Assembly: GCF_000427365.1 (NCBI RefSeq)
Contig: NZ_KE386488.1
Coordinates: 2,391,882-2,455,881 of the forward strand
DNA from: Rikenella microfusus DSM 15922
GTDB lineage: Bacteria > Bacteroidota > Bacteroidia > Bacteroidales > Rikenellaceae
Direction of reading: 5' to 3'
Length of the DNA: 64,000 bases
The notes below the pieces were generated by a model. It saw only the letters and a list, made by a program, of their open reading frames with translations. It ran no database searches and was not told where the DNA came from. Below, piece by piece: positions 1-64,000 of this stretch (its first letter is position 1; every line of letters begins with the position of its first letter). Position numbers and translations under genes: made by a program.

Positions 1-1
1 C

Positions 2-370
2 AGTTACGAGTTCGGTTCCCGAGGAGCGCGGCGGGTGGTTTCGGTCGAGATGAACCCCGTCCATCAGCGTTTCATCGCTGTGACGGCGAAAGAATTGGGT
101 TTCGACCGGATCCGGAGCGTCAAGACCAATGTGTTCGTTTATTTGAAAAGCATGGCGGGAGCAGAGAGCTTCGATATCGTTTTCGCCGATCCGCCGTATG
201 ATATGGAAGGAGTCGAAATGTTGCCGGAAGCGGTGTTGGGGGGAGGATTTGTCCGGGAAGGGGGGATTTTTATTCTGGAGCATTCGGCGGAGAAAGATTT
301 TTCCGGTTATCCAAATTTTTATGAACGAAGAAGTTACGGAAGCGTGCAATTCTCGGTCTTCAAAAAATAA
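2..370 (+). CDS. rsmD: 16S rRNA (guanine966-N2)-methyltransferase RsmD, 3' part
   Basis: Cut by the window edge; the frame is open from base 2 and only about 122 C-terminal residues are present. RsmD methylates G966 of 16S rRNA in the small ribosomal subunit using S-adenosylmethionine. What is seen: SRGARRVVSVEMNP, which matches the SAM-binding strand with its acidic residue, and the catalytic FADPPYD motif of N6/N2 nucleic-acid methyltransferases. The C-terminus ends shortly after a typical last strand (RSYGSVQFSVFKK). The GTG at base 35 is internal to the protein and is not a start. Identification rests on the DPPY motif together with the SRGA segment; another small-subunit methyltransferase is less likely. 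Confidence 0.88.
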   Translation, partial: SYEFGSRGARRVVSVEMNPVHQRFIAVTAKELGFDRIRSVKTNVFVYLKSMAGAESFDIVFADPPYDMEGVEMLPEAVLGGGFVREGGIFILEHSAEKDFSGYPNFYERRSYGSVQFSVFKK

Positions 371-390
371 GTGAAAAAACGATATCCGGG

Positions 391-421
391 TTTGCAGAAA
401 CCGAAGTTTTGATTACCTTTG
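391..421 (+). promoter_or_regulatory. Bacteroidetes-type promoter of tRNA-Asp
   Basis: TTTG at 391-394 and TACCTTTG at 414-421, separated by 19 bp. This is the expected -33/-7 layout for the primary Bacteroidetes sigma factor. It lies 20 bp before the tRNA. Confidence 0.75.
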
Positions 422-441
422 CACTGCAATAAAGGAAATCC

Positions 442-515
442 GGTGCGGTAGTTCAGCTGGTTAGAATACCTGCCTGTCACGCAGGGGGTCGCGAGTTCGA
501 GTCTCGTCCGCACCG
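442..515 (+). tRNA. tRNA-Asp (GTC)
   Basis: Complete cloverleaf. The acceptor stem is GGTGCGG (442-448) with CCGCACC (508-514), and the discriminator is G515. The anticodon stem is CCTGC/GCAGG with loop CTGTCAC, so the anticodon is GTC at 476-478. The T arm carries GTTCGAGTC. CCA is not encoded. Confidence 0.97.
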
Positions 516-525
516 CTCCTTTTCG

Positions 526-556
526 AAAAGCCTCTTGAAAAAGAGGCTTTTTTCTT
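526..556 (+). terminator. intrinsic terminator after tRNA-Asp
   Basis: The stem AAGCCTCTT / AAGAGGCTT with a short GAAA loop is followed by a T-rich run. It sits between the tRNA and the convergent permease gene and could serve both strands. Confidence 0.85.
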
Positions 557-602
557 TGGCTAAGCATATAATCGTCGATATACCGGTAGTTTTAACCGAT
601 GC

Positions 603-1637
603 TTATTCTTTGTCCGCCGGCGGTTCGGCCAGTTTATATTCGAAGTAGTAGATTTTGATAAGCAGCAGGAAGCCGGAGATCAGAAGCGGGCCGAAAATGA
701 TGCCCCAGAAACCGAAGAGCGGAATGCCCAGAATCACGCCGAAAATGACGATCAGCGGATGGGTGTCGGCCGCCTTCTTCATCAGGAATATCCGGCAGAC
801 GTTGTCCACGTTGGCGATCACGAGTATCGCCCCTCCCAGAAGTACGATCCCTTGCCAGACGGCGCCCGTGGAGAGCAGATAGATGCTCAGCGGTACGGTG
901 ACCAGTGCCGTGCCCAGCATCGGCACGAGGCCGAAGATGCCGGTCAGGAATGCCCAGAACAGCACGTTGTGTATGCCGACGATCCAATAGAAAACGGCTG
1001 CGGTGGCTGCTTGTGCGACCATGATCACCGGAATGCCGACGGCATTGCTGAAGATCATGTTTTTCGCCTCCCGCTGGATTAGGTTCAGGCTCTTGCCGCT
1101 GAAAGGGGCGTAGCGGAGCAGGTTCGTCTCCATCCTTCGCCCGGCGGCCAGCATGAAATAGAGAATAACCAGCATCAGGAAAATATTGGCTGCGAAGCTG
1201 TACGTGGTGTTGATCAGCATCGAGGCGAAACGGGTGATGAAATCCCTGGATTCGGCCAGCAGTTTGCCGGAGATGACCCGGTAACCGACGAGGTCGTTGA
1301 TCTTGTCGATGAGCCGGTAGAAACCTTCGACCAGCTGGGTGGTATTGACGTTCGGAATTTCGGAGGCGATGACTTCGAAAATCAGGTAGCCGATTCCCAG
1401 CAGGACGATGCTGGCCGCCGTTACCAATGCGGCCGAAGCGATCCAGGGTTTCCAGCGCCTCTTTTCGGTCAGCCGGAACAAAGCGCCGCGCAGGACGACG
1501 TAGAGCGTCGTGGCGCCGAGGAAGGCTCCTACGAAAAAGTCGAGTTGCCGGAAAATGACCAGTCCGATCACTACCAGTACGCTAAGGAAAAGCAACTGGC
1601 GGAAGAACGGATTGTAGCGGTCGGTCGGGTGCTGCAT
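603..1637 (-). CDS. AI-2E family transporter (YhhT/PerM-like permease)
   Basis: A 344-residue polytopic inner-membrane protein of the AI-2E transporter (UPF0118) family. Hydrophobic segments lie at about 15-50, 65-90, 145-170 and 200-330. The family's hallmark region GLVPMLGTALVTVPLS is near residue 235. Members are proposed exporters of small molecules, and some act as Na+/H+ antiporters, so the substrate cannot be told from sequence. The length is normal for the family. It is followed downstream on the same strand only by the tRNA terminator. The upstream antiporter gene ends 31 bp before its start, so the two may be cotranscribed. Confidence 0.85.
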   Translation of the reverse strand: MQHPTDRYNPFFRQLLFLSVLVVIGLVIFRQLDFFVGAFLGATTLYVVLRGALFRLTEKRRWKPWIASAALVTAASIVLLGIGYLIFEVIASEIPNVNTTQLVEGFYRLIDKINDLVGYRVISGKLLAESRDFITRFASMLINTTYSFAANIFLMLVILYFMLAAGRRMETNLLRYAPFSGKSLNLIQREAKNMIFSNAVGIPVIMVAQAATAAVFYWIVGIHNVLFWAFLTGIFGLVPMLGTALVTVPLSIYLLSTGAVWQGIVLLGGAILVIANVDNVCRIFLMKKAADTHPLIVIFGVILGIPLFGFWGIIFGPLLISGFLLLIKIYYFEYKLAEPPADKE

Positions 1638-1668
1638 AAGGCGGCGAAGTTAAATGGGCGGGATACGG

Positions 1669-3768
1669 TCAGCCGAGCAGCAGCGACGGATTGTTCAGAT
1701 CGCCTCCCCTCGGGTCGTTCTGCTGGAGCGGATAGATCAGGATGAAACTGTTGGCGCGGGCGTATTTGCTCAGGTAGGACGGCACCTGGTTCATGCTCTT
1801 GTGGTAGGACGGGCCTCCTTTGCGGCTCAGCACGGCCAGCAGGATGTCGTTGGCCCTGACCTCGCGCAGCAGGATCAGGAAATCGTCCCATTCGCTGAAT
1901 TCGTGGAATTCGGCTTCGATCGGGTTTTTGGCATGGATGGCCTTGATGCGTTCCAGCGTGTGGGCGGAGGCATAGAAGACGACCTTCGTGCTGGTGTTGC
2001 GCCCCATGTTCCAGACTTTAAGCATCCAGAGGGCGAATCCCAGTTCGTATTCCGCCCGGTCGGGCACGAAGACCAACAGGCGGCCGACGGTCGAAAGGGG
2101 TTGGACGGGTTTGTAAACCAGCGTGGTGACGTTGTTCTGAGACAGTACGCCCTCCGTTGTGGCGCTGGGGAACGATACGGTCGTTTCGTCGGAATTGTCC
2201 GGTTTGATGCCGAGGATCAGGTCGGTGATCTTCTGTTCGTGGATCGTGCTGACGATCGCGTTGGCGATATCCGAATCGTAACGCAGCAGTTCCTGCATCT
2301 CGTTGTCTGTGGCCGAGGCTGCGATCACCGCTTTTTCCAGCAGTCGTCTTCCCTGCCGGTCGGCGTCGCTGGCGGCATTGTCGTTCGATACGACGTGCAG
2401 GGCATATAGCCCGTTCCGGCTTCCTTTCGATTTGATGGTCACGCTCAGGTGGATCAGTTCTTCGGCAGTCCCCGGATGGCTGACCGGTATCAGGATCCGT
2501 TCCCGCGGGCCGTGTTTGTCCGGTTTGGCCGATGGTTCCGGAGCGTCGGTCAGGGCGATGTTGCGTGCCCCGCGCTGGGTGACGAAAGAGGAGACGGTGC
2601 ATGTAATCAGGATCATCAGAATCGTGCCGTTCAGTACGCTTTCGTTCAGCAGGCGTATCGGTTCGCCCGTTTCCGTATGGCCGGTGACGATGCCGTAGCC
2701 TACCATGACCGCGGCCAGCGTCGCCGCCGCCTGCGAGTTGCTCAGGCCGAAAACCAGCCGCCGCTGATCGATCGAATAGCGGAATGCCTTTTGCGTGGCG
2801 TATGCGGCCAGGAACTTGGCCCCGATGGCCACGACGGTCATCACGGTCGCCACTTTGATGGTTTCGAAGTCTTTGAAAAAGGCCCGGTAGTCGATCAGCA
2901 TCCCTACGCCGATCAGAAAGAACGGGATGAAGATGGCGTTTCCGACGAATTCGATCCGGTTCATCAGCGGCGATGTGCGCGGAATCAGCCGGTTCATCGC
3001 CAGCCCGGCCAGAAACGCCCCGATAATGGATTCGATGCCGGCCGCTTCGGCCAGAACGGCTCCCAGGAAAACGATAGCCAGCACGAATATGTATTGCGAC
3101 ACGTTGTCGTGGAACCGTTTGAAAAACCACCGGCCGACCAGCGGGAACAGCAGCAGGATGATGCCGGCGAACAGCACCAGCGATACGCCCAGCCGAATCC
3201 AGAACCCGTTGTCCACCGATCCGGCCGAAAGGCCGACGATGATGGTCAGCACCAGCAGCGCCAGTGTGTCCGTAATCATGGTGCCGCCGACGGTGATGGT
3301 CACGGCCGGGTTTTTCTGTACGCCCAGTTTGCTGATGATCGGGTAGGTGATGAGCGTGTGCGAAGCGAACATGCTGGCCAGCAGGATGGAGGTCAGTATG
3401 TTGAAATTCAGCAGATAGATCCCCGCCAGAATGCCGATCGCCATCGGTATGGTGAAGGTGAACAGGCCGAAGACGAGGCTCCGCCAGCTATTTTTCTTGA
3501 AATCCGCGATGTCGATTTCCAGTCCGGCGAGGAACATGATGTAGAGCAGCCCTACGGTGCCCGACATGATGATGCTGCTGTCGCGTTCCATCAGGTTGAA
3601 ACCGAACGGTCCGATCACGGCTCCGGCGATAATGAGTCCCAGCAGGTGGGGTATGCGTATTTTATTGAGAAGCAGGGGCGCCGAAAGGATGATAATCAGG
3701 ATCAGCAGGAATTTCAGCACCGGATTGGTCAGCGGCAATGTCAGGTCGATCAGGCTCAAAGGTAACAT
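1669..3768 (-). CDS. CPA2-family cation:proton antiporter with C-terminal UspA-like domains
   Basis: 699 residues. The first ~400 form about 12 membrane helices of a KefB/NapA-like monovalent cation:H+ antiporter (PF00999), with GTVGLLYIMFLAGLEID near residue 75 and GAFLAGLAMNR near 245. Residues ~420-690 are soluble and resemble two universal-stress-protein folds (RILIPVSHPGTAEEL, then LLVFVPDRAEYELGFALWML). This layout is common in Bacteroidetes. The expected role is exchange of Na+ or K+ for protons at the inner membrane, with the cytoplasmic domain sensing a nucleotide or stress signal. No TrkA-N domain is present, so it is not a classical glutathione-gated KefC. Confidence 0.88.
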   Translation of the reverse strand: MLPLSLIDLTLPLTNPVLKFLLILIIILSAPLLLNKIRIPHLLGLIIAGAVIGPFGFNLMERDSSIIMSGTVGLLYIMFLAGLEIDIADFKKNSWRSLVFGLFTFTIPMAIGILAGIYLLNFNILTSILLASMFASHTLITYPIISKLGVQKNPAVTITVGGTMITDTLALLVLTIIVGLSAGSVDNGFWIRLGVSLVLFAGIILLLFPLVGRWFFKRFHDNVSQYIFVLAIVFLGAVLAEAAGIESIIGAFLAGLAMNRLIPRTSPLMNRIEFVGNAIFIPFFLIGVGMLIDYRAFFKDFETIKVATVMTVVAIGAKFLAAYATQKAFRYSIDQRRLVFGLSNSQAAATLAAVMVGYGIVTGHTETGEPIRLLNESVLNGTILMILITCTVSSFVTQRGARNIALTDAPEPSAKPDKHGPRERILIPVSHPGTAEELIHLSVTIKSKGSRNGLYALHVVSNDNAASDADRQGRRLLEKAVIAASATDNEMQELLRYDSDIANAIVSTIHEQKITDLILGIKPDNSDETTVSFPSATTEGVLSQNNVTTLVYKPVQPLSTVGRLLVFVPDRAEYELGFALWMLKVWNMGRNTSTKVVFYASAHTLERIKAIHAKNPIEAEFHEFSEWDDFLILLREVRANDILLAVLSRKGGPSYHKSMNQVPSYLSKYARANSFILIYPLQQNDPRGGDLNNPSLLLG

Positions 3769-3795
3769 TACGGTTCAGGTTTGGATAGGAATCGT

Positions 3796-3803
3796 TACAT
3801 TTG
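3796..3803 (+). promoter_or_regulatory. -7 element (TACATTTG) for the ArsC-like gene
   Basis: TACATTTG lies 25 bp before the ATG at 3829 and matches the Bacteroidetes TAnnTTTG consensus. No good TTTG is seen at the -33 position. Confidence 0.5.
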
Positions 3804-3828
3804 CAATATAACTAAAATTACAACAAAA

Positions 3829-4188
3829 ATGAAGCCATTGTTCGTACATTATCCCAAGTGCGGTACCTGCCGCAAGGCCGTGAAATGGCTGGCGGAACAG
3901 GGAATCGAGGCGGAAACGCGTGATATAGTGGCCGATAAACCCTCTGCGGACGAGCTGCGGGAGTGGATCGCGGCGAGCGGGCTTCCGGTGCGTAAATTTT
4001 TCAACACGAGCGGCGTCCTGTATAAGGAGATGGGATTGAAAGACAAGCTGCCGGCGATGCCCGAAGCGGAGATGATCGCCCTGCTGGCGACCGACGGCAA
4101 ACTGGTCAAACGGCCTGTGCTGGTGCTGGCCGGCCGTGTGCTGGTCGGATTCGGAGAACAGGAGTGGCGGGCGGCGCTGGGACGGTGA
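3829..4188 (+). CDS. ArsC/Spx-family thioredoxin-fold protein
   Basis: 119 residues in the arsenate reductase (ArsC/YffB/Spx) family. The N-terminal strand is followed by YPKCGTCRKAVKWL, with the redox pair C11 and C14. The later segment KFFNTSGVLYKEMGLKDKLP matches the family's substrate-binding stretch, and LVKRPVLVL precedes the C-terminus. The CxxC pair favours an Spx/MgsR/YffB-like role over an arsenate reductase of known specificity. No other ars genes are nearby. The start at 3829 was chosen because the -7 element lies just upstream; the frame is open to 3781, but that would place the promoter inside the gene. Confidence 0.85.
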   Translation: MKPLFVHYPKCGTCRKAVKWLAEQGIEAETRDIVADKPSADELREWIAASGLPVRKFFNTSGVLYKEMGLKDKLPAMPEAEMIALLATDGKLVKRPVLVLAGRVLVGFGEQEWRAALGR

Positions 4189-4229
4189 GGATTGCCGAAA
4201 TGACAGACTACTAACACCAAAATGATAAG

Positions 4230-5057
4230 ATGGAAAAAGAAAATCTGTATGACCTTTCGGGGCGCGTGGCTGTCGTGACTGGCGGTTACGGCGTGCTGGG
4301 GGGCAGTATGGCCCTTTTCCTGGCTCGGCAGGGGGCGAAAGTGGCGATCCTGGGCCGCAATGCGGAGAAGGGCGAAGCCAAAGCGCGGGAAATCGCGGCG
4401 GCGACGGGCGGCGAAACGATGTTCCTGCAAGCCGACGTGCTGGATAAACCGGCGCTGGAACGAGCCTGCGCGAAACTGACGGCCGAGTGGGGCGCGGCGG
4501 ATATCCTGCTCAATGCGGCCGGCGGTAACCAGGCCGGGGCGACTATTGCGCCGGATCGGACGATCTTCGACCTGGATACCGATGCGATGCGCGGGGTGGT
4601 GGACCTGAACTTCATGGGGACGGTGCTGCCGACGCTGGTTTTCGGCAAGGCGATGGCCGATGCCGGACGCAAAGGAAGTATCGTCAATATTTCGTCGATG
4701 GCGGCTCAGGGGGTGATTACCCGTGTGGTGGGCTACTCGGCGTCGAAAGCGGCGATCGACAATTTCACCCGCTGGATGGCGGTCGAGATGGCCAAAAAAT
4801 TCGGCGAAGGCGTCCGGGTCAATGCCATTGCGCCCGGTTTCTTCCTGACCGAACAGAACCGCACGTTGCTGACCAATCCCGACGGCTCGCTGACCGACCG
4901 TTCGCGCGATATTATCGCGGCCACGCCTTACGGGCGTTTCGGGGAGCCGGAAGAGCTGAACGGCACGCTGGGCTGGCTGGCGTCCGATGCTTCGGCGTTC
5001 GTTACGGGCGTCGTGGTGCCGGTGGACGGCGGTTTTTCGATTTTCACGGGAGTTTGA
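4230..5057 (+). CDS. SDR-family D-mannonate oxidoreductase (fructuronate reductase type)
   Basis: 275-residue classical short-chain dehydrogenase. The cofactor motif TGGYGVLGG is at ~17-25, NAAG at ~95-98, catalytic Ser near 155, and YSASK with Y169 and K173. It sits directly before uxuA and uxaC, where enteric bacteria place the unrelated long-chain UxuB. The inferred reaction is NAD(P)H-dependent reduction of D-fructuronate to D-mannonate in the cytoplasm. Bacteroidetes and Thermotoga-like uronate operons use SDR enzymes for this step (family knowledge). Its TGA overlaps the first candidate ATG of uxuA, which points to translational coupling. Another sugar-acid SDR remains possible from sequence alone; the context decides the call. 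Confidence 0.82.
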
Positions 5058-6280
5058 TGCAAATGTTCAGAAGTATGGAAAACAATCGAGTACGTTTCGA
5101 ACAGACCATGCGCTGGTACGGGCCGAACGATCCGGTATCGCTCGCGGATATCCGGCAGGCCGGCGCCGAGGGCGTGGTCAGCGCGTTGCACCATATCGCG
5201 CCGGGCGAGGTGTGGACGGCGGACGAAATCGGACGTTACAAAGCGAATATCGAAGCGGCGGGGCTGACGTGGCATGTGGTGGAGAGTCTGCCGGTAAGCG
5301 AGGAGATCAAAACCCGACGGGGAGACTACCTGCGCCATATCGAAAATTACAAGGAGAGCCTGCGCAACTTGGCTGCCGCCGGGGTACCGGTGGTGACCTA
5401 CAATTTTATGCCCGTGCTGGACTGGACTCGGACGAATGTCGCCTACGAACTGCCCGACGGTTCGCGGGCGCTGCGGTTCGAGCGGTCGGCTTTCGTCGCG
5501 TTCGACCTCTATATCCTCGGGCGGCCCGGAGCCGAGAGGGATTACAGCGCGGAAGAGGTGGCGAAAGCCAGGGCGCGTTACGAACGGATGACCCCCGAGG
5601 AGATCGAAACGCTGACGGCCAGCGTGTTGATGGGGTTGCCGGGAGCGGACGAGAGCTTTTCGCTGGAGAATATCCGTTCCGGATTGGAGTTGTATAAGGA
5701 CGTTACCGATGCCCGGCTGCGGGAACATCTCGTTCTGTTTCTGAAAGAGGTGGCTCCGGTGGCGGACGAGGTCGGCGTGCGGCTGGCTATCCATCCGGAC
5801 GACCCGCCGTACCGTTTGCTGGGTCTGCCGCGCATCATGAGCTGCGCGGCGGATTTCGCGCAACTTACGGAGGCGGTACCGAACGCCTCGAATGGGTTGT
5901 GTTTCTGCACGGGATCGCTCAGCATTCGGGCGGACAATGACCTGCCGGCCATGGCCGAACGGTTCGGGAATGAGGGGCGTATCCATTTCGCCCACCTGCG
6001 CAGTACGCAGCGCGATGCCGAAGGGAATTTTTACGAAGCCAATCACCTGGAGGGGAGCATCGACATGTACGCGATCATGCGTGTGCTGGTCGAGGCGATG
6101 CAGCGTACCGGGCAGCCGATTCCGCTGCGCCCGGACCACGGGCATCAGATGCTCGACGACCTGAACAAGAAAACTTATCCCGGCTATTCGGCGATCGGAC
6201 GCCTTAAAGGGCTGGCCGAGCTGCGGGGATTGGAGCTGGGGATCGGGCGGACGCTGTTTCCCGAAACCGACAAAAAATAG
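5057..6280 (+). CDS. uxuA: mannonate dehydratase
   Basis: Dehydrates D-mannonate to 2-keto-3-deoxy-D-gluconate (KDG) in glucuronate breakdown. Family stretches are recognisable throughout: [60 protein letters not shown] and [12 protein letters not shown], which supply metal ligands and active-site residues. Length from 5057 is 407 residues against about 394 in E. coli. The extra residues are N-terminal, so starts at 5063 or 5075 are also possible; the 5057 ATG overlaps the preceding stop codon. The protein is cytoplasmic. It is in an operon with the SDR oxidoreductase and uxaC. Confidence 0.95.
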
Positions 6281-6286
6281 AGACGG

Positions 6287-7705
6287 ATGGGACGGGAGTT
6301 CATTCACGACGATTTTCTGCTCGGCACGGACGCCGCGCGGGAACTGTATCACGGCCATGCGGAGCGGATGCCGATTCTCGATTACCACAACCACCTGTCT
6401 CCCAGGCAGGTGGCCGAGGATTTCCGGGCCGGTAACATCGCACAATTGTGGTTGGGCGGCGATCATTACAAATGGCGGGCGATGCGTGCCGCCGGTATCG
6501 ACGAACATTACGTCACAGGCGGCGCCCCAGATTGGGAAAAGTTCGCCCGTTGGGCGGAGACGGTGCCCCGGACGATGCGCAACCCCCTCTACCATTGGAC
6601 GGCGTTGGAGCTGAAACGTTATTTCGGCATCGACACCCTGTTGAAACCCGAAACGGCACGGGAGATATACGACCGTTGCAATGCGATGCTGCGGGACGAG
6701 CCGGAGGCGTTTTCGGCCCGCGGCCTGTTGCGCCGGATGCGCGTCGAGGCGATCTGTACGACGGACGACCCGGCCGATTCGCTGGAATACCATCTGGCGT
6801 ATGCGCGCAGCCGTCGGGAGGGCGATCCACAGATGCTGCCGGCCTGGCGGCCGGACAGGGTGATGGCCGTAGAAGACCCGCAAGCGTGGAATGCTTATAT
6901 AAATAAGTTGTCCGAAGCGGCAGGGCGGGGGATCGGTACTTTCGCCGGGCTGCTCGACGCGCTGCGCGAAAGGCAGCGCTTTTTCTCCGAAGCCGGATGC
7001 CGGGTGTCGGACCACGGGCTGGATACTTTCTACGGCGAAGAGTTCACCGACTCCGGGCTGGAAACGCTTTTCGCCGTGTTGCGACAGGGCGGGCAACTGA
7101 CCGAAACCGAAATGGCGGTATTCAAATCGGGCGTGTCGTACCATCTGGCCGTGATGAATGCCGAGCGGGGGTGGGTGCAGCAGTTCCATGTGGGGCCGCT
7201 GCGGAACAACCGTACCGTTCTGATGCGCGGTTACGGGCCTGACGCGGGGTGCGATTCGCTGGACGACAAGCCGGTGGCGCGGGCCATGGGGCGTTTCCTC
7301 GACCGGCTCGACCGGGAGGGGATGCTGGCCCGCACGATCGTCTATAACCTCAATCCCAAGGACGGGGAGACGATGGCGGCCATGGCCGGCAACTTCCAGG
7401 ACGGCAAAATCCCCGGCAAGATGCAGTACGGCGCGGCGTGGTGGTTTTCCGACCACCTGAACGGCATGGCGCGGCAAATGGATATTCTGTCCGACTACGG
7501 ACTTTTGAGCCGATTCGTAGGGATGCTCACCGACTCGCGCAGTTTCCTCTCTTTCCCTCGGCACGAGTATTTCCGGCGTCTGCTGTGCGACATGCTGGGA
7601 CGCGACATCGAACGCGGCCTGCTCCCGGCCTCGGAAATGGAAGCTGTGGGGCGGATGGTGGAAGACATTTGCTACGGCAACGCGAAAAGCTATTTCGGGT
7701 TTTAA
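6287..7705 (+). CDS. uxaC: glucuronate isomerase (uronate isomerase)
   Basis: 472 residues, the normal family length. It interconverts D-glucuronate and D-fructuronate, and D-galacturonate and D-tagaturonate, as the first step of the operon's pathway. The metal-binding DYHNHLSPRQVAEDF lies near residue 30. Further family segments are NPLYHWTALELKRYFGI, CTTDDPADSLEYH and MQYGAAWWFSDHLNGM. The gene starts 6 bp after uxuA stops. Only a mannonate-branch oxidoreductase is present and no altronate genes (uxaA/uxaB), so glucuronate rather than galacturonate is the likely substrate of this operon. Confidence 0.96.
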   Translation: MGREFIHDDFLLGTDAARELYHGHAERMPILDYHNHLSPRQVAEDFRAGNIAQLWLGGDHYKWRAMRAAGIDEHYVTGGAPDWEKFARWAETVPRTMRNPLYHWTALELKRYFGIDTLLKPETAREIYDRCNAMLRDEPEAFSARGLLRRMRVEAICTTDDPADSLEYHLAYARSRREGDPQMLPAWRPDRVMAVEDPQAWNAYINKLSEAAGRGIGTFAGLLDALRERQRFFSEAGCRVSDHGLDTFYGEEFTDSGLETLFAVLRQGGQLTETEMAVFKSGVSYHLAVMNAERGWVQQFHVGPLRNNRTVLMRGYGPDAGCDSLDDKPVARAMGRFLDRLDREGMLARTIVYNLNPKDGETMAAMAGNFQDGKIPGKMQYGAAWWFSDHLNGMARQMDILSDYGLLSRFVGMLTDSRSFLSFPRHEYFRRLLCDMLGRDIERGLLPASEMEAVGRMVEDICYGNAKSYFGF

Positions 7706-8053
7706 TGTCGAATTGCACGGTATTTGTTAAGAAGTAAACGATATGACCGAAATGATTTCCGGATAAGTATGTACGACTTGATCCAAAATCCAGGGCGCGA
7801 TCTGCTCGATAAATCCGGTATGCGATTTGCTTTGCGGCGCGGGGAGTAGGGCACGCAGGCTGACTGAATTCGTATGTATCTTATTTGACAGCGGTTCCAT
7901 ATCGTTTTGCCGGGCTTGGATTCAGTGCATGATTGAGTGCCATGCCCATGCGGGCCGGTAAAAAGCGAAAGAGAATGGAAGAAGGGGAGTTCCGTTTTTG
8001 GACAGCCTCTTGTTCCCCGGTAGAAATATTATGAATTCCAAACCGTCGTTTTT
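7706..8053 (+). other. intergenic stretch without a gene
   Basis: No credible ORF, RNA or terminator seen. It holds one copy of a recurring 22-mer motif on the minus strand (7769-7790). Confidence 0.5.
7769..7790 (-). repeat. 22-mer motif, copy 1
   Basis: On the minus strand this reads GATTTTGGATCAAGTCGTAC followed by AT. It is closely related to the copies at 8729-8750 and 16099-16120 and partly to 8605-8620. Function unknown. Confidence 0.5.
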
Positions 8054-8494
8054 ATGAAGACCACCAATCGAAATCCGTGGGTCGGGTTCCTGCTCTCCGA
8101 GCGGTATGCCAACCTGTCCCTGTTGCTCCTGCGCCTGTTCGCAGGTATTATGATGCTCGTGCACGGCATCTCCAAGATTCAGAATTTTTCCGCTTTGCGC
8201 GAAGGTTTCCCGGATCCCATCGGTTGGGGAGTAGGGTTGTCGCTGGTGATGATCATTCTGGTGGAGGTCGGTTGTTCGTTGATGGTGATTACGGGACTTT
8301 TGACCCGGTTCGCCGTCGTCCCGCTGGTCTTTTCCATGATTATGGCCATGACCACCTACCCGGAGATGAGTCTCGGCAACGTCGAACTGCCGTTGCTTTA
8401 TTTGGGGATGTATGTCGTGATTTTCGTCGCCGGGCCAGGCAAATGCTCGATCGATTATCTGATCGGCAAGACCATTGCCCGACCGGAGGCGTAA
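8054..8494 (+). CDS. DoxX family membrane protein
   Basis: 146 residues with four hydrophobic helices at about 20-40, 55-75, 80-100 and 110-130. The sequence LLLRLFAGIMMLVHGISKIQNF near the N-terminus is typical of DoxX (PF07681), as is the following proline/glycine loop. DoxX-type proteins occur in inner membranes and have been linked to quinone-dependent oxidation or thiol and oxidative stress. No specific reaction can be assigned here. It stands alone, with the uronate operon upstream and an inverted repeat downstream. The start gives a short soluble N-terminus (MKTTNRNPWVGFLLSERYAN) common in Bacteroidetes members. Confidence 0.85.
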   Translation: MKTTNRNPWVGFLLSERYANLSLLLLRLFAGIMMLVHGISKIQNFSALREGFPDPIGWGVGLSLVMIILVEVGCSLMVITGLLTRFAVVPLVFSMIMAMTTYPEMSLGNVELPLLYLGMYVVIFVAGPGKCSIDYLIGKTIARPEA

Positions 8495-8520
8495 AGCCGG
8501 CCGGGTATGTAAAAATCGCA

Positions 8521-8554
8521 CGGGCGGACGCTCCGAAGGGAGAGCGTCCGCCCG
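8521..8554 (+). terminator. strong hairpin after the DoxX gene
   Basis: Perfect 13-bp inverted repeat CGGGCGGACGCTC / GAGCGTCCGCCCG with an 8-base loop. No T-run follows on the plus strand. On the minus strand it is followed by GATTTTT, so it may stop leftward transcripts. Confidence 0.5.
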
Positions 8555-8604
8555 TGCTGCCTGTGCGCCGCACTGTACGATCGCTGATATATCGAAAGGT
8601 ACGT

Positions 8605-8620
8605 ATATACGACTTTATCC
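8605..8620 (-). repeat. partial copy of the 22-mer motif
   Basis: The minus strand reads GGATAAAGTCGTATAT, matching the second two-thirds of the motif at 8729-8750. Confidence 0.4.
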
Positions 8621-8728
8621 TATCATATGCACGCCTGATTTTCAGCATATTTCGGCCCGCGCCCACCCTCTTAAGCAGAGAAAAGCCCCGATCCCCTGTG
8701 CCGAGCGGCACCGCAGGGTATCTTTCCC

Positions 8729-8750
8729 GATTTTGGGCGAAGTCGTATAT
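8729..8750 (+). repeat. 22-mer motif, copy 2
   Basis: GATTTTGGGCGAAGTCGTAT plus AT, just past the 3' end of the invertase gene. The related copy at 16099 reads GATTTTGGGTAAAGCCGTAT plus AT. Confidence 0.5.
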
Positions 8751-8784
8751 CTTACCTGTCGAAATATGTTGAATGTCGGGGCCG

Positions 8785-9381
8785 TCAGGCCGCATACCGG
8801 TTCCGGAACAGGTAGAACACCCCCCTCGATACTTGGTATTCCCGGCAGATATGCGCGATCGACGTTCCCTGTTTGAGCAGGTTCAGTATTCGTTTTTTGT
8901 CGTCGATCAGCCTTTGCAGCTTGACCCGGCTGCCGACCGGCCTTCCGATGCGTACCCCCTCCGCTTTTTTGAGCGCCAGCGCCTCTTTCGTGCGCAGCGA
9001 GATCAGGTTGTGTTCGATTTCCGCCACCAGCCCGAAAGCGAACGCCAGCACCTTGCTATTGATATTGTTATCGAACGCATAGCCGTCCTTGGTGCTGTAA
9101 ATCATGATTTGTTTTTCCATGCAGATATTGAGGATCGACATGATATCCAGCAGCGTGCGGCTCAGGCGCGAGAGTTCGGTAACGATCAGCGTATCCCCCT
9201 TTTTGAGTTTTCGGATCAGCAGTCCCAGCCGTCTTTCGTTGCGTTTGGTTTTTCCGCTGACCACCTCCGTGACCCATTTGTCGATTTTGATGCCCCGCGT
9301 TTCCGCGAACCGGGCGATTTCCAGTTGTTGGTTTTCGAGATGCTGTTTTTCAGTGCTGACTCTCAGGTATGCGATAACCAT
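8785..9381 (-). CDS. Mpi-type serine site-specific recombinase (DNA invertase)
   Basis: 198-residue small serine recombinase. YLRVSTEKQ at residues 5-13 holds the nucleophile S9 and conserved R7. ELSRLSRT follows near 70 and AEIEHNLISLRTKEAL near 120. The C-terminal ~45 residues form a helix-turn-helix (IAHICREYQVSRGVFYLF). The sequence closely resembles the Bacteroides fragilis multiple-promoter invertase Mpi (family knowledge). It probably flips the segment at 9588-9778, whose 21-bp inverted repeats have the dyad form of serine-recombinase sites. The invertible promoter now points toward this gene, with its expected start point about 235 bp upstream. No other TAnnTTTG element is seen in the leader. 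Confidence 0.92.
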   Translation of the reverse strand: MVIAYLRVSTEKQHLENQQLEIARFAETRGIKIDKWVTEVVSGKTKRNERRLGLLIRKLKKGDTLIVTELSRLSRTLLDIMSILNICMEKQIMIYSTKDGYAFDNNINSKVLAFAFGLVAEIEHNLISLRTKEALALKKAEGVRIGRPVGSRVKLQRLIDDKKRILNLLKQGTSIAHICREYQVSRGVFYLFRNRYAA

Positions 9382-9587
9382 GATAAGAAAGAATTAGGTA
9401 CATAAAATAATATAAAGTAAGTCTGATACGGTTTTGTGTCGTCGGGCGTAAAGCCGGATATATTTCAGTCGTGCGGTTGCAATCGAACAAACATTTCTGA
9501 GGATAAAGACGGCGGTACGTCCGTAATAGTCTGTGTATAGTAAATATAGCTATAAATGAGACTTTTTGTTGGCAAAAAGTACCCGTT

Positions 9588-9608
9588 CAATTAACCGTTC
9601 GATTAATT
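9588..9608 (+). repeat. left inverted repeat of the invertible segment
   Basis: C followed by AATTAACCGTTCGATTAATT. The site is itself a near-perfect dyad, AATTAACCG-TT-CGATTAATT, with a central TT as expected for a serine-recombinase crossover site. Confidence 0.85.
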
Positions 9609-9621
9609 ACTAATTGTGTCA

Positions 9622-9653
9622 CAAATGTAGAAAAGGAAATTGTATTCACCAAA
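9622..9653 (-). promoter_or_regulatory. promoter inside the invertible segment
   Basis: On the minus strand: TTTG (9650-9653), 20 bp, then TACATTTG (9622-9629). It faces the invertase gene. Predicted transcription start near 9615. Confidence 0.75.
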
Positions 9654-9757
9654 TAAAAACTGACTTAAATAACCTTTTATCAATCGGATACCTACTATTT
9701 CTGACATGATAAACGGTTTTTTACGCGGTCTCGCCGGGGGGTGTTTTTTCGCTTTAC

Positions 9758-9778
9758 AATTAATCGAACGGTTAATTG
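9758..9778 (-). repeat. right inverted repeat of the invertible segment
   Basis: Exact reverse complement of 9588-9608. The central dinucleotide reads AA here and TT at the left site, which favours inversion. Confidence 0.85.
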
Positions 9779-9839
9779 TAAGGTCTGCCGCTGTAACCCG
9801 TTGGTTTGCAGCGGGCAGCATGGCGGGTATAATGCAGAC

Positions 9840-10976
9840 ATGACGAAGATGAAACGCTATTTAGTGGTCGCTGCCGCATTATTGGCAGTTGCGGGGTGTC
9901 AGCGTCGTCCGCTGGAGTGGGGCGATCCGGCCGGCGAAAACTGCCGGGTGCGCTTCCGGGCCGGCAGTCTGGCCGAAGTGTTGCCTGCCCCGGAAACCTC
10001 GAAAGCGTCCGGACAGCTCGTCCCCTTGCCCGAAGGCGCCACCGTGCGCGTGGTGGCCTACCAGCGGCAGGGCGACGGCCAGGGCAGTCCCGACCCCTCC
10101 CTCGATACGTGGAAAGCTTCCAGTACTTATAAAGTGGAGAGCGGCGACTTGGTTCCGTGCCTTGTCAGCGACGACGGCGCCGCGATTCCCGGCGACGCCG
10201 AAAGCATGGAACTGCACAACGGAACCTATGATTTCTACGCCTACTCCGCCGCCCGCAAGCTGGAAGCCGACAACCGCACCGTGAAAGGCGTGGGCCACGG
10301 CGAAGACTTCATGGGCGCATTCATCGGCAGCCGGACCATAAACCGATCCTCGTCCACTGTCAGCCTCGAATTCGAGCACGAATGCGCCAAGATCACCTTC
10401 GCCATCGTCCCCGCCGACGGGATGCAGTGCGAAGACCTGACCGCAACGAGCGTAAAACTGAAAAAACTGGCCGCCGCCCCCGCCGCCGACTATACCATAG
10501 GCGGCGACCTCGTGCCGAGCGTCGGCGGCGAAGAATCCGTCGGCGAAATCACCACGTTCGCTTACAAAGACGACGGACAGAAAGGCCAGGGCGCCAGCGG
10601 CTCCGGCATCTTTCTGCCCAAAACGGCCGGCACCGTTCCGGCTGAATTTACCGTGCGGGTGAACAGTACATCCTACCGGCTGACAGCCGAACTGCCCGAA
10701 ATCTCTTTCGGAAAAGGGAACAACTACCGATTTACCGCCAAAGTCAAACAGACCAGCGTGGAGCTGGTGCTCACGGTGCTGCCGTGGGACACCTCCGAGT
10801 GGGGCGACGGCACGGAGATCGGCGGATTTCCGGACCAGACCATCACGGTCGGCGAATGGAGCGGGGTATCGTGGGACGACGATGCCGTCGGCGCCGATCC
10901 CTCGCAAGGGTTGGTTGTCGGGACGTGGACTTCCGCCCCCTCGTGGGGCAGCGACACGCAGGTCGGCGGAAACTGA
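9840..10976 (+). CDS. fimbrillin family (Mfa-like) lipoprotein
   Basis: 378 residues. A lipoprotein signal peptide (RYLVVAAALLAVAGC) puts the lipidated Cys near residue 20. The body has the beta-rich pattern of Mfa-like fimbrillins (PF13149): an early strand pair, YDFYAYSA near 145, FEHECAKITFAIVP near 190, and a final RFTAKVKQTSVELVLTVLPW strand. Fimbrillins are exported as lipoproteins and polymerise or anchor at the outer membrane. It is the first gene of a two-gene operon downstream of the invertible promoter. An ATG at 9849 is an alternative start; the frame is open to 9741 but that part crosses the recombination site. Whether it is a stalk, anchor or accessory subunit is not clear. Confidence 0.82.
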   Translation: MTKMKRYLVVAAALLAVAGCQRRPLEWGDPAGENCRVRFRAGSLAEVLPAPETSKASGQLVPLPEGATVRVVAYQRQGDGQGSPDPSLDTWKASSTYKVESGDLVPCLVSDDGAAIPGDAESMELHNGTYDFYAYSAARKLEADNRTVKGVGHGEDFMGAFIGSRTINRSSSTVSLEFEHECAKITFAIVPADGMQCEDLTATSVKLKKLAAAPAADYTIGGDLVPSVGGEESVGEITTFAYKDDGQKGQGASGSGIFLPKTAGTVPAEFTVRVNSTSYRLTAELPEISFGKGNNYRFTAKVKQTSVELVLTVLPWDTSEWGDGTEIGGFPDQTITVGEWSGVSWDDDAVGADPSQGLVVGTWTSAPSWGSDTQVGGN

Positions 10977-11045
10977 CCTGTCGGCCGCATTTTCCGTGCG
11001 GGAAAACGACAAATCATTACGAAGTAAATAACAGTTCGGTAAAAT

Positions 11046-13412
11046 ATGAAAAGAATATTTTTATGGATGACTTCGGCCGCGACGGTGCTCGCCGTGTCAT
11101 GTAATAAAAGCGAACTCCAGCAGCCCGGCGGCGGAAACGGCGGACGGAATCCGCTGACCGTCCGCGTGAGCTTCGATACCGGAACGCCCTCCGTTCCCGG
11201 CGGCGCATGGCGTCCCGTGGCCAAAAGCGTTAGTCCGGCTGTGAGCATCGAATACGGCGCAGGGGCGGTTCCCGAAACCCGTGCCGTTACCGCGTTGGAC
11301 GACCAGAACGAAAAGACGGTGCATGACCTTTGGGCCTTGCAGTACACAGAGCAAGGTGCTCTGGTCGGCGAGCCTTTCTATACCGACCGGATTCAGCAGA
11401 GCGACGCTTCCGTGACCGTCGAGATCAACCTGACCTCCAGCGAAGGCAAAACCAACAGGGTCTATTTCGTGGCCAATACCGGCGACAAGAGCCTGTTCAA
11501 CGCTTCGAACGCCGCCACCGAGACCGCTTTCCAAAACCTGAGCCGGACGCAGACTGCGGAATACAAACCCAGCTCGGCGACCGGCCTGCTGATGAACGGC
11601 CTGTACAGCGGTACGGTGGGGGCCGAGATGAACGGCGTGACCCTGAAACGAGGAGTGGCCAAAGTGAATTTTTCGTACACGACCGACAGCGAATTCGGTA
11701 AAAAATTCACCGTCGAATCCGTGACGTTGAAGAATGCCGCCAACAAAATCCATTACGTCAAGACCGCTTCCGCCCCGTGGCCTGACGCCGACGCGTCGAA
11801 TCACACCTCGTATCCTGCCGAAACGCTGGGCGGCGACCCGAAAACGGGTTCTTATACCTGGTACCTGCCCGAAAACCTCCAGACAGCGGTGAAAAACGCG
11901 AAAGGCGAGGGGTGGGCCACCTACATCGAGATCGCGGGGAGGTGGACCGGCCACGGCGACGGGCTGCCCCGGAACGTAACCTATTACATCCCTGTGGGCA
12001 GCGACGGCGTGACGCAGACGAATTACAGCGTGGAGCGGAACAAAATCTATACCGTTTCCGTTACGCTCAAAGGAGCCAACGACGCCGATACTCGCGTGAA
12101 AGTGGAAGAAGCCGTAACTCCCGTTCTGGCGAACTGCGGGATGGTGGTTCCGGGCGGTCAGGTGGCTTTCAGCGTCGAAGACCGCCAAAAGAAACTCATC
12201 GAAACCGAGGCCGCGAGCCTGCCCCTGAAAAGCTGGAGTAAAAGTACGGACTACACGGCTTACCTGATCTGGCAGGACGCGCAGTCGCTGGTGAGCAGCG
12301 TCGAGTACAACAAGGCTCTGGGATACGTTGTCGTCAAAACCGCTTCCGGAAAGAGCGGCAACGCCGTGGTGGGGCTTTTTCCCGCGGGGACCCAGCAAAG
12401 TCAAGCGCGAACGGCGAATTGCATCTGGAGTTGGCACGTGTGGGTTACCAACTACCACCCCGACGGTACAAAAAAGTACAATTTGGGCATAAATCAAAAA
12501 GCGTCCGAAAGTACCGGTCAGGTACATACTTATGGGGCGAAATATATGGCTGCCGTGAATGCGGTAAAACCTACCACAGGATATAGTAACAGCAATATCC
12601 GCGTAATAATGGACCGTAATCTGGGGGCCACGAAGACTTATTATACGGCTCCGGCTTCAGGGGATAACACGGCCGACCAGGCTTTCGGGATGTTTTACCA
12701 GTGGGGTCGCAAAGACCCGTTCCCGCGCGCTACGGGTGCCGATATAGATCCTTCGAGCGCCACCAGCGAGACCATTAATATCTACGATATAGATAATCAA
12801 ATACTGACCGAAGACGGTACTGGATATAAGAAAACGGATATTAAGACCGGAGGTGTGGTATCGGGCAATAACTCGTTGGGTTATGCAGTGTCTCATCCGC
12901 TGGTATTTATATATAACAGTACCACTCCTTACGACTGGTATGCGACTTCGGAAAGTAATCAGAACGACGCTTTGTGGGGTGACAAAGCAGAAAAGAAGAG
13001 CGTTTACGACCCCTGCCCGGAAGGTTGGCGCATCGCGCCGAACGAGACTTGGAGTGATTTTAGCCGCACTACGATCGCTACTTCGCCACTGAACGGTACG
13101 TTCCCGTACTATATCAAAGGCGACCCGAAAGAGGACGGTAAATCAGGCGATTACGGTATGACCAACGGCCGCCTGTACAAGGTATCGTCTTCGGGCGAGG
13201 GCACCCCGCTGGCCTGGTATCCCGCCCCGGGCTACCGCTACGGCGCCAGCGGCGCATTGTACGGCGTCGGCAACTACGGGTACAGCTGGTCGTCCACGGT
13301 CGCCGCTAGCGGGTATGGCGCCCACTACCTGTACTTCTACACGCAGGGCCTCAATCCCACTAACGCGAGCAGCCGTGCCAGCGGCTTACAGGTGCGGTGC
13401 CTCCAAGAATAA
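11046..13412 (+). CDS. fimbrillin-type lipoprotein with DGR-diversified C-type-lectin-like C-terminus
   Basis: 788 residues. A lipoprotein signal (FLWMTSAATVLAVSC) is followed by Mfa-like domains to about residue 360 and a linker. A C-terminal domain with VIMDRNLGATK (~520), MFYQWGRKDPFPRAT (~552) and YDPCPEGWRIAP (~655) resembles the FISUMP/formylglycine-enzyme fold used by DGR target proteins. The last 63 residues (from 13221) are the variable region, ending in GLQVRCLQE. Variable codons are almost all NNC (TAC, GGC, GCC, AGC, CAC), as expected when AAC codons of a template are mutated at adenine. It is probably a surface or pilus-tip adhesin that binds variable ligands. It is the second gene of the phase-switched operon. 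Confidence 0.85.
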   Translation: MKRIFLWMTSAATVLAVSCNKSELQQPGGGNGGRNPLTVRVSFDTGTPSVPGGAWRPVAKSVSPAVSIEYGAGAVPETRAVTALDDQNEKTVHDLWALQYTEQGALVGEPFYTDRIQQSDASVTVEINLTSSEGKTNRVYFVANTGDKSLFNASNAATETAFQNLSRTQTAEYKPSSATGLLMNGLYSGTVGAEMNGVTLKRGVAKVNFSYTTDSEFGKKFTVESVTLKNAANKIHYVKTASAPWPDADASNHTSYPAETLGGDPKTGSYTWYLPENLQTAVKNAKGEGWATYIEIAGRWTGHGDGLPRNVTYYIPVGSDGVTQTNYSVERNKIYTVSVTLKGANDADTRVKVEEAVTPVLANCGMVVPGGQVAFSVEDRQKKLIETEAASLPLKSWSKSTDYTAYLIWQDAQSLVSSVEYNKALGYVVVKTASGKSGNAVVGLFPAGTQQSQARTANCIWSWHVWVTNYHPDGTKKYNLGINQKASESTGQVHTYGAKYMAAVNAVKPTTGYSNSNIRVIMDRNLGATKTYYTAPASGDNTADQAFGMFYQWGRKDPFPRATGADIDPSSATSETINIYDIDNQILTEDGTGYKKTDIKTGGVVSGNNSLGYAVSHPLVFIYNSTTPYDWYATSESNQNDALWGDKAEKKSVYDPCPEGWRIAPNETWSDFSRTTIATSPLNGTFPYYIKGDPKEDGKSGDYGMTNGRLYKVSSSGEGTPLAWYPAPGYRYGASGALYGVGNYGYSWSSTVAASGYGAHYLYFYTQGLNPTNASSRASGLQVRCLQE
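13220..13412 (+). repeat. DGR variable region VR1 (expressed copy)
   Basis: Homology to VR2 and VR3 begins exactly at TCCCGCCCCGGGCTACCGC (13220-13238) and continues past the stop codon. Variable codons are mostly NNC; invariant codons such as TGG, CTG, CAG, GTG and CGG lie between them. Together with its 3' flank to 13506 it forms the left arm of a ~290-bp inverted repeat with 14094-14386. Confidence 0.82.
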
Positions 13413-13446
13413 GGAGCTGCGCGCCGCGGCGGATAAGGCCGCACAA

Positions 13447-13482
13447 GCGAGGCAAAGCCTCGCCCCGCGGGATACCCGCGGG
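13447..13482 (+). other. paired hairpins just after VR1 (candidate DGR recognition structure)
   Basis: Two adjacent perfect stems: GCGAGGC-AAA-GCCTCGC (13447-13463) and CCCGCGGG-ATA-CCCGCGGG (13464-13482), 35 bp after the stop codon. A hairpin or cruciform just downstream of the VR aids target recognition in the Bordetella phage DGR (established). The same pair is present after VR2 (14118-14153). Confidence 0.6.
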
Positions 13483-13506
13483 CAGGCCGAAGAGGCCGCG
13501 CGGGCA

Positions 13507-14093
13507 GCGTGTTTGAGGCGGCCGGAAGGTATTAGCGGCGGGCTTGTAGGCCCGCCGCCCCAAATGGCGGCCTTTGGCCGCCCGAATTTTCCGCATTTTT
13601 TGCCGGTGGCTTTTGGAGGCGGGTTTGCCGGGACTTTGCGGTTTTTGCGGGATATGCGGTGGGCTTTGTTTCCGAGGTGGGGTTGTTTTTGAGGCTTTGC
13701 GTTGTTGGGAGTGCGCGGCTTTTTGCGCTGTTTTAACGTTGTTTTGAGTTGTTGTCGGGGCTTGTTAGAGCTGGTTCCGGGCCTCCGCTGCCGGAGGCCC
13801 GCCTGCTGACGCGGGAACGTTATTTAAGCCCTACGGTTTATTGCGATGTTCTCCCTTAGTCAGGCCGGAGCCACCCCGGCGACGGCCTGCAACTCGCGAT
13901 GCTCGTTTGGGCCTCGCTGGCTCCGGCCGTAATATTTAACCGTAGGGTTTTGCGCATCGGATCGCAGCCTGCGGGGCACGTGAACGAGCTTTGCGAGTCA
14001 GCGGGCCTCCGCTGCCGGAGGCTGCGGCCCGTCCGCTGGCGCGGGAATGTTATTTCAACTGTACTTTTAAAGCGAAGACGGGGGGAGGGAAGT
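13507..14093. repeat. spacer between VR1 and VR2 with mosaic repeat modules (block 1)
   Basis: No gene seen. 13595-13775 is rich in G and T on the plus strand and poor in A and C. Palindromes include GGCGGGC-TTGTAG-GCCCGCC near 13534. From 13784 there are repeat modules: a GGGCCTCCG/CGGAGGCCC hairpin, then module A (13837-13949: TTAGTCAGGCCGGAGCCACC to GGCTCCGGCC), then a second GC-rich hairpin module to about 14060. Module A recurs almost unchanged at 27795-27905. Confidence 0.7.
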
Positions 14094-14386
14094 TGCCCGC
14101 GCGGTCTCTTCGGCCTGCCCGCGGGTATCCCGCGGGGCGAGGCTTTGCCTCGCTTGTGCGGCCTTATCCGCCGCGGCGCGCAGCTCCTTATTCTTGGAGG
14201 CACCGCACCTGTAAGCCGTGGCCGCGGGCGTGCGTGTAGACGGGATCGAGGTCTGTCGAGTAGAAGTTCAGACCGAGGCCGCGGGAATCGCTGGTCGCCG
14301 CCGACCAACTGCACCCGCTGCCGCCGACGTACCGCGCCACGCCCTCATAGCCCGTCCGGCCGAAGTCGCGGTAGCCCGGGGCGGGA
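14094..14386 (-). repeat. DGR variable region VR2: inverted, silent C-terminal cassette with 3' flank
   Basis: On the minus strand it encodes PAPGYRDFGRTGYEG to GHGLQVRCLQE followed by TAA (coding 14385 down to 14188; 65 residues against 63 in VR1). It has no start codon or upstream gene body. The 3' flank matches that of VR1, with one mismatch noted, through both hairpins to GCGCGGGCA. The 19-bp 5' boundary (14368-14386) is the exact inverse of 13220-13238, so inversion between them would join this cassette in frame to the adhesin gene. Confidence 0.82.
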
Positions 14387-14766
14387 ACGGAGGATTATTG
14401 TTCATTGGATGATACGATACGGAGGAGTGCTTACGACGCTGTTGGGCCAGCCGGTGTAAAGCTGTGGATTTTTGCCTGTGCTATTCCGCTGATTTTACGG
14501 CTGGCCGAAGGGCTTCAGCGTCGTGCGCTCCTTTTTTATTTTTAATCGGGTATATACGATTGCAGTCGGGATCGGTTCCGGTGGCCGTCGTTTTGTGGTA
14601 TGCAGAGGCCTGTTTTAATCCGGCTCTAATTCGATTTTCCGGCATTTTTGGGGTTGCCTCCCGGTTTGTTTTATGTCATTATATGTATTGTGAATAATGC
14701 GGTGTGTATCAATCTTATATGCCTGTTTCTGGCATAGGTTGGTCGGGTCGCAAGGCTTGTATTGTT

Positions 14767-14774
14767 TATTTTTG
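14767..14774 (+). promoter_or_regulatory. candidate -7 element of the DGR operon
   Basis: TATTTTTG, 88 bp before the first gene of the DGR operon. No matching -33 TTTG at the right distance. The rest of 14387-14862 shows no gene. Confidence 0.35.
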
Positions 14775-14862
14775 TGACATTCTTTCTGCGGTCTTTTCCG
14801 AGTAATTTTTTACTTTTATCCCCGCAGGACACCGTGTTCGCCATTCAAAAAACTATTGCGTT

Positions 14863-15483
14863 ATGACCCTACAGGAAATACTTGCGGCCGAAAACCGCAA
14901 CACGGATAAAATATACCTTCATCTGGAAGGGATTTTCTGGAAGGCTTACGAACGGTCGGCGTTCGCTTTTATCCACCGTATCTCTCGTTATAAGGCTTCC
15001 AAACGATTTGTCAAATATCTCGACGCCGAGGTGGTGTCGGTGGGTTTTCCCGACGCTTCGCGGGCGAAAGTGCTGGGCGACAGGCCACTGGAAACGGAGA
15101 AGGCCGATATGCTGGTACTCGGTACGGGGACGATCGACGCGGAGGAGTACGGACGATGGAAAGAGGCGATTCCGTTGGTTGTTTCCAAGCCGGCGGGGAT
15201 GCCGTCGCCGGTGTTCGGGACGCTTTACGGCGGTGTCCCTCGCCAGATGGTAATTCCGGTACCCGACGCGGAGTCGGTTCCCCGGCGCGTGCCTGCGGCT
15301 CCGTTGTCGTCCCGTTCTTCGGAGGCGGGGAGTACCGGGTCGTATCCTGCGGCGGCGTCCGAAACGTCGGTCGGCGAGGCCGTCTTGCGCGATCTCCGTA
15401 ATTTCAGTGTGGAAAATGCCACGCCGCTGGAGTGTCTTCTGTTCGTCTCTTCTTTAAAAAAGCAGCTCAATGGCAATATATGA
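14863..15483 (+). CDS. conserved DGR-associated protein of unknown function
   Basis: 206 residues; no function recognised. The N-terminal ~130 residues look conserved and folded (DKIYLHLEGIFWKAYERSAF, then KRFVKYLDAEVVSVGFPDASRAK). Residues ~140-175 are low-complexity and rich in Ser, Ala and Pro. A short C-terminal helix follows (LECLLFVSSLKKQL). No signal peptide or membrane helix is seen. It overlaps the start of the Avd-like gene by 14 bp, so it is almost certainly in the DGR operon. Accessory proteins of unknown function occur beside Avd in several DGR classes. A role in template RNA or cDNA handling is a guess from context only. Confidence 0.7.
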   Translation: MTLQEILAAENRNTDKIYLHLEGIFWKAYERSAFAFIHRISRYKASKRFVKYLDAEVVSVGFPDASRAKVLGDRPLETEKADMLVLGTGTIDAEEYGRWKEAIPLVVSKPAGMPSPVFGTLYGGVPRQMVIPVPDAESVPRRVPAAPLSSRSSEAGSTGSYPAAASETSVGEAVLRDLRNFSVENATPLECLLFVSSLKKQLNGNI

Positions 15484-15853
15484 CAATCTGGAGGTCTTTA
15501 AGGCCAGTTACGATCTGTTGCTTTATGTTTTCCAGTTTACGCCGAATGTGAAGCGGGATTACCGTTATACGTTGGCGGAAAAAATCAAGGACAATATCAT
15601 CGAGCTTTGTCTTTGCATCTATCGGGCGAACGGCGCCAAGGATCGGGTGCCGGATATACGGCAGGCCCGCGAACGGTTGGTGACGATCAAACTGATGTGC
15701 CGCATGCTGACGGATCTGAAGCAGATTTCGGTCAGGCAGTTCGCGGTGGTGTGTACGTATACGGAGTCGATCTCCCGTCAGTTGCAGGCCTGGCAACGGT
15801 ATTCCGAGAAGGTGAAGGCCGAACAGCAGGCTGCGGCGGTACCGCATGCCTGA
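15470..15853 (+). CDS. avd: Avd-like four-helix-bundle protein of a diversity-generating retroelement
   Basis: 127 residues, all-helical. The sequence (LEVFKASYDLLLYVFQFTPNVKRDYRYTLAEKIKDN, then CIYRANGAKDR and LKQISVRQFAVVCTYTESISRQLQ) matches the Avd / 23S-rRNA-intervening-sequence four-helix bundle family. In the Bordetella phage DGR, Avd forms a basic pentamer that binds the reverse transcriptase and template RNA and is required for mutagenic homing. It overlaps the preceding gene by 14 bp and lies about 1 kb before the reverse transcriptase. Stand-alone four-helix proteins of this fold also occur in other contexts, so the neighbourhood makes the call. Confidence 0.88.
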   Translation: MAIYDNLEVFKASYDLLLYVFQFTPNVKRDYRYTLAEKIKDNIIELCLCIYRANGAKDRVPDIRQARERLVTIKLMCRMLTDLKQISVRQFAVVCTYTESISRQLQAWQRYSEKVKAEQQAAAVPHA

Positions 15854-16905
15854 GGCTGTGTGGGAGGAGAGTTTTCGGATGGCGTTGCCGTGTTTGCCGC
15901 CCTGCCGGTTCTTTATGCATACGATTCGAGAGGACGCAGTATTAAAAGCGGATGATTAATCGTCCGCGTAGCGGGCAGGCCGAACCGACGCGGCTGCCGA
16001 GCGCCGTCGAATTTGTTCGTATGGCCGAGGCGCCAGGAGGAAACCGGAAGGGCAACCCGCCTCCGGCCCCGCAGGGACGGTTGGGAAGATCACCGCCTGA
16101 TTTTGGGTAAAGCCGTATATAGTCATTCACAATTAAATATTCAGCAAAAATCCAGCGACCTTTGATTGCGCGGGCCGGAAGCCTCCCCACGGGAGGCCCG
16201 GTGCCGCTGGGCACTCCCGCCGGGCTGTAAGTGCCCTATTCCCGCAGACTGCGGCCCTATGCAAGAAACCGTACTTTTAATTTGCAGGTTAAAGCCCGGA
16301 GCCAGCGAGGGCAAAACCGTAGGTTTCAGCCCTTCGCCGGGGGTGGCTCCGGGCTGACCGCTGACGCGGAGACTGATTTTAAATCGTAGGTTTAAAAAGT
16401 ACTCCCGGTTTCTTACATTGGTATCGAAGTACGGGTAAAGGCTGCCAACCCGGGAATGTGCGATTTTCCGTTCCGACGGGAGTCGGGAGCGGGGAATAGC
16501 ATTCCCGGCGAGTTTTTTGCCTTCTTTTTTGCTCGCCCCAAAAAAGAAGGTGCCCCGCCGGCATGAGGCGTCCGGAGAAACCGGTGCCCTCGCGGCATGA
16601 GCGGGCGAAGAAAAACGAACGCCCGTCGGCGATAGACATATAAATAAACCTATGGTTAAAATATAAGTTTCCGCGTTAGCGGGCGGGCCGCAGACTCCCG
16701 CAGCGGAGGCCCGCAAAATCAATTGCTCACGCGATTGTTGCGTTCCCCGCAGGCCGCGGCCCTTGGCAAACATAATATTAATCCTACGGTTTTTTAGTTT
16801 CTGCGATTTCGAAGAATCGTCGGGTTTCGCGCCTAAGCGGTCGGTTTCCTGGCGGCGATGCAAAATATATAATCGGGTTCGCAAATTCGAATATGACGGA
16901 ATCCT
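15854..16905. repeat. gap between avd and RT: mosaic repeat modules (block 2), no template repeat seen
   Basis: No protein gene is supported. It contains the 22-mer motif (16099-16120), a GC-rich module with the GGGAGGCC/GCCTCCC palindrome (16155-16275), module A in inverted orientation (about 16267-16395), module B (about 16396-16665, with the covarying CCTTCTTTTTTG / CAAAAAAGAAGG stem) and another GC-rich module to about 16795. DGRs usually carry the template repeat here. I find no AAC-rich copy of the variable region. Confidence 0.65.
16099..16120 (+). repeat. 22-mer motif, copy 3
   Basis: GATTTTGGGTAAAGCCGTAT plus AT. See the copies at 7769-7790 and 8729-8750. Confidence 0.5.
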
Positions 16906-18411
16906 ATGGCGGAAAATAAAACGGAACGATCCGATACGTTGCTCGAAGACCTTTTCAGGGCTTATTTCGATGCCCGCAGGCACAAGCGGAACACGCGTAA
17001 CCAATTGCGTTTCGAAATGGATCTCGAAGCCAACCTGATCGAGTTGTACGATCAGATCCGTAAGCGGGAGTATCGGGTGGGGCCGAGTGTCTGTTTCATA
17101 GTCGAACATCCGGTCAAACGCGAGATATTCGCCGCCGATTTCCGCGACCGGGTCGTGCATCATCTGCTGTTCAATTATATCGCGCCGTTGTTCGAGCGTA
17201 CTTTCATTACGGACAGTTATTCCTGCCTCAAGAATAAAGGTACGCTGTACGGTGTCGAACGCCTGGAGCATCATATCCGTTCGTGTTCCGACAATTACCG
17301 GCAGACGTGCTATGTCCTGAAACTCGATATACAGGGGTATTTCATGAATATCAACCGCCGGATCATGTACGAGACCATCGAACGGGTGATGCTCAAAATG
17401 GGACCGCGGCAGTCGCACCGGGGAAGACCGTGGAATGAACTGCTGGACTACGATTTGGTCCTGTACCTGCTGCGGGAAGTGGTTTTTAACGATCCGACGG
17501 AAAATTGCATCGTGCGCGGCAGCCGTTCCAAGTGGGCCGATCTGCCTCGCAGCAAGAGCCTTTTCACATCGCCGGCGGATTGCGGCCTGCCGATTGGCAA
17601 TCTGACTTCCCAGCTGTTCAGCAATATCTATCTGAATGATTTCGACCATTTCGTCAAACGCAAGCTGAAACACAAGCATTATGGTCGGTATGTGGATGAT
17701 TTTTACATCATCCACCGGGATAAAGAACTGCTGAAAAGGCATATCCGCGAGATCGACGCTTATTTACAGGAAAACCTGGGGCTGACGTTGCATCCGAAGA
17801 AGATCTATCTTCAGGAAATTTCCAAGGGGGTTACGTTTCTCGGCGCTGTGGTGAAACCTTACCGGCGTTATATGGTCAATCGTACGCGGAACCATTTCAG
17901 CGAACTGCTGGCGGCGATGAATGCCTATATTCGTACGCATCCCAGACCGTCGAAAACGTTTCTGATCTATATGCAGGCGGCGATGAATTCGTATCTGGGG
18001 TATATGACGCACTATAAGTGTTACAAGATGAAACTGAAGCTGGTTCCGCGTATGGGCGAGGTGCTGAAACTGGGTTCCCTGACCCATAATATGACGCGTT
18101 ACCGGCTGAATCGGGATATCCGTGAACGGCTCGGTCTCGACGGCCGTGCGGATGCGTTGCCGTGGGAGATGGAGTGCCTGCCGTTGCCGCGTGAACAGGC
18201 GGACGAGGATTTCGTTCCGGACGATGACGGGGACTGGGCGTCCCGTCGCCAAATGGCCGATGAGACAGACGCCCTGCTCTTCGGAGAGGAGCAGGGCGCG
18301 GAAAGAGCGCGGCCGGAGGAGAAGGTACCTCGGGGATGCGATGCCGGACGTCCGTCCGGTACCGGGAACGGCGAACCGCCGGCGGCCGGGGAAGGGCAGG
18401 GCGGTGTTTAG
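16906..18411 (+). CDS. DGR-type reverse transcriptase
   Basis: 501 residues. Reverse-transcriptase motifs are in order: DRVVHHLLFNYI (~81), KLDIQGYF with the first catalytic Asp at 141, the DGR signature IGNLTSQLF at 230-238 (other RT groups usually have a QG form here), and the active-site YVDD at 262-265, followed by TLHPKKIYLQ and FLGAVVKPY. DGR reverse transcriptases copy a template RNA with errors at adenines, and the cDNA replaces a variable region in a target gene. No maturase, intron or retron features are present. The protein is longer than usual, with a ~100-residue acidic, disordered C-terminal tail. It ends convergently, overlapping the next gene's end by 4 bp. Confidence 0.92.
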   Translation: MAENKTERSDTLLEDLFRAYFDARRHKRNTRNQLRFEMDLEANLIELYDQIRKREYRVGPSVCFIVEHPVKREIFAADFRDRVVHHLLFNYIAPLFERTFITDSYSCLKNKGTLYGVERLEHHIRSCSDNYRQTCYVLKLDIQGYFMNINRRIMYETIERVMLKMGPRQSHRGRPWNELLDYDLVLYLLREVVFNDPTENCIVRGSRSKWADLPRSKSLFTSPADCGLPIGNLTSQLFSNIYLNDFDHFVKRKLKHKHYGRYVDDFYIIHRDKELLKRHIREIDAYLQENLGLTLHPKKIYLQEISKGVTFLGAVVKPYRRYMVNRTRNHFSELLAAMNAYIRTHPRPSKTFLIYMQAAMNSYLGYMTHYKCYKMKLKLVPRMGEVLKLGSLTHNMTRYRLNRDIRERLGLDGRADALPWEMECLPLPREQADEDFVPDDDGDWASRRQMADETDALLFGEEQGAERARPEEKVPRGCDAGRPSGTGNGEPPAAGEGQGGV

Positions 18412-19055
18412 CGTACCGCCCGGGCTGCGGCGGCAAGCCTTTCTTCTATATAGTCGCGGAGCAGTTCCGCCGTTTTTTCGATTCCCAGTACCGACGAGTC
18501 GATGCAAAGGTTATAAGTGGTGGCGGCTCCCCAGGTCCTGTCCGTATAGAAATTGTAGTATCCGGCCCGTTTCTTGTCCGTTTTGCGCATCATCTCCAGC
18601 GCTTCTTTGGGCGTTCCGGCCCCGTGGCAGCGCATGACGCGGCTGATCCGGTCGTCGTCGGAGGCATAGATGAAGGTGCTGATGCACACCGGTTCGTTGC
18701 GCAGGATATAGTCCGCGCAACGGCCTACGATCACGCACGAACCGGTACGGGCCACCTCCCGGATGACGTCCGACTGGAATTTGAAGATGTTTTCGCCCGC
18801 CAGGGCGTTTTCGGCTCCTACCGCTCCGCCGCTCATCATCAGGTTGGCCGTCAGGGCGCGTATCAGGCTGCCCGGAGCCTGTTCGTCCGCTTTTTCGAAA
18901 TATTCCGGATCAAGTCCGCTCTCTTTCGATGCTTCCGAAATCAACTCTTTATCGTAATAGGGGATGCCGAACAGGTCGGCCAGCCGGCGACCCAGTTCGC
19001 GGCCGCCGCTTCCGAACTGGCGGCCGATGGTGATGACGAAACGGGGAGTTTCCAT
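18408..19055 (-). CDS. cytidylate-kinase-like family protein
   Basis: 215 residues. The P-loop region ITIGRQFGSGGRELGRRLAD (residues 9-28) and the following FGIPYYDKELI match the cytidylate-kinase-like family (PF13189), which is common in gut Firmicutes and Bacteroidetes. True CMP kinases (Cmk) share the fold but differ in sequence, so the phosphate acceptor is uncertain. CVIVGRCADYILR near 105 is the second recognisable nucleotide-kinase segment. Cytoplasmic. It lies 16 bp downstream of the MATE gene on the same strand, so cotranscription is likely. It probably acts as a nucleoside monophosphate kinase. Confidence 0.82.
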   Translation of the reverse strand: METPRFVITIGRQFGSGGRELGRRLADLFGIPYYDKELISEASKESGLDPEYFEKADEQAPGSLIRALTANLMMSGGAVGAENALAGENIFKFQSDVIREVARTGSCVIVGRCADYILRNEPVCISTFIYASDDDRISRVMRCHGAGTPKEALEMMRKTDKKRAGYYNFYTDRTWGAATTYNLCIDSSVLGIEKTAELLRDYIEERLAAAARAVR

Positions 19056-19071
19056 GGGATATGCGAAAATG

Positions 19072-20445
19072 TTAGGGATTGTTCGACAGAGGTTGAGCCT
19101 GCATGCGGCGGAATTTGCGGAATTGTTTCCAAAGCAGGATAGCCGCCAGCGTCGTGGCGGCCGTGTCGGCCATCGGCATGCTCATCCATACGCCGTTCGA
19201 CCCGAAAAAGCCGGGCAGAATCAGCAGGAACGGCACCAGGAAAATCAATTGTCGCGTCAGCGACAGGAAAATGGCTTTGGGCGCCATGCCGATCGACTGG
19301 AAAAAGTTGGAGGTTACCATCTGGAATCCCACGAACGGGAACATGGCCAGCACGATACGCAGCCCGTGGCTCGATATGGCGATCAGGTCGGGATCGTCCG
19401 TAAACAGCATGGTGATATTCTCCGGGAAGAGCTGGCAGACGATGAAACCGGTCGTGGTGACGCTGACGGCGCAGCAGACGACGTATTTCAGCGTCCGGGT
19501 CACGCGGTCGATCTTGCGGGCGCCGAAGTTGTAACCGACGATCGGCTGCATCCCCTGGTTCAGGCCCATGACGATCATGACGAACAGCATCGCGATGCGA
19601 TTGACGTTGCTGTACGCGCCGATGTAAAGATCGCCGCCGTATTGCAGCAGGCTTTTATTGATCAGGATCACGATGACGCTGGAGCAGACGTACATCAGGA
19701 ACGGAGCCATCCCGATCGACAGGATACCCCGGACGATGGAGCGTTTGAGGCGTATCGCTCCGCGGCTGAAGTGGATGAAGCTTTTCGGATTCAGGAAGTG
19801 TTTCAGTTCGAGTCCCATCGCGACGCATTGGGCGATGACGGTGGCCCAGGCCGATCCGGCGATGCCCCAGCCCAGTACGAAGATGAAGATCCCGTTCAGA
19901 ACGGCGTTCAGGCACACAGCCGTCAGCATGATCGCCATCGCCTTGCCGGGATAGCCCGATGCGCGCAGCATGTCGTTCAGCCCCAGATAGACGTGCGTGA
20001 CGATGTTGCCGCACAGGATGATCAGCATATAACTCCGGGCGTATCCGATGCTGTTTTCGGTCGCGCCGAAGAAATAGAGGATCGGGTCGAGGAACGGCAG
20101 GCAGAGCAGCGTATAGCCCAGGCCGATCATGGAATTGAGCAGGATGACGTTTCCCAGGATGGCCAGAGCGCTTTGCCGGTCGTTCTGCCCCATTTTGATC
20201 GAAAGCTGGGTCGATGCTCCGATACCCACGAGCGAACCGAATGCCGCGCCGAGGTTCATCAGCGGCATGGTGATCCCCAGTCCTGTCAGCGCCATAGCCC
20301 CCACGCCGTGTCCGATAAAGATACTGTCGGTCAGGTTGTAAAGCGACGATGCCATCATGGCGATGATGGCCGGAATGGCATAGCGCAGCAGCAGGGTGGA
20401 TATCTTTTCGGTACCTAAGAGCTGGGGCGAAGCTTGTTGGGCCAT
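19072..20445 (-). CDS. MATE family efflux transporter
   Basis: 457 residues with 12 predicted membrane helices. It matches the MatE fold in two halves: YAIPAIIAMMASSLYNLTDSIFIGHGVGAMALTGLGITMPL near the N-terminus and GLNQGMQPIVGYNFGARK near 290. MATE pumps export drugs, dyes or metabolites in exchange for Na+ or H+. The inner-membrane location is clear but the substrate is not. It reads in the same direction as the kinase-like gene and has its own -7 element 54 bp upstream, in the short gap after trpA. Confidence 0.9.
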   Translation of the reverse strand: MAQQASPQLLGTEKISTLLLRYAIPAIIAMMASSLYNLTDSIFIGHGVGAMALTGLGITMPLMNLGAAFGSLVGIGASTQLSIKMGQNDRQSALAILGNVILLNSMIGLGYTLLCLPFLDPILYFFGATENSIGYARSYMLIILCGNIVTHVYLGLNDMLRASGYPGKAMAIMLTAVCLNAVLNGIFIFVLGWGIAGSAWATVIAQCVAMGLELKHFLNPKSFIHFSRGAIRLKRSIVRGILSIGMAPFLMYVCSSVIVILINKSLLQYGGDLYIGAYSNVNRIAMLFVMIVMGLNQGMQPIVGYNFGARKIDRVTRTLKYVVCCAVSVTTTGFIVCQLFPENITMLFTDDPDLIAISSHGLRIVLAMFPFVGFQMVTSNFFQSIGMAPKAIFLSLTRQLIFLVPFLLILPGFFGSNGVWMSMPMADTAATTLAAILLWKQFRKFRRMQAQPLSNNP

Positions 20446-20498
20446 AGTTCGGATCGTTTACGGGCCGCACCCGCGGAGATTTCCGTCGGGACGGCCCC

Positions 20499-20506
20499 CA
20501 AAGATA
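20499..20506 (-). promoter_or_regulatory. -7 element (TATCTTTG) for the MATE gene
   Basis: The minus strand reads TATCTTTG in the 63-bp gap between trpA and the MATE start. No clear -33 TTTG. Confidence 0.5.
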
Positions 20507-20509
20507 CGC

Positions 20510-21286
20510 CTATTTTCGCAGTTGTCCTAACAGGTGCGCGACGGCTCCCGGAATGTCGTCCGGGGATGCGGCGAGCGCCTTGATGAAGCCGCTGCCGACG
20601 ATCGCGCCGTTCGCGGCTGACTGGGCCGCCGAGTAGGTGGCCGGATTCGAGATACCGAACCCGATGAGCCGGGGATTGCGCAGGTCCATGCCGTCGATAC
20701 GGCGGAAATAGGCCAGCGTCCGTTCGTCGAAACGGTCTTGCGTGCCGGTCGTGGCTGCCGTGGAGACCATGTAGATGAAACCGTCCGTATGTTCGTCGAT
20801 CAGGCGGATGCGTTCTTCGGAGGTCTCCGGGGTGATGAGCATGATGAATTTGAGTCCGTAGCGGTCGGCCGCGGGTTTGTAGTCCCGCAGGTAGTCGGCC
20901 AGCGGCAGGTCGGGGACGATCGCCCCGTCGATGCCGGTTTCGGCGCAGTCGCGGCAGAAGTTTTCGATCCCGTACTGCATGATGGGATTCAGATAACCCA
21001 TCATGACTAACGGAATGTCGACTTTGGAGCGAATGTCTTTCAGCTGCGAGAAGAGTTTTCGCAGCGTCATGCCGTTTTTGAGAGCTGTCTGGCTGCTGTT
21101 CTGGATCGTTTCGCCGTCGGCCATCGGGTCGGAGAAGGGGATGCCTATTTCGGCCATGTCCGCTCCCTGGGCGGCCAGCGCTTCGAGGATGGGTACCGTA
21201 TCGTCGGGATGCGGGAACCCGGCGGTGAAATAGACGGAGAGGATGTCTTTTTGCTTTTTCCGGAAAAGTTCGGTTATGCGGTTCAT
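20510..21286 (-). CDS. trpA: tryptophan synthase alpha chain
   Basis: 258 residues. It cleaves indole-3-glycerol phosphate to indole and glyceraldehyde-3-phosphate, and the indole passes to TrpB. MAEIGIPFSDPMADG contains the catalytic pair, E46 and D57 by family alignment. GYLNPIMQYG (~98), DGAIVPDLPL (~128) and GFGISNP (~215) are further family segments. It is the last gene of the trp operon and overlaps trpF by 4 bp (ATGA), which suggests coupling. Cytoplasmic, working as an alpha2beta2 complex with TrpB, which is encoded at the other end of the operon. Confidence 0.97.
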   Translation of the reverse strand: MNRITELFRKKQKDILSVYFTAGFPHPDDTVPILEALAAQGADMAEIGIPFSDPMADGETIQNSSQTALKNGMTLRKLFSQLKDIRSKVDIPLVMMGYLNPIMQYGIENFCRDCAETGIDGAIVPDLPLADYLRDYKPAADRYGLKFIMLITPETSEERIRLIDEHTDGFIYMVSTAATTGTQDRFDERTLAYFRRIDGMDLRNPRLIGFGISNPATYSAAQSAANGAIVGSGFIKALAASPDDIPGAVAHLLGQLRK

Positions 21287-21906
21287 GATCGGATGGTTTT
21301 GATGAAATGTTCGAGCGATTCTGTGTTTTTCAGCCCGGCTTCGGTTTCGAAGCGGCTGTTCAGGTCGATGCCGTAAAGCATCGGATGATTCAGGGTCAGG
21401 ATTTCGTCCGCATCGGCCGGCGAAATGCCGCCGCTCAGCAGGAACGGCGTTTTTCCCGTATAGGCTTCGAGGATATGCCAGTCGAACCGGCGGCCGGAGC
21501 CTCCGTGTCCCGGCGTGCGGGTGTCGAACAGGAACAGGTCGCAGCAGGCCGTGTAGCCGGCGGTCCGGGCGAAGTCTTCCGCGGTTTCGATGCCGAACGC
21601 TTTGATGATCTCGTAACCGGCCTCCCGCAGTTTCCGGCAGGTGCCGGGCGTTTCGCTGCCGTGCAGTTGCAGGGTTTGCAGGCCGTAATGCCGGGCGGTG
21701 TCCGCCATTTCGTCGGGCGGCGTATCGACGAATACGCCCGTCTTGCGGATCGTTGCCGGCAGGGCGGATAAGTCGGGAGAGCCGGCGTAGCGCGGAGAGT
21801 GCCGGTAAAAGATGAATCCCATGTATTCCGGCGCCAGTTCAGCCACGGCGGCGATATTCTCCGCTTTCCGCATGCCGCATATCTTTATTTTCAGTCGGTT
21901 GCCCAT
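21283..21906 (-). CDS. trpF: phosphoribosylanthranilate isomerase
   Basis: 207 residues. It performs the Amadori rearrangement of N-(5-phosphoribosyl)anthranilate in tryptophan synthesis. KICGMRKAENIAAVAEL at the start carries the catalytic Cys. LQLHGSE (~78), FLFDTRTPGHGGSGRRFDW (~124, with the catalytic Asp) and LSGGISPADA (~157) are the phosphate-binding barrel loops. GIDLNSRFE near 180 completes the active site. It is between trpC and trpA with a 2-bp gap and a 4-bp overlap. Confidence 0.97.
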   Translation of the reverse strand: MGNRLKIKICGMRKAENIAAVAELAPEYMGFIFYRHSPRYAGSPDLSALPATIRKTGVFVDTPPDEMADTARHYGLQTLQLHGSETPGTCRKLREAGYEIIKAFGIETAEDFARTAGYTACCDLFLFDTRTPGHGGSGRRFDWHILEAYTGKTPFLLSGGISPADADEILTLNHPMLYGIDLNSRFETEAGLKNTESLEHFIKTIRS

Positions 21907-21908
21907 GG

Positions 21909-22694
21909 TCAGCTCAATGCCTGGATGAAGTTTCGCAGCGCCGCTGCCGGATCGGGTTCTTTCATGAAATTTTCGCCCATCAGGAATCCCCGGAATCCCG
22001 CTTCGCGCAGGCGGAGCACCGTGTCCGGCGATCCGATGCCGCTTTCCGAGATGCGCAGGTATTCGGCCGGAATCCGACCGGCCAGTTCGAATGAGGTACG
22101 GACGTCGGTGGCGAATGTGGTCAGATTCCGGTTATTGACTCCCACGACGTCCACGACCGGGCAGAGGCGGTTCAGCTCGCAGGCGTCGTGTATTTCGAGC
22201 AGGACTTCGAGTCCGAGCGAGTGCGCGAAAAGGCTCAGCTTCTCCGTTTCGGCAGGAGTCAGCACGGCGGCGATCAGCAGGATCGCGTCCGCGCCCCATA
22301 TCCGGGCCTGGGCGATCTGGTATTCGTCGATCGTGAAGTCTTTGCGCAGCAGCGGTATATCGGTCCGTTTCCGGGCCTTTACCAGGTCGTCGGACGATCC
22401 TCCGAAATAGACGGTGTCGGTCAGTACCGAACAGGCCGCCGCCCCTGCCGCCGCATAGCCGGGGACGACCTGTTCCGGGTCGGCCCCTTCGTGGATAAAG
22501 CCTTTCGAGGGCGACCGGCGTTTGAATTCGGCGATGATGCCGGTGGCGGAGCGTTCCAGCGCCTGCCGGAAAGAACGGCCGGGCCGTCCGGTCTGCCGCG
22601 CCTCTTCCAGCAGCGCGGCGAACGGTTTGACCGCTTTCGCCGAGGCGATTTCCAGACGTTTGTTCTGTATGATGTTATCCAGTATTGTATTCAT
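21909..22694 (-). CDS. trpC: indole-3-glycerol phosphate synthase
   Basis: 261 residues, the normal length for a monofunctional enzyme. It closes the ring of the rearranged ribulose phosphate to give indole-3-glycerol phosphate. Diagnostic segments are IIAEFKRRSPSKGFI (~53, with the catalytic Lys), SVLTDTVYFGGS (~89), LLRKDFTIDEYQI (~115), VGVNNRNLTTF (~180) and SESGIGSPD (~217). It lies 12 bp after trpD and 2 bp before trpF in the operon. It is separate from trpF, unlike the fused protein of E. coli. Confidence 0.97.
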   Translation of the reverse strand: MNTILDNIIQNKRLEIASAKAVKPFAALLEEARQTGRPGRSFRQALERSATGIIAEFKRRSPSKGFIHEGADPEQVVPGYAAAGAAACSVLTDTVYFGGSSDDLVKARKRTDIPLLRKDFTIDEYQIAQARIWGADAILLIAAVLTPAETEKLSLFAHSLGLEVLLEIHDACELNRLCPVVDVVGVNNRNLTTFATDVRTSFELAGRIPAEYLRISESGIGSPDTVLRLREAGFRGFLMGENFMKEPDPAAALRNFIQALS

Positions 22695-22706
22695 AACCAG
22701 TTTGTT

Positions 22707-23702
22707 TTATGAGTTGATCTCGACAAATCGTTCGAGCGTTCGCCGTGCCTTTCCGCTCCGGATCGACTCCTGCGCGGCGTCGATGCACTCCGCCAGCGGT
22801 TTGGCGCGGTCGATCGTATGGATGGCGTAGGCGGCGTTGGCGACCACTGTGTTCGTCTGAGCGGCGGTCGCTGTCCCGTCCAGTACCCGGTCGAAGATCC
22901 GGGCCGCCTCGCCGACGGTTTCGCCGCCGTACAGGTCGGCTTCGGTGCTGCGGGAGAAACCCAGCGATTCCGGGGAGACGATGTTTTCTCCCGTGCGGCT
23001 GAAACATTTGAAATCGTCCGTGAGGGAGATCTCGTCGTAACCGTCCAGCGAATTGACGATCGTATATTCCGTGTCGGTCTGCTGGTAAAGGTAATTGTAC
23101 ATCCGGCCCAGTTTCAGGTTGTAAACGCCTAACATCTGGTATTTCGGCAGGCAGGGGTTTACCAGAGGGCCGAGCATATTGAAGAATGTCCGCACGGCGA
23201 GCGCTTTCCGCACGGGGGCGACCCGTTTCATGGCCGGGTTGAAAAACTGGGCGTGTAAAAATGCCATTCCGCACCGGTCCAGGGATTTACGGAGTATGTC
23301 CGTATCGGAAGCGAATCGTACTCCGTGGGCTTCGATGACATTCGACGCGCCGCTGACGGACGATGCGCCGTAGTTCCCGTGCTTGACGACGTGGTACCCG
23401 GCTCCGGCCACGACGAAGCAGGCCGCCGTGGAGATGTTGAACGTATTTTTGTTGTCGCCGCCGGTACCGACGATGTCGATGGCCGGGAATTCCGACAGAT
23501 CGACCGGAACGCGCAGTTCCAGGAGGGCGTCGCGGAAGCCGCTCAGCTCTTCGATAGTGATGCTGCGCATCAGGAAGACGGTGATGAAGGCGGCGATCTG
23601 GCTCTCGCTCATTTCGCCGCGCGATATGCGGAGCATGATTTCGCGGGCTTCGGCCCGGTCGAGACAGTCGTGCTCGAAAAGGCGGTTGAGTATCTGTTTC
23701 AT
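22707..23702 (-). CDS. trpD: anthranilate phosphoribosyltransferase
   Basis: 331 residues. It transfers phosphoribose from PRPP to anthranilate. DIVGTGGDNKNTFNISTAACFVVAGAGYHVVKHGNYGASS (~80-118) holds the PRPP-binding glycine loop and the KHG motif. The helix-rich N-terminal dimer domain is intact. The later motifs NMLGPLVNP (~185) and YDEISLTDDFK (~220) are also present. It is not fused to TrpG, which is the next gene upstream, ending 7 bp before this start. Confidence 0.97.
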   Translation of the reverse strand: MKQILNRLFEHDCLDRAEAREIMLRISRGEMSESQIAAFITVFLMRSITIEELSGFRDALLELRVPVDLSEFPAIDIVGTGGDNKNTFNISTAACFVVAGAGYHVVKHGNYGASSVSGASNVIEAHGVRFASDTDILRKSLDRCGMAFLHAQFFNPAMKRVAPVRKALAVRTFFNMLGPLVNPCLPKYQMLGVYNLKLGRMYNYLYQQTDTEYTIVNSLDGYDEISLTDDFKCFSRTGENIVSPESLGFSRSTEADLYGGETVGEAARIFDRVLDGTATAAQTNTVVANAAYAIHTIDRAKPLAECIDAAQESIRSGKARRTLERFVEINS

Positions 23703-23709
23703 GATGGGG

Positions 23710-24279
23710 TCAGTGTTTGATCCAGTTGGCGATCATCCGTTTGCCTTCGGGCGTGAGTACCGATTCGGGATGGAATTGCACCCCGCGCACGTCGTAAGTG
23801 CGGTGGGCCAGCGCCATGATGTGCCCTTCGCCGTCCACGGCGGTGATTTTCAGCGTATCGGCCGGGAAACCGTCGCGGTCTACGATCCACGAATGGTAGC
23901 GGCCCACCTCCGGCGTCGGGGAGATACCTTCGAAGAGCGGGTCGGGTTCGGTGATTTCGATCCGGCTGGCGATGCCGTGGTAAACGTGGGGCAGGTTCAG
24001 CAGCCGGGCGCCGAACGCCTCCCCGATGGCCTGCTGGCCGAGGCAGATGCCGAGGATGCTTTTGGTCGGTGCGTAACGTTCGATGAGCGGCAGCAGGATA
24101 CCCGCTTCGGAGGGGATGCCGGGACCTGGCGAGAGCAGGATTTTGTCGTATTTTTCGATCTCGTCCAGCGCGATCCGGTCGTTCCGGAAGACGTCGAGGT
24201 CGTCGCAACCGGTTTCGCGGAGCAGTTGCACGAGGTTGTAGGTAAACGAGTCGTAGTTATCGAAAACGAGGATTTTCAT
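23710..24279 (-). CDS. trpG: anthranilate synthase component II (glutamine amidotransferase)
   Basis: 189-residue class I glutamine amidotransferase. FDNYDSFTYNLVQLL is at the N-terminus, the nucleophile Cys is in LGICLGQQAIGEAFG (~78), and the catalytic His-Glu pair is in GVQFHPESV (~170). It supplies ammonia to TrpE for anthranilate synthesis. In some bacteria such a subunit also serves PabB; the position between trpE and trpD argues for tryptophan synthesis here. It starts 9 bp after trpE ends. Confidence 0.96.
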   Translation of the reverse strand: MKILVFDNYDSFTYNLVQLLRETGCDDLDVFRNDRIALDEIEKYDKILLSPGPGIPSEAGILLPLIERYAPTKSILGICLGQQAIGEAFGARLLNLPHVYHGIASRIEITEPDPLFEGISPTPEVGRYHSWIVDRDGFPADTLKITAVDGEGHIMALAHRTYDVRGVQFHPESVLTPEGKRMIANWIKH

Positions 24280-24288
24280 GGCGTCGGG

Positions 24289-25698
24289 TCAGTGTTTGAT
24301 GGATTCGGCCAGTTCGATGGCACGGCGCAGGGCGCCCAGTTTGTTGTTCACTTCGCGCAGTTCGTTGTCCGGGTCGGAATCGGCGACGATGCCGCCTCCG
24401 GCCTGGAAATAGAGCGTGTTGTTCCGGCTCAGGAACGTACGGATCGTGATGGCCTGGTTCAGGTCGCCGTCGAATCCGATGTGGCCGATGCAGCCGCCGT
24501 AGAAGCCCCGGCGGTGGGGTTCGATCCGGTCGATCAGTTGCATCGCGCGTACTTTCGGGGCGCCGGAGAGCGTCCCGGCGGGAAAGGTGTCGGCGTAGAG
24601 TTTGATCCGGTTGGCGCCTTCGGGCACGGTGCCGCATACGCGCGATACCATGTGGATCACGTGCGAGTAGAATTGCAGCTCTTTGTAGGATTTGACATAT
24701 ACGTCCGAGGTGTTCCGGCTCAGGTCGTTGCGGGCCAGATCGACCAGCATCGTGTGTTCGGCGTTCTCTTTGGGGTCGGCCAGCAGCTGCTGGGCCAGCC
24801 TTTCGTCTTCGGCGTCGTTGCCGGTGCGCTTCACGGTTCCGGCGATCGGATCGATGGTCGCCACGTCTCCTTCCACCTTGAAGTGGGTTTCGGGCGAGGA
24901 GCCGAAGATGCGGAACGAACCGAAATCGAAATAAAACAGGTAGGGCGAAGGATTGATCGAACGCAGGGCGCGGTAAACGTTGAAGTCGTCGCCGGCGAAC
25001 CCTTGCGAAAAACGGCGCGAGAGGACGATCTGGAAAACGTCGCCGCGCATGCAGTGTCGGATGCCTTCGCGCACGTTGGCCTTGTGCTCTTCGTCCGTGA
25101 TGGGCGAGGCGACGGGGCCGGCGGCCCGGAACCCGTAGGTCGGGAAGTTGCGGCTGGCGAGTATTCCCAGCAGGCTGTCCATACGGCCGGTTTCCCCTTC
25201 GGCGAGGTTTTCGGTGACGGTCATTTCGTTCCGCAGGTGGTTTACGGCGATCACGAAGCGGTACAGGATATAGATCATTTCCGGAATTTCGGTTTCGGCG
25301 GCCGGGCGGCTTTCGATCCGCACGTTTTCGAAATACTGCACCGCGTCGTAGGCCGTATAGCCGAAAAAGCCGTTGTCCGACCGGGTATCGCCCGCGATTT
25401 CGAACCGGCGGATAAAGGCGTTCAGAGCGTCCGGCAGCCCGGTCTTTTCCGTCAGGGGATAGGAGCGGCAGGTACGGTCGGGATATTGCTCGGCGACTTG
25501 CCCGCGATCGACGGTGAAGCGGGCGATCGGTTCGATGCCGATGAACGAATAGCTGTTCTCGGAGGAGTGGTAGTCGGAACTTTCGAGCAGGGCCGATTCG
25601 GGGAACATGTCGCGCACTTTGAGGTAGATGCCTACCGGGGTTTGCAGGTCGGCCAGCAGGGTACGGCTCATGGCGGTCAATTTGATGCGATTATTCAT
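24289..25698 (-). CDS. trpE: anthranilate synthase component I
   Basis: 469 residues from the chosen start. It converts chorismate and ammonia to anthranilate. ALLESSDYHSSENSYSFIG near the N-terminus carries the LLES feedback site for tryptophan. The chorismate-binding C-terminal domain has IVLSRRFSQGF, DPIAGTVKRTG, MLVDLARNDLSRN, FPAGTLSGAPKVRAMQ and YGGCIGHIGFDG. The start at 25698 was chosen because its ATG lies in the last codons of trpB (8-bp overlap) and the protein begins MNNRIKLTAMSR. The frame is open 27 bases further upstream, inside trpB. Confidence 0.95.
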   Translation of the reverse strand: MNNRIKLTAMSRTLLADLQTPVGIYLKVRDMFPESALLESSDYHSSENSYSFIGIEPIARFTVDRGQVAEQYPDRTCRSYPLTEKTGLPDALNAFIRRFEIAGDTRSDNGFFGYTAYDAVQYFENVRIESRPAAETEIPEMIYILYRFVIAVNHLRNEMTVTENLAEGETGRMDSLLGILASRNFPTYGFRAAGPVASPITDEEHKANVREGIRHCMRGDVFQIVLSRRFSQGFAGDDFNVYRALRSINPSPYLFYFDFGSFRIFGSSPETHFKVEGDVATIDPIAGTVKRTGNDAEDERLAQQLLADPKENAEHTMLVDLARNDLSRNTSDVYVKSYKELQFYSHVIHMVSRVCGTVPEGANRIKLYADTFPAGTLSGAPKVRAMQLIDRIEPHRRGFYGGCIGHIGFDGDLNQAITIRTFLSRNNTLYFQAGGGIVADSDPDNELREVNNKLGALRRAIELAESIKH

Positions 25699-26884
25699 GG
25701 TCGGCCCGGTTGAAATGTTTGACATAGGTTTCCATATCCTTGTCGCCCCGGCCCGAAACGGTCAGCACCACCACATCCTCCGGTTTGAATTTCTTCTGTC
25801 CGAAGACGGCCAGCGCGTGCGCCGATTCCAGCGCCGGGATGATCCCTTCGAGGGCGGTCAGTTCGAAAGCGGCTTTCAGGGCTTCGTCGTCCGTGACGGC
25901 CCGTATTTCGGCCCGGCGGGTCTCGGCGAGGTTGGCGTGGACGGGGCCGATGCCCGGATAGTCCAGCCCGGCAGAGATCGAATAGGGTTCGGTGATCTGT
26001 CCGTCCGGAGTCTGCATGACGAGCGTGCGGGCGCCGTGGATGATTCCTTCGCGGCCGAGGTGGATCGTGGCGGCCGAATGGCCGGTGTCGATACCCAGCC
26101 CGGCGGCTTCGGCGGCGATCAGCTTCACGCGGGTGTCGTTCAGGTAGTGGTAGAAGGTGCCCGCGGCATTGCTGCCTCCGCCTACGCAGGCGATCAGATA
26201 GTCGGGCCAGTCGCGGCCCTCTTTGGCCTGAAGCTGTTTTTTGATCTCTTCGCTGATGACCGACTGGAAACGGGCCACCATGTCGGGGTAGGGGTGGGGG
26301 CCTACGGTGGAGCCGATGATATAGTGGGTATCGGCAGGGTGGCAGCACCAGTCGCGGATCGCTTCGTTCGTCGCGTCTTTGAGGGTCATGTTGCCGCTCC
26401 GTACGGGCCGCACTTCGGCACCGAGCATTTGCATTTTCTGCACGTTGAGGTGTTGCCGTTCGACGTCGGTTGCGCCCATATAGACGATGCACCGCATCCC
26501 GGTCAGGGCGCAGACGGTGGCCGTAGCCACGCCGTGCTGCCCGGCTCCGGTTTCGGCGATGATGCGGGTCTTGCCCATACGCCGGGCCAGCAGGATCTGG
26601 CCGATGGTGTTGTTGATTTTGTGCGCCCCGGTGTGGTTGAGGTCTTCGCGTTTGAGGTAGATCTTCGTACCGTAACGTTTGCTCATCCGCGGGGCGAAGG
26701 TGAGCGGCGAGGGACGCCCCACATAATCGGCGAGCAGGTCACGGAACTCTTTTTGGAAAGCGGGATCGTCGATGATCCGCAGGTATTCGCGTTTCAGGTT
26801 CTCGACGTTGGCGTGGAGGATTTCGGGGATATATGCTCCTCCGAAGCGTCCGTAGTAGCCGTTTTTATCTACGTTGTAGTTCAT
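25691..26884 (-). CDS. trpB: tryptophan synthase beta chain
   Basis: 397 residues. It is a PLP enzyme that joins indole from TrpA with serine. GGAYIPEIL lies at the N-terminus, HTGAHKINNTIGQ (~85) contains the PLP-binding Lys, and ETGAGQHGVATAT, CVGGGSNAAGTFY and GLDYPGIGP are further hallmarks. As in other Bacteroidales it is the first gene of the operon (trpBEGDCFA). The start at 26884 (MNYNVDKNGYYGRFGGAYIPE) fits the family. The frame is open to 26965, but that upstream part coincides with the attenuator hairpin. Confidence 0.96.
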   Translation of the reverse strand: MNYNVDKNGYYGRFGGAYIPEILHANVENLKREYLRIIDDPAFQKEFRDLLADYVGRPSPLTFAPRMSKRYGTKIYLKREDLNHTGAHKINNTIGQILLARRMGKTRIIAETGAGQHGVATATVCALTGMRCIVYMGATDVERQHLNVQKMQMLGAEVRPVRSGNMTLKDATNEAIRDWCCHPADTHYIIGSTVGPHPYPDMVARFQSVISEEIKKQLQAKEGRDWPDYLIACVGGGSNAAGTFYHYLNDTRVKLIAAEAAGLGIDTGHSAATIHLGREGIIHGARTLVMQTPDGQITEPYSISAGLDYPGIGPVHANLAETRRAEIRAVTDDEALKAAFELTALEGIIPALESAHALAVFGQKKFKPEDVVVLTVSGRGDKDMETYVKHFNRADHE

Positions 26885-26926
26885 GGTATTTGGTTGTTGC
26901 ATGTTTTCCTGGCGGGGATAAACGAA

Positions 26927-26958
26927 AGAAGGGCTGTCGTGCGTCCGACAGCCCTTCT
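26927..26958 (-). terminator. trp attenuator terminator hairpin
   Basis: Perfect 13-bp stem AGAAGGGCTGTCG / CGACAGCCCTTCT with a 6-base loop, followed on the minus strand by TTCGTTT. It lies between the leader peptide and trpB, 43 bp before the trpB start. Confidence 0.8.
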
Positions 26959-26996
26959 TGTTCATATCTTTATGGTAACGGGGTATAGCGGTATCG

Positions 26997-27059
26997 TCAC
27001 GACTTCGTGTAAAGAATCGTGCGCCACCACCATGCCTGTGCCAAAGTAATCGCTTTCAT
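26997..27059 (-). CDS. trpL: trp operon leader peptide with three tandem Trp codons
   Basis: 20-codon ORF on the minus strand, MKAITLAQA-WWW-RTILYTKS. The three consecutive TGG codons are what ribosome-mediated attenuation needs: when charged tRNA-Trp is scarce the ribosome stalls here and the downstream terminator (26927-26958) should not form. It lies downstream of a good promoter and upstream of trpB. It is too short for ordinary ORF calling. I did not work out the competing antiterminator pairing fully, but the leader, terminator and order are directly visible. Confidence 0.88.
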   Translation of the reverse strand: MKAITLAQAWWWRTILYTKS

Positions 27060-27090
27060 CGTTTTGTTTCGTGTACTTTTTTGTACACCG

Positions 27091-27098
27091 CAAATATA
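27091..27098 (-). promoter_or_regulatory. -7 element of the trp operon promoter
   Basis: The minus strand reads TATATTTG, 31 bp before the leader peptide ATG. Just downstream lies a GTGTAC-T6-GTACAC inverted repeat (27071-27088). Confidence 0.65.
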
Positions 27099-27339
27099 GC
27101 GAAAAATCGAATCCGCCGAATTTTTCGGAAATATTTTTTGCGCTTGCATCGGATTTTAGGTGACTATATGTGACTTTATACGAATCCCTTTTCGGCTCGG
27201 CGCCGGACGGCTCTTAGTCGTCGGGGGCGCGCGAGCCGAAAGAACGATGCCGTGTAAAATATACTATCGACTTTTTAATCTTTTCTGAAATTCGGGTTTG
27301 CAGCCTCTACCCGACTTCGGCACCCATGTAAGAAGCCAG

Positions 27340-28005
27340 GAGTACTTTTAATTGCAATGTTTTCCCTTAGTCAGGCCGGAGCCCGAAGTGGCTCCGGCCA
27401 TAATATTTAACCGTACGGTTTATTGCCATATTCTCCCTTAGTCAGCCCGAAGCCACCCCCGGCGAAGGGCTGCAACCTGCGGTCTTGCCCTCGCTGGCTC
27501 CGGGCTGACCGCTACGTGGACAAATCACTGTACAAACCGTACAATTCAATGTTCCTTGTTTGTTTTTGGGGGTAGAGGCTGCCGGTCCGGGAATGTGCGA
27601 TTTCCCGTTCCGACGGGAGGCGGGAACGGGGAATCGCATTCCCGGCGACTTTTTTGCTTACTTTTTTGGTCGTGCAAAAAAGTAAGTGCCCCGCCGGCAT
27701 GAGGCGTCGGGAGAAACCTGTGCCCCCGCGGCATGAGCGGGCAAAGAAAAGATAAACGCCTGTCGGCGAAAGAGGTTACCATTAAACTTACTGTTAATTG
27801 CAATGTTTCCCTTTAGTCAGGCCGGAGCCACCCCCGGCGAAGGCCTGCAACTCGCGATGCTCGTTTGGGCCTCGCTGGCTCCGGCCATAATATTTAACCG
27901 TACGTTAGATTTTATGTTTGCATGGGCTGCAGCCCGCGGAAGCCCGCTCGCCATGCTCGTTCACGTTCTCCGCAGGCTGCGGTCCTTTGACAAGCAAACC
28001 TACGT
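27340..28005. repeat. mosaic repeat block 3 between trp and yaaA
   Basis: No gene. In order: a shortened module A (about 27355-27415), full module A (27420-27515), module B (27545-27790), another module A (27795-27905) and a GC-rich module (27908-28005). Junctions carry variants of TTAACCGTACGGTTTA. Module B has two stems: GGGAATGTGCGATTTCCCGT pairs with a downstream copy ending CGCATTCCC, and CTTACTTTTTT pairs with AAAAAAGTAAG. 27099-27339 holds only a TTCGGCTCG/CGAGCCGAA hairpin. Confidence 0.75.
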
Positions 28006-28094
28006 TGTTCGACCCGGCAGAATTATCGGTCAGGTTGTTCGAGGCCGGCGTATGGCCGGAGAGTATATACTTGCCCTGTTTATTCTTGTGGTGT

Positions 28095-28102
28095 TATATT
28101 TG
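28095..28102 (+). promoter_or_regulatory. -7 element (TATATTTG) of yaaA
   Basis: TATATTTG lies 28 bp before the yaaA ATG. A TTG is found 21 bp upstream. Confidence 0.5.
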
Positions 28103-28130
28103 TATGGATTCCTTCGAAAAAGATTCTTTT

Positions 28131-28907
28131 ATGCTGATTATGTTGTCGCCCGCCAAGACGATGGATATGTCGTCCGAAAGCGTTTCCGGTTTTCCCGCCG
28201 GTACGGAACCTGTTTTTGCCGCCGATGCCCGGAAGCTGGCTGCGGCCATGCGCCGTTTTTCCGAAGCGGAATTGGCGAAGATACTGAAAATCAGTCCGGC
28301 TCTGGCGGCACAGAACTATGAACGTTACCGGTTGTTCGGCCGTCCGTCTAATCCGCGCAAGGAAGCGATCGCCGCTTATAACGGCAGCGTATTCAAAGCC
28401 ATCGGCGCGGCGACCCTCACGGCAGACGACCTGCTTTACGCGCAGGATCGTATCCGGATCGTTTCGACGCTTTACGGACTGGTCAGGCCTTTAGATCGGA
28501 TCGAAGCCTACCGGATCGCTTTCAGCCTGAAACTGTATCCGGAACAGGGAAATCTGTACGACTATTGGTTGCCGAAACTGACCGGGCCGTTGATCGCCGA
28601 TGTGCGCAAAGCGGGCGGGATATTGGTGAATCTGGCGAGCCTCGATATCCAGGGGGCATTGCGTATGGACGAAGTGCGCCGAGCGGTGCGGGTGGTTACG
28701 CCGGAGTTCCAGGAACTGCGCGACGGCAGGTACGAAACGGTACGTACTTATGCGAAAATATGCCGCGGCGTGATGACGCGGCATATCATTCAGCAAAGGA
28801 TCGAGTCTGCGGACGAACTGGTGAAATTCATGTGGAACGGATTCGCGTTCAATCCGGAGGTTTCGGACGGGGAACGTTATGTGTTCACCCGCGAACGCAG
28901 GCCGTAA
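28131..28907 (+). CDS. yaaA: peroxide stress protein YaaA (DUF328)
   Basis: 258 residues. MLIMLSPAKTMD at the start, LDIQGALRMDEV near 180 and TPEFQELRDGRYETV near 205 are typical of YaaA/DUF328. In E. coli YaaA lowers free iron during peroxide stress and binds DNA. The fold contains a helix-hairpin-helix-like motif. The start at 28131 fits the family N-terminus and lies just after the -7 element; longer readings run into a dispersed repeat. It is convergent with the last gene of the haem locus, which may be coincidence, though both concern iron. Confidence 0.92.
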   Translation: MLIMLSPAKTMDMSSESVSGFPAGTEPVFAADARKLAAAMRRFSEAELAKILKISPALAAQNYERYRLFGRPSNPRKEAIAAYNGSVFKAIGAATLTADDLLYAQDRIRIVSTLYGLVRPLDRIEAYRIAFSLKLYPEQGNLYDYWLPKLTGPLIADVRKAGGILVNLASLDIQGALRMDEVRRAVRVVTPEFQELRDGRYETVRTYAKICRGVMTRHIIQQRIESADELVKFMWNGFAFNPEVSDGERYVFTRERRP

Positions 28908-28909
28908 CC

Positions 28910-29236
28910 TTATTCCGGCACGTAGATGATCTCGCCGTTCTCCATTTCGTAGGCGATACCCACCTTGCGGCCTTTCTTGCCGGAGGCGTCCTGCGATTCG
29001 GAAGGTTTATACTTGGTGATTTTCTGGCCCTCTTTGGTGATGATCTCCATGTTGTCCTTGCCGGGGTTCTTGACCATCGTATAGTCTTCCTGCGAGAAGA
29101 CCTCCGTCATGTTGAATTTGGTCACCAAAGCCACCATCAGGGCCACGGCGAAGACCATCGCCACGTCGAACAGGTTCGAAAGCAGGGCCACCGGATCGTG
29201 ATCTTCGCCCGTGTTCAGGATTCTTCTCCGCTTCAT
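28910..29236 (-). CDS. hmuV: DUF2149 protein of the haem locus (HmuV-like)
   Basis: 108 residues, DUF2149 family. A single N-terminal membrane helix (LFDVAMVFAVALMVALVTKF, ~22-41) is followed by a ~65-residue periplasmic tail. The layout resembles ExbD/TolR, the partner of an ExbB/TolQ-type channel, which is encoded just upstream with a 4-bp overlap. In Porphyromonas gingivalis the matching gene ends the hmuYRSTUV operon. The likely role is to use proton flow to energise haem processing with HmuU; this is inference. The name is by position and similarity and does not imply an ABC ATPase. Confidence 0.82.
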   Translation of the reverse strand: MKRRRILNTGEDHDPVALLSNLFDVAMVFAVALMVALVTKFNMTEVFSQEDYTMVKNPGKDNMEIITKEGQKITKYKPSESQDASGKKGRKVGIAYEMENGEIIYVPE

Positions 29237-29886
29237 TGATTCACCGCGTTTTTGGTTACCGTCATCTCTTTGATATGGGCCGTGTGCGATGCCTCGCGGG
29301 CTTCGACCGCAATGGCCGAAATATAGTCCAGCGAGGTGAGGTCCTGAGCCGCCCAGCGTTGTTTGACCTGGAGCAGGACGAATCCCACGGCCCCGGCGAA
29401 CAGTCCGATCACGGTGGTGGCGAAAGCGACCTGCATGTTGTAGGCCATGGTGCTGATGTCCCCGGTCGAAAGTCCCATCAGGGCCGGTCCCATGGGGATC
29501 AGCGTACCCATCAGGCCGAGAATCGGTCCGAATTTGGTCAGCATCTTGGCATGCCCCAGTTCACGGTCGGCGTTGATTTCGTATTCCGAGATGATGCGGT
29601 TGTTGGCGGCTTCGCTCCCGTTGCCGTTTACCAGTTCGCGTGCCGCCAGTATGAATGCGGAGACGGGTTGCGCCGCCAGCATTTCGCCGAACGGGGCGAG
29701 GTTCGTCGTGTCGAGTTTGTTCATTTCGGCGGCGACGGCCTGGTGGATTTTCCGGCGCTGCATGTAACGGTTGTAGAATCCGCCCAGCATGAAGATCGAT
29801 TTCACGAAAAAGAAGAGCAACCCGACGACCACGGGAACCAGCAGTCCGTTCGAGATCCAGAAAAGAAGGTTTGAAACGTATTCCAT
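29233..29886 (-). CDS. hmuU: MotA/TolQ/ExbB-type proton channel (HmuU-like)
   Basis: 217 residues from the start chosen at 29886 (MEYVSNLLFWISNGLL). Helices lie at about 10-35, 115-140 and 150-175. KFGPILGLMGTLIPMGPAL and TTVIGLFAGAVGFVL match the conserved ExbB/TolQ core with its channel-lining threonine. The usual work of this family is to couple proton flow to outer-membrane or periplasmic processes. It is in the hmu operon between the HmuT-like and DUF2149 genes, overlapping the latter. The frame is open further upstream, but that part overlaps hmuT and has no membrane or family features. Confidence 0.86.
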   Translation of the reverse strand: MEYVSNLLFWISNGLLVPVVVGLLFFFVKSIFMLGGFYNRYMQRRKIHQAVAAEMNKLDTTNLAPFGEMLAAQPVSAFILAARELVNGNGSEAANNRIISEYEINADRELGHAKMLTKFGPILGLMGTLIPMGPALMGLSTGDISTMAYNMQVAFATTVIGLFAGAVGFVLLQVKQRWAAQDLTSLDYISAIAVEAREASHTAHIKEMTVTKNAVNQ

Positions 29887-29891
29887 TACAG

Positions 29892-30566
29892 TTAGTTGTG
29901 TTGTTTTTTCAGTTTTTTGAGGATGCGGGGCGCGAAATAGCCCGCTGCGAAAAGTACGGCCACTACCGAAAGGGCCAGCCCCATGCTGCGCCAATCGACC
30001 GGCGCGCTGTGGCTCACTACCGCCGCCGAGGGGTGGAAGACCGTGCAGCAGATCGTGAGTGCGAAGATCAGCATACCGGTCAGCAGGGTCAGTTCGATGC
30101 GTCCTTCGTCCGAGGGCAGCAGCGCCCGGGCCGCGAAGTCTCCTCCGGCCAGTATCACGAAGATACCGACGGCCAGCCATACGCTGACCGCGGTGAACGA
30201 AGTTCCTGCAAACGTGAAGAAAAGGTTGATTTGCAGATAGAACAAGGCCGGGAAAATCAGCAGCGAAGGCATGTACCGAAGCCAGCGGGTCTTGCGCAGC
30301 GGCACGATCCGCGCCCAGCAGGTGCCGAACGTGAGCAGCAGGTCGAGCATGACGGCCAGCGAGATGTTCATCAGCGCTTTTTGTTCCGACAGAGCGTTCT
30401 CTACCTGGAGCTTGTTGATTTCCATGGCGTAGGGGTGGCACAGCCACACGAAGCCGGCGCATAACAGTCCGAACGACAGCCCCTGCCACCGTCGGGGCAG
30501 GAGACTGTCGGTCAGCACCGTCTTGACGACGGCCAGCAGGGTTAATAATAGCAATACGCTGTCCAT
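29892..30566 (-). CDS. hmuT: haem-locus inner-membrane protein (HmuT-like)
   Basis: 224 residues with about six to seven hydrophobic helices and a short basic tail (ILKKLKKQHN). No catalytic motif recognised. It lies 7 bp downstream of the CobN-like gene and 5 bp upstream of the proton-channel gene, in the place of hmuT in the P. gingivalis hmuYRSTUV operon. There too the product is a membrane protein of unknown role, and not the periplasmic binding protein that the name HmuT means in ABC haem systems. A function in the HmuS-HmuU-HmuV complex is inferred. Confidence 0.7.
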   Translation of the reverse strand: MDSVLLLLTLLAVVKTVLTDSLLPRRWQGLSFGLLCAGFVWLCHPYAMEINKLQVENALSEQKALMNISLAVMLDLLLTFGTCWARIVPLRKTRWLRYMPSLLIFPALFYLQINLFFTFAGTSFTAVSVWLAVGIFVILAGGDFAARALLPSDEGRIELTLLTGMLIFALTICCTVFHPSAAVVSHSAPVDWRSMGLALSVVAVLFAAGYFAPRILKKLKKQHN

Positions 30567-30573
30567 AGAGGGT

Positions 30574-33500
30574 CTATGCTTTGTGTTTACGTACTTTGCG
30601 CAGAACCAGCATGACGGCCACTGCGGCGCAGATCACACCGAAAGCGCCCAGCGCGATACCCAGACCGCGGAACGGTTTTTCCGTTTCGGCCGTACCGTTC
30701 AGCTGTTCTTTTTCGAGCACCATGCCTTTGTTATCTGCATTGTCCGACGGCGCGGCGGAGATGGCGCGGTTTACCGAAGCCTTGTAGGATTGCGCTTTTT
30801 CGGGCGCGAGCTGCCGGCCGATGAAATCGCGCAGCTTGGCATTGTCGCACGTGAATCCGCTGCATGCGGCCTCGTGTTCGGTCACCATTTCGCTGTGCAG
30901 TTCGGCGATGGCTTTCAGTTGTTCCGGCGTGGCTTTCCAGTACCCCTTGCGGGCCGTTTCCATCATCACGGCAGTCATCTCTTGCAGAGCGGCCGGATTC
31001 TCGCGGTCGAAAAATTCGCGGGTGCCCAGATTCAGGTCGTCTTCGACATAAATGTCGTAGATCCGGTCCCATATCTCTTTGTCGATCGCCGCGGGCTTCA
31101 TCACGTTCCAGCCGTAGGTGTTGCGCACGATCTCGGTGAAGTTGTTCGCCGACGACGCGCCGCCCTTCATCTGTTCCTTGATGTAAACCGGATTGAAGAT
31201 CGTGGTGCGCGATTCGACGCCGATCGCCTCTTTCAGCTCCTGTACGCGGGCGTGGTGCCGGTTGCGCAGGTCGTTGAAATAGGTGTCGGGGTCTTTGCCC
31301 GTCACGTTGCGTACCGTCAGGTTCATACCGCCCATGAATTCGTACACGTGGTCGAGGCTCAGCGCCCCCCAGGTGTTGCTCTGGCGCGGCTGTACCACGG
31401 CGTCGGTGTTTTGCAGGGCCGCTTCGAACACGCCCGCCTTGAAATCGCCCCACTCTTCGGAGCTGCCGTATACGGCACCCATGTTGTTGAGATAGGTATC
31501 CGCGATTTCGCGCTCGTTTTCCCAGCGGTCGCCGCTCTCGACCATGCCCGTGATGCCGGTGCCGGCCATCCCGTTCAGGCCGCCGAAAATCCGCCGGGTG
31601 GACAGCTCGCGTGCCTCTTTGGGAGAAAACCCTTTTTCGAGCAGAACTTTCTCGGCGTCCACCTGTCCTTTGGCGACGTAATTTTCCCCGCCGTCGTCGG
31701 CGGCGGCAGCCATCCCGATGGCTTTCTGGATCAGGGCCAGGCGCGAGGCGGCCAGGTCACGCAGCTGTCCGGAGGTCTGTACCACCACGTCGATCCGCGG
31801 ACGGTTCATCTCCGAGGCGGGAACCAGCCGGATATCCATCACGCGGCCGAACTGGTCGCGGATCGGTTCGGCACCCAGCATCCACAGTATCTGGGCGATG
31901 GTGGCCCCTTCGCTTTCGATGAACGCACCCGACCAGAGCGTGAAGCTCACTTTCTGCGGATAGTTGCCGCCGTGGTTTTTCAGGTAGTCGGCCAGCATCT
32001 GTTCGCCCATCGCGACGCCTTTCTCCCATGCCGCGGGCGAGGGGGTGGCTTCGGCGTTGATCGAATAGAGGTTGCGCCCCGTGGGCAGGGTGTTGGGGTT
32101 GGCGATGTAGTCGCCGCCCGGGGTCGGGGCCACATAACCGCCGTTGAGCGCATTGATGAACGATTCCAGTTCGACGGAGGGGCTTTGCTCCAGCGCCGTC
32201 TTGTAGTTGCGCACATTGGCCACCGCATCGGCGATGTTCATCACCGCATCGGCGAATTCCTTGTCTGCGGCGGTTACCGTATCGGTTCGGGCCGCTTTCA
32301 TGGCGGTCATCATCTGTTTGACCTTTTCGGCCTGCTTCGGATCCATTTTCTTCATGGCCTCCTGCATGGCTTTCCGGTCGGGGTGTTTTCCGGTCGAGTC
32401 TTTGCCTGTCCGCATGGCTTTGAGCATCGCCATACGGTCTTTCGGTTTGGACAGTTCCCGGATATGCCGTGCCCGTGCGAGCTGGGAGTCGGAGATACCC
32501 AGCGATGCCAGAACGGCATCCGGGGAGAGTGTAGCACGGGCTAAGAGACTTTTCACGGCCGCCTGTGCCGGGGTGCGGTACCGGCGGTTGAAGAAAGCTG
32601 TATTGTCGATCTGTTTCTGGGTGATCTTACCGTTCAGTTTGTCGAGCGCGGCCAGTCCGTAGGCGATCGGGTCGGTGGCCAGCAGTTCGACCGAGGAGTT
32701 GATTTTCTCCGGGCTGAACGCTACCCCGAGCGTGTACATGCCTCCCGTGATTTTTTCGGAACAGAGTTCTTCTGCGAAGTTTTCGATCCGTTCGATCTCC
32801 TCGTCCGTATAGGGCTGTGTCTTCACGCTGTCCAGTTTCAGGTCGCGGTGCAGCCCCATTCGCAGGGTCAGTTCCTTGATTTTCAGGTTTTCCTGCTGCG
32901 AACGGTCGTCTTCTTCTTTCGACAGGTAGTTCTGTATCTGTTCCAGTAGCCTGCCGACCTCGCCGCGCATTTCGGTTTCGATGAAAGGCGGGGTCAGGTG
33001 CGACACGGTGGTTGCATAGCTGCGCCGTTTGGCGATGATCCCTTCGCCCACGTCCCCGATCGTATAGAGGTAGAAGTGCGGCAGGTCGCCCACCAAACGG
33101 TCGCTCCAGTCGGCGGTCGAAAGGGCCACCTGTTTGCCGGGAATGAATTCCAGCGAACCGTGCGTCCCGAAGTGGATCATGGCGTCCGCCCCGAAGCCGT
33201 AGCGCGTCCAAAGGTAGGAGGCTATGTAATGGTGCGGAGGCACGGGATTGTCGCCGTGTACGGCCGCGAAACTGTTTTCGCCCGTACCTTGCGTCGGCTG
33301 GGGCAGCAGCACCACGTTGCCGAACCGGATGCGGGTCACGGCGATGCTGTCGCCGGCCGTATAGAACCCGCCCGGGGCCGCGCCGTGTTTGGCGGTCAGT
33401 TCGGCGTACTGTTCGGGACGCAACGCTTCGTGGAGCCAGCCGTCGTATTCGGCCGTCGGAATCAGTTCCGGATAGCCCGAACGCAGGTAACGCCCGATAT

Positions 33501-34797
33501 TGCCTTCGGCATAGCTGTTGAAGACGGGGCCGCGTTCCATGACTGCCTTTTCGAACTCTTTTTCCGAGGCCGGAAGGCCGCTCAGGTCGTACCCTTCGCT
33601 TTGCAGTTTTTTCAGGAAATGGTAGAGCGAGGGCAGTACTTCCAGACCGGCGGCCACCAGCGAATTACTGCCCGGCCCTTTGAAGTAATAGATCGCGATT
33701 TTTTTATCCTTATTGGCTTTGGTCCGGAGTTTCAGGTAATTCGCGACAGTGCCGGCGAATTGTTCGGCCCGGCCCGGAATGGCTTTGAACAGGTACAGCC
33801 CTTCATCGTCGATGAACTGGGCGTTGATGGCCATCGGCACGATGCCGCCGTCCAGTTCGGGCATCACGACGCTCTGGCTCAGGAAGCCGCCGACCATACC
33901 CTGTTTGTCGGCCATCCAGTGGTCGTAGGTGTCGTTGATCGTGATCGGGCAGATGACGGGAATGTTTTGTTCCTTGAGCCATTCGACGCCGCGTTCGCCC
34001 TGTCCCATCAGCATACGGCCGTGGGGCATGTAGATGACGGCGTCGGGGCTGATCTCCTGCAACAGTTCCAGCCGTTCGGCGAAACTCGAAACCGGATAGA
34101 CGTTCATTCCGCGGGCCTCGAGGTTGCGGATCAGCGAGTCGAGGTGCTCCTTGTTGGTGTCGAACGGCCCGGCCATTCCCACCAAAAGGGCCACTTTCGG
34201 CCCTTGTTCCTTGTAGAATCCGTTTTTCCTGTAATAAGCGTCGAACTCCCCGACCGTAGCGAAAGTTTGTTCGTCATCCAGGTGGAACAGCACGTCGCCG
34301 CTGATCTCGACCGGCGGTTCGATCGCCCCGGTGAAGAGGCTTTTGCCGTCCAGGTCGCGCCGGATCCAGTTGAACAGGCTGCGGTAGTTTTTCGTACCGC
34401 CGTTGCCGAGGTAAGCCTTTACGGTTTCCCTCTGCGTGGAATCGAGGCTCGTGATGTTATTGGCCGGATCGGTGACCGAGGTGGAGTAGATCGGCACTCC
34501 CTTGGTTTTGAGCTTTTCGAGCACGGCCCGGTGGTCGTCGGTCATCCGGATGCCCATGCCGAAAATCAGTACGGCATCGTAATTCTTCAATTTTCCGAAT
34601 TGTTCCAACTCGACCGATTCGAGCTTCACGGAGTTGTTATCCAGCGATTTGGCCATACGGGCCATCTGGTATCTCGGGAAATTGACCATTGCAACCCGGG
34701 TAGGGCCGGCCGCCGCGTAACATAACCATACCACCAAAATCGCGGCGGCCAGGGCTATACCCGTTATGAGCGCTATCTTTTTTCTCTTCTTGTTCAT
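30574..34797 (-). CDS. hmuS: membrane-anchored CobN-like chelatase (HmuS)
   Basis: 1407 residues. An N-terminal membrane helix (IALITGIALAAAILVVWLCYAA) and a C-terminal one (LGIALGAFGVICAAVAVMLVL) frame a large extracytoplasmic CobN/Mg-chelatase H-subunit domain. HGSLEFIPGKQVALS, EGATIAQILWMLGAEPIRD and YGSSEEWGDFKAGVFEAALQNTDAVVQPRQSNTWG are recognisable CobN segments. CobN normally inserts cobalt into corrinoids. Here no cobalamin genes are near, and the gene is between an outer-membrane haem receptor and a proton channel. HmuS proteins of Bacteroidales have been linked to iron removal from haem, a reversal of chelation, so that function is inferred. A ~100-residue insert near 800 is rich in Lys, Met and Ala. 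Confidence 0.9.
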   Translation of the reverse strand: MNKKRKKIALITGIALAAAILVVWLCYAAAGPTRVAMVNFPRYQMARMAKSLDNNSVKLESVELEQFGKLKNYDAVLIFGMGIRMTDDHRAVLEKLKTKGVPIYSTSVTDPANNITSLDSTQRETVKAYLGNGGTKNYRSLFNWIRRDLDGKSLFTGAIEPPVEISGDVLFHLDDEQTFATVGEFDAYYRKNGFYKEQGPKVALLVGMAGPFDTNKEHLDSLIRNLEARGMNVYPVSSFAERLELLQEISPDAVIYMPHGRMLMGQGERGVEWLKEQNIPVICPITINDTYDHWMADKQGMVGGFLSQSVVMPELDGGIVPMAINAQFIDDEGLYLFKAIPGRAEQFAGTVANYLKLRTKANKDKKIAIYYFKGPGSNSLVAAGLEVLPSLYHFLKKLQSEGYDLSGLPASEKEFEKAVMERGPVFNSYAEGNIGRYLRSGYPELIPTAEYDGWLHEALRPEQYAELTAKHGAAPGGFYTAGDSIAVTRIRFGNVVLLPQPTQGTGENSFAAVHGDNPVPPHHYIASYLWTRYGFGADAMIHFGTHGSLEFIPGKQVALSTADWSDRLVGDLPHFYLYTIGDVGEGIIAKRRSYATTVSHLTPPFIETEMRGEVGRLLEQIQNYLSKEEDDRSQQENLKIKELTLRMGLHRDLKLDSVKTQPYTDEEIERIENFAEELCSEKITGGMYTLGVAFSPEKINSSVELLATDPIAYGLAALDKLNGKITQKQIDNTAFFNRRYRTPAQAAVKSLLARATLSPDAVLASLGISDSQLARARHIRELSKPKDRMAMLKAMRTGKDSTGKHPDRKAMQEAMKKMDPKQAEKVKQMMTAMKAARTDTVTAADKEFADAVMNIADAVANVRNYKTALEQSPSVELESFINALNGGYVAPTPGGDYIANPNTLPTGRNLYSINAEATPSPAAWEKGVAMGEQMLADYLKNHGGNYPQKVSFTLWSGAFIESEGATIAQILWMLGAEPIRDQFGRVMDIRLVPASEMNRPRIDVVVQTSGQLRDLAASRLALIQKAIGMAAAADDGGENYVAKGQVDAEKVLLEKGFSPKEARELSTRRIFGGLNGMAGTGITGMVESGDRWENEREIADTYLNNMGAVYGSSEEWGDFKAGVFEAALQNTDAVVQPRQSNTWGALSLDHVYEFMGGMNLTVRNVTGKDPDTYFNDLRNRHHARVQELKEAIGVESRTTIFNPVYIKEQMKGGASSANNFTEIVRNTYGWNVMKPAAIDKEIWDRIYDIYVEDDLNLGTREFFDRENPAALQEMTAVMMETARKGYWKATPEQLKAIAELHSEMVTEHEAACSGFTCDNAKLRDFIGRQLAPEKAQSYKASVNRAISAAPSDNADNKGMVLEKEQLNGTAETEKPFRGLGIALGAFGVICAAVAVMLVLRKVRKHKA

Positions 34798-34806
34798 CGT
34801 ATTCGT

Positions 34807-36816
34807 TTAGTTCCTTTTCCGGAAAAGTTGTTCCACGTCCAGCGAAACGCCGGCGAAGAAGGTGATACCCGGCGATACGGAGGTGTTGAAGCTGTGGACG
34901 TCGGCCTTGTAATTGAACAGGTTGTCCGCTCCCAGATTCAGGCTCACGGCATTCCGGAAACGTTGGGTCACCACCAGTTTCCACATCGTGTAGGCCGGAT
35001 AGCGTTGTTTGTACACGGAGCCGGTCGTCCCGTCCGGATTGGTGTATTCGTCGTCGAACGTATGGGTCGTCACGGCGCTCAGCACGCGGCCCGTCAGATT
35101 CACGTCGAGACCGTAGTTGCGGCGTTTGAGACCGTATTCGAACCGGATCGTGGCCGAGTGCGGGCGGGCTGTCGAAGCATTGACCCCGTCCACCGGCTGG
35201 TAGTCGTGCACATAGGCGTACGAGGCGGTGATCCCGAAGCCGTAAGGCAGTTTGACCGAAACGTTGGCGTCGATGCCCCATACTTCGGCCCGGCCGATGT
35301 TGGTATAATAGGAGGTGTCTCCGTCGTTGTTCCAGATGTTGGAGATCTTGTCCCGGATGTTGTTGTAATATCCGATGACCGAGGCGGAGAATTTGCCTTT
35401 GGTGTATTCGGCCGACAGCGATACGTTCTGGCTCTTTTCGGGCACCAGATCGGGGTTGCCGACCAGTTGGAACATCCCCTGGTGGCTCCAGTCGGTGTAC
35501 AGTTCCTTGAGGGTCGGCGATTTGAAGCCGCCGCCGTAGGACAGGCGCAGGGTTACCGGATTGAGTTTGTACATCAGCGAAACTTTCGGGCTGACGTGCG
35601 CTCCGTAGGTCGAATGGTAGTCGAGCCGCGCCCCGTAAACGAGGTTGAGTTTCGGGATGAGGTTCACGTCGTGCTGCGCGAAGCCTACGTAGGTCTCGGT
35701 CGAGTGTTCCGGCTTGTCGCCTTTGAACTGGTAGGTGTTCAGTTTGTCCCCGAAGAACTCGGCCCCCACGGTCAGAGTGCCGGCGCCGCGGAACGTGTTG
35801 TTGTACTGGATACGTCCGGTGTGCTGGATATTGGCGTAGTTTTTATCTTTTTCGTCCAGCTTGAGGTAGTAGTCGAATTTGTCGTATTCGTCGAATTTAT
35901 AACTCCCTTCGATGTTCTGCCGGTCGTTGATCGCGTAGTTCAGGTTCAGCCGTCCCGTATAGCCGCGGTACAGGTCGTGTACCTTCGTACTGGAATATTG
36001 TTCGTGATTGTAATAAGTACCGGCGGCGGTAATGGTCAGCGGATCGACCGGCTTGATGACGAACTTCTGGTTGATGTCCCAGTCACTGTACCCGTATATG
36101 GCGGTCGTGCTGCCCTGGTCGTCGTTGGATACCTGCTCTCCGTCCGGGTATTCGATATGCGATTCGCCGGTGTTGGTCAGGGAATATCCGTTGCGGTGTT
36201 TGTAGGTCCCGGTGGTGAAGCTGTTGAACCGTTTGGTGTTGAAACCGAGCGCTCCGCCGTAGCGCTGCTCGTTTTCACGGCCGTAACGGGCATTGACGTT
36301 CAGCTGCCACGGTTCGGTGGCTTTCTTGGTGATGATGTTCACCACGCCTCCGATGGCGTTCGAACCGTACAGGGCCGAAGCCGCGCCTTTGACCACTTCG
36401 ATCCGTTCGATATTCTCGACGTTCAGCCGGTCGTAGTCGATATTGTCGCGGGCTTCGCCGGCGATGCGTTCGCCGTCGATCAGGAACAGCACGTAATTGG
36501 CCCCCATCCCCGACAGGTTGATGTTCATCGTACCGCCGTGGCTGGTGAATTCGATACCCGGCATGACCATTTCCAGCAGATCTTTGACCGTCGTGGCGTC
36601 CGTTTTCTTGATCTCGTCGGAGCGGATCACGCGGGTGATGACGGGAACGTCTTTGAGCAGTTTCGGGGTACGCGTGGCGGTGACCACCACGTCTTCCGAC
36701 TGGAGTTTCCATACCGGATCGTCTTCGTCCGGCGCTTTTCCTTTCTCTTTGGCGGAAAGGGTAAGGCAGCCCAGCAGGGCCAGGCTGCCGGCCATCAGCA
36801 GTGATTTGTATAGCAT
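34807..36816 (-). CDS. hmuR: TonB-dependent outer-membrane haem receptor (HmuR-like)
   Basis: 669 residues. A signal peptide (LLMAGSLALLGCLTLSAKEKG) precedes the plug domain (DVVVTATRTPKLLKDVPVITRVIRSDEIKKTDATTVKDLLEMVMPGIEF) and a 22-strand barrel ending in a terminal aromatic-rich strand (FFAGVSLDVEQLF). In HmuR-type receptors the barrel takes haem from the surface lipoprotein HmuY. It lies 4 bp after hmuY and 9 bp before hmuS, so the three are probably cotranscribed. Substrate assignment rests on the locus rather than on a visible haem-ligand motif. Confidence 0.9.
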   Translation of the reverse strand: MLYKSLLMAGSLALLGCLTLSAKEKGKAPDEDDPVWKLQSEDVVVTATRTPKLLKDVPVITRVIRSDEIKKTDATTVKDLLEMVMPGIEFTSHGGTMNINLSGMGANYVLFLIDGERIAGEARDNIDYDRLNVENIERIEVVKGAASALYGSNAIGGVVNIITKKATEPWQLNVNARYGRENEQRYGGALGFNTKRFNSFTTGTYKHRNGYSLTNTGESHIEYPDGEQVSNDDQGSTTAIYGYSDWDINQKFVIKPVDPLTITAAGTYYNHEQYSSTKVHDLYRGYTGRLNLNYAINDRQNIEGSYKFDEYDKFDYYLKLDEKDKNYANIQHTGRIQYNNTFRGAGTLTVGAEFFGDKLNTYQFKGDKPEHSTETYVGFAQHDVNLIPKLNLVYGARLDYHSTYGAHVSPKVSLMYKLNPVTLRLSYGGGFKSPTLKELYTDWSHQGMFQLVGNPDLVPEKSQNVSLSAEYTKGKFSASVIGYYNNIRDKISNIWNNDGDTSYYTNIGRAEVWGIDANVSVKLPYGFGITASYAYVHDYQPVDGVNASTARPHSATIRFEYGLKRRNYGLDVNLTGRVLSAVTTHTFDDEYTNPDGTTGSVYKQRYPAYTMWKLVVTQRFRNAVSLNLGADNLFNYKADVHSFNTSVSPGITFFAGVSLDVEQLFRKRN

Positions 36817-36820
36817 GGCC

Positions 36821-37414
36821 TTATTCTACCGGATATTCGTATTCGAAAGCGATATGTCCTCCCTCGCCTTTGTCGTTCGTGTAGTCCGTGAACTTCACTT
36901 TGGCGTATTTGCCTTCGGCGGTCTTGATGAAATAGACGTTGCCGTTCACGGTGTACGTCGGCGGCATGCCGGAGCTGGTGTACCAGTCGGCGAGCGCTTC
37001 GTTTTTGGATTGTTCGGCTTTGGTACGCATGTCGGGGAACGAAATCTCCGCTTTGGTGTCAATCGTGTAGGTCACTTCGCCCGGTTTTTCGGTTACCGTG
37101 GACATGTCGGTCGAACTTGTTTTGTATGCGCCGCCGTTACCGCATCCGGACGGGCCGCTGTTGGTGCGGATGTCGCCGCGGTGGAAAGCGAGGTCCCATG
37201 TTTTGCTATTGTAGAGGGCGGAGTAGCTTCCGTCGGTTTCGATGACCGCTTCTTTGTCGAAAGAAAAATATACCCATTTGTCGAAACCGGGAGCGTCGAT
37301 TACGGTACTTCCGCTTGCGGGAGGCGGGGTGTTTCCGCCTTTATCGTCTTTGCACGAGTTGAAAGTCATTGCTGCGCACAGAGCGGCAGCGGCACAGAGT
37401 GAAAGTTTTAACAT
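36821..37414 (-). CDS. hmuY: HmuY family haem-binding lipoprotein
   Basis: 197 residues. The lipoprotein signal LKLSLCAAAALCAAMTFNSC puts the lipidated Cys at 21, followed by a charged Gly/Pro linker. The beta-rich body (KWVYFSFDKEAVIET, KTWDLAFHRGDIRTNSG, YAKVKFTDYTNDKGEGGHIAFEYEYP) is typical of HmuY. HmuY is a surface or secreted hemophore that hands haem to HmuR. The haem ligands vary between species and I cannot fix them here. It is first in the operon, 50 bp after a strong hairpin. Confidence 0.9.
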   Translation of the reverse strand: MLKLSLCAAAALCAAMTFNSCKDDKGGNTPPPASGSTVIDAPGFDKWVYFSFDKEAVIETDGSYSALYNSKTWDLAFHRGDIRTNSGPSGCGNGGAYKTSSTDMSTVTEKPGEVTYTIDTKAEISFPDMRTKAEQSKNEALADWYTSSGMPPTYTVNGNVYFIKTAEGKYAKVKFTDYTNDKGEGGHIAFEYEYPVE

Positions 37415-37463
37415 GGTTTATGGTTTGGTTAAGTGAATTGAAAAATCCGGCCGGGAAGAGGTC

Positions 37464-37512
37464 AAAAAAGAACTCCTGCATTTCCGGCATGGCTTCCGGA
37501 GGCAGGAGTTCT
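37464..37512 (-). terminator. terminator or attenuator upstream of hmuY
   Basis: On the minus strand the stem AGAACTCCTGC / GCAGGAGTTCT with an inner CCGG-rich helix is followed by six Ts. It lies between the LuxR gene and hmuY, so it either ends the LuxR transcript or controls read-through into hmuY. Confidence 0.75.
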
Positions 37513-37540
37513 CGGCATTTATTGAGTTGGCTTACAAAAT

Positions 37541-37593
37541 AAATTCGCTGACATCTTTGTTTTGATTTTCACATTGCAAAGGTCAGCGAATTT
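37541..37593 (-). repeat. long inverted repeat upstream of hmuY
   Basis: AAATTCGCTGAC (37541-37552) and GTCAGCGAATTT (37582-37593) pair perfectly, with an inner CTTTG/CAAAG pair. It lies 28 bp from the terminator hairpin. It could be a second terminator or a regulator site. Confidence 0.5.
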
Positions 37594-37695
37594 GCCTGGG
37601 CGGGCAATCCCCATATATTAGGAAAAATCGGGGAATTCATCCCCACTTGTAGGGGGATTTTGTCTTTATGTTTCTTTCAGTCAGTGATTTAAGCG

Positions 37696-38313
37696 TTATT
37701 CGATGTCCGACTGGTCGATCAGATTGTTCAGCAAAGCATATACCGTGAGGCCCGAAACGGTTTTGATTCCCGTTTTGCGCGTAATGTTCTTCCGGTGCGA
37801 GATGACCGTATGTACCGAGATGTGGTGCGCGTCGGCGATCTCTTTGTTAGTCATGCCTTTGGCCACCGAGACCAGTATTTCGCTTTCGCGGTCGGTGAGT
37901 TCGTATCCTTCGCCCGAAGATTCTGTTTCGCGGGTGCGGTCGTCCAGCGCCTGCCGCAGTTTACGGACGATTTTGCGGCTGTCGTCGTAGATGTGGACGC
38001 AGCCGTGGTACTGTTTCTGGGTTTCGGGGTCGATGAAACCGTACACGATGGCCACAAAAGCGGCTTGGGGCAGGTGTTCGAAGTAACTGTGTACGGTTGC
38101 CCGCTTCTGGAAATCGAACACGACGGGATCTACCAGTACCAGATCCGGTTGCAACAGCGGGGCGCGTTCGGCGAAGTGGGCCGGGTCGTCGAATATCCCG
38201 CAGATTTCGAATTCGTTGCCGGCTTCGGCCAGTACGGCTTTCAACCCGGCGGCGATAATGGCCGATGGTTCTATGATGGCGGTTTTGCGGCCTTTTTTCG
38301 GTGAACTGTTCAT
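37696..38313 (-). CDS. LuxR/NarL-type transcriptional regulator
   Basis: 205 residues. The first ~125 form a receiver-like domain (TAIIEPSAIIAAGLKAVLAE, LVLVDPVVF), with the candidate phospho-Asp near residue 60. The usual acidic pair at the N-terminal strand is replaced by IEPS, so phosphorylation may be weak or absent. The C-terminal LuxR helix-turn-helix (LTDRESEILVSVAKGMTNKEIADAHHISVHTVISHRKNI, ~140-180) is intact. The start overlaps the end of the hemerythrin gene by 4 bp. No histidine kinase is adjacent. The pair may sense oxygen, NO or iron through hemerythrin; this is inference. Confidence 0.85.
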   Translation of the reverse strand: MNSSPKKGRKTAIIEPSAIIAAGLKAVLAEAGNEFEICGIFDDPAHFAERAPLLQPDLVLVDPVVFDFQKRATVHSYFEHLPQAAFVAIVYGFIDPETQKQYHGCVHIYDDSRKIVRKLRQALDDRTRETESSGEGYELTDRESEILVSVAKGMTNKEIADAHHISVHTVISHRKNITRKTGIKTVSGLTVYALLNNLIDQSDIE

Positions 38314-39011
38314 CGCATGCGTTCCTCCAGTTGTTCGACCAGCGGTACCAATATCCGGTCTTCGATCAGCGAATGTTTGTTCAGGTCGTCTTCCAGCAGG
38401 AAGAGGTCGAGCAGCAGCCTGTTGCGCGGGCCTCCGGGACAGAGGTCGGGCAGGTATTTGATCAGGATATTTTTCAGGTCGCCCAGTTTTTCCTCGATGT
38501 TGCTGTGGTTTTTTTCGAACTGGCCGATCGAATAGCCTTCGTCCGATCTTTTCCCTTCCGAGAGATTGTGGATGTAGGGGAATACCACGGTCTCTTCGTA
38601 GTTGAAGTGGTTGGTCACTTCACGGCTGTAGTCGTCGAAAAAACGTTCCAGTATTTTGCCGTTTTTGCCTGCGCAGCAGCCGGCCAGCGATAATACCTGT
38701 TTCCCGATTTCCGGAATTTGTTCGCGGATGTAGTCTTCGTGCGATTGGTGCAGGTACGCGGTCAGGTCTTCGGCCGTGAAGGAGTGCAGTTCGTCCGCTT
38801 CGGGCAGAAAGTCGTCGAAAGTATAGATGTTGCAGACCAGCAGAAACAGGCTGGAGGATATGCCGTGCGTGCGGCATATCTCGCCGATGCTTTTGTCGCC
38901 GAAACCCAGCTGGATGCCGAACCGGGGCAGTACGAACAGCAATCGGTAATTGGCATGGACCAAGTCGGCCATTTTCATGCGTTCGGTAAAGAGAAGATGT
39001 TTCATTCGCAA
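38310..39011 (-). CDS. hemerythrin-domain protein
   Basis: 233 residues, helical. HFNYEETVVFPYIHNL (~135) and HSLIEDRILVPLVEQLEERM (C-terminus) are the HxxxE iron-ligand segments of hemerythrin HHE domains, and an earlier TAYLHQSHEDYIREQI (~90) supplies another His pair. The first ~80 residues (ADLVHANYRLLFVLPRFGIQLGFGDKSIGEICRTHGISSSLFLLVCNIYTFDDF) resemble the DUF542-like domain of Ric/ScdA-type iron-sulfur repair proteins, but the usual Cys motif is not clear. It probably binds a di-iron centre and senses or handles O2 or NO. It is translationally coupled to the LuxR regulator. Confidence 0.85.
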   Translation of the reverse strand: MRMKHLLFTERMKMADLVHANYRLLFVLPRFGIQLGFGDKSIGEICRTHGISSSLFLLVCNIYTFDDFLPEADELHSFTAEDLTAYLHQSHEDYIREQIPEIGKQVLSLAGCCAGKNGKILERFFDDYSREVTNHFNYEETVVFPYIHNLSEGKRSDEGYSIGQFEKNHSNIEEKLGDLKNILIKYLPDLCPGGPRNRLLLDLFLLEDDLNKHSLIEDRILVPLVEQLEERMR

Positions 39012-39506
39012 GGTTCGTTTTGTGCAAAGATGTACATTTCGTCCGGGCTGTGAAAATCCGGTCTGTGTTTTTTAACGTCCGTCGGGGCCGGAACATTGTC
39101 CGAGAGCGGAAGGCGGGGCTGTTTTCATGGATCGGGGGGCGGATACGATGCCGGAACCGGTTTCGGCGCGGCCCGGCGGGTATGCGTTTCCCGAACGGTG
39201 TTGTCGCCGGATGGCCCGACCGGCTGTCGCTTTTTCGTCGGGCGGTTCCGGGGCGGTGCGGGAAGGTTTGAAAATGGCGGGATTATTCAGCATGTCCGAT
39301 CCTTCGTTCCGCTGCGGGCACGGACCATGCCCGTGCCGGGCGGTTCTCTGTGATCCGGACGGACCATTCCGTATAAATTAACGGTTTAGGTGCCCGTTTT
39401 ACCCTGTTCAGGGCGCGGTTTTTTCCGGCTCTCTTCTGCGCGTCTGAGTCTCAGAGGGTGTCGGCAGCGGAATGGGTGGGAACCGGATATACGGGCCGGT
39501 ACGGGT
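39012..39506 (+). other. intergenic stretch without a supported gene
   Basis: Only short, low-complexity reading frames occur. A GGGCACGG/CCGTGCCC-type palindrome lies near 39318-39336. No RNA or known repeat module seen. Confidence 0.45.
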
Positions 39507-40394
39507 TTATCCGAACAGTTCCGTGAATTTCCGCGGAACCGGAGTCGAAAAATCGAGCCGTTCGCCCGTCGCCGGATGGATGAAGCTCAAGACGCCTGCA
39601 TGGAGCGCTACCCGTCCGATCAGGTTCCTTTTGGAACCGTATTTCCTGTCTCCCACGATCGGGTGTCCGATATACTCCATATGCGCCCGTATCTGGTTCT
39701 TGCGCCCTGTTTCCAGTTCCAGCTCCAGCAGGGTTACATCGTTTTTTTCAGAGCGCTTCAGTACTCGGAAACCCGTATTGGCTATTTTCCCTTCCTCCCG
39801 GACAGTCACATAGACTTTCAGCGCCTTGCTTTCCGTCAGGTATGTCGAAATCGTCCCTTCGTCTTCTTTCACGATGCCTTCTACTACGGCGAAATACTTG
39901 CGTTCCGCTACCGTCTGTTCCCAGCGGCTCTGCACCCGTATTTTGATCGGTTCGTTTTTGGCGAACATCATCAATCCCGAGGTCTCGCGGTCCAGCCGGT
40001 GCAGGACGAAGATTTTGTTGCGCGGGTCTTCCCGTTTCACGTGTTCGCTCAGGATACTGTACGCCGTGCGCATAATCTGTTTGTCGGTCGCCACCGACAG
40101 CAGGCCGTTGCGTTTATCGACCACGATCAGGTCGTCGTCCTCGTACACGATCCGCAGCATCGGATGGGCCACTCCCTCTTTCGCCCGACCGAAACCGATT
40201 TCCACCCGATCTCCCGGTGTGAGCGGCGTATCGAACTGGGTCGTGATGCATCCGTTCACGGAAACCTGGCGGTGAGCGAGATAAGATTTTACCGTCGTCT
40301 TGCTGCGATCGGTGAAATAACTGAACAGAAACGGCAGTAAAACGCCGGTTTCCCGAACGACAATGACCTCGGTTTCGGATTTTTGCTTTTTCAT
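39507..40394 (-). CDS. RluA family pseudouridine synthase
   Basis: 295 residues from the chosen start. An S4-type N-terminal RNA-binding region (LPFLFSYFTDRSKTTVKSYLAHRQVSVNG) precedes the catalytic domain. LHRLDRETSGLMMFAKNE (~128) carries the catalytic Asp of the RluA group, and QIRAHMEYIGHPIVGDRKYG (~240) is the second signature. It isomerises uridine to pseudouridine in rRNA or tRNA; the exact site is not predictable. The start at 40394 was chosen because a TACCTTTG element ends 6 bp upstream, which suggests a leaderless mRNA; the longer reading frame to 40418 would include the promoter. Confidence 0.92.
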   Translation of the reverse strand: MKKQKSETEVIVVRETGVLLPFLFSYFTDRSKTTVKSYLAHRQVSVNGCITTQFDTPLTPGDRVEIGFGRAKEGVAHPMLRIVYEDDDLIVVDKRNGLLSVATDKQIMRTAYSILSEHVKREDPRNKIFVLHRLDRETSGLMMFAKNEPIKIRVQSRWEQTVAERKYFAVVEGIVKEDEGTISTYLTESKALKVYVTVREEGKIANTGFRVLKRSEKNDVTLLELELETGRKNQIRAHMEYIGHPIVGDRKYGSKRNLIGRVALHAGVLSFIHPATGERLDFSTPVPRKFTELFG

Positions 40395-40399
40395 GCGGG

Positions 40400-40407
40400 C
40401 AAAGGTA
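40400..40407 (-). promoter_or_regulatory. -7 element (TACCTTTG) of the RluA-type gene
   Basis: Perfect TAnnTTTG on the minus strand immediately before the ATG at 40394. It implies a start point at or next to the first codon. Confidence 0.55.
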
Positions 40408-40495
40408 CGAAATCTCATGGCATGAAACTTGTTTAAGCCTCGGAAGATTCAATTCTATCGGAGAACTTATTTATTCACCTAAAAAAGAACGTATC

Positions 40496-41830
40496 ATGAA
40501 AACAATTAACGCTTTAATGATGACCGCGGCCGCAGGCCTCTTTTCGCTGGGGGCATGGGCCGACGACACGGCCACGGCATCGACCGACACCCCCCAGCGG
40601 GGACACCGCGACAAACGGAACACCGTGTGGATCATCGGCGCCGACCCGCAGACCGACGACGTGTGGGTATTGAAAGGCAAAGCCATAGATATCTATGCAA
40701 CAACCGTCAAGGAAGGGTTCCAGCAGTCCGGCGTGCCGAACTTCATCATCTCCGACCGCAGTAACAAAGCGGTATTCGGGATCGGCGGGTTCGTCAGTTT
40801 CCGTACGGCGTACGATTGGAGCAATGTTATCGACAACAAAGACTTCGTCACGTACGACATTCCGATGCTCAAAACACCCTCCAACAAACAACGGCTGCTG
40901 ATGGACGTCAGCACCTCCCGGCTGTTTTTCAAGACGATCGTGAACACCAAAGCGTTGGGCCCGATCGAAACTTATATCGAAACGGATTTCCGGGGCGGCG
41001 ACAACGTCCTGCGCCTGCGCGAAGCCTACGTATCGTTCAAAGGGCTGACTTTCGGTCAGACGGCGACCACTTTCGCCGACTTGCAGGCTGCGCCGACCAC
41101 CATCGACTTCCAGGGGCCGAATGCCTATACTTACCGGCGTAACCTGATGATCCGCTACCACCTGAACATCAGTCCGAGCTGGGAGTTCGCCGTTGCGGCC
41201 GAAATGCCGGGCGTCAGCGCCACCACGCCTACCCGGGCGGCTTACGTGATCCCGCAGCGCGTACCGGACTTCCCGATGTATTTCCAGTATAATTGGAACC
41301 AGGGCCGCAGCCACTTGCGTGCATCGGGCATTCTGCGTACCATGAATTACTACGACAATACTTCGATGAACACGCAGACCGAGCTGGGTTGGGGCGCCAT
41401 GTTGAGCGGCAATATCGCCCTGAGCAAATCGGCCAGCTTCTTCGGACAGGTCGTTTACGGCGAGGGTATCGAAAACTACATCCAGGACCTGAACGGAAAC
41501 GGTTACGACCTGGTATCCGATCCGAACCGGCTGGGTCGTTTGCAAACGCTCCCCGCGATGGGCTGGATGGCCGGTTTTCAGGTGAACTTCACGCGGAACT
41601 GGCAGATGAATGCGGCTTACAGCCAGGTGAGCGTCTGGGACAAGAACGACTATTTCGCACAGGCTCCGGATGCCTACCGGTTGTCGCAATACATTGTCGG
41701 CAATCTGTTCTACCGTATCTCGCCGGCTTTCAATGTCGGGGTGGAATACCTGTACGGCACCCGTAAAAATGTGAACCACGAACTGGGACATGCGAACCGT
41801 GCCCAGATGATGGTACAATTCAACTTCTGA
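40496..41830 (+). CDS. outer-membrane porin, DcaP-like
   Basis: 444 residues. A signal peptide (INALMMTAAAGLFSLGAWA) is followed by a short acidic, threonine-rich stretch and a beta-barrel of alternating residues ending in a C-terminal aromatic (QMMVQFNF). It resembles the DcaP family of trimeric porins, which pass small organic acids or other solutes. The segment GFVSFRTAYDWSNVIDNKDFVTYDIPM and the GLTFGQTATTFADLQAAPTTIDFQGPN loop fit that family. It stands alone, with its own terminator. The hexuronate transporter gene lies convergent about 640 bp downstream, so uptake of sugar acids is possible but only a guess. Confidence 0.72.
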   Translation: MKTINALMMTAAAGLFSLGAWADDTATASTDTPQRGHRDKRNTVWIIGADPQTDDVWVLKGKAIDIYATTVKEGFQQSGVPNFIISDRSNKAVFGIGGFVSFRTAYDWSNVIDNKDFVTYDIPMLKTPSNKQRLLMDVSTSRLFFKTIVNTKALGPIETYIETDFRGGDNVLRLREAYVSFKGLTFGQTATTFADLQAAPTTIDFQGPNAYTYRRNLMIRYHLNISPSWEFAVAAEMPGVSATTPTRAAYVIPQRVPDFPMYFQYNWNQGRSHLRASGILRTMNYYDNTSMNTQTELGWGAMLSGNIALSKSASFFGQVVYGEGIENYIQDLNGNGYDLVSDPNRLGRLQTLPAMGWMAGFQVNFTRNWQMNAAYSQVSVWDKNDYFAQAPDAYRLSQYIVGNLFYRISPAFNVGVEYLYGTRKNVNHELGHANRAQMMVQFNF

Positions 41831-41857
41831 CAAACGGGTTCGATCTCCGATAAGGAC

Positions 41858-41887
41858 AGGAACGGCAATTTGCCGTTCCTGTTTTTT
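41858..41887 (+). terminator. intrinsic terminator of the porin gene
   Basis: Stem AGGAACGGCAA / TTGCCGTTCCT followed by G and six Ts. Confidence 0.9.
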
Positions 41888-42099
41888 GCACCTATGCCGG
41901 ATAACATCCGGCGATGGAATTTCCGGTTACTTTACCGTTTAAGTTCTGCATATGTCCGGGACGGAATCTGTCTCCGGCCGGTTCCGCGTCTTGTCGCGCA
42001 AGGCTATGCCAAGTTCGGCGAAAGGATAGATCCGGACGTGCCGGGAAAGCGCCGGATACGACTATCGATATATGAACGCGTGTAAGTGTCTGAGATTTA

Positions 42100-42342
42100 T
42101 CCCGCCCCGGGCTACCGCGACTTCGGCCGGACGGGCTGTGAGGGCGTGGCGCGGTGCGTCGGCGGCAGCGGGTGCAGTTGGTCGTCGTCGGCCAGCAATT
42201 CCCGCGGCCTCGGTCTGAACTTCTACTCGACAGACCTCGATCCCGTCTACACGCCCGCCCGCGGCCACGGCTTACAGTGCGGTGTCTCTAGGAATAAGGA
42301 GCTGCGCGCCGCGGCGGATAAGGCCGCACAAGCGAGGCGAAG
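42100..42342 (+). pseudogene. orphan, decayed DGR variable region VR3
   Basis: Homology to VR1/VR2 begins at the same TCCCGCCCCGGGCTACCGC boundary (42100-42118) and stops within the first downstream hairpin (GCGAGGC, about 42338). It has no target-gene body and no visible start for one. Against VR2 it has seven substitutions in the variable body, all non-synonymous and all at codon positions 1 or 2. At the end, a 1-base deletion in CAG(G)TGCGG and three changes destroy the conserved C-terminus. It lies between the porin and the exuT-like gene, 28 kb from VR2. Confidence 0.75.
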
Positions 42343-42408
42343 AATGCCGGGAGAAATCGGGAGTCGAACCGGGGAAGTGCGACAGACGGTTCCGAAGAAA
42401 TGGATAAA

Positions 42409-42446
42409 ACCGGGGCCTGGCTTTACAAGAAAAGCCAGGCCCCGGT
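42409..42446 (-). terminator. terminator of the hexuronate transporter gene
   Basis: Perfect 16-bp stem ACCGGGGCCTGGCTTT / AAAGCCAGGCCCCGGT with a 6-base loop. On the minus strand it ends in GGTTTTA, just after the gene's stop codon. Confidence 0.85.
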
Positions 42447-42473
42447 CGCATACATGCGTATGGAAAGCATCTG

Positions 42474-43910
42474 CTACAAATCCGTGATCGGCTTGTATTT
42501 CGGTACCAGCGATTTCATGACCATCCAGGCGATCAGGTATGCCACGGCGCAGAAAATGAACGCGATGGCATAGCCTGCCGGTTTGCCTTCGAATCCCATG
42601 AAGTGCAGGGCTGTCTCGTCGCTGTACGTGAAGAGCATCCCGGCCCCTTTCTGGATAAAAAACGAACCGATGCCGCCGGCCATGCCGCCGATCCCGGTGA
42701 TCGTGGCGATGGCCCGTTTGGGGAACATATCGCCGATGGTCGAGAAGATGTTGGCCGACCATGCCTGGTGGGCCGAAGCCCCTACGGCGATCAGCAGGAT
42801 GGGAACCCAATAGCTGATCCCGCCCAGCGGCTGGGCGGCCAGTACGGCCAGCGGGAAGAACGCGATGATGAGCATCGCCCGCATCCGGCCGGCATAAGGG
42901 TTCATTCCCCGGTTGATGAAATAGGTCGGGAACTTGCCGCCGAATACCGACCCGATCACTGTGATGGTGTACAGGATGGCGATGGGCAGGGCGATCGACG
43001 TGCCGACCATATCGTACTGGGCTTTCAGGTAAGCCGGGGTCCAGAACAGGAAGAACCACCATACGCCGTCGGTCATGAACTTACCGAAGGCGAAAGCCCA
43101 TGTCTGGCGGTATTTGAGGCATTGCCAGAACGACATTTTCCGGTCCGGTTCGTCTTCCTGCACGCCGGTTTGCTCCGTCGCGGCGTCCTGTTCGATATAG
43201 GCCAGTTCCGCAGCGTTCATCTTGGGATTTTCGTCCGGTTTCTTGTAAACGAATACCCAGAAACCCAACCAGACGAAGCCGATCAGTCCGACGATGATGA
43301 AAGCCGTCTCCCAGCCCCACAGCTCGGCCATGACGGGTACGGTCAGCGGAGCGACGATAGCGCCCACGTTGGCTCCGGAGTTGAAGATGCCGGTTGCGAA
43401 CGCCCGGTCTTTTTTCGGGAAATATTCCGCCGTGGCTTTGATCGCCGCGGGGAAGTTGCCCGCTTCGCCGACGGCCAGCACGCAACGGCAGATGATGAAA
43501 GCCGTTACGCTGATCATGGCGATCTGACCCACGATGTCGGCTCCCTGTGCCATCCGCAGGGCGGCGGCGTCCGGCAGGCCGGTCATCTGTTCGGTCACGA
43601 TGCCGCAAAGGGCGTGGATTCCGGCGCCCAGCGACCATACGGCGATCGACCAGGCATAGCCTTTCTTGGTTCCTACCTTATCGACGAATCGTCCGGCGAA
43701 GAGCATCGCGATGGCGTACACTAAAGAGAAGATAGCCGTGATCGTCCCGTAGTCGTTGTCCGTCCAGTGGAACTCTTCCTCCAGGATCGGCTGGAGCAGC
43801 GAGAGTACCTGCCGGTCGAGGTAATTGACCGTCGTGGCGAAAAACAGCATGGAGCAGATGATCCAGCGGTAGCGGGTCATCTTTCCGGATGTTTCGTTGA
43901 GTTTGCTCAT
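42474..43910 (-). CDS. exuT: MFS hexuronate transporter (ExuT-like)
   Basis: 478 residues, 12 membrane helices, anion:cation symporter branch of the MFS. RWIICSMLFFATTVNYLDRQVLSLLQPIL at the start and LAVGEAGNFPAAIKATAEYFPKKDRAFATGIFNSGANVGAIVAPL (~155-200) are close to ExuT/GudP family signatures. A soluble loop of ~45 residues lies between helices 6 and 7. It imports hexuronates or their unsaturated derivatives by proton symport. It is last in the lacI-kduI-kduD-DUF4861-kdgK-eda gene row. It follows eda by 42 bp and has its own terminator. Confidence 0.88.
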   Translation of the reverse strand: MSKLNETSGKMTRYRWIICSMLFFATTVNYLDRQVLSLLQPILEEEFHWTDNDYGTITAIFSLVYAIAMLFAGRFVDKVGTKKGYAWSIAVWSLGAGIHALCGIVTEQMTGLPDAAALRMAQGADIVGQIAMISVTAFIICRCVLAVGEAGNFPAAIKATAEYFPKKDRAFATGIFNSGANVGAIVAPLTVPVMAELWGWETAFIIVGLIGFVWLGFWVFVYKKPDENPKMNAAELAYIEQDAATEQTGVQEDEPDRKMSFWQCLKYRQTWAFAFGKFMTDGVWWFFLFWTPAYLKAQYDMVGTSIALPIAILYTITVIGSVFGGKFPTYFINRGMNPYAGRMRAMLIIAFFPLAVLAAQPLGGISYWVPILLIAVGASAHQAWSANIFSTIGDMFPKRAIATITGIGGMAGGIGSFFIQKGAGMLFTYSDETALHFMGFEGKPAGYAIAFIFCAVAYLIAWMVMKSLVPKYKPITDL

Positions 43911-43952
43911 TATCGGAATTTTGGGTTAGTAGTCTGTCTGCGGAAGAGGGGG

Positions 43953-44624
43953 TTACCGGCGCACGGCGGCTACGATGGCCCGCACCCGGTCGATCGTTTC
44001 GGTGATGGCGGCCCAGTCGCCGGCTTCGATCAGCTTTTTCGGGAAGAGGTTCGACCCCATGCCCACGCAGGTTACGCCTGCCTTGAACCAGGCGCCGAGG
44101 CTCTCTTCGGTGGGTTCCACGCCGCCGGTCGGCATGATCGAACTCCAGGGGCACGGCCCTTTCACCGCTTTGACGAATTCCGGACCGCCTACGGACGAAC
44201 CGGGGAATATTTTGACGATCTCGGCGCCGAGTTCTTCGGCGCGGCCGATTTCGCTCAGCGAACCGCATCCGGGCGCCCAGAGGATTTTGCGGCGATTGCA
44301 TACGGGGGCCATCTCTTCGTTCAGCAGCGGCGATACGACGAAGGCGGCGCCCAACTGGATGTAGAGCGCGGCTGTCGGCGCATCGACCACCGAGCCTACG
44401 CCCAGCATCAGCTCCGGCAGCTCCGTGGCTGCCCACCGGTTGAGCGTGCCGAATACTTCGTGGGCGAAATCGCCCCGGTTCGTGAATTCGAACACCCGGA
44501 TGCCGGCCGCATAGGAGGCTTTCAATACTTCTTTGCAAAGTTCGACATCGGCGTGGTAAAATACGGGAATGACTCCTTGACGCCCCATTTCGAGGGCGAC
44601 TTCTATTCTTGTGAAACGTGCCAT
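43953..44624 (-). CDS. eda: KDPG/KHG aldolase
   Basis: 223 residues. It cleaves 2-keto-3-deoxy-6-phosphogluconate to pyruvate and glyceraldehyde-3-phosphate, the last step of the uronate route. VIPVFYHADVELCKEVLKASYAAGIRVFEFTNRGD has the catalytic Glu in FEFT. EIVKIFPGSSVGGPEFVKAV (~130-150) has the Schiff-base Lys in VKIFP, and PTGGVEPTEE is the phosphate loop. The Bacteroidetes form lacks the CxxC of the short E. coli type. A ~620-bp gap filled with repeats separates it from kdgK. Confidence 0.93.
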   Translation of the reverse strand: MARFTRIEVALEMGRQGVIPVFYHADVELCKEVLKASYAAGIRVFEFTNRGDFAHEVFGTLNRWAATELPELMLGVGSVVDAPTAALYIQLGAAFVVSPLLNEEMAPVCNRRKILWAPGCGSLSEIGRAEELGAEIVKIFPGSSVGGPEFVKAVKGPCPWSSIMPTGGVEPTEESLGAWFKAGVTCVGMGSNLFPKKLIEAGDWAAITETIDRVRAIVAAVRR

Positions 44625-44634
44625 AATTTTAAAT

Positions 44635-45135
44635 TGTATGGTTTATTGCCATGTTTTCCCTTAGTCAGCCCGAAGCCACCCCGGCGCAGGGCTGAAACTC
44701 GCCAAGCTCGTTTGCCCTCGCTGGCTTCGGGCTGACCGCTACTCGGCAGACGATTAACCATAGGTTAAAAATGTCCCGGCTTCTAACTTGGTGTCGAAGT
44801 ACGGGTAAAAGTTACTGACCCGGGAATGTGCGATTTTCCGTTCCGACGAGAGTCGGGAACGGGTAATCGCATTCCCGGCGACTTTTTTGTCTCCTTTTTT
44901 GGTCGCGCAAAAAAGGAGATGCCCCGCCGGCATGAGGCGTCCGGAGAAACCGGTGCCCCCGCGGCACGAGCGGACAAAGAAAGAACAAACGCCCGTCGGC
45001 GAAAGACAGTACATTTAAACCTACGGTTATTTTTAAGGTCGTAGCCAGCGGATCCGCAACGAGTATCGCAAGTAGCAGACCTCCGGCCGGGTTGGCCCCG
45101 GCCGGGCCGCTATGCAGACGATCGACTGTAGGGGT
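44635..45135. repeat. mosaic repeat block 4 between kdgK and eda
   Basis: No gene in 44625-45243. Module A (about 44640-44745: GTCAGCCCGAAGCCACC to GGCTTCGGGCTGAC), module B (about 44765-45020, with the stem TCTCCTTTTTT / AAAAAAGGAGA) and a GC-rich module to about 45135. TTGTATGGTTTATTGCC and AACCATAGGTTAAAAATG mark the module joints. Confidence 0.75.
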
Positions 45136-45243
45136 ATCCCTAAACCGGACATCTGTTTCCGGGTCATATTTACCCGGAAGCAGGTCGCGAAAAGAGGGAG
45201 AACCCCGTCCGTTACGCGGTTGCCCCCGGTTCCGACCGCCTGC

Positions 45244-46284
45244 CTATCTGGACACCCGGCCGGAGCCGTCGCCGCCCATCAGTTTTTCCACCTCGTCGAT
45301 CGTTACGAGGTTAAAGTCCCCCTTGATCGTATGTTTGAGACAAGAGGCCGCTACCGCGAATTCGATAGTCTTCTGGTAATCGCCGCCGTAGGTCAGCAGA
45401 CCGTAGATCAAACCTCCGCCGAACGAGTCGCCGCCGCCCACGCGGTCCACGATATGGGTGATGTCGTACCGCCGCGAGGCGTACAGCGTGCCGCCGGCGT
45501 AGAGTACGGCGCTCCAAGTGTTGTGGTTCGCGTTGATCGAACCGCGCAGGGTGATCGCCACGCGTTCGGCGCGCGGGAATTTCGCCTGAAGCTGTTTGGC
45601 CACGCTTTCGAACCGCGCCGCATCGACCTGTCCGCCCGTAGCCGTTACGTCGAATCCCTCCGGCTTGATGCCGAATACCTTTTCGGCGTCCTCTTCGTTG
45701 GCGATGATGACGTCGCAGCACTCTACGAGCGCCGGCATCACCTCGGTGCAACTTTTACCGTATTTCCAAAGGTTTTTGCGGTAGTTCAGGTCGCAGGATA
45801 CGGTTACCCCCAGCCGGTTGGCGGCCCGCGCTGCTTCGAGGCAGGTATCGGCCGCCGATTGCGAGAGGGCAGGGGTGATGCCGGTGAAGTGGAACCAGTC
45901 GGCGCCGGCGAATACCTTTTCCCAGTCGATCATACCCGGTTCGATGGTCGAAACGGAGGAGTGGGCGCGGTCGTACACCACTTTGCTCGGCCGGCTCACG
46001 GCACCGGTTTCGAGGAAGTAGATGCCGAGGCGTTCGCCGCCCCAGACGATGTCCGAGGTGCCCACGCCGTGTTTGCGCAGGTCGGCCAGACAGGCTTTGG
46101 CGATGTCGTTTTCGGGCAGGCGGGTGACGAAGCTCGTCTGCATGCCGAAACCCGCCAGCGATACGGCCACGTTGGCCTCGCCGCCGCCGAAGGTGGCTTC
46201 ATAAGAGGTGGCCTGCGAGAAACGCAGGTATTCCGGTGTCGCCAGCCGAAGCATGATTTCGCCGAAGGTGACTATTTTTTTCAT
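45244..46284 (-). CDS. kdgK: 2-keto-3-deoxygluconate kinase (PfkB family)
   Basis: 346 residues. The ribokinase fold starts with KKIVTFGEIMLRLATPEYLRF, a substrate-binding GG segment follows (ATFGGGEANVAVSLAGFG), and the PfkB signature HIVDRVGGGDSFGGGLIYGLL (~280) contains the catalytic Asp. It phosphorylates KDG to KDPG, joining UxuA and KduD products to Eda. It lies between DUF4861 and eda. The downstream repeat block may weaken cotranscription with eda. Confidence 0.9.
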   Translation of the reverse strand: MKKIVTFGEIMLRLATPEYLRFSQATSYEATFGGGEANVAVSLAGFGMQTSFVTRLPENDIAKACLADLRKHGVGTSDIVWGGERLGIYFLETGAVSRPSKVVYDRAHSSVSTIEPGMIDWEKVFAGADWFHFTGITPALSQSAADTCLEAARAANRLGVTVSCDLNYRKNLWKYGKSCTEVMPALVECCDVIIANEEDAEKVFGIKPEGFDVTATGGQVDAARFESVAKQLQAKFPRAERVAITLRGSINANHNTWSAVLYAGGTLYASRRYDITHIVDRVGGGDSFGGGLIYGLLTYGGDYQKTIEFAVAASCLKHTIKGDFNLVTIDEVEKLMGGDGSGRVSR

Positions 46285-46300
46285 GGATTTGTCTGAAGAA

Positions 46301-47431
46301 TTATTTAACGGTTACGATAAGCGGGTTTTCGGATTTGAGGCTCTGGTCGAAAATGAGCTGGGTCATCGCTTCCGGAGTGGGCACGTCGCTTTTGCTCCAG
46401 CCTGCTCCCATCTGATAGGTGAACGGTTTGCCCTGCGGGATGGTCGTGCTGCCGAGCAGGTGTCCCAGCCGTGTTTCGACTTTGATCTCGCACGGGAACA
46501 CCAGCCCGATGGTCGTATGGCCGTTGTCCGGTTCGTTGTCGGTATTGAGCGGTTCCCAGTAACCCACCATCTTGATCGGTTTGTTCAGGATGTCGAGCAC
46601 TTTGCCGCCCGCTCCGCGCGTAACGATACCCGCAGCCACTTTCAGGTTGTCGAAATCGCCGGCGTATTCTTCGGTGATCCGGTTGAAATGGGTGTTGGCG
46701 TCCAGCGAGATCGTCCGGCGTTCGGTCACCAGCACGGTGTCGGCCAGGAACGGGGCGTAGTCGAGCTGGAACGCGATCCGGATCGGGCCGTTGTCCAGTA
46801 CCTTATACCGAATGTAGTTGTTGCCCAGCCAGAGCGAATCTTTCGTGTAGGGGGCCATGGCTCCGGCTCCCAGCGTGCGGCCCACTTTGTAGCAGTCCAG
46901 CCCCTCGCCGTGGTCGGCATGGTAGTTGAAACCCGGCGCGTACCATTTGTCGATAATGAGGCTGTCGGTGCGTTTGAGCCAGATGTCGATCCCGTTGCTG
47001 ATTTCGCCGGTGGCTTCCAGCGCGGGACCGTACATGCGGTGGGCGATCAGGTTGTTCTCCCACGCGAAATCGTCCATGCGTTCCGGAACGAAACGACCGA
47101 AAGCCTGGGCCGGATAGGTTTCGCGCCTGCCCGTTTGCAGCGTGTAGGTCTCGGAACCGTTCCCCGGGACGGTGGCCTGGAAGATCAGCGCCTGCGGTTC
47201 GGTGCCGCCGTTGTAAATCACCTGGGAGGGTTGTTGGGTACCGTCCGGGGCGATGACGACGATGTTTTCCGGAGTGGCGTCCGAAACTTTGGATTGCACC
47301 TCCTGCCAACTGATTTCGACCGTTTCGTTGGTACGGGCGATTTTCAGCGGGTTGCTCACTTTTACTTTGGCCCCGCCGCCGCACGACATCAGCAGGGCGG
47401 CGGCAGCGACGAGCAGGAATATCTTTCTCAT
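46301..47431 (-). CDS. DUF4861 lipoprotein of the uronate operon
   Basis: 376 residues. The lipoprotein signal IFLLVAAAALLMSC puts the lipidated Cys near 17, followed by Gly-rich CGGGAKVK. The body matches DUF4861 (PF16153): FVPERMDDFAWENNLIAHRMYGPALEA (~115) and ISLDANTHFNRITEEYAGDFDNLKVAAGI (~245) are typical. DUF4861 proteins occur with alginate, ulvan, pectin and glycosaminoglycan genes; the exact reaction is unsettled, with a role in the periplasm or at the outer membrane likely. It lies between kdgK and kduD, with a 22-bp gap upstream. I give no symbol because the activity is unknown. Confidence 0.82.
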   Translation of the reverse strand: MRKIFLLVAAAALLMSCGGGAKVKVSNPLKIARTNETVEISWQEVQSKVSDATPENIVVIAPDGTQQPSQVIYNGGTEPQALIFQATVPGNGSETYTLQTGRRETYPAQAFGRFVPERMDDFAWENNLIAHRMYGPALEATGEISNGIDIWLKRTDSLIIDKWYAPGFNYHADHGEGLDCYKVGRTLGAGAMAPYTKDSLWLGNNYIRYKVLDNGPIRIAFQLDYAPFLADTVLVTERRTISLDANTHFNRITEEYAGDFDNLKVAAGIVTRGAGGKVLDILNKPIKMVGYWEPLNTDNEPDNGHTTIGLVFPCEIKVETRLGHLLGSTTIPQGKPFTYQMGAGWSKSDVPTPEAMTQLIFDQSLKSENPLIVTVK

Positions 47432-47453
47432 GTCCGGTCTCTGTTTTAGGGGG

Positions 47454-48248
47454 TTAGTCTTCGTTCATCGCTTTGCCCAGCGAGGCAAGGATACCGCCGT
47501 CCACGTACACGACGTGACCGCTCACGAAGTCCGAAGCGTGCGAGGCGAGGAATACGGCAGTCCCGGCGAGGTCTTCGGGGTTGCCCCAGCGTGCGGCGGG
47601 CGTGCGTTTGATGATGAATTCGTTGAACGGGTGGCCGTTCACGCGGATCGGCGCGGTCTGCGCCGTGGCGAAGTAACCCGGCCCGATGCCGTTCACCTGG
47701 ATATTGTAACGCGCCCATTCGGTGGCGAGGTTGCGCGTCAGCATCTTCAGGCCGCCTTTGGCTGCTGCGTAGGCGCTCACCGTGTCACGTCCCACTTCGC
47801 TCATCATCGAGCACATGTTGATGATTTTCCCGCCGCCGCGTTCGATCATGCTCCGGGCGACGGCTTTGGACATGATGAACGGGGCGGTCAGGTCTACGTT
47901 GATGACGGCCTGCCAGTCGGCCAGGCTCATTTCCGCGGCCGGGATGCGTTTGATAATACCGGCGTTGTTCACCAGGATATCGATCGGGCCTACTTCCGCT
48001 GCGATCCGGGCGACGGCCGTCGTGGCGGCGGCTTCGTCGGTCACGTCGAAAATATAGCCGTGCGCCTCGATGCCTTTGGCGGCATATTCGGCGATGGCGT
48101 TATCGAGCTTTTCTTTCGACAGGTCGTTGATTACGAGCGTGGCTCCGGCTTCGGCCAGCGCCGTGGCGATGGCCATTCCCAGACCGTGTGTGCCGCCGGT
48201 CACCAGTGCTACTTTACCGCTGATATTGAACAGTTCGAGTGATTTCAT
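47454..48248 (-). CDS. kduD: 2-keto-3-deoxygluconate 5-dehydrogenase / gluconate 5-dehydrogenase (SDR)
   Basis: 264-residue SDR. The cofactor motif is TGGTHGLG (~17-24), NNAG at ~95, then Ser in INMCSMMSEVG and the catalytic YAAAKGG (~160). It reduces the diketo product of KduI to KDG. It differs from the SDR at 4230, which belongs to the glucuronate operon. The neighbours kduI and kdgK support KduD over a gluconate 5-dehydrogenase, although annotation pipelines often use the latter name. Confidence 0.9.
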   Translation of the reverse strand: MKSLELFNISGKVALVTGGTHGLGMAIATALAEAGATLVINDLSKEKLDNAIAEYAAKGIEAHGYIFDVTDEAAATTAVARIAAEVGPIDILVNNAGIIKRIPAAEMSLADWQAVINVDLTAPFIMSKAVARSMIERGGGKIINMCSMMSEVGRDTVSAYAAAKGGLKMLTRNLATEWARYNIQVNGIGPGYFATAQTAPIRVNGHPFNEFIIKRTPAARWGNPEDLAGTAVFLASHASDFVSGHVVYVDGGILASLGKAMNED

Positions 48249-48281
48249 GGTATTGTGTTTTGTGTGGTTTCGTCTTCGGAA

Positions 48282-49127
48282 TTATTTGAGTTCGGTTGTC
48301 GCGCAGCCGTCCATGTCGCCGTAGTCCATGTTTTCGCCGGCCATACCCCAGATGAAAGTGTAGTTGTGGGTCGCGCAGGCCGAGTGGATCGACCACTGGG
48401 GCGAGATGACCGCCTGGCGGTTGCGCATCCAGATGTGGCGCGTCTCCTGCGGCTGGCCCATGAAGTGGCACACGGCCTGATCGTCGGGCAGCTCGAAATA
48501 GAAATAGGCTTCCATGCGTCGGTCGTGCGTGTGGGCCGGCATCGTGTTCCATACGCTGCCCGGTTTGAGTTCGGTCATGCCCATCTGGAGCTGGCAGGTC
48601 GGCAACACCTGGTTTACGATCATTTTGTTGATGACGCGGTGGTTGCTCTCTTCCAGCGAACCCAGCTCGACGACTACGGCGTCCGCCTTGGTGATCTTTT
48701 TGTCCGGGTATTCGGCGTGGGCAGGTGCCGAGTTGAAATAGAAACGGGCAGGGCGGGCCGCATCGTCGCTCGCGAACGTGATGTCGCGGTCGCTTTTGCC
48801 CAGATAGAGGGCCTCTTTGTAATCGAGGCGGTACTCCTTGTCTCCGGCTTTGACGGTACCTGCGCCTCCGACGTTGATGATGCCCAACTCGCGGCGGTGC
48901 AGGAAACGGTCGGCCCGCAGCGGCGGGATGGCGTCCAGGGTCAGCGGCCGGGCGGTCGGTACCGCGCCGCCGACGATCAGGCGGTCGTAGGCCGAATAAA
49001 TGAGGTTGATCTCCCCTTCGGTCATGATGTCCGCAAAGAGGTATTCGGCCCGCAGGCGTTCGGTGTCGTAGCTTTTCGCATCTGCCGGATGCGAGGCGTA
49101 ACGCATTTCGTATTTTACGTCAGACAT
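48282..49127 (-). CDS. kduI: 5-keto-4-deoxyuronate isomerase
   Basis: 281 residues, the normal length, cupin fold. It isomerises 5-keto-4-deoxyuronate (from unsaturated uronic acids) to 2,5-diketo-3-deoxygluconate. RYASHPADAKSYDTERLRAEYLF, FLHRRELGIINVGGAGTV, WNTMPAHTHDRRMEAYFYFEL (metal-binding His residues) and WSIHSACATHNYTFIWGMAGEN are diagnostic. Its start overlaps the end of lacI by 8 bp. Its presence shows that the pathway starts from lyase-made unsaturated uronates. Confidence 0.96.
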   Translation of the reverse strand: MSDVKYEMRYASHPADAKSYDTERLRAEYLFADIMTEGEINLIYSAYDRLIVGGAVPTARPLTLDAIPPLRADRFLHRRELGIINVGGAGTVKAGDKEYRLDYKEALYLGKSDRDITFASDDAARPARFYFNSAPAHAEYPDKKITKADAVVVELGSLEESNHRVINKMIVNQVLPTCQLQMGMTELKPGSVWNTMPAHTHDRRMEAYFYFELPDDQAVCHFMGQPQETRHIWMRNRQAVISPQWSIHSACATHNYTFIWGMAGENMDYGDMDGCATTELK

Positions 49128-50142
49128 GGTTATGGATAGTTTTTAACGATGATTTGCGGATGATGAGTTCCGGCGCGATGACGATTCCGACCTGGGGTTC
49201 TCCCCTGAGGCGGTCGAACATCATTTTGCCGGCCATGTAGCCCATTTTGTAACTGAACTGGTCCACCGAACTGAGCGGAGTGGGGAGTAACTGGCAGAAC
49301 GGTTCGTTGGCGAAGCCCACGATTGCGATGTCTTCCGGGATGCGGACGCCGGCTTTCCGGAATTCGAGCATGGCGCCCAGCGCGGCGAAATCGCCGGCGA
49401 AAAAGACGGCTTCGGGCAGGGATCCCTCCGCCAGTACGGTCCGGGCGAAACGCCGCCCCTCTTCTTCTGTGGTATTGGCGCCTTCGAAAATATAGTTTTC
49501 CGGAATGGATATGCCCGCCTCCTGCATCGTGTCCAGATAACCTTTCAGGCGGTTGCTCCATACATTGACATGCTGAGGCCCCGCGCAGTGGCAGATCCGG
49601 GTGAGTCCTTGCCGGAGCAGGTGCTTGACCGCCATCGCGGCTCCCTGGTAGTCGTCTACGATTACGGTTCCCGCATCGACGCCCGGCGCCGTTCGGTCGA
49701 ACAGCACGACGGGCACGCCCGATGCGGAAAGATGGTTGTAATAGCTGTGGTCGGTCGTGTCCGCCGCCACGGAGGCGATCACTCCGTCCACTTTTCCGGC
49801 CAGCGAGTGTACGATGCGTTCTTCGCGTTCCGCCGAATCTTTCGATTGGTAGATCAGCACGTCGTATCCCTGCTTATAGGCTTTGTCTTCGATCCCTTCG
49901 ATAGCCGACGAGAAAAAACTGCGGTTGATGCCCGGCACGACCACGCCGATCGTGTTGCGGCGTCCCGTTTTGAGGTTCACCGCCACCGAATTGGGGGTGT
50001 AGTGCAGTTCGGCGGCCACTTCCCGGATGCGTTCCTTGAGGGCCGCGCTGATCGACGGGTGGTCGCTCAGCGCCCGCGATACGCTGGATACCGAAACGCC
50101 TAAGCGCTGGGCGATGTCATATATGGACGTCCGTTTTTTCAC
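49120..50142 (-). CDS. LacI family repressor of the uronate/glycan genes
   Basis: 340 residues. The N-terminal helix-turn-helix SIYDIAQRLGVSVSSVSRALSDHPSISAALKERI and hinge (HYTPNSVAVNLKTGR) are followed by a periplasmic-binding-protein-like effector domain. It probably binds KDG or a related uronate intermediate; this is inferred from the operon. Two similar 22-bp operator candidates flank the divergent gap: one overlaps its own promoter, the other the GH88 promoter. It is first in its operon and overlaps kduI by 8 bp. Confidence 0.9.
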   Translation of the reverse strand: MKKRTSIYDIAQRLGVSVSSVSRALSDHPSISAALKERIREVAAELHYTPNSVAVNLKTGRRNTIGVVVPGINRSFFSSAIEGIEDKAYKQGYDVLIYQSKDSAEREERIVHSLAGKVDGVIASVAADTTDHSYYNHLSASGVPVVLFDRTAPGVDAGTVIVDDYQGAAMAVKHLLRQGLTRICHCAGPQHVNVWSNRLKGYLDTMQEAGISIPENYIFEGANTTEEEGRRFARTVLAEGSLPEAVFFAGDFAALGAMLEFRKAGVRIPEDIAIVGFANEPFCQLLPTPLSSVDQFSYKMGYMAGKMMFDRLRGEPQVGIVIAPELIIRKSSLKTIHNHV

Positions 50143-50168
50143 GATTTCCGGGGTAAGTTGCGCGGCGG

Positions 50169-50190
50169 TTTACGCAATCGTTTGTGCAAA
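50169..50190 (-). promoter_or_regulatory. LacI-type operator O1 at the repressor promoter
   Basis: On the minus strand the site reads TTTGCACAA-N4-TTGCGTAAA, an imperfect palindrome. It overlaps the -7 element of the repressor gene in the same way as O2 does at the divergent promoter. Confidence 0.75.
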
Positions 50191-50217
50191 TGTAAAGATT
50201 AATCCGGTGGATGCAAA
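50187..50217 (-). promoter_or_regulatory. promoter of the lacI-kdu operon
   Basis: Minus strand: TTTG (50214-50217), 19 bp, TACATTTG (50187-50194). It is 45 bp before the repressor start. Confidence 0.8.
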
Positions 50218-50312
50218 TGTTTTTTTGCCCGGAAGTTTTTTTGATGTTGTATGAAATAACTGTAAATGAGTATCTTGTTTCGGAACGGGGCAAGGCGGAA
50301 TTTATTCCTTTT

Positions 50313-50343
50313 TTTGGAGAAACGGATATAATTTCTACATTTG
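50313..50343 (+). promoter_or_regulatory. promoter of the GH88-heparinase-GH89 operon
   Basis: TTTG (50313-50316), 19 bp, TACATTTG (50336-50343). It has the same elements and spacing as the divergent repressor promoter. Confidence 0.82.
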
Positions 50344-50361
50344 TGCAATCGGTTGCGTAAA
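50340..50361 (+). promoter_or_regulatory. LacI-type operator O2 at the glycan operon promoter
   Basis: TTTGTGCAA-N4-TTGCGTAAA, sharing its first four bases with the -7 element. It is similar to O1 in sequence and in position relative to the promoter. Confidence 0.75.
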
Positions 50362-50435
50362 TGATATACAGGTCGTTACGCGGATGATATATTAAAATTT
50401 TTTAAGAACAAACCCAAACAACTCATTTTTTCGGT

Positions 50436-51641
50436 ATGAAAATCAAGACGATTGCAGCTTGTTCGCTGGCTTTGGCTGCTCTGGCAGGAACTTCGTCCGT
50501 GCAGGCCAAAGGCGGGAAAGTGGCTCCGGTGATCACGGAGAATGTGGATTTCGCGGCCAAACAGGTACAGCTGATGGTGGACACGATGGATACTTTCAAG
50601 GACATTCCCAGTCCCCGCACGACGGATAAGGACGGACGGCTGGTGTTCACCACGCTGGACGACTGGACGAGCGGCTTTTTCCCCGGAACGCTGTGGTACC
50701 TTTACGAACTGACGGGCGACGACAAGTGGCTCGAACCGGCGGTGCATTATACCGAAGGGATGGAGCGGATCAAATATTACCGCGGGAACCACGACATCGG
50801 TTTCATGATTTTCTGCTCGTTCGGCAACGGGCTGCGGCTCACCGACAAGCAATCTTATAAGGACGTGATCGTGACGGCGGCCAGGACGCTGAGCGAACGG
50901 TACCGTCCGGGCGCAGGCGTGATCCAGTCGTGGCCGCAGTGGCGCGGGTGGGACTGCCCGGTGATTATCGATAACATGATGAACCTCGAACTGATGTTCG
51001 AAGCCACGCAGATGAGCGGCGATTCGTCGTTCTGGAAAATCGCCGTGTCGCATGCCGACCAGACCATGAAGCACCACTACCGGCCGGACATGAGCTGCTA
51101 CCATGTGGTGGACTACGATTCCAAAACGGGCGAAGTGCGCAGCCGGGTGACGCACCAGGGCTATGCCGACTCTTCGGCATGGGCGCGCGGCCAGGCGTGG
51201 GGCCTGTACGGTTACACGATGTGCTACCGCTACACGCACGATCCGAAATACCTGAAGCAGGCCGAGGATATTGCGAAGTTCATCTTTACGCATAAGAACC
51301 TGCCGGAAGACCTGATTCCGTACTGGGACTACGATGTGCCGAATATCGAAAAAGAGCCGCGCGACGCTTCGGCGGCGGCGGTGACGGCTTCGGCGCTCTA
51401 TGAACTTTCCACGTATGTCGGCAAAAAGCAGGGGAAAGAGTATAAGAAACTGGCCGACCGGATCGTCGAAAACCTCGGTTCGCCGGCTTATCGCGCCAAG
51501 TTGGGCGAGAACGGCTATTTCGTGCTGATGCACTCGACGGGGAACAAACCGGGGCCGAGCGAAGTGGATGTGCCGCTGGTGTATGCCGACTACTATTTCC
51601 TCGAAGCGCTCAAACGCAAACGGGATCTGGAAAATAAATAA
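50436..51641 (+). CDS. GH88 unsaturated glucuronyl hydrolase
   Basis: 401 residues. A signal peptide (IAACSLALAALAGTSSVQA) indicates export to the periplasm. The (alpha/alpha)6 barrel has DDWTSGFFPGTLWYLYEL (~75), PVIIDNMMNLELMFEA (~175, containing the expected catalytic Asp) and YADSSAWARGQAWGLYG (~245). It removes the unsaturated uronic acid that polysaccharide lyases leave at the non-reducing end of oligosaccharides, and the product feeds KduI. It is the first gene of the operon, 93 bp after its -7 element. GH105 is a related alternative but the motifs fit GH88 better. Confidence 0.9.
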   Translation: MKIKTIAACSLALAALAGTSSVQAKGGKVAPVITENVDFAAKQVQLMVDTMDTFKDIPSPRTTDKDGRLVFTTLDDWTSGFFPGTLWYLYELTGDDKWLEPAVHYTEGMERIKYYRGNHDIGFMIFCSFGNGLRLTDKQSYKDVIVTAARTLSERYRPGAGVIQSWPQWRGWDCPVIIDNMMNLELMFEATQMSGDSSFWKIAVSHADQTMKHHYRPDMSCYHVVDYDSKTGEVRSRVTHQGYADSSAWARGQAWGLYGYTMCYRYTHDPKYLKQAEDIAKFIFTHKNLPEDLIPYWDYDVPNIEKEPRDASAAAVTASALYELSTYVGKKQGKEYKKLADRIVENLGSPAYRAKLGENGYFVLMHSTGNKPGPSEVDVPLVYADYYFLEALKRKRDLENK

Positions 51642-51656
51642 ATCGTTCGGCCGAAA

Positions 51657-53615
51657 ATGAAACAGACGAAACGGTTTATGGCGGTGCTGCTCCTTACGGG
51701 TCTTTTGGGGGCGGCACCCCTTTTTATGGAGGCGGCTCCGGCGGTTCGGACCAAGCCCGATCTTTTGCAGAAAGCCGCCGCGCGGTACGATATGGATTCG
51801 ATGTGCCTGGAGGCTTACAAACCCTATCCGGGCTATGCCGACCGGGGATTCTGGCAGTCGCTGCCGGAGGCCGTGAAGCGCCAGGCGGTGCGGCAGGCCG
51901 AAGCGCGGCTGGATTACGTGTGGCGCAGCGTGACGGTGACTTCGTATCTGGATTTCGCCCGAAAGGGCGTCCGGGTACCGAACGACCGGCATATCGGCGA
52001 GCGGTACGGGGCGTTGGCGGACCTGATGTTGGGCGAACTGGTCGAAGGCAGGGGGCGTTTCATGGACCAGATCGCCGACGGCGTATGGTCGCTTTGCGAA
52101 CAGAGTTCGTGGGTAGCGGCGGCGCATATCTACTGGCAGCTCAGCGGGACGGCGGTTCCGGATATCGACCATCGCACGATCGACCTGAGCGGCGGGATGA
52201 CGGCCAATACGCTGGCCTGGGCCTATTATTTCTTTAAAGACGACCTCGGCAAACTGTCGCCGACCATTCCGCAGCGGCTCCGGGCCGAACTGAACCGCCA
52301 TACGCTGGATGTCTATCTGGAGCGGGACGACATGTTCTGGCTCGGTTTCCGGGAAGGGGCGCAGGTCAATAACTGGAATCCATGGTGCAATTTCAACGTG
52401 CTTACCACGGCTTTGTTGGCGGAAGAGGATCCGGTGCGCCGGGCGTCCATCGTGAAAAAGACGATGCGTTCGGTGGACCAGTTCATCAACTTCTTCAAAC
52501 CCGACGGCGGATGCGAAGAGGGGCCGTCGTATTGGGGGCATGCGGCCGGGATGCTGAACAATTACCTCGAAGTGCTGCGCGATTATTCGCACGGCAAAAT
52601 CGACCTGTTCGGCGAACAGCGGGTCAAGAATATCGGACTTTATATCGCCCATGCGCACATCGACAGCCTCTATTTCGTCAATTTCGCCGATGCCGAAGCG
52701 AAGGCTTCGCCGGGAGCTTCGACCGTATTCCGTTACGGGCGGAATATCGCAGACAGTACGATGATGCGTTTCGGTTCCTATCTGGGAAGTCTGACAGGTT
52801 TCGGGGAAAATCCGCTGGGTGGCACGATGGACAACCGCCTGAAGACGATTTCCGCCTATCGGGAGTTGTGCGCGGCGCGGCCTCTCGCGCCTCTGTACCG
52901 TTCGGTATGGATGGACGGTATCGAGGTAGCGGTGGCGCGTACCCAGGGAGGTTCGGCCCGCGGGCTGACGCTGGCGGCCAAAGGAGGCTACAATGCCGAA
53001 AGCCATAACCACAACGACGTGGGGAGCTTTATTCTGTACGTGGACGGACAGCCGATGCTGGTGGATGCCGGAGTGGGGACTTATACCGCAGCGACGTTCG
53101 ATCATCGGCGCTATACCATTTGGATGATGCAGTCCGAGTACCACAATCTGCCGGTCGTAAACGGGTTCGGCCAGAAAGACGGACACGAGTACCGTTCGTG
53201 TCGGGTAGAGCATTCCGACAATGGCCGGGTGATGGATTTCTCGCTGGATATAGCCGGTGCTTATCCGGCGGAAGCGGCGTGCCGCAGCTGGGTACGCGAC
53301 TATCGTTTCGACCGGCGCAGGAATACGGTGACTCTGACCGACAGTTACGAACTGGCGGAGGTGAAAGGCTCGGTGGCCCTGAATTTCCTGACCTGCGGCA
53401 CGGTGAAGCTCGGCAAAACGATCGAGATCGCCGCCGGGGACCGGACGCTGCTGATGGCGGTGGACGCTTCGAAATACGAAATGACGGCGGAGGCGGTGGA
53501 GCTGACCGATCCCCGGCTGTCGAAAATCTGGGGCGAGAGACTGACGCGGATTGTCCTGAAAGTGAAAGATCCGAAGCAGAAAGACACGTTACGGGTTACC
53601 TTTTCGCAGAAATAA
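51657..53615 (+). CDS. heparinase II/III-like polysaccharide lyase
   Basis: 652 residues. A signal peptide is followed by an (alpha/alpha) toroid (to ~380) and a C-terminal beta-sheet domain. NNWNPWCNFN (~240) and CEEGPSYWGHAAGM (~285) hold the toroid active-site Asn, Tyr and His candidates. The heparinase II/III domain hallmark AESHNHNDVGSFILYVDGQPMLVDAG is at ~445. It cleaves uronate-containing glycans by beta-elimination, making the unsaturated ends used by GH88. I cannot place it in a PL family by eye (PL12, 15, 21 and 33 are candidates). It lies between GH88 and GH89, 15 bp after GH88 ends. Confidence 0.82.
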   Translation: MKQTKRFMAVLLLTGLLGAAPLFMEAAPAVRTKPDLLQKAAARYDMDSMCLEAYKPYPGYADRGFWQSLPEAVKRQAVRQAEARLDYVWRSVTVTSYLDFARKGVRVPNDRHIGERYGALADLMLGELVEGRGRFMDQIADGVWSLCEQSSWVAAAHIYWQLSGTAVPDIDHRTIDLSGGMTANTLAWAYYFFKDDLGKLSPTIPQRLRAELNRHTLDVYLERDDMFWLGFREGAQVNNWNPWCNFNVLTTALLAEEDPVRRASIVKKTMRSVDQFINFFKPDGGCEEGPSYWGHAAGMLNNYLEVLRDYSHGKIDLFGEQRVKNIGLYIAHAHIDSLYFVNFADAEAKASPGASTVFRYGRNIADSTMMRFGSYLGSLTGFGENPLGGTMDNRLKTISAYRELCAARPLAPLYRSVWMDGIEVAVARTQGGSARGLTLAAKGGYNAESHNHNDVGSFILYVDGQPMLVDAGVGTYTAATFDHRRYTIWMMQSEYHNLPVVNGFGQKDGHEYRSCRVEHSDNGRVMDFSLDIAGAYPAEAACRSWVRDYRFDRRRNTVTLTDSYELAEVKGSVALNFLTCGTVKLGKTIEIAAGDRTLLMAVDASKYEMTAEAVELTDPRLSKIWGERLTRIVLKVKDPKQKDTLRVTFSQK

Positions 53616-53642
53616 AAAGCTACCAATACCAAATTCAAACCG

Positions 53643-55886
53643 ATGTTAAAGAAAATTTTCACATGGTTCACCCTTTGCCTGGCGGGCATGGCTGCGCAGG
53701 CGGCCAAAGCCCCGGCGATGAACGACAAGGCTGTTGTTAAAGCAGCTCGGGAACTGATTGCCCGGGTGACGCCGGGATACGAAAAACAGTATGTGTTGGA
53801 GGTTATTCCAACCGATGCGCAGAGCGGCGAAGATGTCTTCGAGGTGGATGCCCGGAAGGGGAAAGTGGTGCTGCGGGGCAATAATCCGGTGGCCTTGGCT
53901 TCGGCTTTCCACTGGTACCTGAAATATACCTGCAAGGCGCAACTTTCGTGGTTCGGCGACCAGTTGAACCTGCCCGAACGCCTGCCGCTGCCCGCCGCGA
54001 AGGAACGGCGGACGATAGGCGGAAAGTACCGGGCCTATTTCAACTATTGCACCCTCTCCTACACCGCTCCGTGGTGGGACTGGGAACGGTGGCAGCGCGA
54101 GATCGACTTCATGGCCATGAACGGCATCAATATGCCGTTGCAGCCGATCGGGCTGGATGCCGTGTGGTACGAAACATTGCTCCGTATGGGATTCACCGAC
54201 CTCGAAGCCCGCACTTTCCTCGTGGGCCCCGGCCATCAGGCCTGGCAGTGGATGACCAACATCGAACAGTTCGGCGGGCCGCTGCCCAAAAGCTGGATCG
54301 ACAGCCACGTCGAATTGGGACGCCGGATTTTCGCCCGGCAGCTGGAGCTGGGTATGAAGCCGATTCAGCAGAGTTTCACGGGCTATGTGCCGAAACTCAT
54401 GGCGGAAAAGTATCCGGAGGCCAAAATCGCGCAGCAACCGGAGTGGTACGGTTTCGAAGGCGTTTCGCAGCTCGACCCGCTCGATCCGCTGTTCGACCGT
54501 ATGGGGCATACCTTCATGCAGGTGCAGGATTCGATATTCGGCTCTTACGGGATTTATTCGGCCGACCCGTTCCACGAGAGCGCGCCGCCCGTCAATACGC
54601 CCGAATACCTGTCCGCCGTGGGCAAAAAGATCAGCAAACTGATCGACGATTTCGACCCGCGGGGGATCGTGGCGATGCAGGCGTGGAGCATTCGCGAGCC
54701 GATCGCGACGCAGTTCCCGAAAGACCGCCTGGTGGTGCTCGACCTGAACGGCTCGACCTATCCGAACAAAAAGAATTTCTGGGGGTATCCGTTCGTGGCG
54801 GGGAACCTGCACAATTTCGGCGGCCGTATCAACATGCACGGCGACCTGGCCCTGTTGGCCTCGAACCAATACGCGACGGCTCGGAAGAAGGCCCCGAATG
54901 CGGTCGGTTCGGGCCTGTTCATGGAGTCGATCGTCCAGAATCCGGTCTATTATGCGATGGCGTTCGAAATGCCGATGCACCGGGACACGATTCGCCCTTC
55001 TGAATGGCTCGATGCTTATACGGTGCGGGCTTACGGCGCAGAGTCGGAGGCGGCTCAGCAGGCGTGGGCTATCTTGCTGAAAGGGCCGTACGGGCCGGGT
55101 ACCAACGGTGTGGAGAGCAGTTCGATCATCGCGGCGCGTCCGGCCATCGATGTGAAGAAATCGGGGCCGAACGCCGGTTTCAATATCCCTTACGACCCGA
55201 AATCGCTGTACGAGGCCGAGCGGTTGCTTTTGCAGGATGCGGAAAAACTGGAAACCTCTGAAATATACCGTTTCGACGTGGTCGATGTGCAGCGTCAGAT
55301 CATGTCCAATCTGGGTCAGGAGATCCATAAAGCGGCGGCTGCGGCTTATAAGGCCGGGGATATGGCCGGGTTTAAGAAGCACAGCGGGCGTTTCCTCGAA
55401 CTGCTGCTCGACGTGGACGCGTTGCTGGCTACCCGCACGGAGTGGAATTTCGACCGGTGGGTGAGCGATGCCCGCAGCTGGGGCGCGACGACGGAGGAGA
55501 AGGATTTGCTGGAACGGGATGCCACGGCGTTGGTGACTTACTGGGGTTTCACGCCGGGTTATATGTGTCAGCAGTTCGATTATTCGTGGCGCGAGTGGGC
55601 CGGGCTGATCCGCCGGTATTACTATAATCGCTGGAAAATGTTTTACGACATGCTGGCCGAGTCGCTCGCTTCGGGCAAACCCTATTCCGAAGCCGGGGCG
55701 AAGATGAGCAACGGACGGGAGGCGTTCCGGGGCAATGAGTTCTACGACAGGCTGGCCGATTGGGAAATCGATTTCGTGGCGACCCCGAAAACGGACATCG
55801 ATCCGGCGCCGAACGGGGACGAAATCGAAACGGCCCGGAAGATGTTCGGCAAGTACAGCGAACTGGCTAAAGAGTATTATCGATGA
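53643..55886 (+). CDS. GH89 alpha-N-acetylglucosaminidase (NAGLU-like)
   Basis: 747 residues. A signal peptide (FTWFTLCLAGMAAQA), a short N-terminal domain and the GH89 barrel. KYRAYFNYCTLSYTAPWWDWERWQREIDFMAMNGINMPLQPIG (~125-168) and GPGHQAWQWMTNIEQFGGPLPKSWID (~197-220) are the strongest family marks. It hydrolyses terminal alpha-GlcNAc, as human NAGLU does on heparan sulfate. With the lyase and GH88 this points to a backbone of uronate and alpha-1,4-GlcNAc. Its end overlaps the next gene by 4 bp (ATGA). Confidence 0.94.
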   Translation: MLKKIFTWFTLCLAGMAAQAAKAPAMNDKAVVKAARELIARVTPGYEKQYVLEVIPTDAQSGEDVFEVDARKGKVVLRGNNPVALASAFHWYLKYTCKAQLSWFGDQLNLPERLPLPAAKERRTIGGKYRAYFNYCTLSYTAPWWDWERWQREIDFMAMNGINMPLQPIGLDAVWYETLLRMGFTDLEARTFLVGPGHQAWQWMTNIEQFGGPLPKSWIDSHVELGRRIFARQLELGMKPIQQSFTGYVPKLMAEKYPEAKIAQQPEWYGFEGVSQLDPLDPLFDRMGHTFMQVQDSIFGSYGIYSADPFHESAPPVNTPEYLSAVGKKISKLIDDFDPRGIVAMQAWSIREPIATQFPKDRLVVLDLNGSTYPNKKNFWGYPFVAGNLHNFGGRINMHGDLALLASNQYATARKKAPNAVGSGLFMESIVQNPVYYAMAFEMPMHRDTIRPSEWLDAYTVRAYGAESEAAQQAWAILLKGPYGPGTNGVESSSIIAARPAIDVKKSGPNAGFNIPYDPKSLYEAERLLLQDAEKLETSEIYRFDVVDVQRQIMSNLGQEIHKAAAAAYKAGDMAGFKKHSGRFLELLLDVDALLATRTEWNFDRWVSDARSWGATTEEKDLLERDATALVTYWGFTPGYMCQQFDYSWREWAGLIRRYYYNRWKMFYDMLAESLASGKPYSEAGAKMSNGREAFRGNEFYDRLADWEIDFVATPKTDIDPAPNGDEIETARKMFGKYSELAKEYYR

Positions 55887-57121
55887 AACGTTGGTTGATT
55901 TTAGTCGTGGCGCTTCTGTGCTTTCTTCCGGTGTCGGGCCGGAAGAGAGCCGTCGGGCAGGCGGAGACGGACCGTGAGTACTGGGCTGCGCAGGCTTACC
56001 GTATGGCGAAACCCGTGCTGTCGAACCTGGCGGCTGGCACGTTGCGGCGGAACATGCCCGTCGAACAACACGACGGTGCCGGACGGGAGCAGTATGCGCA
56101 TCTGGAGGCAGTGGGACGTCTGTTGTGCGGTCTGGCTCCGTGGTTCGAGGTGTCCGGCGATTCGATTCCTGCGGCGGAAGCCGCTATGCGGGACGAGTTG
56201 CTGGCCTGGGCGCACGCCGGATTGCGGAATGCGGTGGACAGTACGTCGCCCGATTGTCTGAATTTCAGAAGTTTCGGCCAGCCGTTGGTCGATGCGGCTT
56301 TTATGGCCCAGGCTTTCCTGCGTTCTCCGGAACGGTTGTGGGGCGGACTCGACTCGCTGACGCAGTGGCGGATGATCGTCGAGATGAAAGCTACGCGCAA
56401 TACGCGGCCTTCGTATAATAATTGGCTGATGTTCAGCGCCACGGTCGAGGCGTTCCTGCGCATGGCGGGCGAGCGGCCCGACCTGATGCGTACCGATTAC
56501 GCTTTCCGGCAGACGGACGATTGGTATGTCGGCGACGGGCAGTACAGCGACGGACCGATGTATCATAACGATTACTACAACAGTTTCGTGATTCAGCCCA
56601 TGCTGGTGGACGCGGGGCGGGTAATGAACCGTTATTACAAAAGCGAGGCGCCGTATTCGGACGCGCAATATGCGCGGATTTGCCGCCGGGCGTCCCGGTA
56701 TGCGGGCGTGCTGGAACGTTCGATTTCGCCCGAAGGGACATTTCCCGTGCTGGGGCGGTCTATCCTCTACCGGACGGGATGCCTGCAATCGCTGGCGCAG
56801 GCTTCGTTGCTGAAGATGTTGCCGAAAGATGCGACCGAAGGGCAGGTGCGTTCGGCGATGACGGCGGTCATGCGCCGGATGCTCGATGCCCCCGAGACGT
56901 ACGATGACGGAGGGTGGCTTTCGATGGGTTTCTGCGGAGCACAGAAAGGAGCGGGGGAATATTACCTCTGTACGGGCAGCATGTATCTGGCTTCGACGAT
57001 TTTCTTACCTTTGGGCTTGCCGGCCGGAGATTCGTTCTGGACAACTCCGGCAGCGGACTGGACGACTAAAAAAGCCTGGGGCGGCATGCCGTTTCCCGGC
57101 GATCATTCGATAGGAGATTAA
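55883..57121 (+). CDS. DUF2264 / GH154-family protein, copy 1
   Basis: 412 residues. A signal peptide (LILVVALLCFLPVSG) precedes a helical-barrel DUF2264 domain. NTRPSYNNWLMFSATVEAFLR (~175), WYVGDGQYSDGPMYHNDYYNSFVIQPMLVD (~215) and TFPVLGRSILYRTG (~285) are shared with copy 2. DUF2264 is now placed in GH154, with beta-glucuronidase activity known for some members. It probably trims saturated glucuronic acid from oligosaccharides in the periplasm. It is coupled to GH89 and to copy 2 by overlapping start/stop codons. Copy 1 lacks a ~10-residue segment (SHPEYGSYGD) found after the first conserved block of copy 2. Confidence 0.85.
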   Translation: MKRWLILVVALLCFLPVSGRKRAVGQAETDREYWAAQAYRMAKPVLSNLAAGTLRRNMPVEQHDGAGREQYAHLEAVGRLLCGLAPWFEVSGDSIPAAEAAMRDELLAWAHAGLRNAVDSTSPDCLNFRSFGQPLVDAAFMAQAFLRSPERLWGGLDSLTQWRMIVEMKATRNTRPSYNNWLMFSATVEAFLRMAGERPDLMRTDYAFRQTDDWYVGDGQYSDGPMYHNDYYNSFVIQPMLVDAGRVMNRYYKSEAPYSDAQYARICRRASRYAGVLERSISPEGTFPVLGRSILYRTGCLQSLAQASLLKMLPKDATEGQVRSAMTAVMRRMLDAPETYDDGGWLSMGFCGAQKGAGEYYLCTGSMYLASTIFLPLGLPAGDSFWTTPAADWTTKKAWGGMPFPGDHSIGD

Positions 57122-58368
57122 TGCAAATGAAAAAATTACTGATCGCCGCGCTTGCCGCGGCATTTATCCTGCCGGGCGCTGCGGCACGCAAGAAACAGGC
57201 GGAACCGCCGAAGACCGACCGCGAAGTGTGGGCCAAAACGGCTTACAGAATCGCATATCCGGTGTTGTCGAATCTGGCGGCGGGCACGTTGCATCGGAAT
57301 ATGCCCGTCGAGCAGCGCGGGCCGTCGCATCCGGAATACGGATCGTACGGAGACCGGACGAAGTACGCGTATCTCGAAGCGTTGGGCCGGACGATTTGCG
57401 GGATTGCGCCGTGGCTGGAACTGCCGGTGGATACGACGACTAAAGACGGAAAAATGCGCAAGGAATTGCTTGATTTGTCGATCAAGGGGCTGACCAACGC
57501 GATGGACACCGCTTCGGCGGACTATATCAGTTTCGCGGTGGGGTATCAGGCGCTCGTCGATGCCGCGCATCTGGCTCAGGGGTTGATGCGTGCGCCGAAA
57601 AACCTGTGGGGCGGTCTGGACAAGGCCACGCAGCAGCGGATCGTCTATGAAATGAAACAGACCCGCAAGGTACGGCCGAACGTGAGCAACTGGTTGATGT
57701 TCACGGCCCAGATCGAGGCTTTCCTGCGCTCGGTCGGCGAGGAGTACGACCAGGTGCGGGTGGACTATCCCGTGCGTCAGATGGATAAATGGTACAAGGG
57801 CGACGGGGTGTACGGCGACGGCGAACCGTTCCATTGGGATTACTACAACAGCTTCGTGATTCAGCCGATGCTGATCGACGTGCTGAGCGTGATGGGCGAC
57901 GGTTTCCCGGGGATGCGGAAGCGGGTGCTGGACCGGGCCGCGCGTTATGCGGAGGTGACCGAGCGGATGATTTCGCCCGAAGGGACGATCCCGCCGATCG
58001 GACGTTCGTTGCAATACCGCACGGCGGCTTTGCAGGTACTTTCGCAGATGGCCCTGATGGACAGACTGCCCAAAAGCGTTAGCAAAGGGCAGGTGCGTTC
58101 GGCGATGACGGCGGTGATCCGCAATTTCTTCGGACAGCCGGGCACGTTCGATGAAAACGGATGGCTCCGGATCGGATTTTGCGGCGCACAGCCCGAAATC
58201 GGCGAAGCCTATACCTGTACCGGTTCGCTCTACCTTTGTACGACCGGTTTTCTGGCGCTGGGATTGCCCGAGGACGATCCGTTCTGGACGGCTCCGGCTG
58301 AGAAGTGGACTTCGCAGAAGGCCTGGAGCGGCGAGAAGTTCCCGCAGGATCATTCGATCGCGAACTGA
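57121..58368 (+). CDS. DUF2264 / GH154-family protein, copy 2
   Basis: 415 residues, a tandem paralogue of the preceding gene. A signal peptide (LLIAALAAAFILPGAAA) is followed by VRPNVSNWLMFTAQIEAFLRSVG, WYKGDGVYGDGEPFHWDYYNSFVIQPMLIDVL and IPPIGRSLQYRTAALQ. The acidic and His residues GDG-x-H-x-D-YYNSF match between copies and are candidates for the active site. The ATG at 57121 overlaps the previous stop (TAATG); 57127 is an alternative. The two copies may prefer different linkages or substitutions. It is the last gene of the glycan operon. Confidence 0.85.
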   Translation: MQMKKLLIAALAAAFILPGAAARKKQAEPPKTDREVWAKTAYRIAYPVLSNLAAGTLHRNMPVEQRGPSHPEYGSYGDRTKYAYLEALGRTICGIAPWLELPVDTTTKDGKMRKELLDLSIKGLTNAMDTASADYISFAVGYQALVDAAHLAQGLMRAPKNLWGGLDKATQQRIVYEMKQTRKVRPNVSNWLMFTAQIEAFLRSVGEEYDQVRVDYPVRQMDKWYKGDGVYGDGEPFHWDYYNSFVIQPMLIDVLSVMGDGFPGMRKRVLDRAARYAEVTERMISPEGTIPPIGRSLQYRTAALQVLSQMALMDRLPKSVSKGQVRSAMTAVIRNFFGQPGTFDENGWLRIGFCGAQPEIGEAYTCTGSLYLCTTGFLALGLPEDDPFWTAPAEKWTSQKAWSGEKFPQDHSIAN

Positions 58369-58392
58369 TCCGCGGCAGCACGATTATGGAAA

Positions 58393-58425
58393 GGGCCGGC
58401 ATGTTTCCTGGAAACATGCCGGCCC
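58393..58425. terminator. hairpin between the glycan operon and the PepSY-like gene
   Basis: 14-bp stem GGGCCGGCATGTTT / AAACATGCCGGCCC with a 5-base loop. The T-run is weak on either strand. It lies between convergent genes and probably serves both. Confidence 0.65.
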
Positions 58426-58449
58426 TCGTCGATTCCGGAGGAGCCGTTT

Positions 58450-58902
58450 TTAGTCGAAGCGGGGGAGTTCTTCCCGGATGAACGTGCCGTCGGAGGAATA
58501 CCAGAGCGTTTTACCGTTGTTGATTTCGATTTCGTAACCGCCCAGCTCGGCGTCGATTTCATGTACCGTAGCGTCTGGATACCGCTGGCCGAGGTCGGTT
58601 TGCAGGGCCTGGGGCAGAAATCCGACCGGCAGCGGGGAGAACTGGCTTTCGAGATGTGTCCATGCGCCGGATTCGTCGAAATCGATCGAGGCGCCGTTGT
58701 CCAGCGTGACTTCGTAGTTTTTGCGGCCGTCGTCCTTTTCCCAGGTGATGCGGACGGTATTCTGCGTGGGGAAATACTGATGGACGAACTGCTGGGCCGT
58801 TTGGGGCAGTTTATCGAACGAGATGCTTTTTTCGTCGTCGCAGCCGTAAAGTCCGACTGCGCTCAGGATGAGCAGGCAAGCGGTAAGAAAGCGTAGTTTC
58901 AT
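58450..58902 (-). CDS. PepSY-like lipoprotein
   Basis: 150 residues. The lipoprotein signal LRFLTACLLILSAVGLYGC has the lipidated Cys near 21. Two PepSY-like repeats follow, each with helix-strand-strand structure (FDKLPQTAQQFVHQYFPTQNTVRITWEKDDGRKNYEVTLDNGASIDFDESG, then LPQALQTDLGQRYPDATVHEIDAELGGYEIEINNGKTLWYSSDGTF). Such proteins (PF11396-like) are abundant in Bacteroidetes periplasm and may inhibit proteases; the exact role is unknown. It is monocistronic with its own -7 element. Confidence 0.82.
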   Translation of the reverse strand: MKLRFLTACLLILSAVGLYGCDDEKSISFDKLPQTAQQFVHQYFPTQNTVRITWEKDDGRKNYEVTLDNGASIDFDESGAWTHLESQFSPLPVGFLPQALQTDLGQRYPDATVHEIDAELGGYEIEINNGKTLWYSSDGTFIREELPRFD

Positions 58903-58937
58903 GGTCGAATAGGTTTTGTGTGCTTATGAATGAAATA

Positions 58938-58945
58938 CAAAGATA
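58938..58945 (-). promoter_or_regulatory. -7 element (TATCTTTG) of the PepSY-like gene
   Basis: Perfect TAnnTTTG on the minus strand, 35 bp before the start codon. No clear -33 element. Confidence 0.5.
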
Positions 58946-58972
58946 GGACTGAAATCTGAAACGGAACTGAAA

Positions 58973-60352
58973 TTAAAATGTCAGTAATTTTTTGATCCAT
59001 CCGAAATGTCGGTACGGAGGGTATTTCAGCGGGATGTCGAGGCTTCTCGCGGATAGGAGCACCGCCTTGCGGTTGCTGAAGGTGTGGAACGATTCCGCCC
59101 CGTGATATTTGCCCGTCCCGCTCTGTCCGACACCCCCGAACGGCAGGCGGTCGTTAGCGATATGCAAGACCGTATCGTTGATGCAGGCGCCTCCCGACGA
59201 TGTACGCCGCAGGATGTCCCGGCCGGTTGCCGGCGATCCGAAATAGTAGAACGCCAAAGGCTTCTCGTGCCGGTTCACGAATTCGACGGCTTCGTCGAGG
59301 TGGACGAACTCCATGACCGGCAGTATCGGTCCGAAAATCTCGGCCTGCATGACCGGAACGCCGTCTGTCGGTCGGCCGAGATCGAGCAGCGTGGGGGCGA
59401 TATACCGTTGTTCGGGGTCGGTCTCCCCGCCGGCCAGGATGATTCCGTTGCCCAGATAGGAGGCTACCCGTTCGAATGCCTTGTCGTTTACCAGGCGTCC
59501 GTAATGCGGACTCTCTTTCGGATCCGGGCCGTAAAACGCCCGGATATGGCATTTGATCCGTTCCAGAAGCGGGGCCTTGATGTTCTGGTGTACCAGCAGG
59601 TAGTCCGGAGCGATGCAGGTCTGTCCTGCGTTCAGGAATTTACCCCATACGATCCGCCGTGCGGCAATATCCGCGTCGGCCGAATTATCCACGATGCAGG
59701 GACTTTTGCCGCCCAGTTCCAGCGTGACGGGGGTCAGGTGTTCGGCTGCGGCTCGCATGACCGTCCGTCCCAGTTCCGGGCTGCCTGTGAAGAAGATATA
59801 GTCCCACCGTTCGGCCAGCAACGCTTCGTTTACCTCCCGGTGCCCTTCGACCACGGCGACATGATCCGGCGGGAAAGCCGATTCGACGATTTGCCGGACG
59901 ACGGCGGAGACGTTCGGCGTATAGGGCGAGGGCTTCAGTACAGCGCAGTTCCCGGCGGCTACGGCTCCCGCCAGCGGCGCGAGGGTCAGTTGGACCGGAT
60001 AGTTCCAGGGGGCCAGGATCAGTACGCATCCGAACGGTTCGCAGACGATACGGCTGCGGGACGGCCGCAGGAAAAGCGGCGTTCCGACCCGCCGGGGACG
60101 CATGCGCCGGTGCAGGTGTCCGATTTGGTCGTCGATTTCCCGCAGCGTAATTCCTATTTCGGTCAGACAGGCTTCTTCCGCCGATTTGTGCAGATCGGCC
60201 CATAAAGCCTCGTACAGGGCCGCGAGATGCGTCTTTATTTCTGCTTTGAGCCGTTCGAGCGCGGCACGGCGGAAAGCGTATCCGCAGGTGCGTCCGGAGG
60301 CGAAAAACGCCCGTTGGTTTTCGAGAATATCCATAGCGGCAAGTGTTGGCAA
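58973..60352 (-). CDS. aldehyde dehydrogenase family protein
   Basis: 459 residues, the short class 3-like form. ILAPWNYPVQLTLAPLAGAVAAGNCAVLKPSPYTP is the cofactor region, VTLELGGKSPCIV (~210) holds the general-base Glu, and LNAGQTCIAPDYLLV (~245) the nucleophilic Cys. PFGGVGQSGTGKYHG precedes the C-terminus, which carries the hydrophobic tail typical of fatty-aldehyde dehydrogenases (LDIPLKYPPYRHFGWIKKLLTF). It oxidises aldehydes with NAD(P)+; the natural substrate is not evident. It is monocistronic. A candidate TATATTTG lies on the minus strand at 60562-60569, about 210 bp upstream. Confidence 0.92.
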   Translation of the reverse strand: MPTLAAMDILENQRAFFASGRTCGYAFRRAALERLKAEIKTHLAALYEALWADLHKSAEEACLTEIGITLREIDDQIGHLHRRMRPRRVGTPLFLRPSRSRIVCEPFGCVLILAPWNYPVQLTLAPLAGAVAAGNCAVLKPSPYTPNVSAVVRQIVESAFPPDHVAVVEGHREVNEALLAERWDYIFFTGSPELGRTVMRAAAEHLTPVTLELGGKSPCIVDNSADADIAARRIVWGKFLNAGQTCIAPDYLLVHQNIKAPLLERIKCHIRAFYGPDPKESPHYGRLVNDKAFERVASYLGNGIILAGGETDPEQRYIAPTLLDLGRPTDGVPVMQAEIFGPILPVMEFVHLDEAVEFVNRHEKPLAFYYFGSPATGRDILRRTSSGGACINDTVLHIANDRLPFGGVGQSGTGKYHGAESFHTFSNRKAVLLSARSLDIPLKYPPYRHFGWIKKLLTF

Positions 60353-60782
60353 ATAAGTTTTTCAAAGGTGATTACGCGTGCTCCTCTCTGAATCGGACGC
60401 ATATATATTACTCCTGATTATATACTTTAATAGGTCGGCCTGTCCAAACCTTGCAAAGATTTCCGTTCGTCTTTGTGCCGGACGGTTTCCAGCCGTCGGG
60501 ACGCGGACCGCCGAGGCACAGGTAAAGTTGCCGGTCTCTTAAAGCATATGAATTATTCTCCCAAATATATTCTGGATTTTTCAAAAATCGGACCGTAATT
60601 TGCACGAAGATTGTTCGTCCCTTTGTAAAAAGAGCTGGTGACGATATGCGAGTTTACACGAGTTTCCCGACAATCCGGTTTTGTCTCCGCACCGGACTTT
60701 TCGGGCCTTTTGCCAGAGCTTGCGCCGTCTCCGTATTGCAAAACCGGAACACATTTCGATCTTTAACGCATAGAGAACTTGT
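60353..60782 (+). other. intergenic stretch without a supported gene
   Basis: No convincing ORF, RNA or repeat module. One TATATTTG (minus strand, 60562-60569) could be a -7 element for the aldehyde dehydrogenase gene. Confidence 0.4.
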
Positions 60783-61169
60783 ATGACTGTCATGAATGTT
60801 TTGGGCAATATCGTCTGGATCGTTTTCGGAGGTTTCGCCATCGCCGTCGAATATTTCGCGGCCGGGATCGTCATGTGCCTGACGATTATCGGCATTCCGT
60901 TCGGATTGCAGGTGTTCAAACTGGGGGCGTTGTCTCTGCTGCCGTTCGGCCACCGGTCGGTGGTCGTGGAAGAGAACCGGGGATGCTTCGCATTTCTGAT
61001 GAATGTCGTTTGGTTTTTTATCGGCGGGGTATGGATCGCCCTGACCCACCTCGGACTGGGGCTTCTGTTCTGCGTGACGATCGTCGGGATACCGTTCGGA
61101 TTGCAGCATTTCAAACTGATGACCGTCGCTTTTTCCCCGTTCGGACGGGAGATCGTGGCGCTCGACTGA
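60783..61169 (+). CDS. YccF domain membrane protein
   Basis: 128 residues with two copies of the YccF half-domain. Each begins with a hydrophobic helix and ends in a conserved GIPFGLQ turn: AGIVMCLTIIGIPFGLQVFKLG (~30-52) and LLFCVTIVGIPFGLQHFKL (~95-113). About four membrane helices. YccF (DUF307) is an inner-membrane family without an assigned reaction. The start at 60783 gives MTVMNVLGNIVWIVFGG, the usual N-terminus. It lies 67 bp upstream of the efflux adaptor; a functional link is not known. Confidence 0.88.
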   Translation: MTVMNVLGNIVWIVFGGFAIAVEYFAAGIVMCLTIIGIPFGLQVFKLGALSLLPFGHRSVVVEENRGCFAFLMNVVWFFIGGVWIALTHLGLGLLFCVTIVGIPFGLQHFKLMTVAFSPFGREIVALD

Positions 61170-61236
61170 CGGTTCGGCCGGATGGCTTGGTACGTTTCTT
61201 GTTGTTGAAACGGACGAAACTATCCGATTCCTACCT

Positions 61237-62388
61237 ATGAAAATCTATGCTATCGTTATTGCCGGAGCTGCGGCCCTGCTGGGGGCGACCGCATGCGGAC
61301 ACAAGGCCTCCCGAACGCAGGTGCCCGTGCCGCATATTGCTGTGGCCGAAGCGCACAAAAGGGAATTGCCCACGCGGATGCAGTTCGTGGGGCAGACGTA
61401 CAGCCTTTCGGACGTGACTATCCAGCCGCGGGTCAGCGGCTATTTGCTATCCACGCACTACGAGCAGGGGATGCCTGTCAAGAAAGGACAGTTGCTGTTC
61501 AGGATCGACCCGAATCCCATGCAGGTCAAAGTGACGCAGGCGGAGGCGGCCCTGGCCGCAGCCCGCTCGCAGTTGGTCGAGGCGCAGAACAATTACAACC
61601 GTTCGGTACCGTTGGCACGGATCAACGCCATCAGCCAAAGCGCGCTGGATCAGGCCACGGCTGCCCTTGCTTCGGCCAAAGCCAACCTGCGCAGCGCGCA
61701 GGCGGCCCTGAGGAGTGCCAACCTCGACCTGTCCTATACGACGATCTATGCTCCGGCCGACGGAGTGATCGGTGAAACCGTCGGTTCGGTGGGCGATTAT
61801 GTGGGGCCGGGGACGAACAACACGGTACTGAACACCATTTCGAATATCGATTCGATCTATGTCCATATCTCGATCCCGACGACCAAATACCTCTCCATTG
61901 TCCAGCGGGACAGCCTCGATCGGCCCCTGTACGACAATGCGGGCCTGCTGACCGACGTGGATATGATCCTGGCGGACGGTACGCTCTATCCCTATAAGGG
62001 GGAGTACAAATTTACCGAACGGGCGGTGGATACCCGGACGGGAGCTGTCGTGATTCGCGTCCTGTTTCCCAATCCGGAACGGTATCTGGGGCCGGGGCAG
62101 TATGTCAAGGTGAATGCCAATGTCGGGGGAGGTACGGGCACGGTGCTGGTGCCCCAGCGCTCCGTCGTGCAGAGTCAGGGGGTCAATAGCGTCTATGTGG
62201 TCGGGAAAGACAGTACGGTGGAATACCGGAAAGTGGAGCTGGGCGACACTTACGGTTCGGAGTGGGGAATCGTGGAGGGGCTGAGGCCGGGGGAATGGGT
62301 GCTGACGGAAGGGTTGCTCAAAGTCCGCAGCGGGATGAAAATCGTACCCGAGCCGATCGCTGCGTCGGACTCGGTCGCGCATAAATAG
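61237..62388 (+). CDS. RND efflux periplasmic adaptor (MexA/AcrA-like) lipoprotein
   Basis: 383 residues. The lipoprotein signal IVIAGAAALLGATAC has its Cys near 20. A lipoyl/barrel-sandwich half follows (IQPRVSGYLLSTHYEQGMPVKKGQLLFRIDP), then a coiled-coil hairpin (~95-160, Ala-rich), the second lipoyl half (TTIYAPADGVIGETVGSVGDYVG) and a beta-barrel domain. It links an inner-membrane RND pump to an outer-membrane channel. It lies 14 bp upstream of the pump gene. Substrate unknown. Confidence 0.93.
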   Translation: MKIYAIVIAGAAALLGATACGHKASRTQVPVPHIAVAEAHKRELPTRMQFVGQTYSLSDVTIQPRVSGYLLSTHYEQGMPVKKGQLLFRIDPNPMQVKVTQAEAALAAARSQLVEAQNNYNRSVPLARINAISQSALDQATAALASAKANLRSAQAALRSANLDLSYTTIYAPADGVIGETVGSVGDYVGPGTNNTVLNTISNIDSIYVHISIPTTKYLSIVQRDSLDRPLYDNAGLLTDVDMILADGTLYPYKGEYKFTERAVDTRTGAVVIRVLFPNPERYLGPGQYVKVNANVGGGTGTVLVPQRSVVQSQGVNSVYVVGKDSTVEYRKVELGDTYGSEWGIVEGLRPGEWVLTEGLLKVRSGMKIVPEPIAASDSVAHK

Positions 62389-62402
62389 GGGAGGGCATAG
62401 CA

Positions 62403-64000
62403 ATGATTAATTTCTTTATACGCCGTCCTATTTTCGCGATGGTGATTTCGATCATTATCGTCATTCTCGGCATTCTGTCGATCCGTTCGCTGCCGGTGGA
62501 ACAATATCCGGACATTACGCCTCCGAACGTCGAAGTGTCGGCTACTTATCAGGGGGCCGACGCGGTGACGGTGGACGAGGCGGTGGCCACTCCCGTGGGA
62601 CAGAGCATCATGGGGGTGAGCGACATGCTTTACATGCAGACCACCAGCGCCAGCGACGGAACGATGGGGCTGACAGCCACGTTCGCAGTGGGGTCCGATC
62701 CCGACATGAACGCGGTTTTCACCCAGAACCGGGTGGCGACGGCCACGCCGATGCTGCCTTCGACGGTGCGCCAGCAAGGGCTGACGACGGTCAAGTCGAT
62801 GAGCGGGTTCCTGATGGTCTTCGCCGTTTACAGCGACGGCCGTTACGACGATAATTTCCTGGCCAATTACGCCTATATCAATATCCAGAACGAACTGTTG
62901 AAGATCGACGGAGTGGGGAAGGTGCAGATTATGGGATCGGGCGAGTACTCGATGCGTATCTGGATCAAACCCGATGTGTTGGATTATCTGAACGTTTCGC
63001 TGGCGGACATCACCTCGGCCGTCGAAGCGCAGAGCGGGGTGTTTCCGGCCGGGAAGCTGGGCGGGGAGCCGAGTCCGGAGGGGACGGAGTTCACCTATAC
63101 CGTAACGATGCCGCCGCAGATCAATTCCGCGGAAGAGTATGCGAATATCGTGATCCGCACGTTGCCGGACGGCGGGCAGGTGCGGCTGGGCGATGTGGCC
63201 CGCGTTGAGCTCGGCAGTCAGACTTACGGCGTCAGTTCGATGTTCAACGAGCATCCGGCGGCGATGATCGCCGTATATCAGGCTCCCGGCAGCAATGCGA
63301 TGCAAGTGGGGGGAGCGGTGAAGGCCAAAATGGAAGATATATCGCAGGATTTCAACGACGGCATCTCGTATGATGTGGTGGTGGACGCCACCCGATCCAT
63401 CGAGTCCGGAGTCAATGACATCATCGTGACGTTGCTGATCGCGCTCGTGCTGGTCGTGCTGATTATTTACCTGTTCATACAGGACGTGCGGGCCATGATC
63501 GTGCCGGTCGTGGCGATACCGGTGTCGCTCGTGGGGGCGTTCATGCTGTTTCCGCTGTTGGGATTTTCGGTCAATATTTTTTCGTTGCTGGGGTTGATTC
63601 TCGCCATCGGGCTGGTGGTGGACGACGCCATCGTGGTGATCGAGGCGGTGCAGGTCAATATCGCGAACGGAATGAATCCCAAACAGGCTACGCGGGCGGC
63701 CATGAAGTCCGTGGCTTCGCCGATCATCGCCACGACCGTCGTGCTGACGGCGGTATTCATCCCCGTTTCGTTCATCGGCGGCATTACGGGACGGCTCTAC
63801 CAGCAGTTCGCCATAACGATCGCCTTGTCGGTCGTCATTTCGTCTTTCAATGCCCTGACCCTGTCGCCGGCTTTGTGTTCGTTGGTACTGCGGAGCAGGA
63901 AACCGGCCACGAAAGGTTTTTTCGGCCTGTTCAACCGCTGGTTCGACCGCCGGGTGGAGGGGTATCTGAGTTTTTCCAAAACGATTGCTCGGCACGGCGT
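62403..64000 (+). CDS. RND multidrug efflux pump, inner-membrane subunit (AcrB-like), 5' part
   Basis: About 532 residues are present; the gene runs off the window, while full proteins are about 1,030-1,070 residues. INFFIRRPIFAMVISIIIVILGILSIRSLPVEQYPDITPPNVEVSATYQGA is the typical HAE1-type N-terminus. TATPMLPSTVRQQGL and the porter-domain loops follow. Helix 4 has GLILAIGLVVDDAIVVIEAVQ (~395-415) with the paired Asp residues of the proton relay. It drives proton-coupled export of hydrophobic compounds with the adaptor encoded upstream. The ATG at 62403 fits the family start exactly. Confidence 0.95.
   Translation, partial: MINFFIRRPIFAMVISIIIVILGILSIRSLPVEQYPDITPPNVEVSATYQGADAVTVDEAVATPVGQSIMGVSDMLYMQTTSASDGTMGLTATFAVGSDPDMNAVFTQNRVATATPMLPSTVRQQGLTTVKSMSGFLMVFAVYSDGRYDDNFLANYAYINIQNELLKIDGVGKVQIMGSGEYSMRIWIKPDVLDYLNVSLADITSAVEAQSGVFPAGKLGGEPSPEGTEFTYTVTMPPQINSAEEYANIVIRTLPDGGQVRLGDVARVELGSQTYGVSSMFNEHPAAMIAVYQAPGSNAMQVGGAVKAKMEDISQDFNDGISYDVVVDATRSIESGVNDIIVTLLIALVLVVLIIYLFIQDVRAMIVPVVAIPVSLVGAFMLFPLLGFSVNIFSLLGLILAIGLVVDDAIVVIEAVQVNIANGMNPKQATRAAMKSVASPIIATTVVLTAVFIPVSFIGGITGRLYQQFAITIALSVVISSFNALTLSPALCSLVLRSRKPATKGFFGLFNRWFDRRVEGYLSFSKTIARHG

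Follow-up and report, generated by a model that had tools for sequence, protein, structure and literature searches.

DGRs are described as systems in which one local template feeds one or several targets, and in Bacteroides fragilis the invertase Mpi controls invertible promoters. The BPP-1-type DGR consists of a reverse transcriptase (RT), the accessory protein Avd, adenine-restricted copying from a template (TR) to a variable region (VR) at the 3′ end of the target gene, and a hairpin downstream (PMC3240598); the TR of BPP-1 lies between avd and a structured 3′ spacer, which is followed by brt (PMC12875486). DGRs of Bacteroides are described, in a citing paper (PMC12632263), as acting on the tip adhesins of type V pili. 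The TR at the RT locus serves remote targets in the trans-acting DGRs of Thiohalocapsa PB-PSB1 (PMC10907252) and likewise in T. denticola and cyanobacteria (PMC4891356, PMC7517822). In the available part of the MetaCSST survey (PMC6642488), DGRs with more than one TR are recorded, and most DGRs with multiple VRs have a single TR. A large DGR survey (PMC8144416) counted a locus only if a repeat lay no more than 1 kb from the RT, so that loci like the one reported here would be missed.

Here we describe a locus of Rikenella microfusus DSM 15922, lying within a window of 64,000 nucleotides (the whole stretch of DNA that was analysed), which very probably encodes a fimbrial tip adhesin that is diversified by a DGR and switched ON or OFF by an invertible promoter, with an RT/Avd locus served by remote TR genes in trans. 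The locus shares with BPP-1 a DGR RT, Avd, adenine-restricted copying, a 3′-terminal VR in the target and a downstream hairpin, whereas its TR is a separate remote gene with a conserved structure on the 5′ side. As in the Bacteroides pilus DGRs, known through the citing paper, the target is tip-pilin-like, judged by sequence families, and the host is a gut Bacteroidales; what the Rikenella locus has in addition is a promoter switch and many remote templates. Its parts would work between loci, as in Thiohalocapsa PB-PSB1, T. denticola and cyanobacteria, but here the target is the neighbour of the RT, and the templates, of which there are several, are remote. With its several TRs in a single genome, the Rikenella DGR resembles the multi-TR DGRs of MetaCSST, although arrays in which 5 to 14 leader-TR units feed a single VR are not described in that part of the survey. 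Judged from sequence, this would be a known kind of DGR in a new form, in which many templates act in trans on a single target, with the usual direction reversed and some templates hundreds of kb distant. All the parts named in the preliminary description (invertase, invertible promoter, fimbrillin, adhesin, inverted VR-like copy, Avd and RT) were present, and the features are as follows.

8785–9381, minus strand: Mpi-family serine invertase (NF009949, Resolvase Pfam)
9583–9608, plus strand: left arm of the inverted repeat (IR) of the invertible segment, 92% complementary to the right arm
9622–9653, minus strand: Bacteroidales-type promoter TTTG-N20-TACATTTG, a perfect motif inside the IR-bounded segment
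9758–9783, minus strand: right arm of the IR, with 149 nt between the arms
9849–10976, plus strand: fimbrillin-like lipoprotein (Mfa_like_2, E 4e-21; Mfa_like_1, E 5e-19)
11046–13412, plus strand: tip-adhesin-like DGR target protein, 788 aa, with a FISUMP C-terminus, from family matches
13220–13406, plus strand: VR1, variable region at the adhesin 3′ end, an adenine-restricted copy of remote TR1
13416–13508, plus strand: GC-rich hairpins just 3′ of VR1, as expected for the target site of a DGR, and lacking at TR1
14190–14386, minus strand: silent VR-type cassette, intact, an open 65-aa alternative C-terminus
14863–15483, plus strand: conserved accessory protein, candidate MSL (MutS domain I-like), from MutS_I matches in homologues
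15470–15853, plus strand: Avd accessory protein (bAvd, 46.8 bits; PHROG Avd, 6.5e-22)
15854–16905, no strand: Avd-RT gap of 1 kb without TR or leader, where relatives carry TR arrays
16906–18411, plus strand: DGR reverse transcriptase (PHROG RT, 4.9e-99)
42098–42297, plus strand: second silent VR-type cassette, frameshifted, near-identical to that at 14190–14386

The RT carries IGNLTSQ at 230 and YVDD at 262, in agreement with the [I/L/V]GxxxSQ and YxDD motifs of DGR RTs, and the genome gave no other match of this type. PADLOC matches reflected generic similarity to defence RTs, and assignment as a defence gene was rejected. Among the accessory proteins expected of a DGR (Avd, HRDC or MSL), Avd was present and MSL is a further candidate; the candidate MSL gene precedes Avd in every close relative, and MutS_I was matched in two of nine homologues (best E 0.0019). 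The adhesin matched FimA (E 5.5e-5) and Fib_succ_major/FISUMP (E 2.4e-6). As to the C-type-lectin fold looked for in a DGR target, the FISUMP match at its C-terminus was weak, and two low-confidence structure models of this region (pLDDT 36 and 40) gave no fold match in the PDB. No sequence relatives in the PDB were found for the adhesin domain or for the 206-aa ORF.

No TR was detected in the 15854–16905 gap or in the rest of the window by an A-tolerant scan, nhmmer or the leader model. The template of VR1, TR1, is a stand-alone gene at G000:C2:2146144-2146332, 259 kb from VR1, and the distance from the RT to the nearest TR is 262 kb; the closeness of TR and RT usual in DGRs, which is customary but not mechanistically defining, is thus missing here. 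VR1 and TR1 align over a 187-nt run with 16 internal mismatches, all 16 at TR adenines and none at other bases (p 3.7e-11). The mismatches fall at codon positions 1 and 2 only, with zero at the third, and TR1 holds 14 AAC codons. Letting A vary in the template gave a much better account of the VR than letting C, G or T vary, with values of 3.4 versus 16–17 for VR1, and of 5.3 versus 23–24 and 8.6 versus 18–21 in two further cases. As expected of TR/VR pairs in DGRs, the variation is adenine-restricted, and these data strongly supported the adenine mutagenesis claimed in the preliminary description; the spread of changes over all bases and codon positions that would have spoken against it was looked for and not seen. 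The 3′ ends also differ in the manner of IMH and IMH*: the VR ends in CCAAGAATAA followed by hairpins, and TR1 in CCAAGTATTTATCG with no hairpins (DNA fold z of −4.5 downstream of VR1 versus +0.9 at TR1). Other adhesins (C2:24069, 21462 and 2104210) were rejected as TR1 targets, with many non-A differences or no alignment. Two more templates were located, TR2 at 691337 and the degenerate TR3 at 530672; no expressed VR matching either was found in the Rikenella genome, and both may be idle. TR1 and TR2 each have their own TAnnTTTG promoter, the box of TR1 being TAACTTTG.

TR1, TR2 and TR3 each carry a covarying structured 5′ leader, which had no match in Rfam. A leader motif has exactly two occurrences in the genome, one before TR1 and one before TR2, each at a distance of about 105 nt (control, 0). 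The predicted fold has 22 pairs, 13 of them with two-sided changes, and 94.3% of the cells were paired, versus 18–47% on sliding. Among 150 Rikenellaceae genomes, 20 carry the leader, with as many as 20 copies per genome, and it tracks the DGR RT (18 of the 20 leader genomes also have the RT; Fisher 3e-15). On the 3′ side of the TR, only about 25 nt are conserved. The conserved 5′ leader suggests that RT recruitment can act from the 5′ side, in contrast to the 3′ spacer of BPP-1. This leader also provides a handle for finding templates without knowing their targets.

In relatives, arrays of 3 to 14 TRs lie between Avd and RT, together with dispersed TR genes, so that one adhesin might be rewritten from many sources. 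For the expressed VR of G113 (Alistipes), the donor TR sits on a different contig and aligns over 187 nt with 22 changes, all of them at A. The expressed VR of Alistipes muris likewise has its donor on a different contig (C5:81327; 144-nt run, 12 A changes). Because several relatives are fragmented MAGs, "a different contig" is only a lower bound on the donor distance. In two VRs the sequence resembles a mosaic of templates, the signal in G057 being modest (10.2 versus 14–15). The donor of the G004 VR fits in part only, and for the G081 adhesin VR no template was matched and no A signal was seen. A relic DGR, now inactive, in which the local TR array was lost, TR1, TR2 and TR3 were stranded and VR1 had been written from an RT-adjacent TR1-like template, would be consistent with the empty 1-kb gap, the degenerate TR3 and the lack of a VR partner for TR2. 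We consider this unlikely, because VR1 equals TR1 at every non-A site over 187 nt, the RT remains complete, catalytic motif included, TR1 retains its leader and promoter, and the remote TRs of G113 and A. muris are the donors despite the presence of local arrays.

The TR1-VR1 relation, its remoteness, the leader conservation, the multi-TR relatives and the remote donors in two genomes are read directly from the sequence. We infer that the TRs are transcribed and act in trans, that the DGR is active and that templates are switched repeatedly. In the proposed mechanism, the RT/Avd locus, lacking a template of its own, would receive template RNA in trans from stand-alone chromosomal TR genes; the RT would copy the TR RNA, erring at adenines, and the mutated cDNA would replace VR1 at the adhesin 3′ end, VR1 at present carrying a copy of TR1. 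In related species, the expressed VR would be open to overwriting from any of many TR genes. It is quite possible, though we propose it tentatively, that the Rikenellaceae DGR performs RNA-guided cassette switching, in which structured template RNAs compete to overwrite one adhesin gene. If so, template choice would fix the scaffold and adenine errors would tune it, and the adenine-poor cassettes, which in G021 form a tandem run of as many as 101, would represent an archive of fixed variants. It thereby becomes testable whether bacteria pair template choice with hypermutation, as antigenic-variation archives pair switching with mutation.

The silent cassette at 14190–14386 has a VR-type 3′ end and a hairpin, and was copied from neither TR1 nor TR2; its non-A differences and VR-type 3′ end led us to reject it as a TR. 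With this cassette as donor, shufflon- or vls-like DNA recombination without the RT might vary the C-terminus, and the intact, in-frame state of the cassette, the 22-bp inverted repeat at the VR 5′ ends and the tandem cassettes of G021 agree with such a process. We regard it as very improbable, since fixed-cassette recombination does not yield changes confined to adenines, and inverted cassettes were not found in the loci of relatives. The preliminary description had claimed C-terminal exchange with the inverted spare, which was unsupported: VR1 is a clean 187-nt TR1 copy without any silent-cassette segment. Near-identical inverted arms are situated between the two VRs (VR1 and the inverted cassette), so that recombination there would invert the spacer alone. 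An ordinary single-template DGR whose remote TR1 stems from faulty assembly or annotation is hardly credible, despite the canonical leader-TR-RT order in the closed genome G058, since TR1 lies inside a 2.69-Mb contig with housekeeping genes on either side, TR clusters occupy the syntenic site in G057 and G049, two further Rikenella assemblies, and TR2 and TR3 are remote too.

Upstream of the adhesin operon, all the components of an Mpi-type invertible promoter were found, namely the invertase, the IRs and a promoter between them. The invertase scored 265.6 bits against NCBIfam NF009949 (cut-off 272; E 2.7e-79) and matched the Resolvase Pfam (E 2e-33). The promoter is directed away from the fimbrial operon, that is, OFF in the present assembly. 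An IR-bounded promoter between an Mpi gene and a fimbrillin gene also occurs in five other Rikenella loci. In a comparison across Rikenella species, the promoter module pointed toward the fimbrillin (ON) in three loci (G008, G041:C112 and G063:C292) and away from it (OFF) in six, the window among them; the occurrence of both orientations across the genus supported the promoter inversion claimed earlier, and the promoter presumably flips in vivo. The three-layer mechanism of the preliminary description thus keeps its promoter switch and adenine mutagenesis and loses the exchange with the spare, and its template proves to be remote and one of several. The Mpi-family invertase, the IR-flanked promoter and the control of a surface structure resemble the Mpi-controlled promoters of B. 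fragilis, from which the Rikenella switch differs in being coupled to a DGR target operon. Elsewhere in the genome, 69 near-matches to the IR core were found, versus 0 in the control, suggesting that the invertase is not reserved for the adhesin locus.

The window occupies C2:2391882-2455881, on the large contig of a 2.88-Mb genome in two contigs whose nearest named relatives are Rikenella MAGs, placing it in or close to Rikenella, and contains all parts named in the preliminary description: an Mpi-family invertase, an inverted repeat, a fimbrillin lipoprotein, a FISUMP-ended adhesin, an inverted VR-like copy, Avd, and RT. The features needed here are as follows.

11046-13412, adhesin gene
13220-13406, VR1, the variable region at the 3' end of that gene
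14190-14386, minus strand, inverted copy (VR-type cassette, or spare C-terminus)
15470-15853, Avd
16906-18411, RT

Every close relative keeps, upstream of its Avd, the 206-aa ORF that lies here between the adhesin and Avd. Two of nine homologues gave weak matches to MutS domain I (best E 0.0019), which would fit MSL, a known DGR accessory (PMC10053308). In the RT, IGNLTSQ represents the DGR motif and YVDD the catalytic one, and this genome has no second match of the same kind.

A template repeat (TR) is a required part of any DGR. None was found in the window by an adenine-tolerant scan, a cassette profile, or a leader model. A genome search with VR1 revealed a 91% identical repeat, TR1, at C2:2146144-2146332, in a non-coding gap between folP-like and mqnD-like genes (names judged from ORF appearance); the distance to VR1 is 259 kb, and to RT about 262 kb. 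All 16 internal mismatches fell on adenines of TR1 (10 A>G and 6 A>T; chance probability, 4e-11), while a 17th lay at the 3' junction. Only codon positions 1 and 2 were changed, and 12 of the 13 altered residues were Asn in TR1, which has 14 AAC codons. These data established the TR1-VR1 relation and its distance at the sequence level and strongly supported the proposed adenine mutagenesis of the adhesin; the evenly spread changes named beforehand as its refutation were absent. Two more repeats lie outside genes: TR2 (C2:691337-691531), which is likewise AAC-rich, and TR3 (at 530672), which is degenerate. A weak leader-model match at C2:2128843-2129024 (E 5e-5), where cassette searches gave no TR cassette, is possibly an orphan leader.

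A 27-nt motif occurs exactly twice in the genome (control, 0), about 105 nt before TR1 and TR2, and is part of a longer structured leader. Thirty leaders of Rikenella and Alistipes share 22 pairs, 13 of them with changes on both sides, and 94.3% of alignment cells paired, vs 18-47% with the partner slid one to three columns, demonstrating conservation of the leader among these sequences. No match was found in Rfam. The final helix closes immediately 5' of the TR, and conservation ends about 25 nt after it, often with a short hairpin and a T-run, indicating that the structured part lies 5' of the template, whereas that of BPP-1 lies 3' (PMC12875486). Promoter-type boxes are located 201 nt upstream for TR1 (TTTG-N20-TAACTTTG) and 204 nt upstream for TR2 (TACCTTTG).

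In related loci, arrays of TR-like cassettes stand between Avd and RT.

TR-like cassettes between Avd and RT
Rikenella MAG that carries the complete locus (L035), 5
Alistipes muris DSM 112343 (L041), 8
Paludibacter sp. 221 (L050), 8
Other Alistipes, 10 to 14

A leader covariance model matched 20 of 150 Rikenellaceae genomes, with a highest copy number of at least 20, and, outside the family, four genomes from a sample of the order. RT was present in 18 of the 20 leader-bearing genomes vs 8 of the 130 without a leader (Fisher 3e-15), and these counts established the leader/RT co-occurrence; the multi-TR relatives are likewise established by sequence. In nine genomes, leaders lay on contigs other than that of RT or far off on the same contig (up to 340 kb in G081). 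The closed genome G058 represents the plain form, a single leader-TR adjoining RT, with a VR that is its copy with 15 A changes. The remote sites are old, which argues against misassembly: where TR1 stands here, the relative G057 has four TRs or more and G049 has seven or more, and the TR3 site corresponds to a TR site of G057. Of the differences between the array cassette L039:6424-6614 and its neighbor (6004-6193), 16 fall on A and 6 elsewhere, a pattern that mutagenic retrohoming could have left by overwriting a TR. Dispersed GC-rich palindromic repeats (CGGGCCTCCGCTGCCGGAGGC; window 13778-13798, 14002-14022, and 16668-16716) occupy the gaps where the array stands in relatives, and are possibly a scar of array loss.

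The donor of each expressed VR was sought as the template best explaining it with changes permitted at one base only. The cost for VR1 was 3.4 with A freed vs 16-17 with C, G, or T freed. The G113 VR (5.3 vs 23-24) derived from a TR on another contig, with 22 A changes and no other within a 187-nt run, yet eight TRs adjoin RT in that genome. In the A. muris VR (8.6 vs 18-21), the 3' 144 nt likewise derived from a TR on a different contig; five clustered non-A differences stand in the first 45 nt, as if these were the remainder of another template. The G057 VR matched a remote TR over its 5' 77 nt and an array TR thereafter (10.2 vs 14-15), lending modest support to a mosaic of two templates. 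The L074 and L050 VRs were each copied from one local-array member, templates fitted the G004 VR in part, and none fitted the G081 VR in this test. Remote donors of expressed VRs were established by sequence; we infer transcription of the templates, action of this RT in trans, and repeated template switching. Trans targets of DGRs are on record (PMC10907252, PMC4891356, PMC7517822), and so are multi-TR DGRs (PMC6642488). No template arrays or dispersed template libraries were found in open-licence papers, and we provisionally regard both as new.

The promoter TTTG-N20-TACATTTG lies within inverted repeats and is directed away from the fimbrillin (OFF). At other Rikenella loci, the same module points away in five more cases and towards the fimbrillin in three. 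The suggested promoter inversion is therefore supported by the occurrence of both orientations across species, and flipping in vivo would be expected. The inverted-repeat core AATTAACCGTTCGATTAAT has 69 near-matches in the genome vs 0 in the control, which makes it probable that the invertase acts at several sites. Some near-matches make inverted pairs 100-600 bp apart, and many further switches are possible. At the Alistipes DGR loci searched, no adjacent Mpi gene was found; the switch-DGR link thus looks typical of Rikenella, and G021 adds one more case.

As a VR-type cassette, the inverted copy has an open frame of 65 aa, a VR-type end, and a hairpin. The preliminary description made it exchangeable with the adhesin C-terminus, a view that is not supported: VR1 shows no trace of it, and no counterpart was found at the relatives' loci. 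Comparison also ruled it out as a copy of TR1 or TR2. A second silent cassette, intergenic, near-identical, and frameshifted, is located at window 42098-42297. Silent VR-type cassettes also lie downstream of RT in L036, seven of them in a row (3580-5570) with ends CLQE plus stop. In G021, 101 cassettes extend over 23 kb from the adhesin gene to RT; these (C1:401828-425010; L171, L212) are adenine-poor and tandem, with a period of about 212 bp. Roughly 5 kb upstream of that adhesin is a gene for an Mpi-like invertase (63% identical). On one reading, silent cassettes would form an archive. A second fimbrial operon of the R. microfusus genome (C2:18291-24258, L032) comprises a fimbrillin-like gene, then two adhesins with FISUMP-like C-termini; these are homologous to VR1 and diverged at non-A sites too, suggesting that they were not recently DGR-edited.
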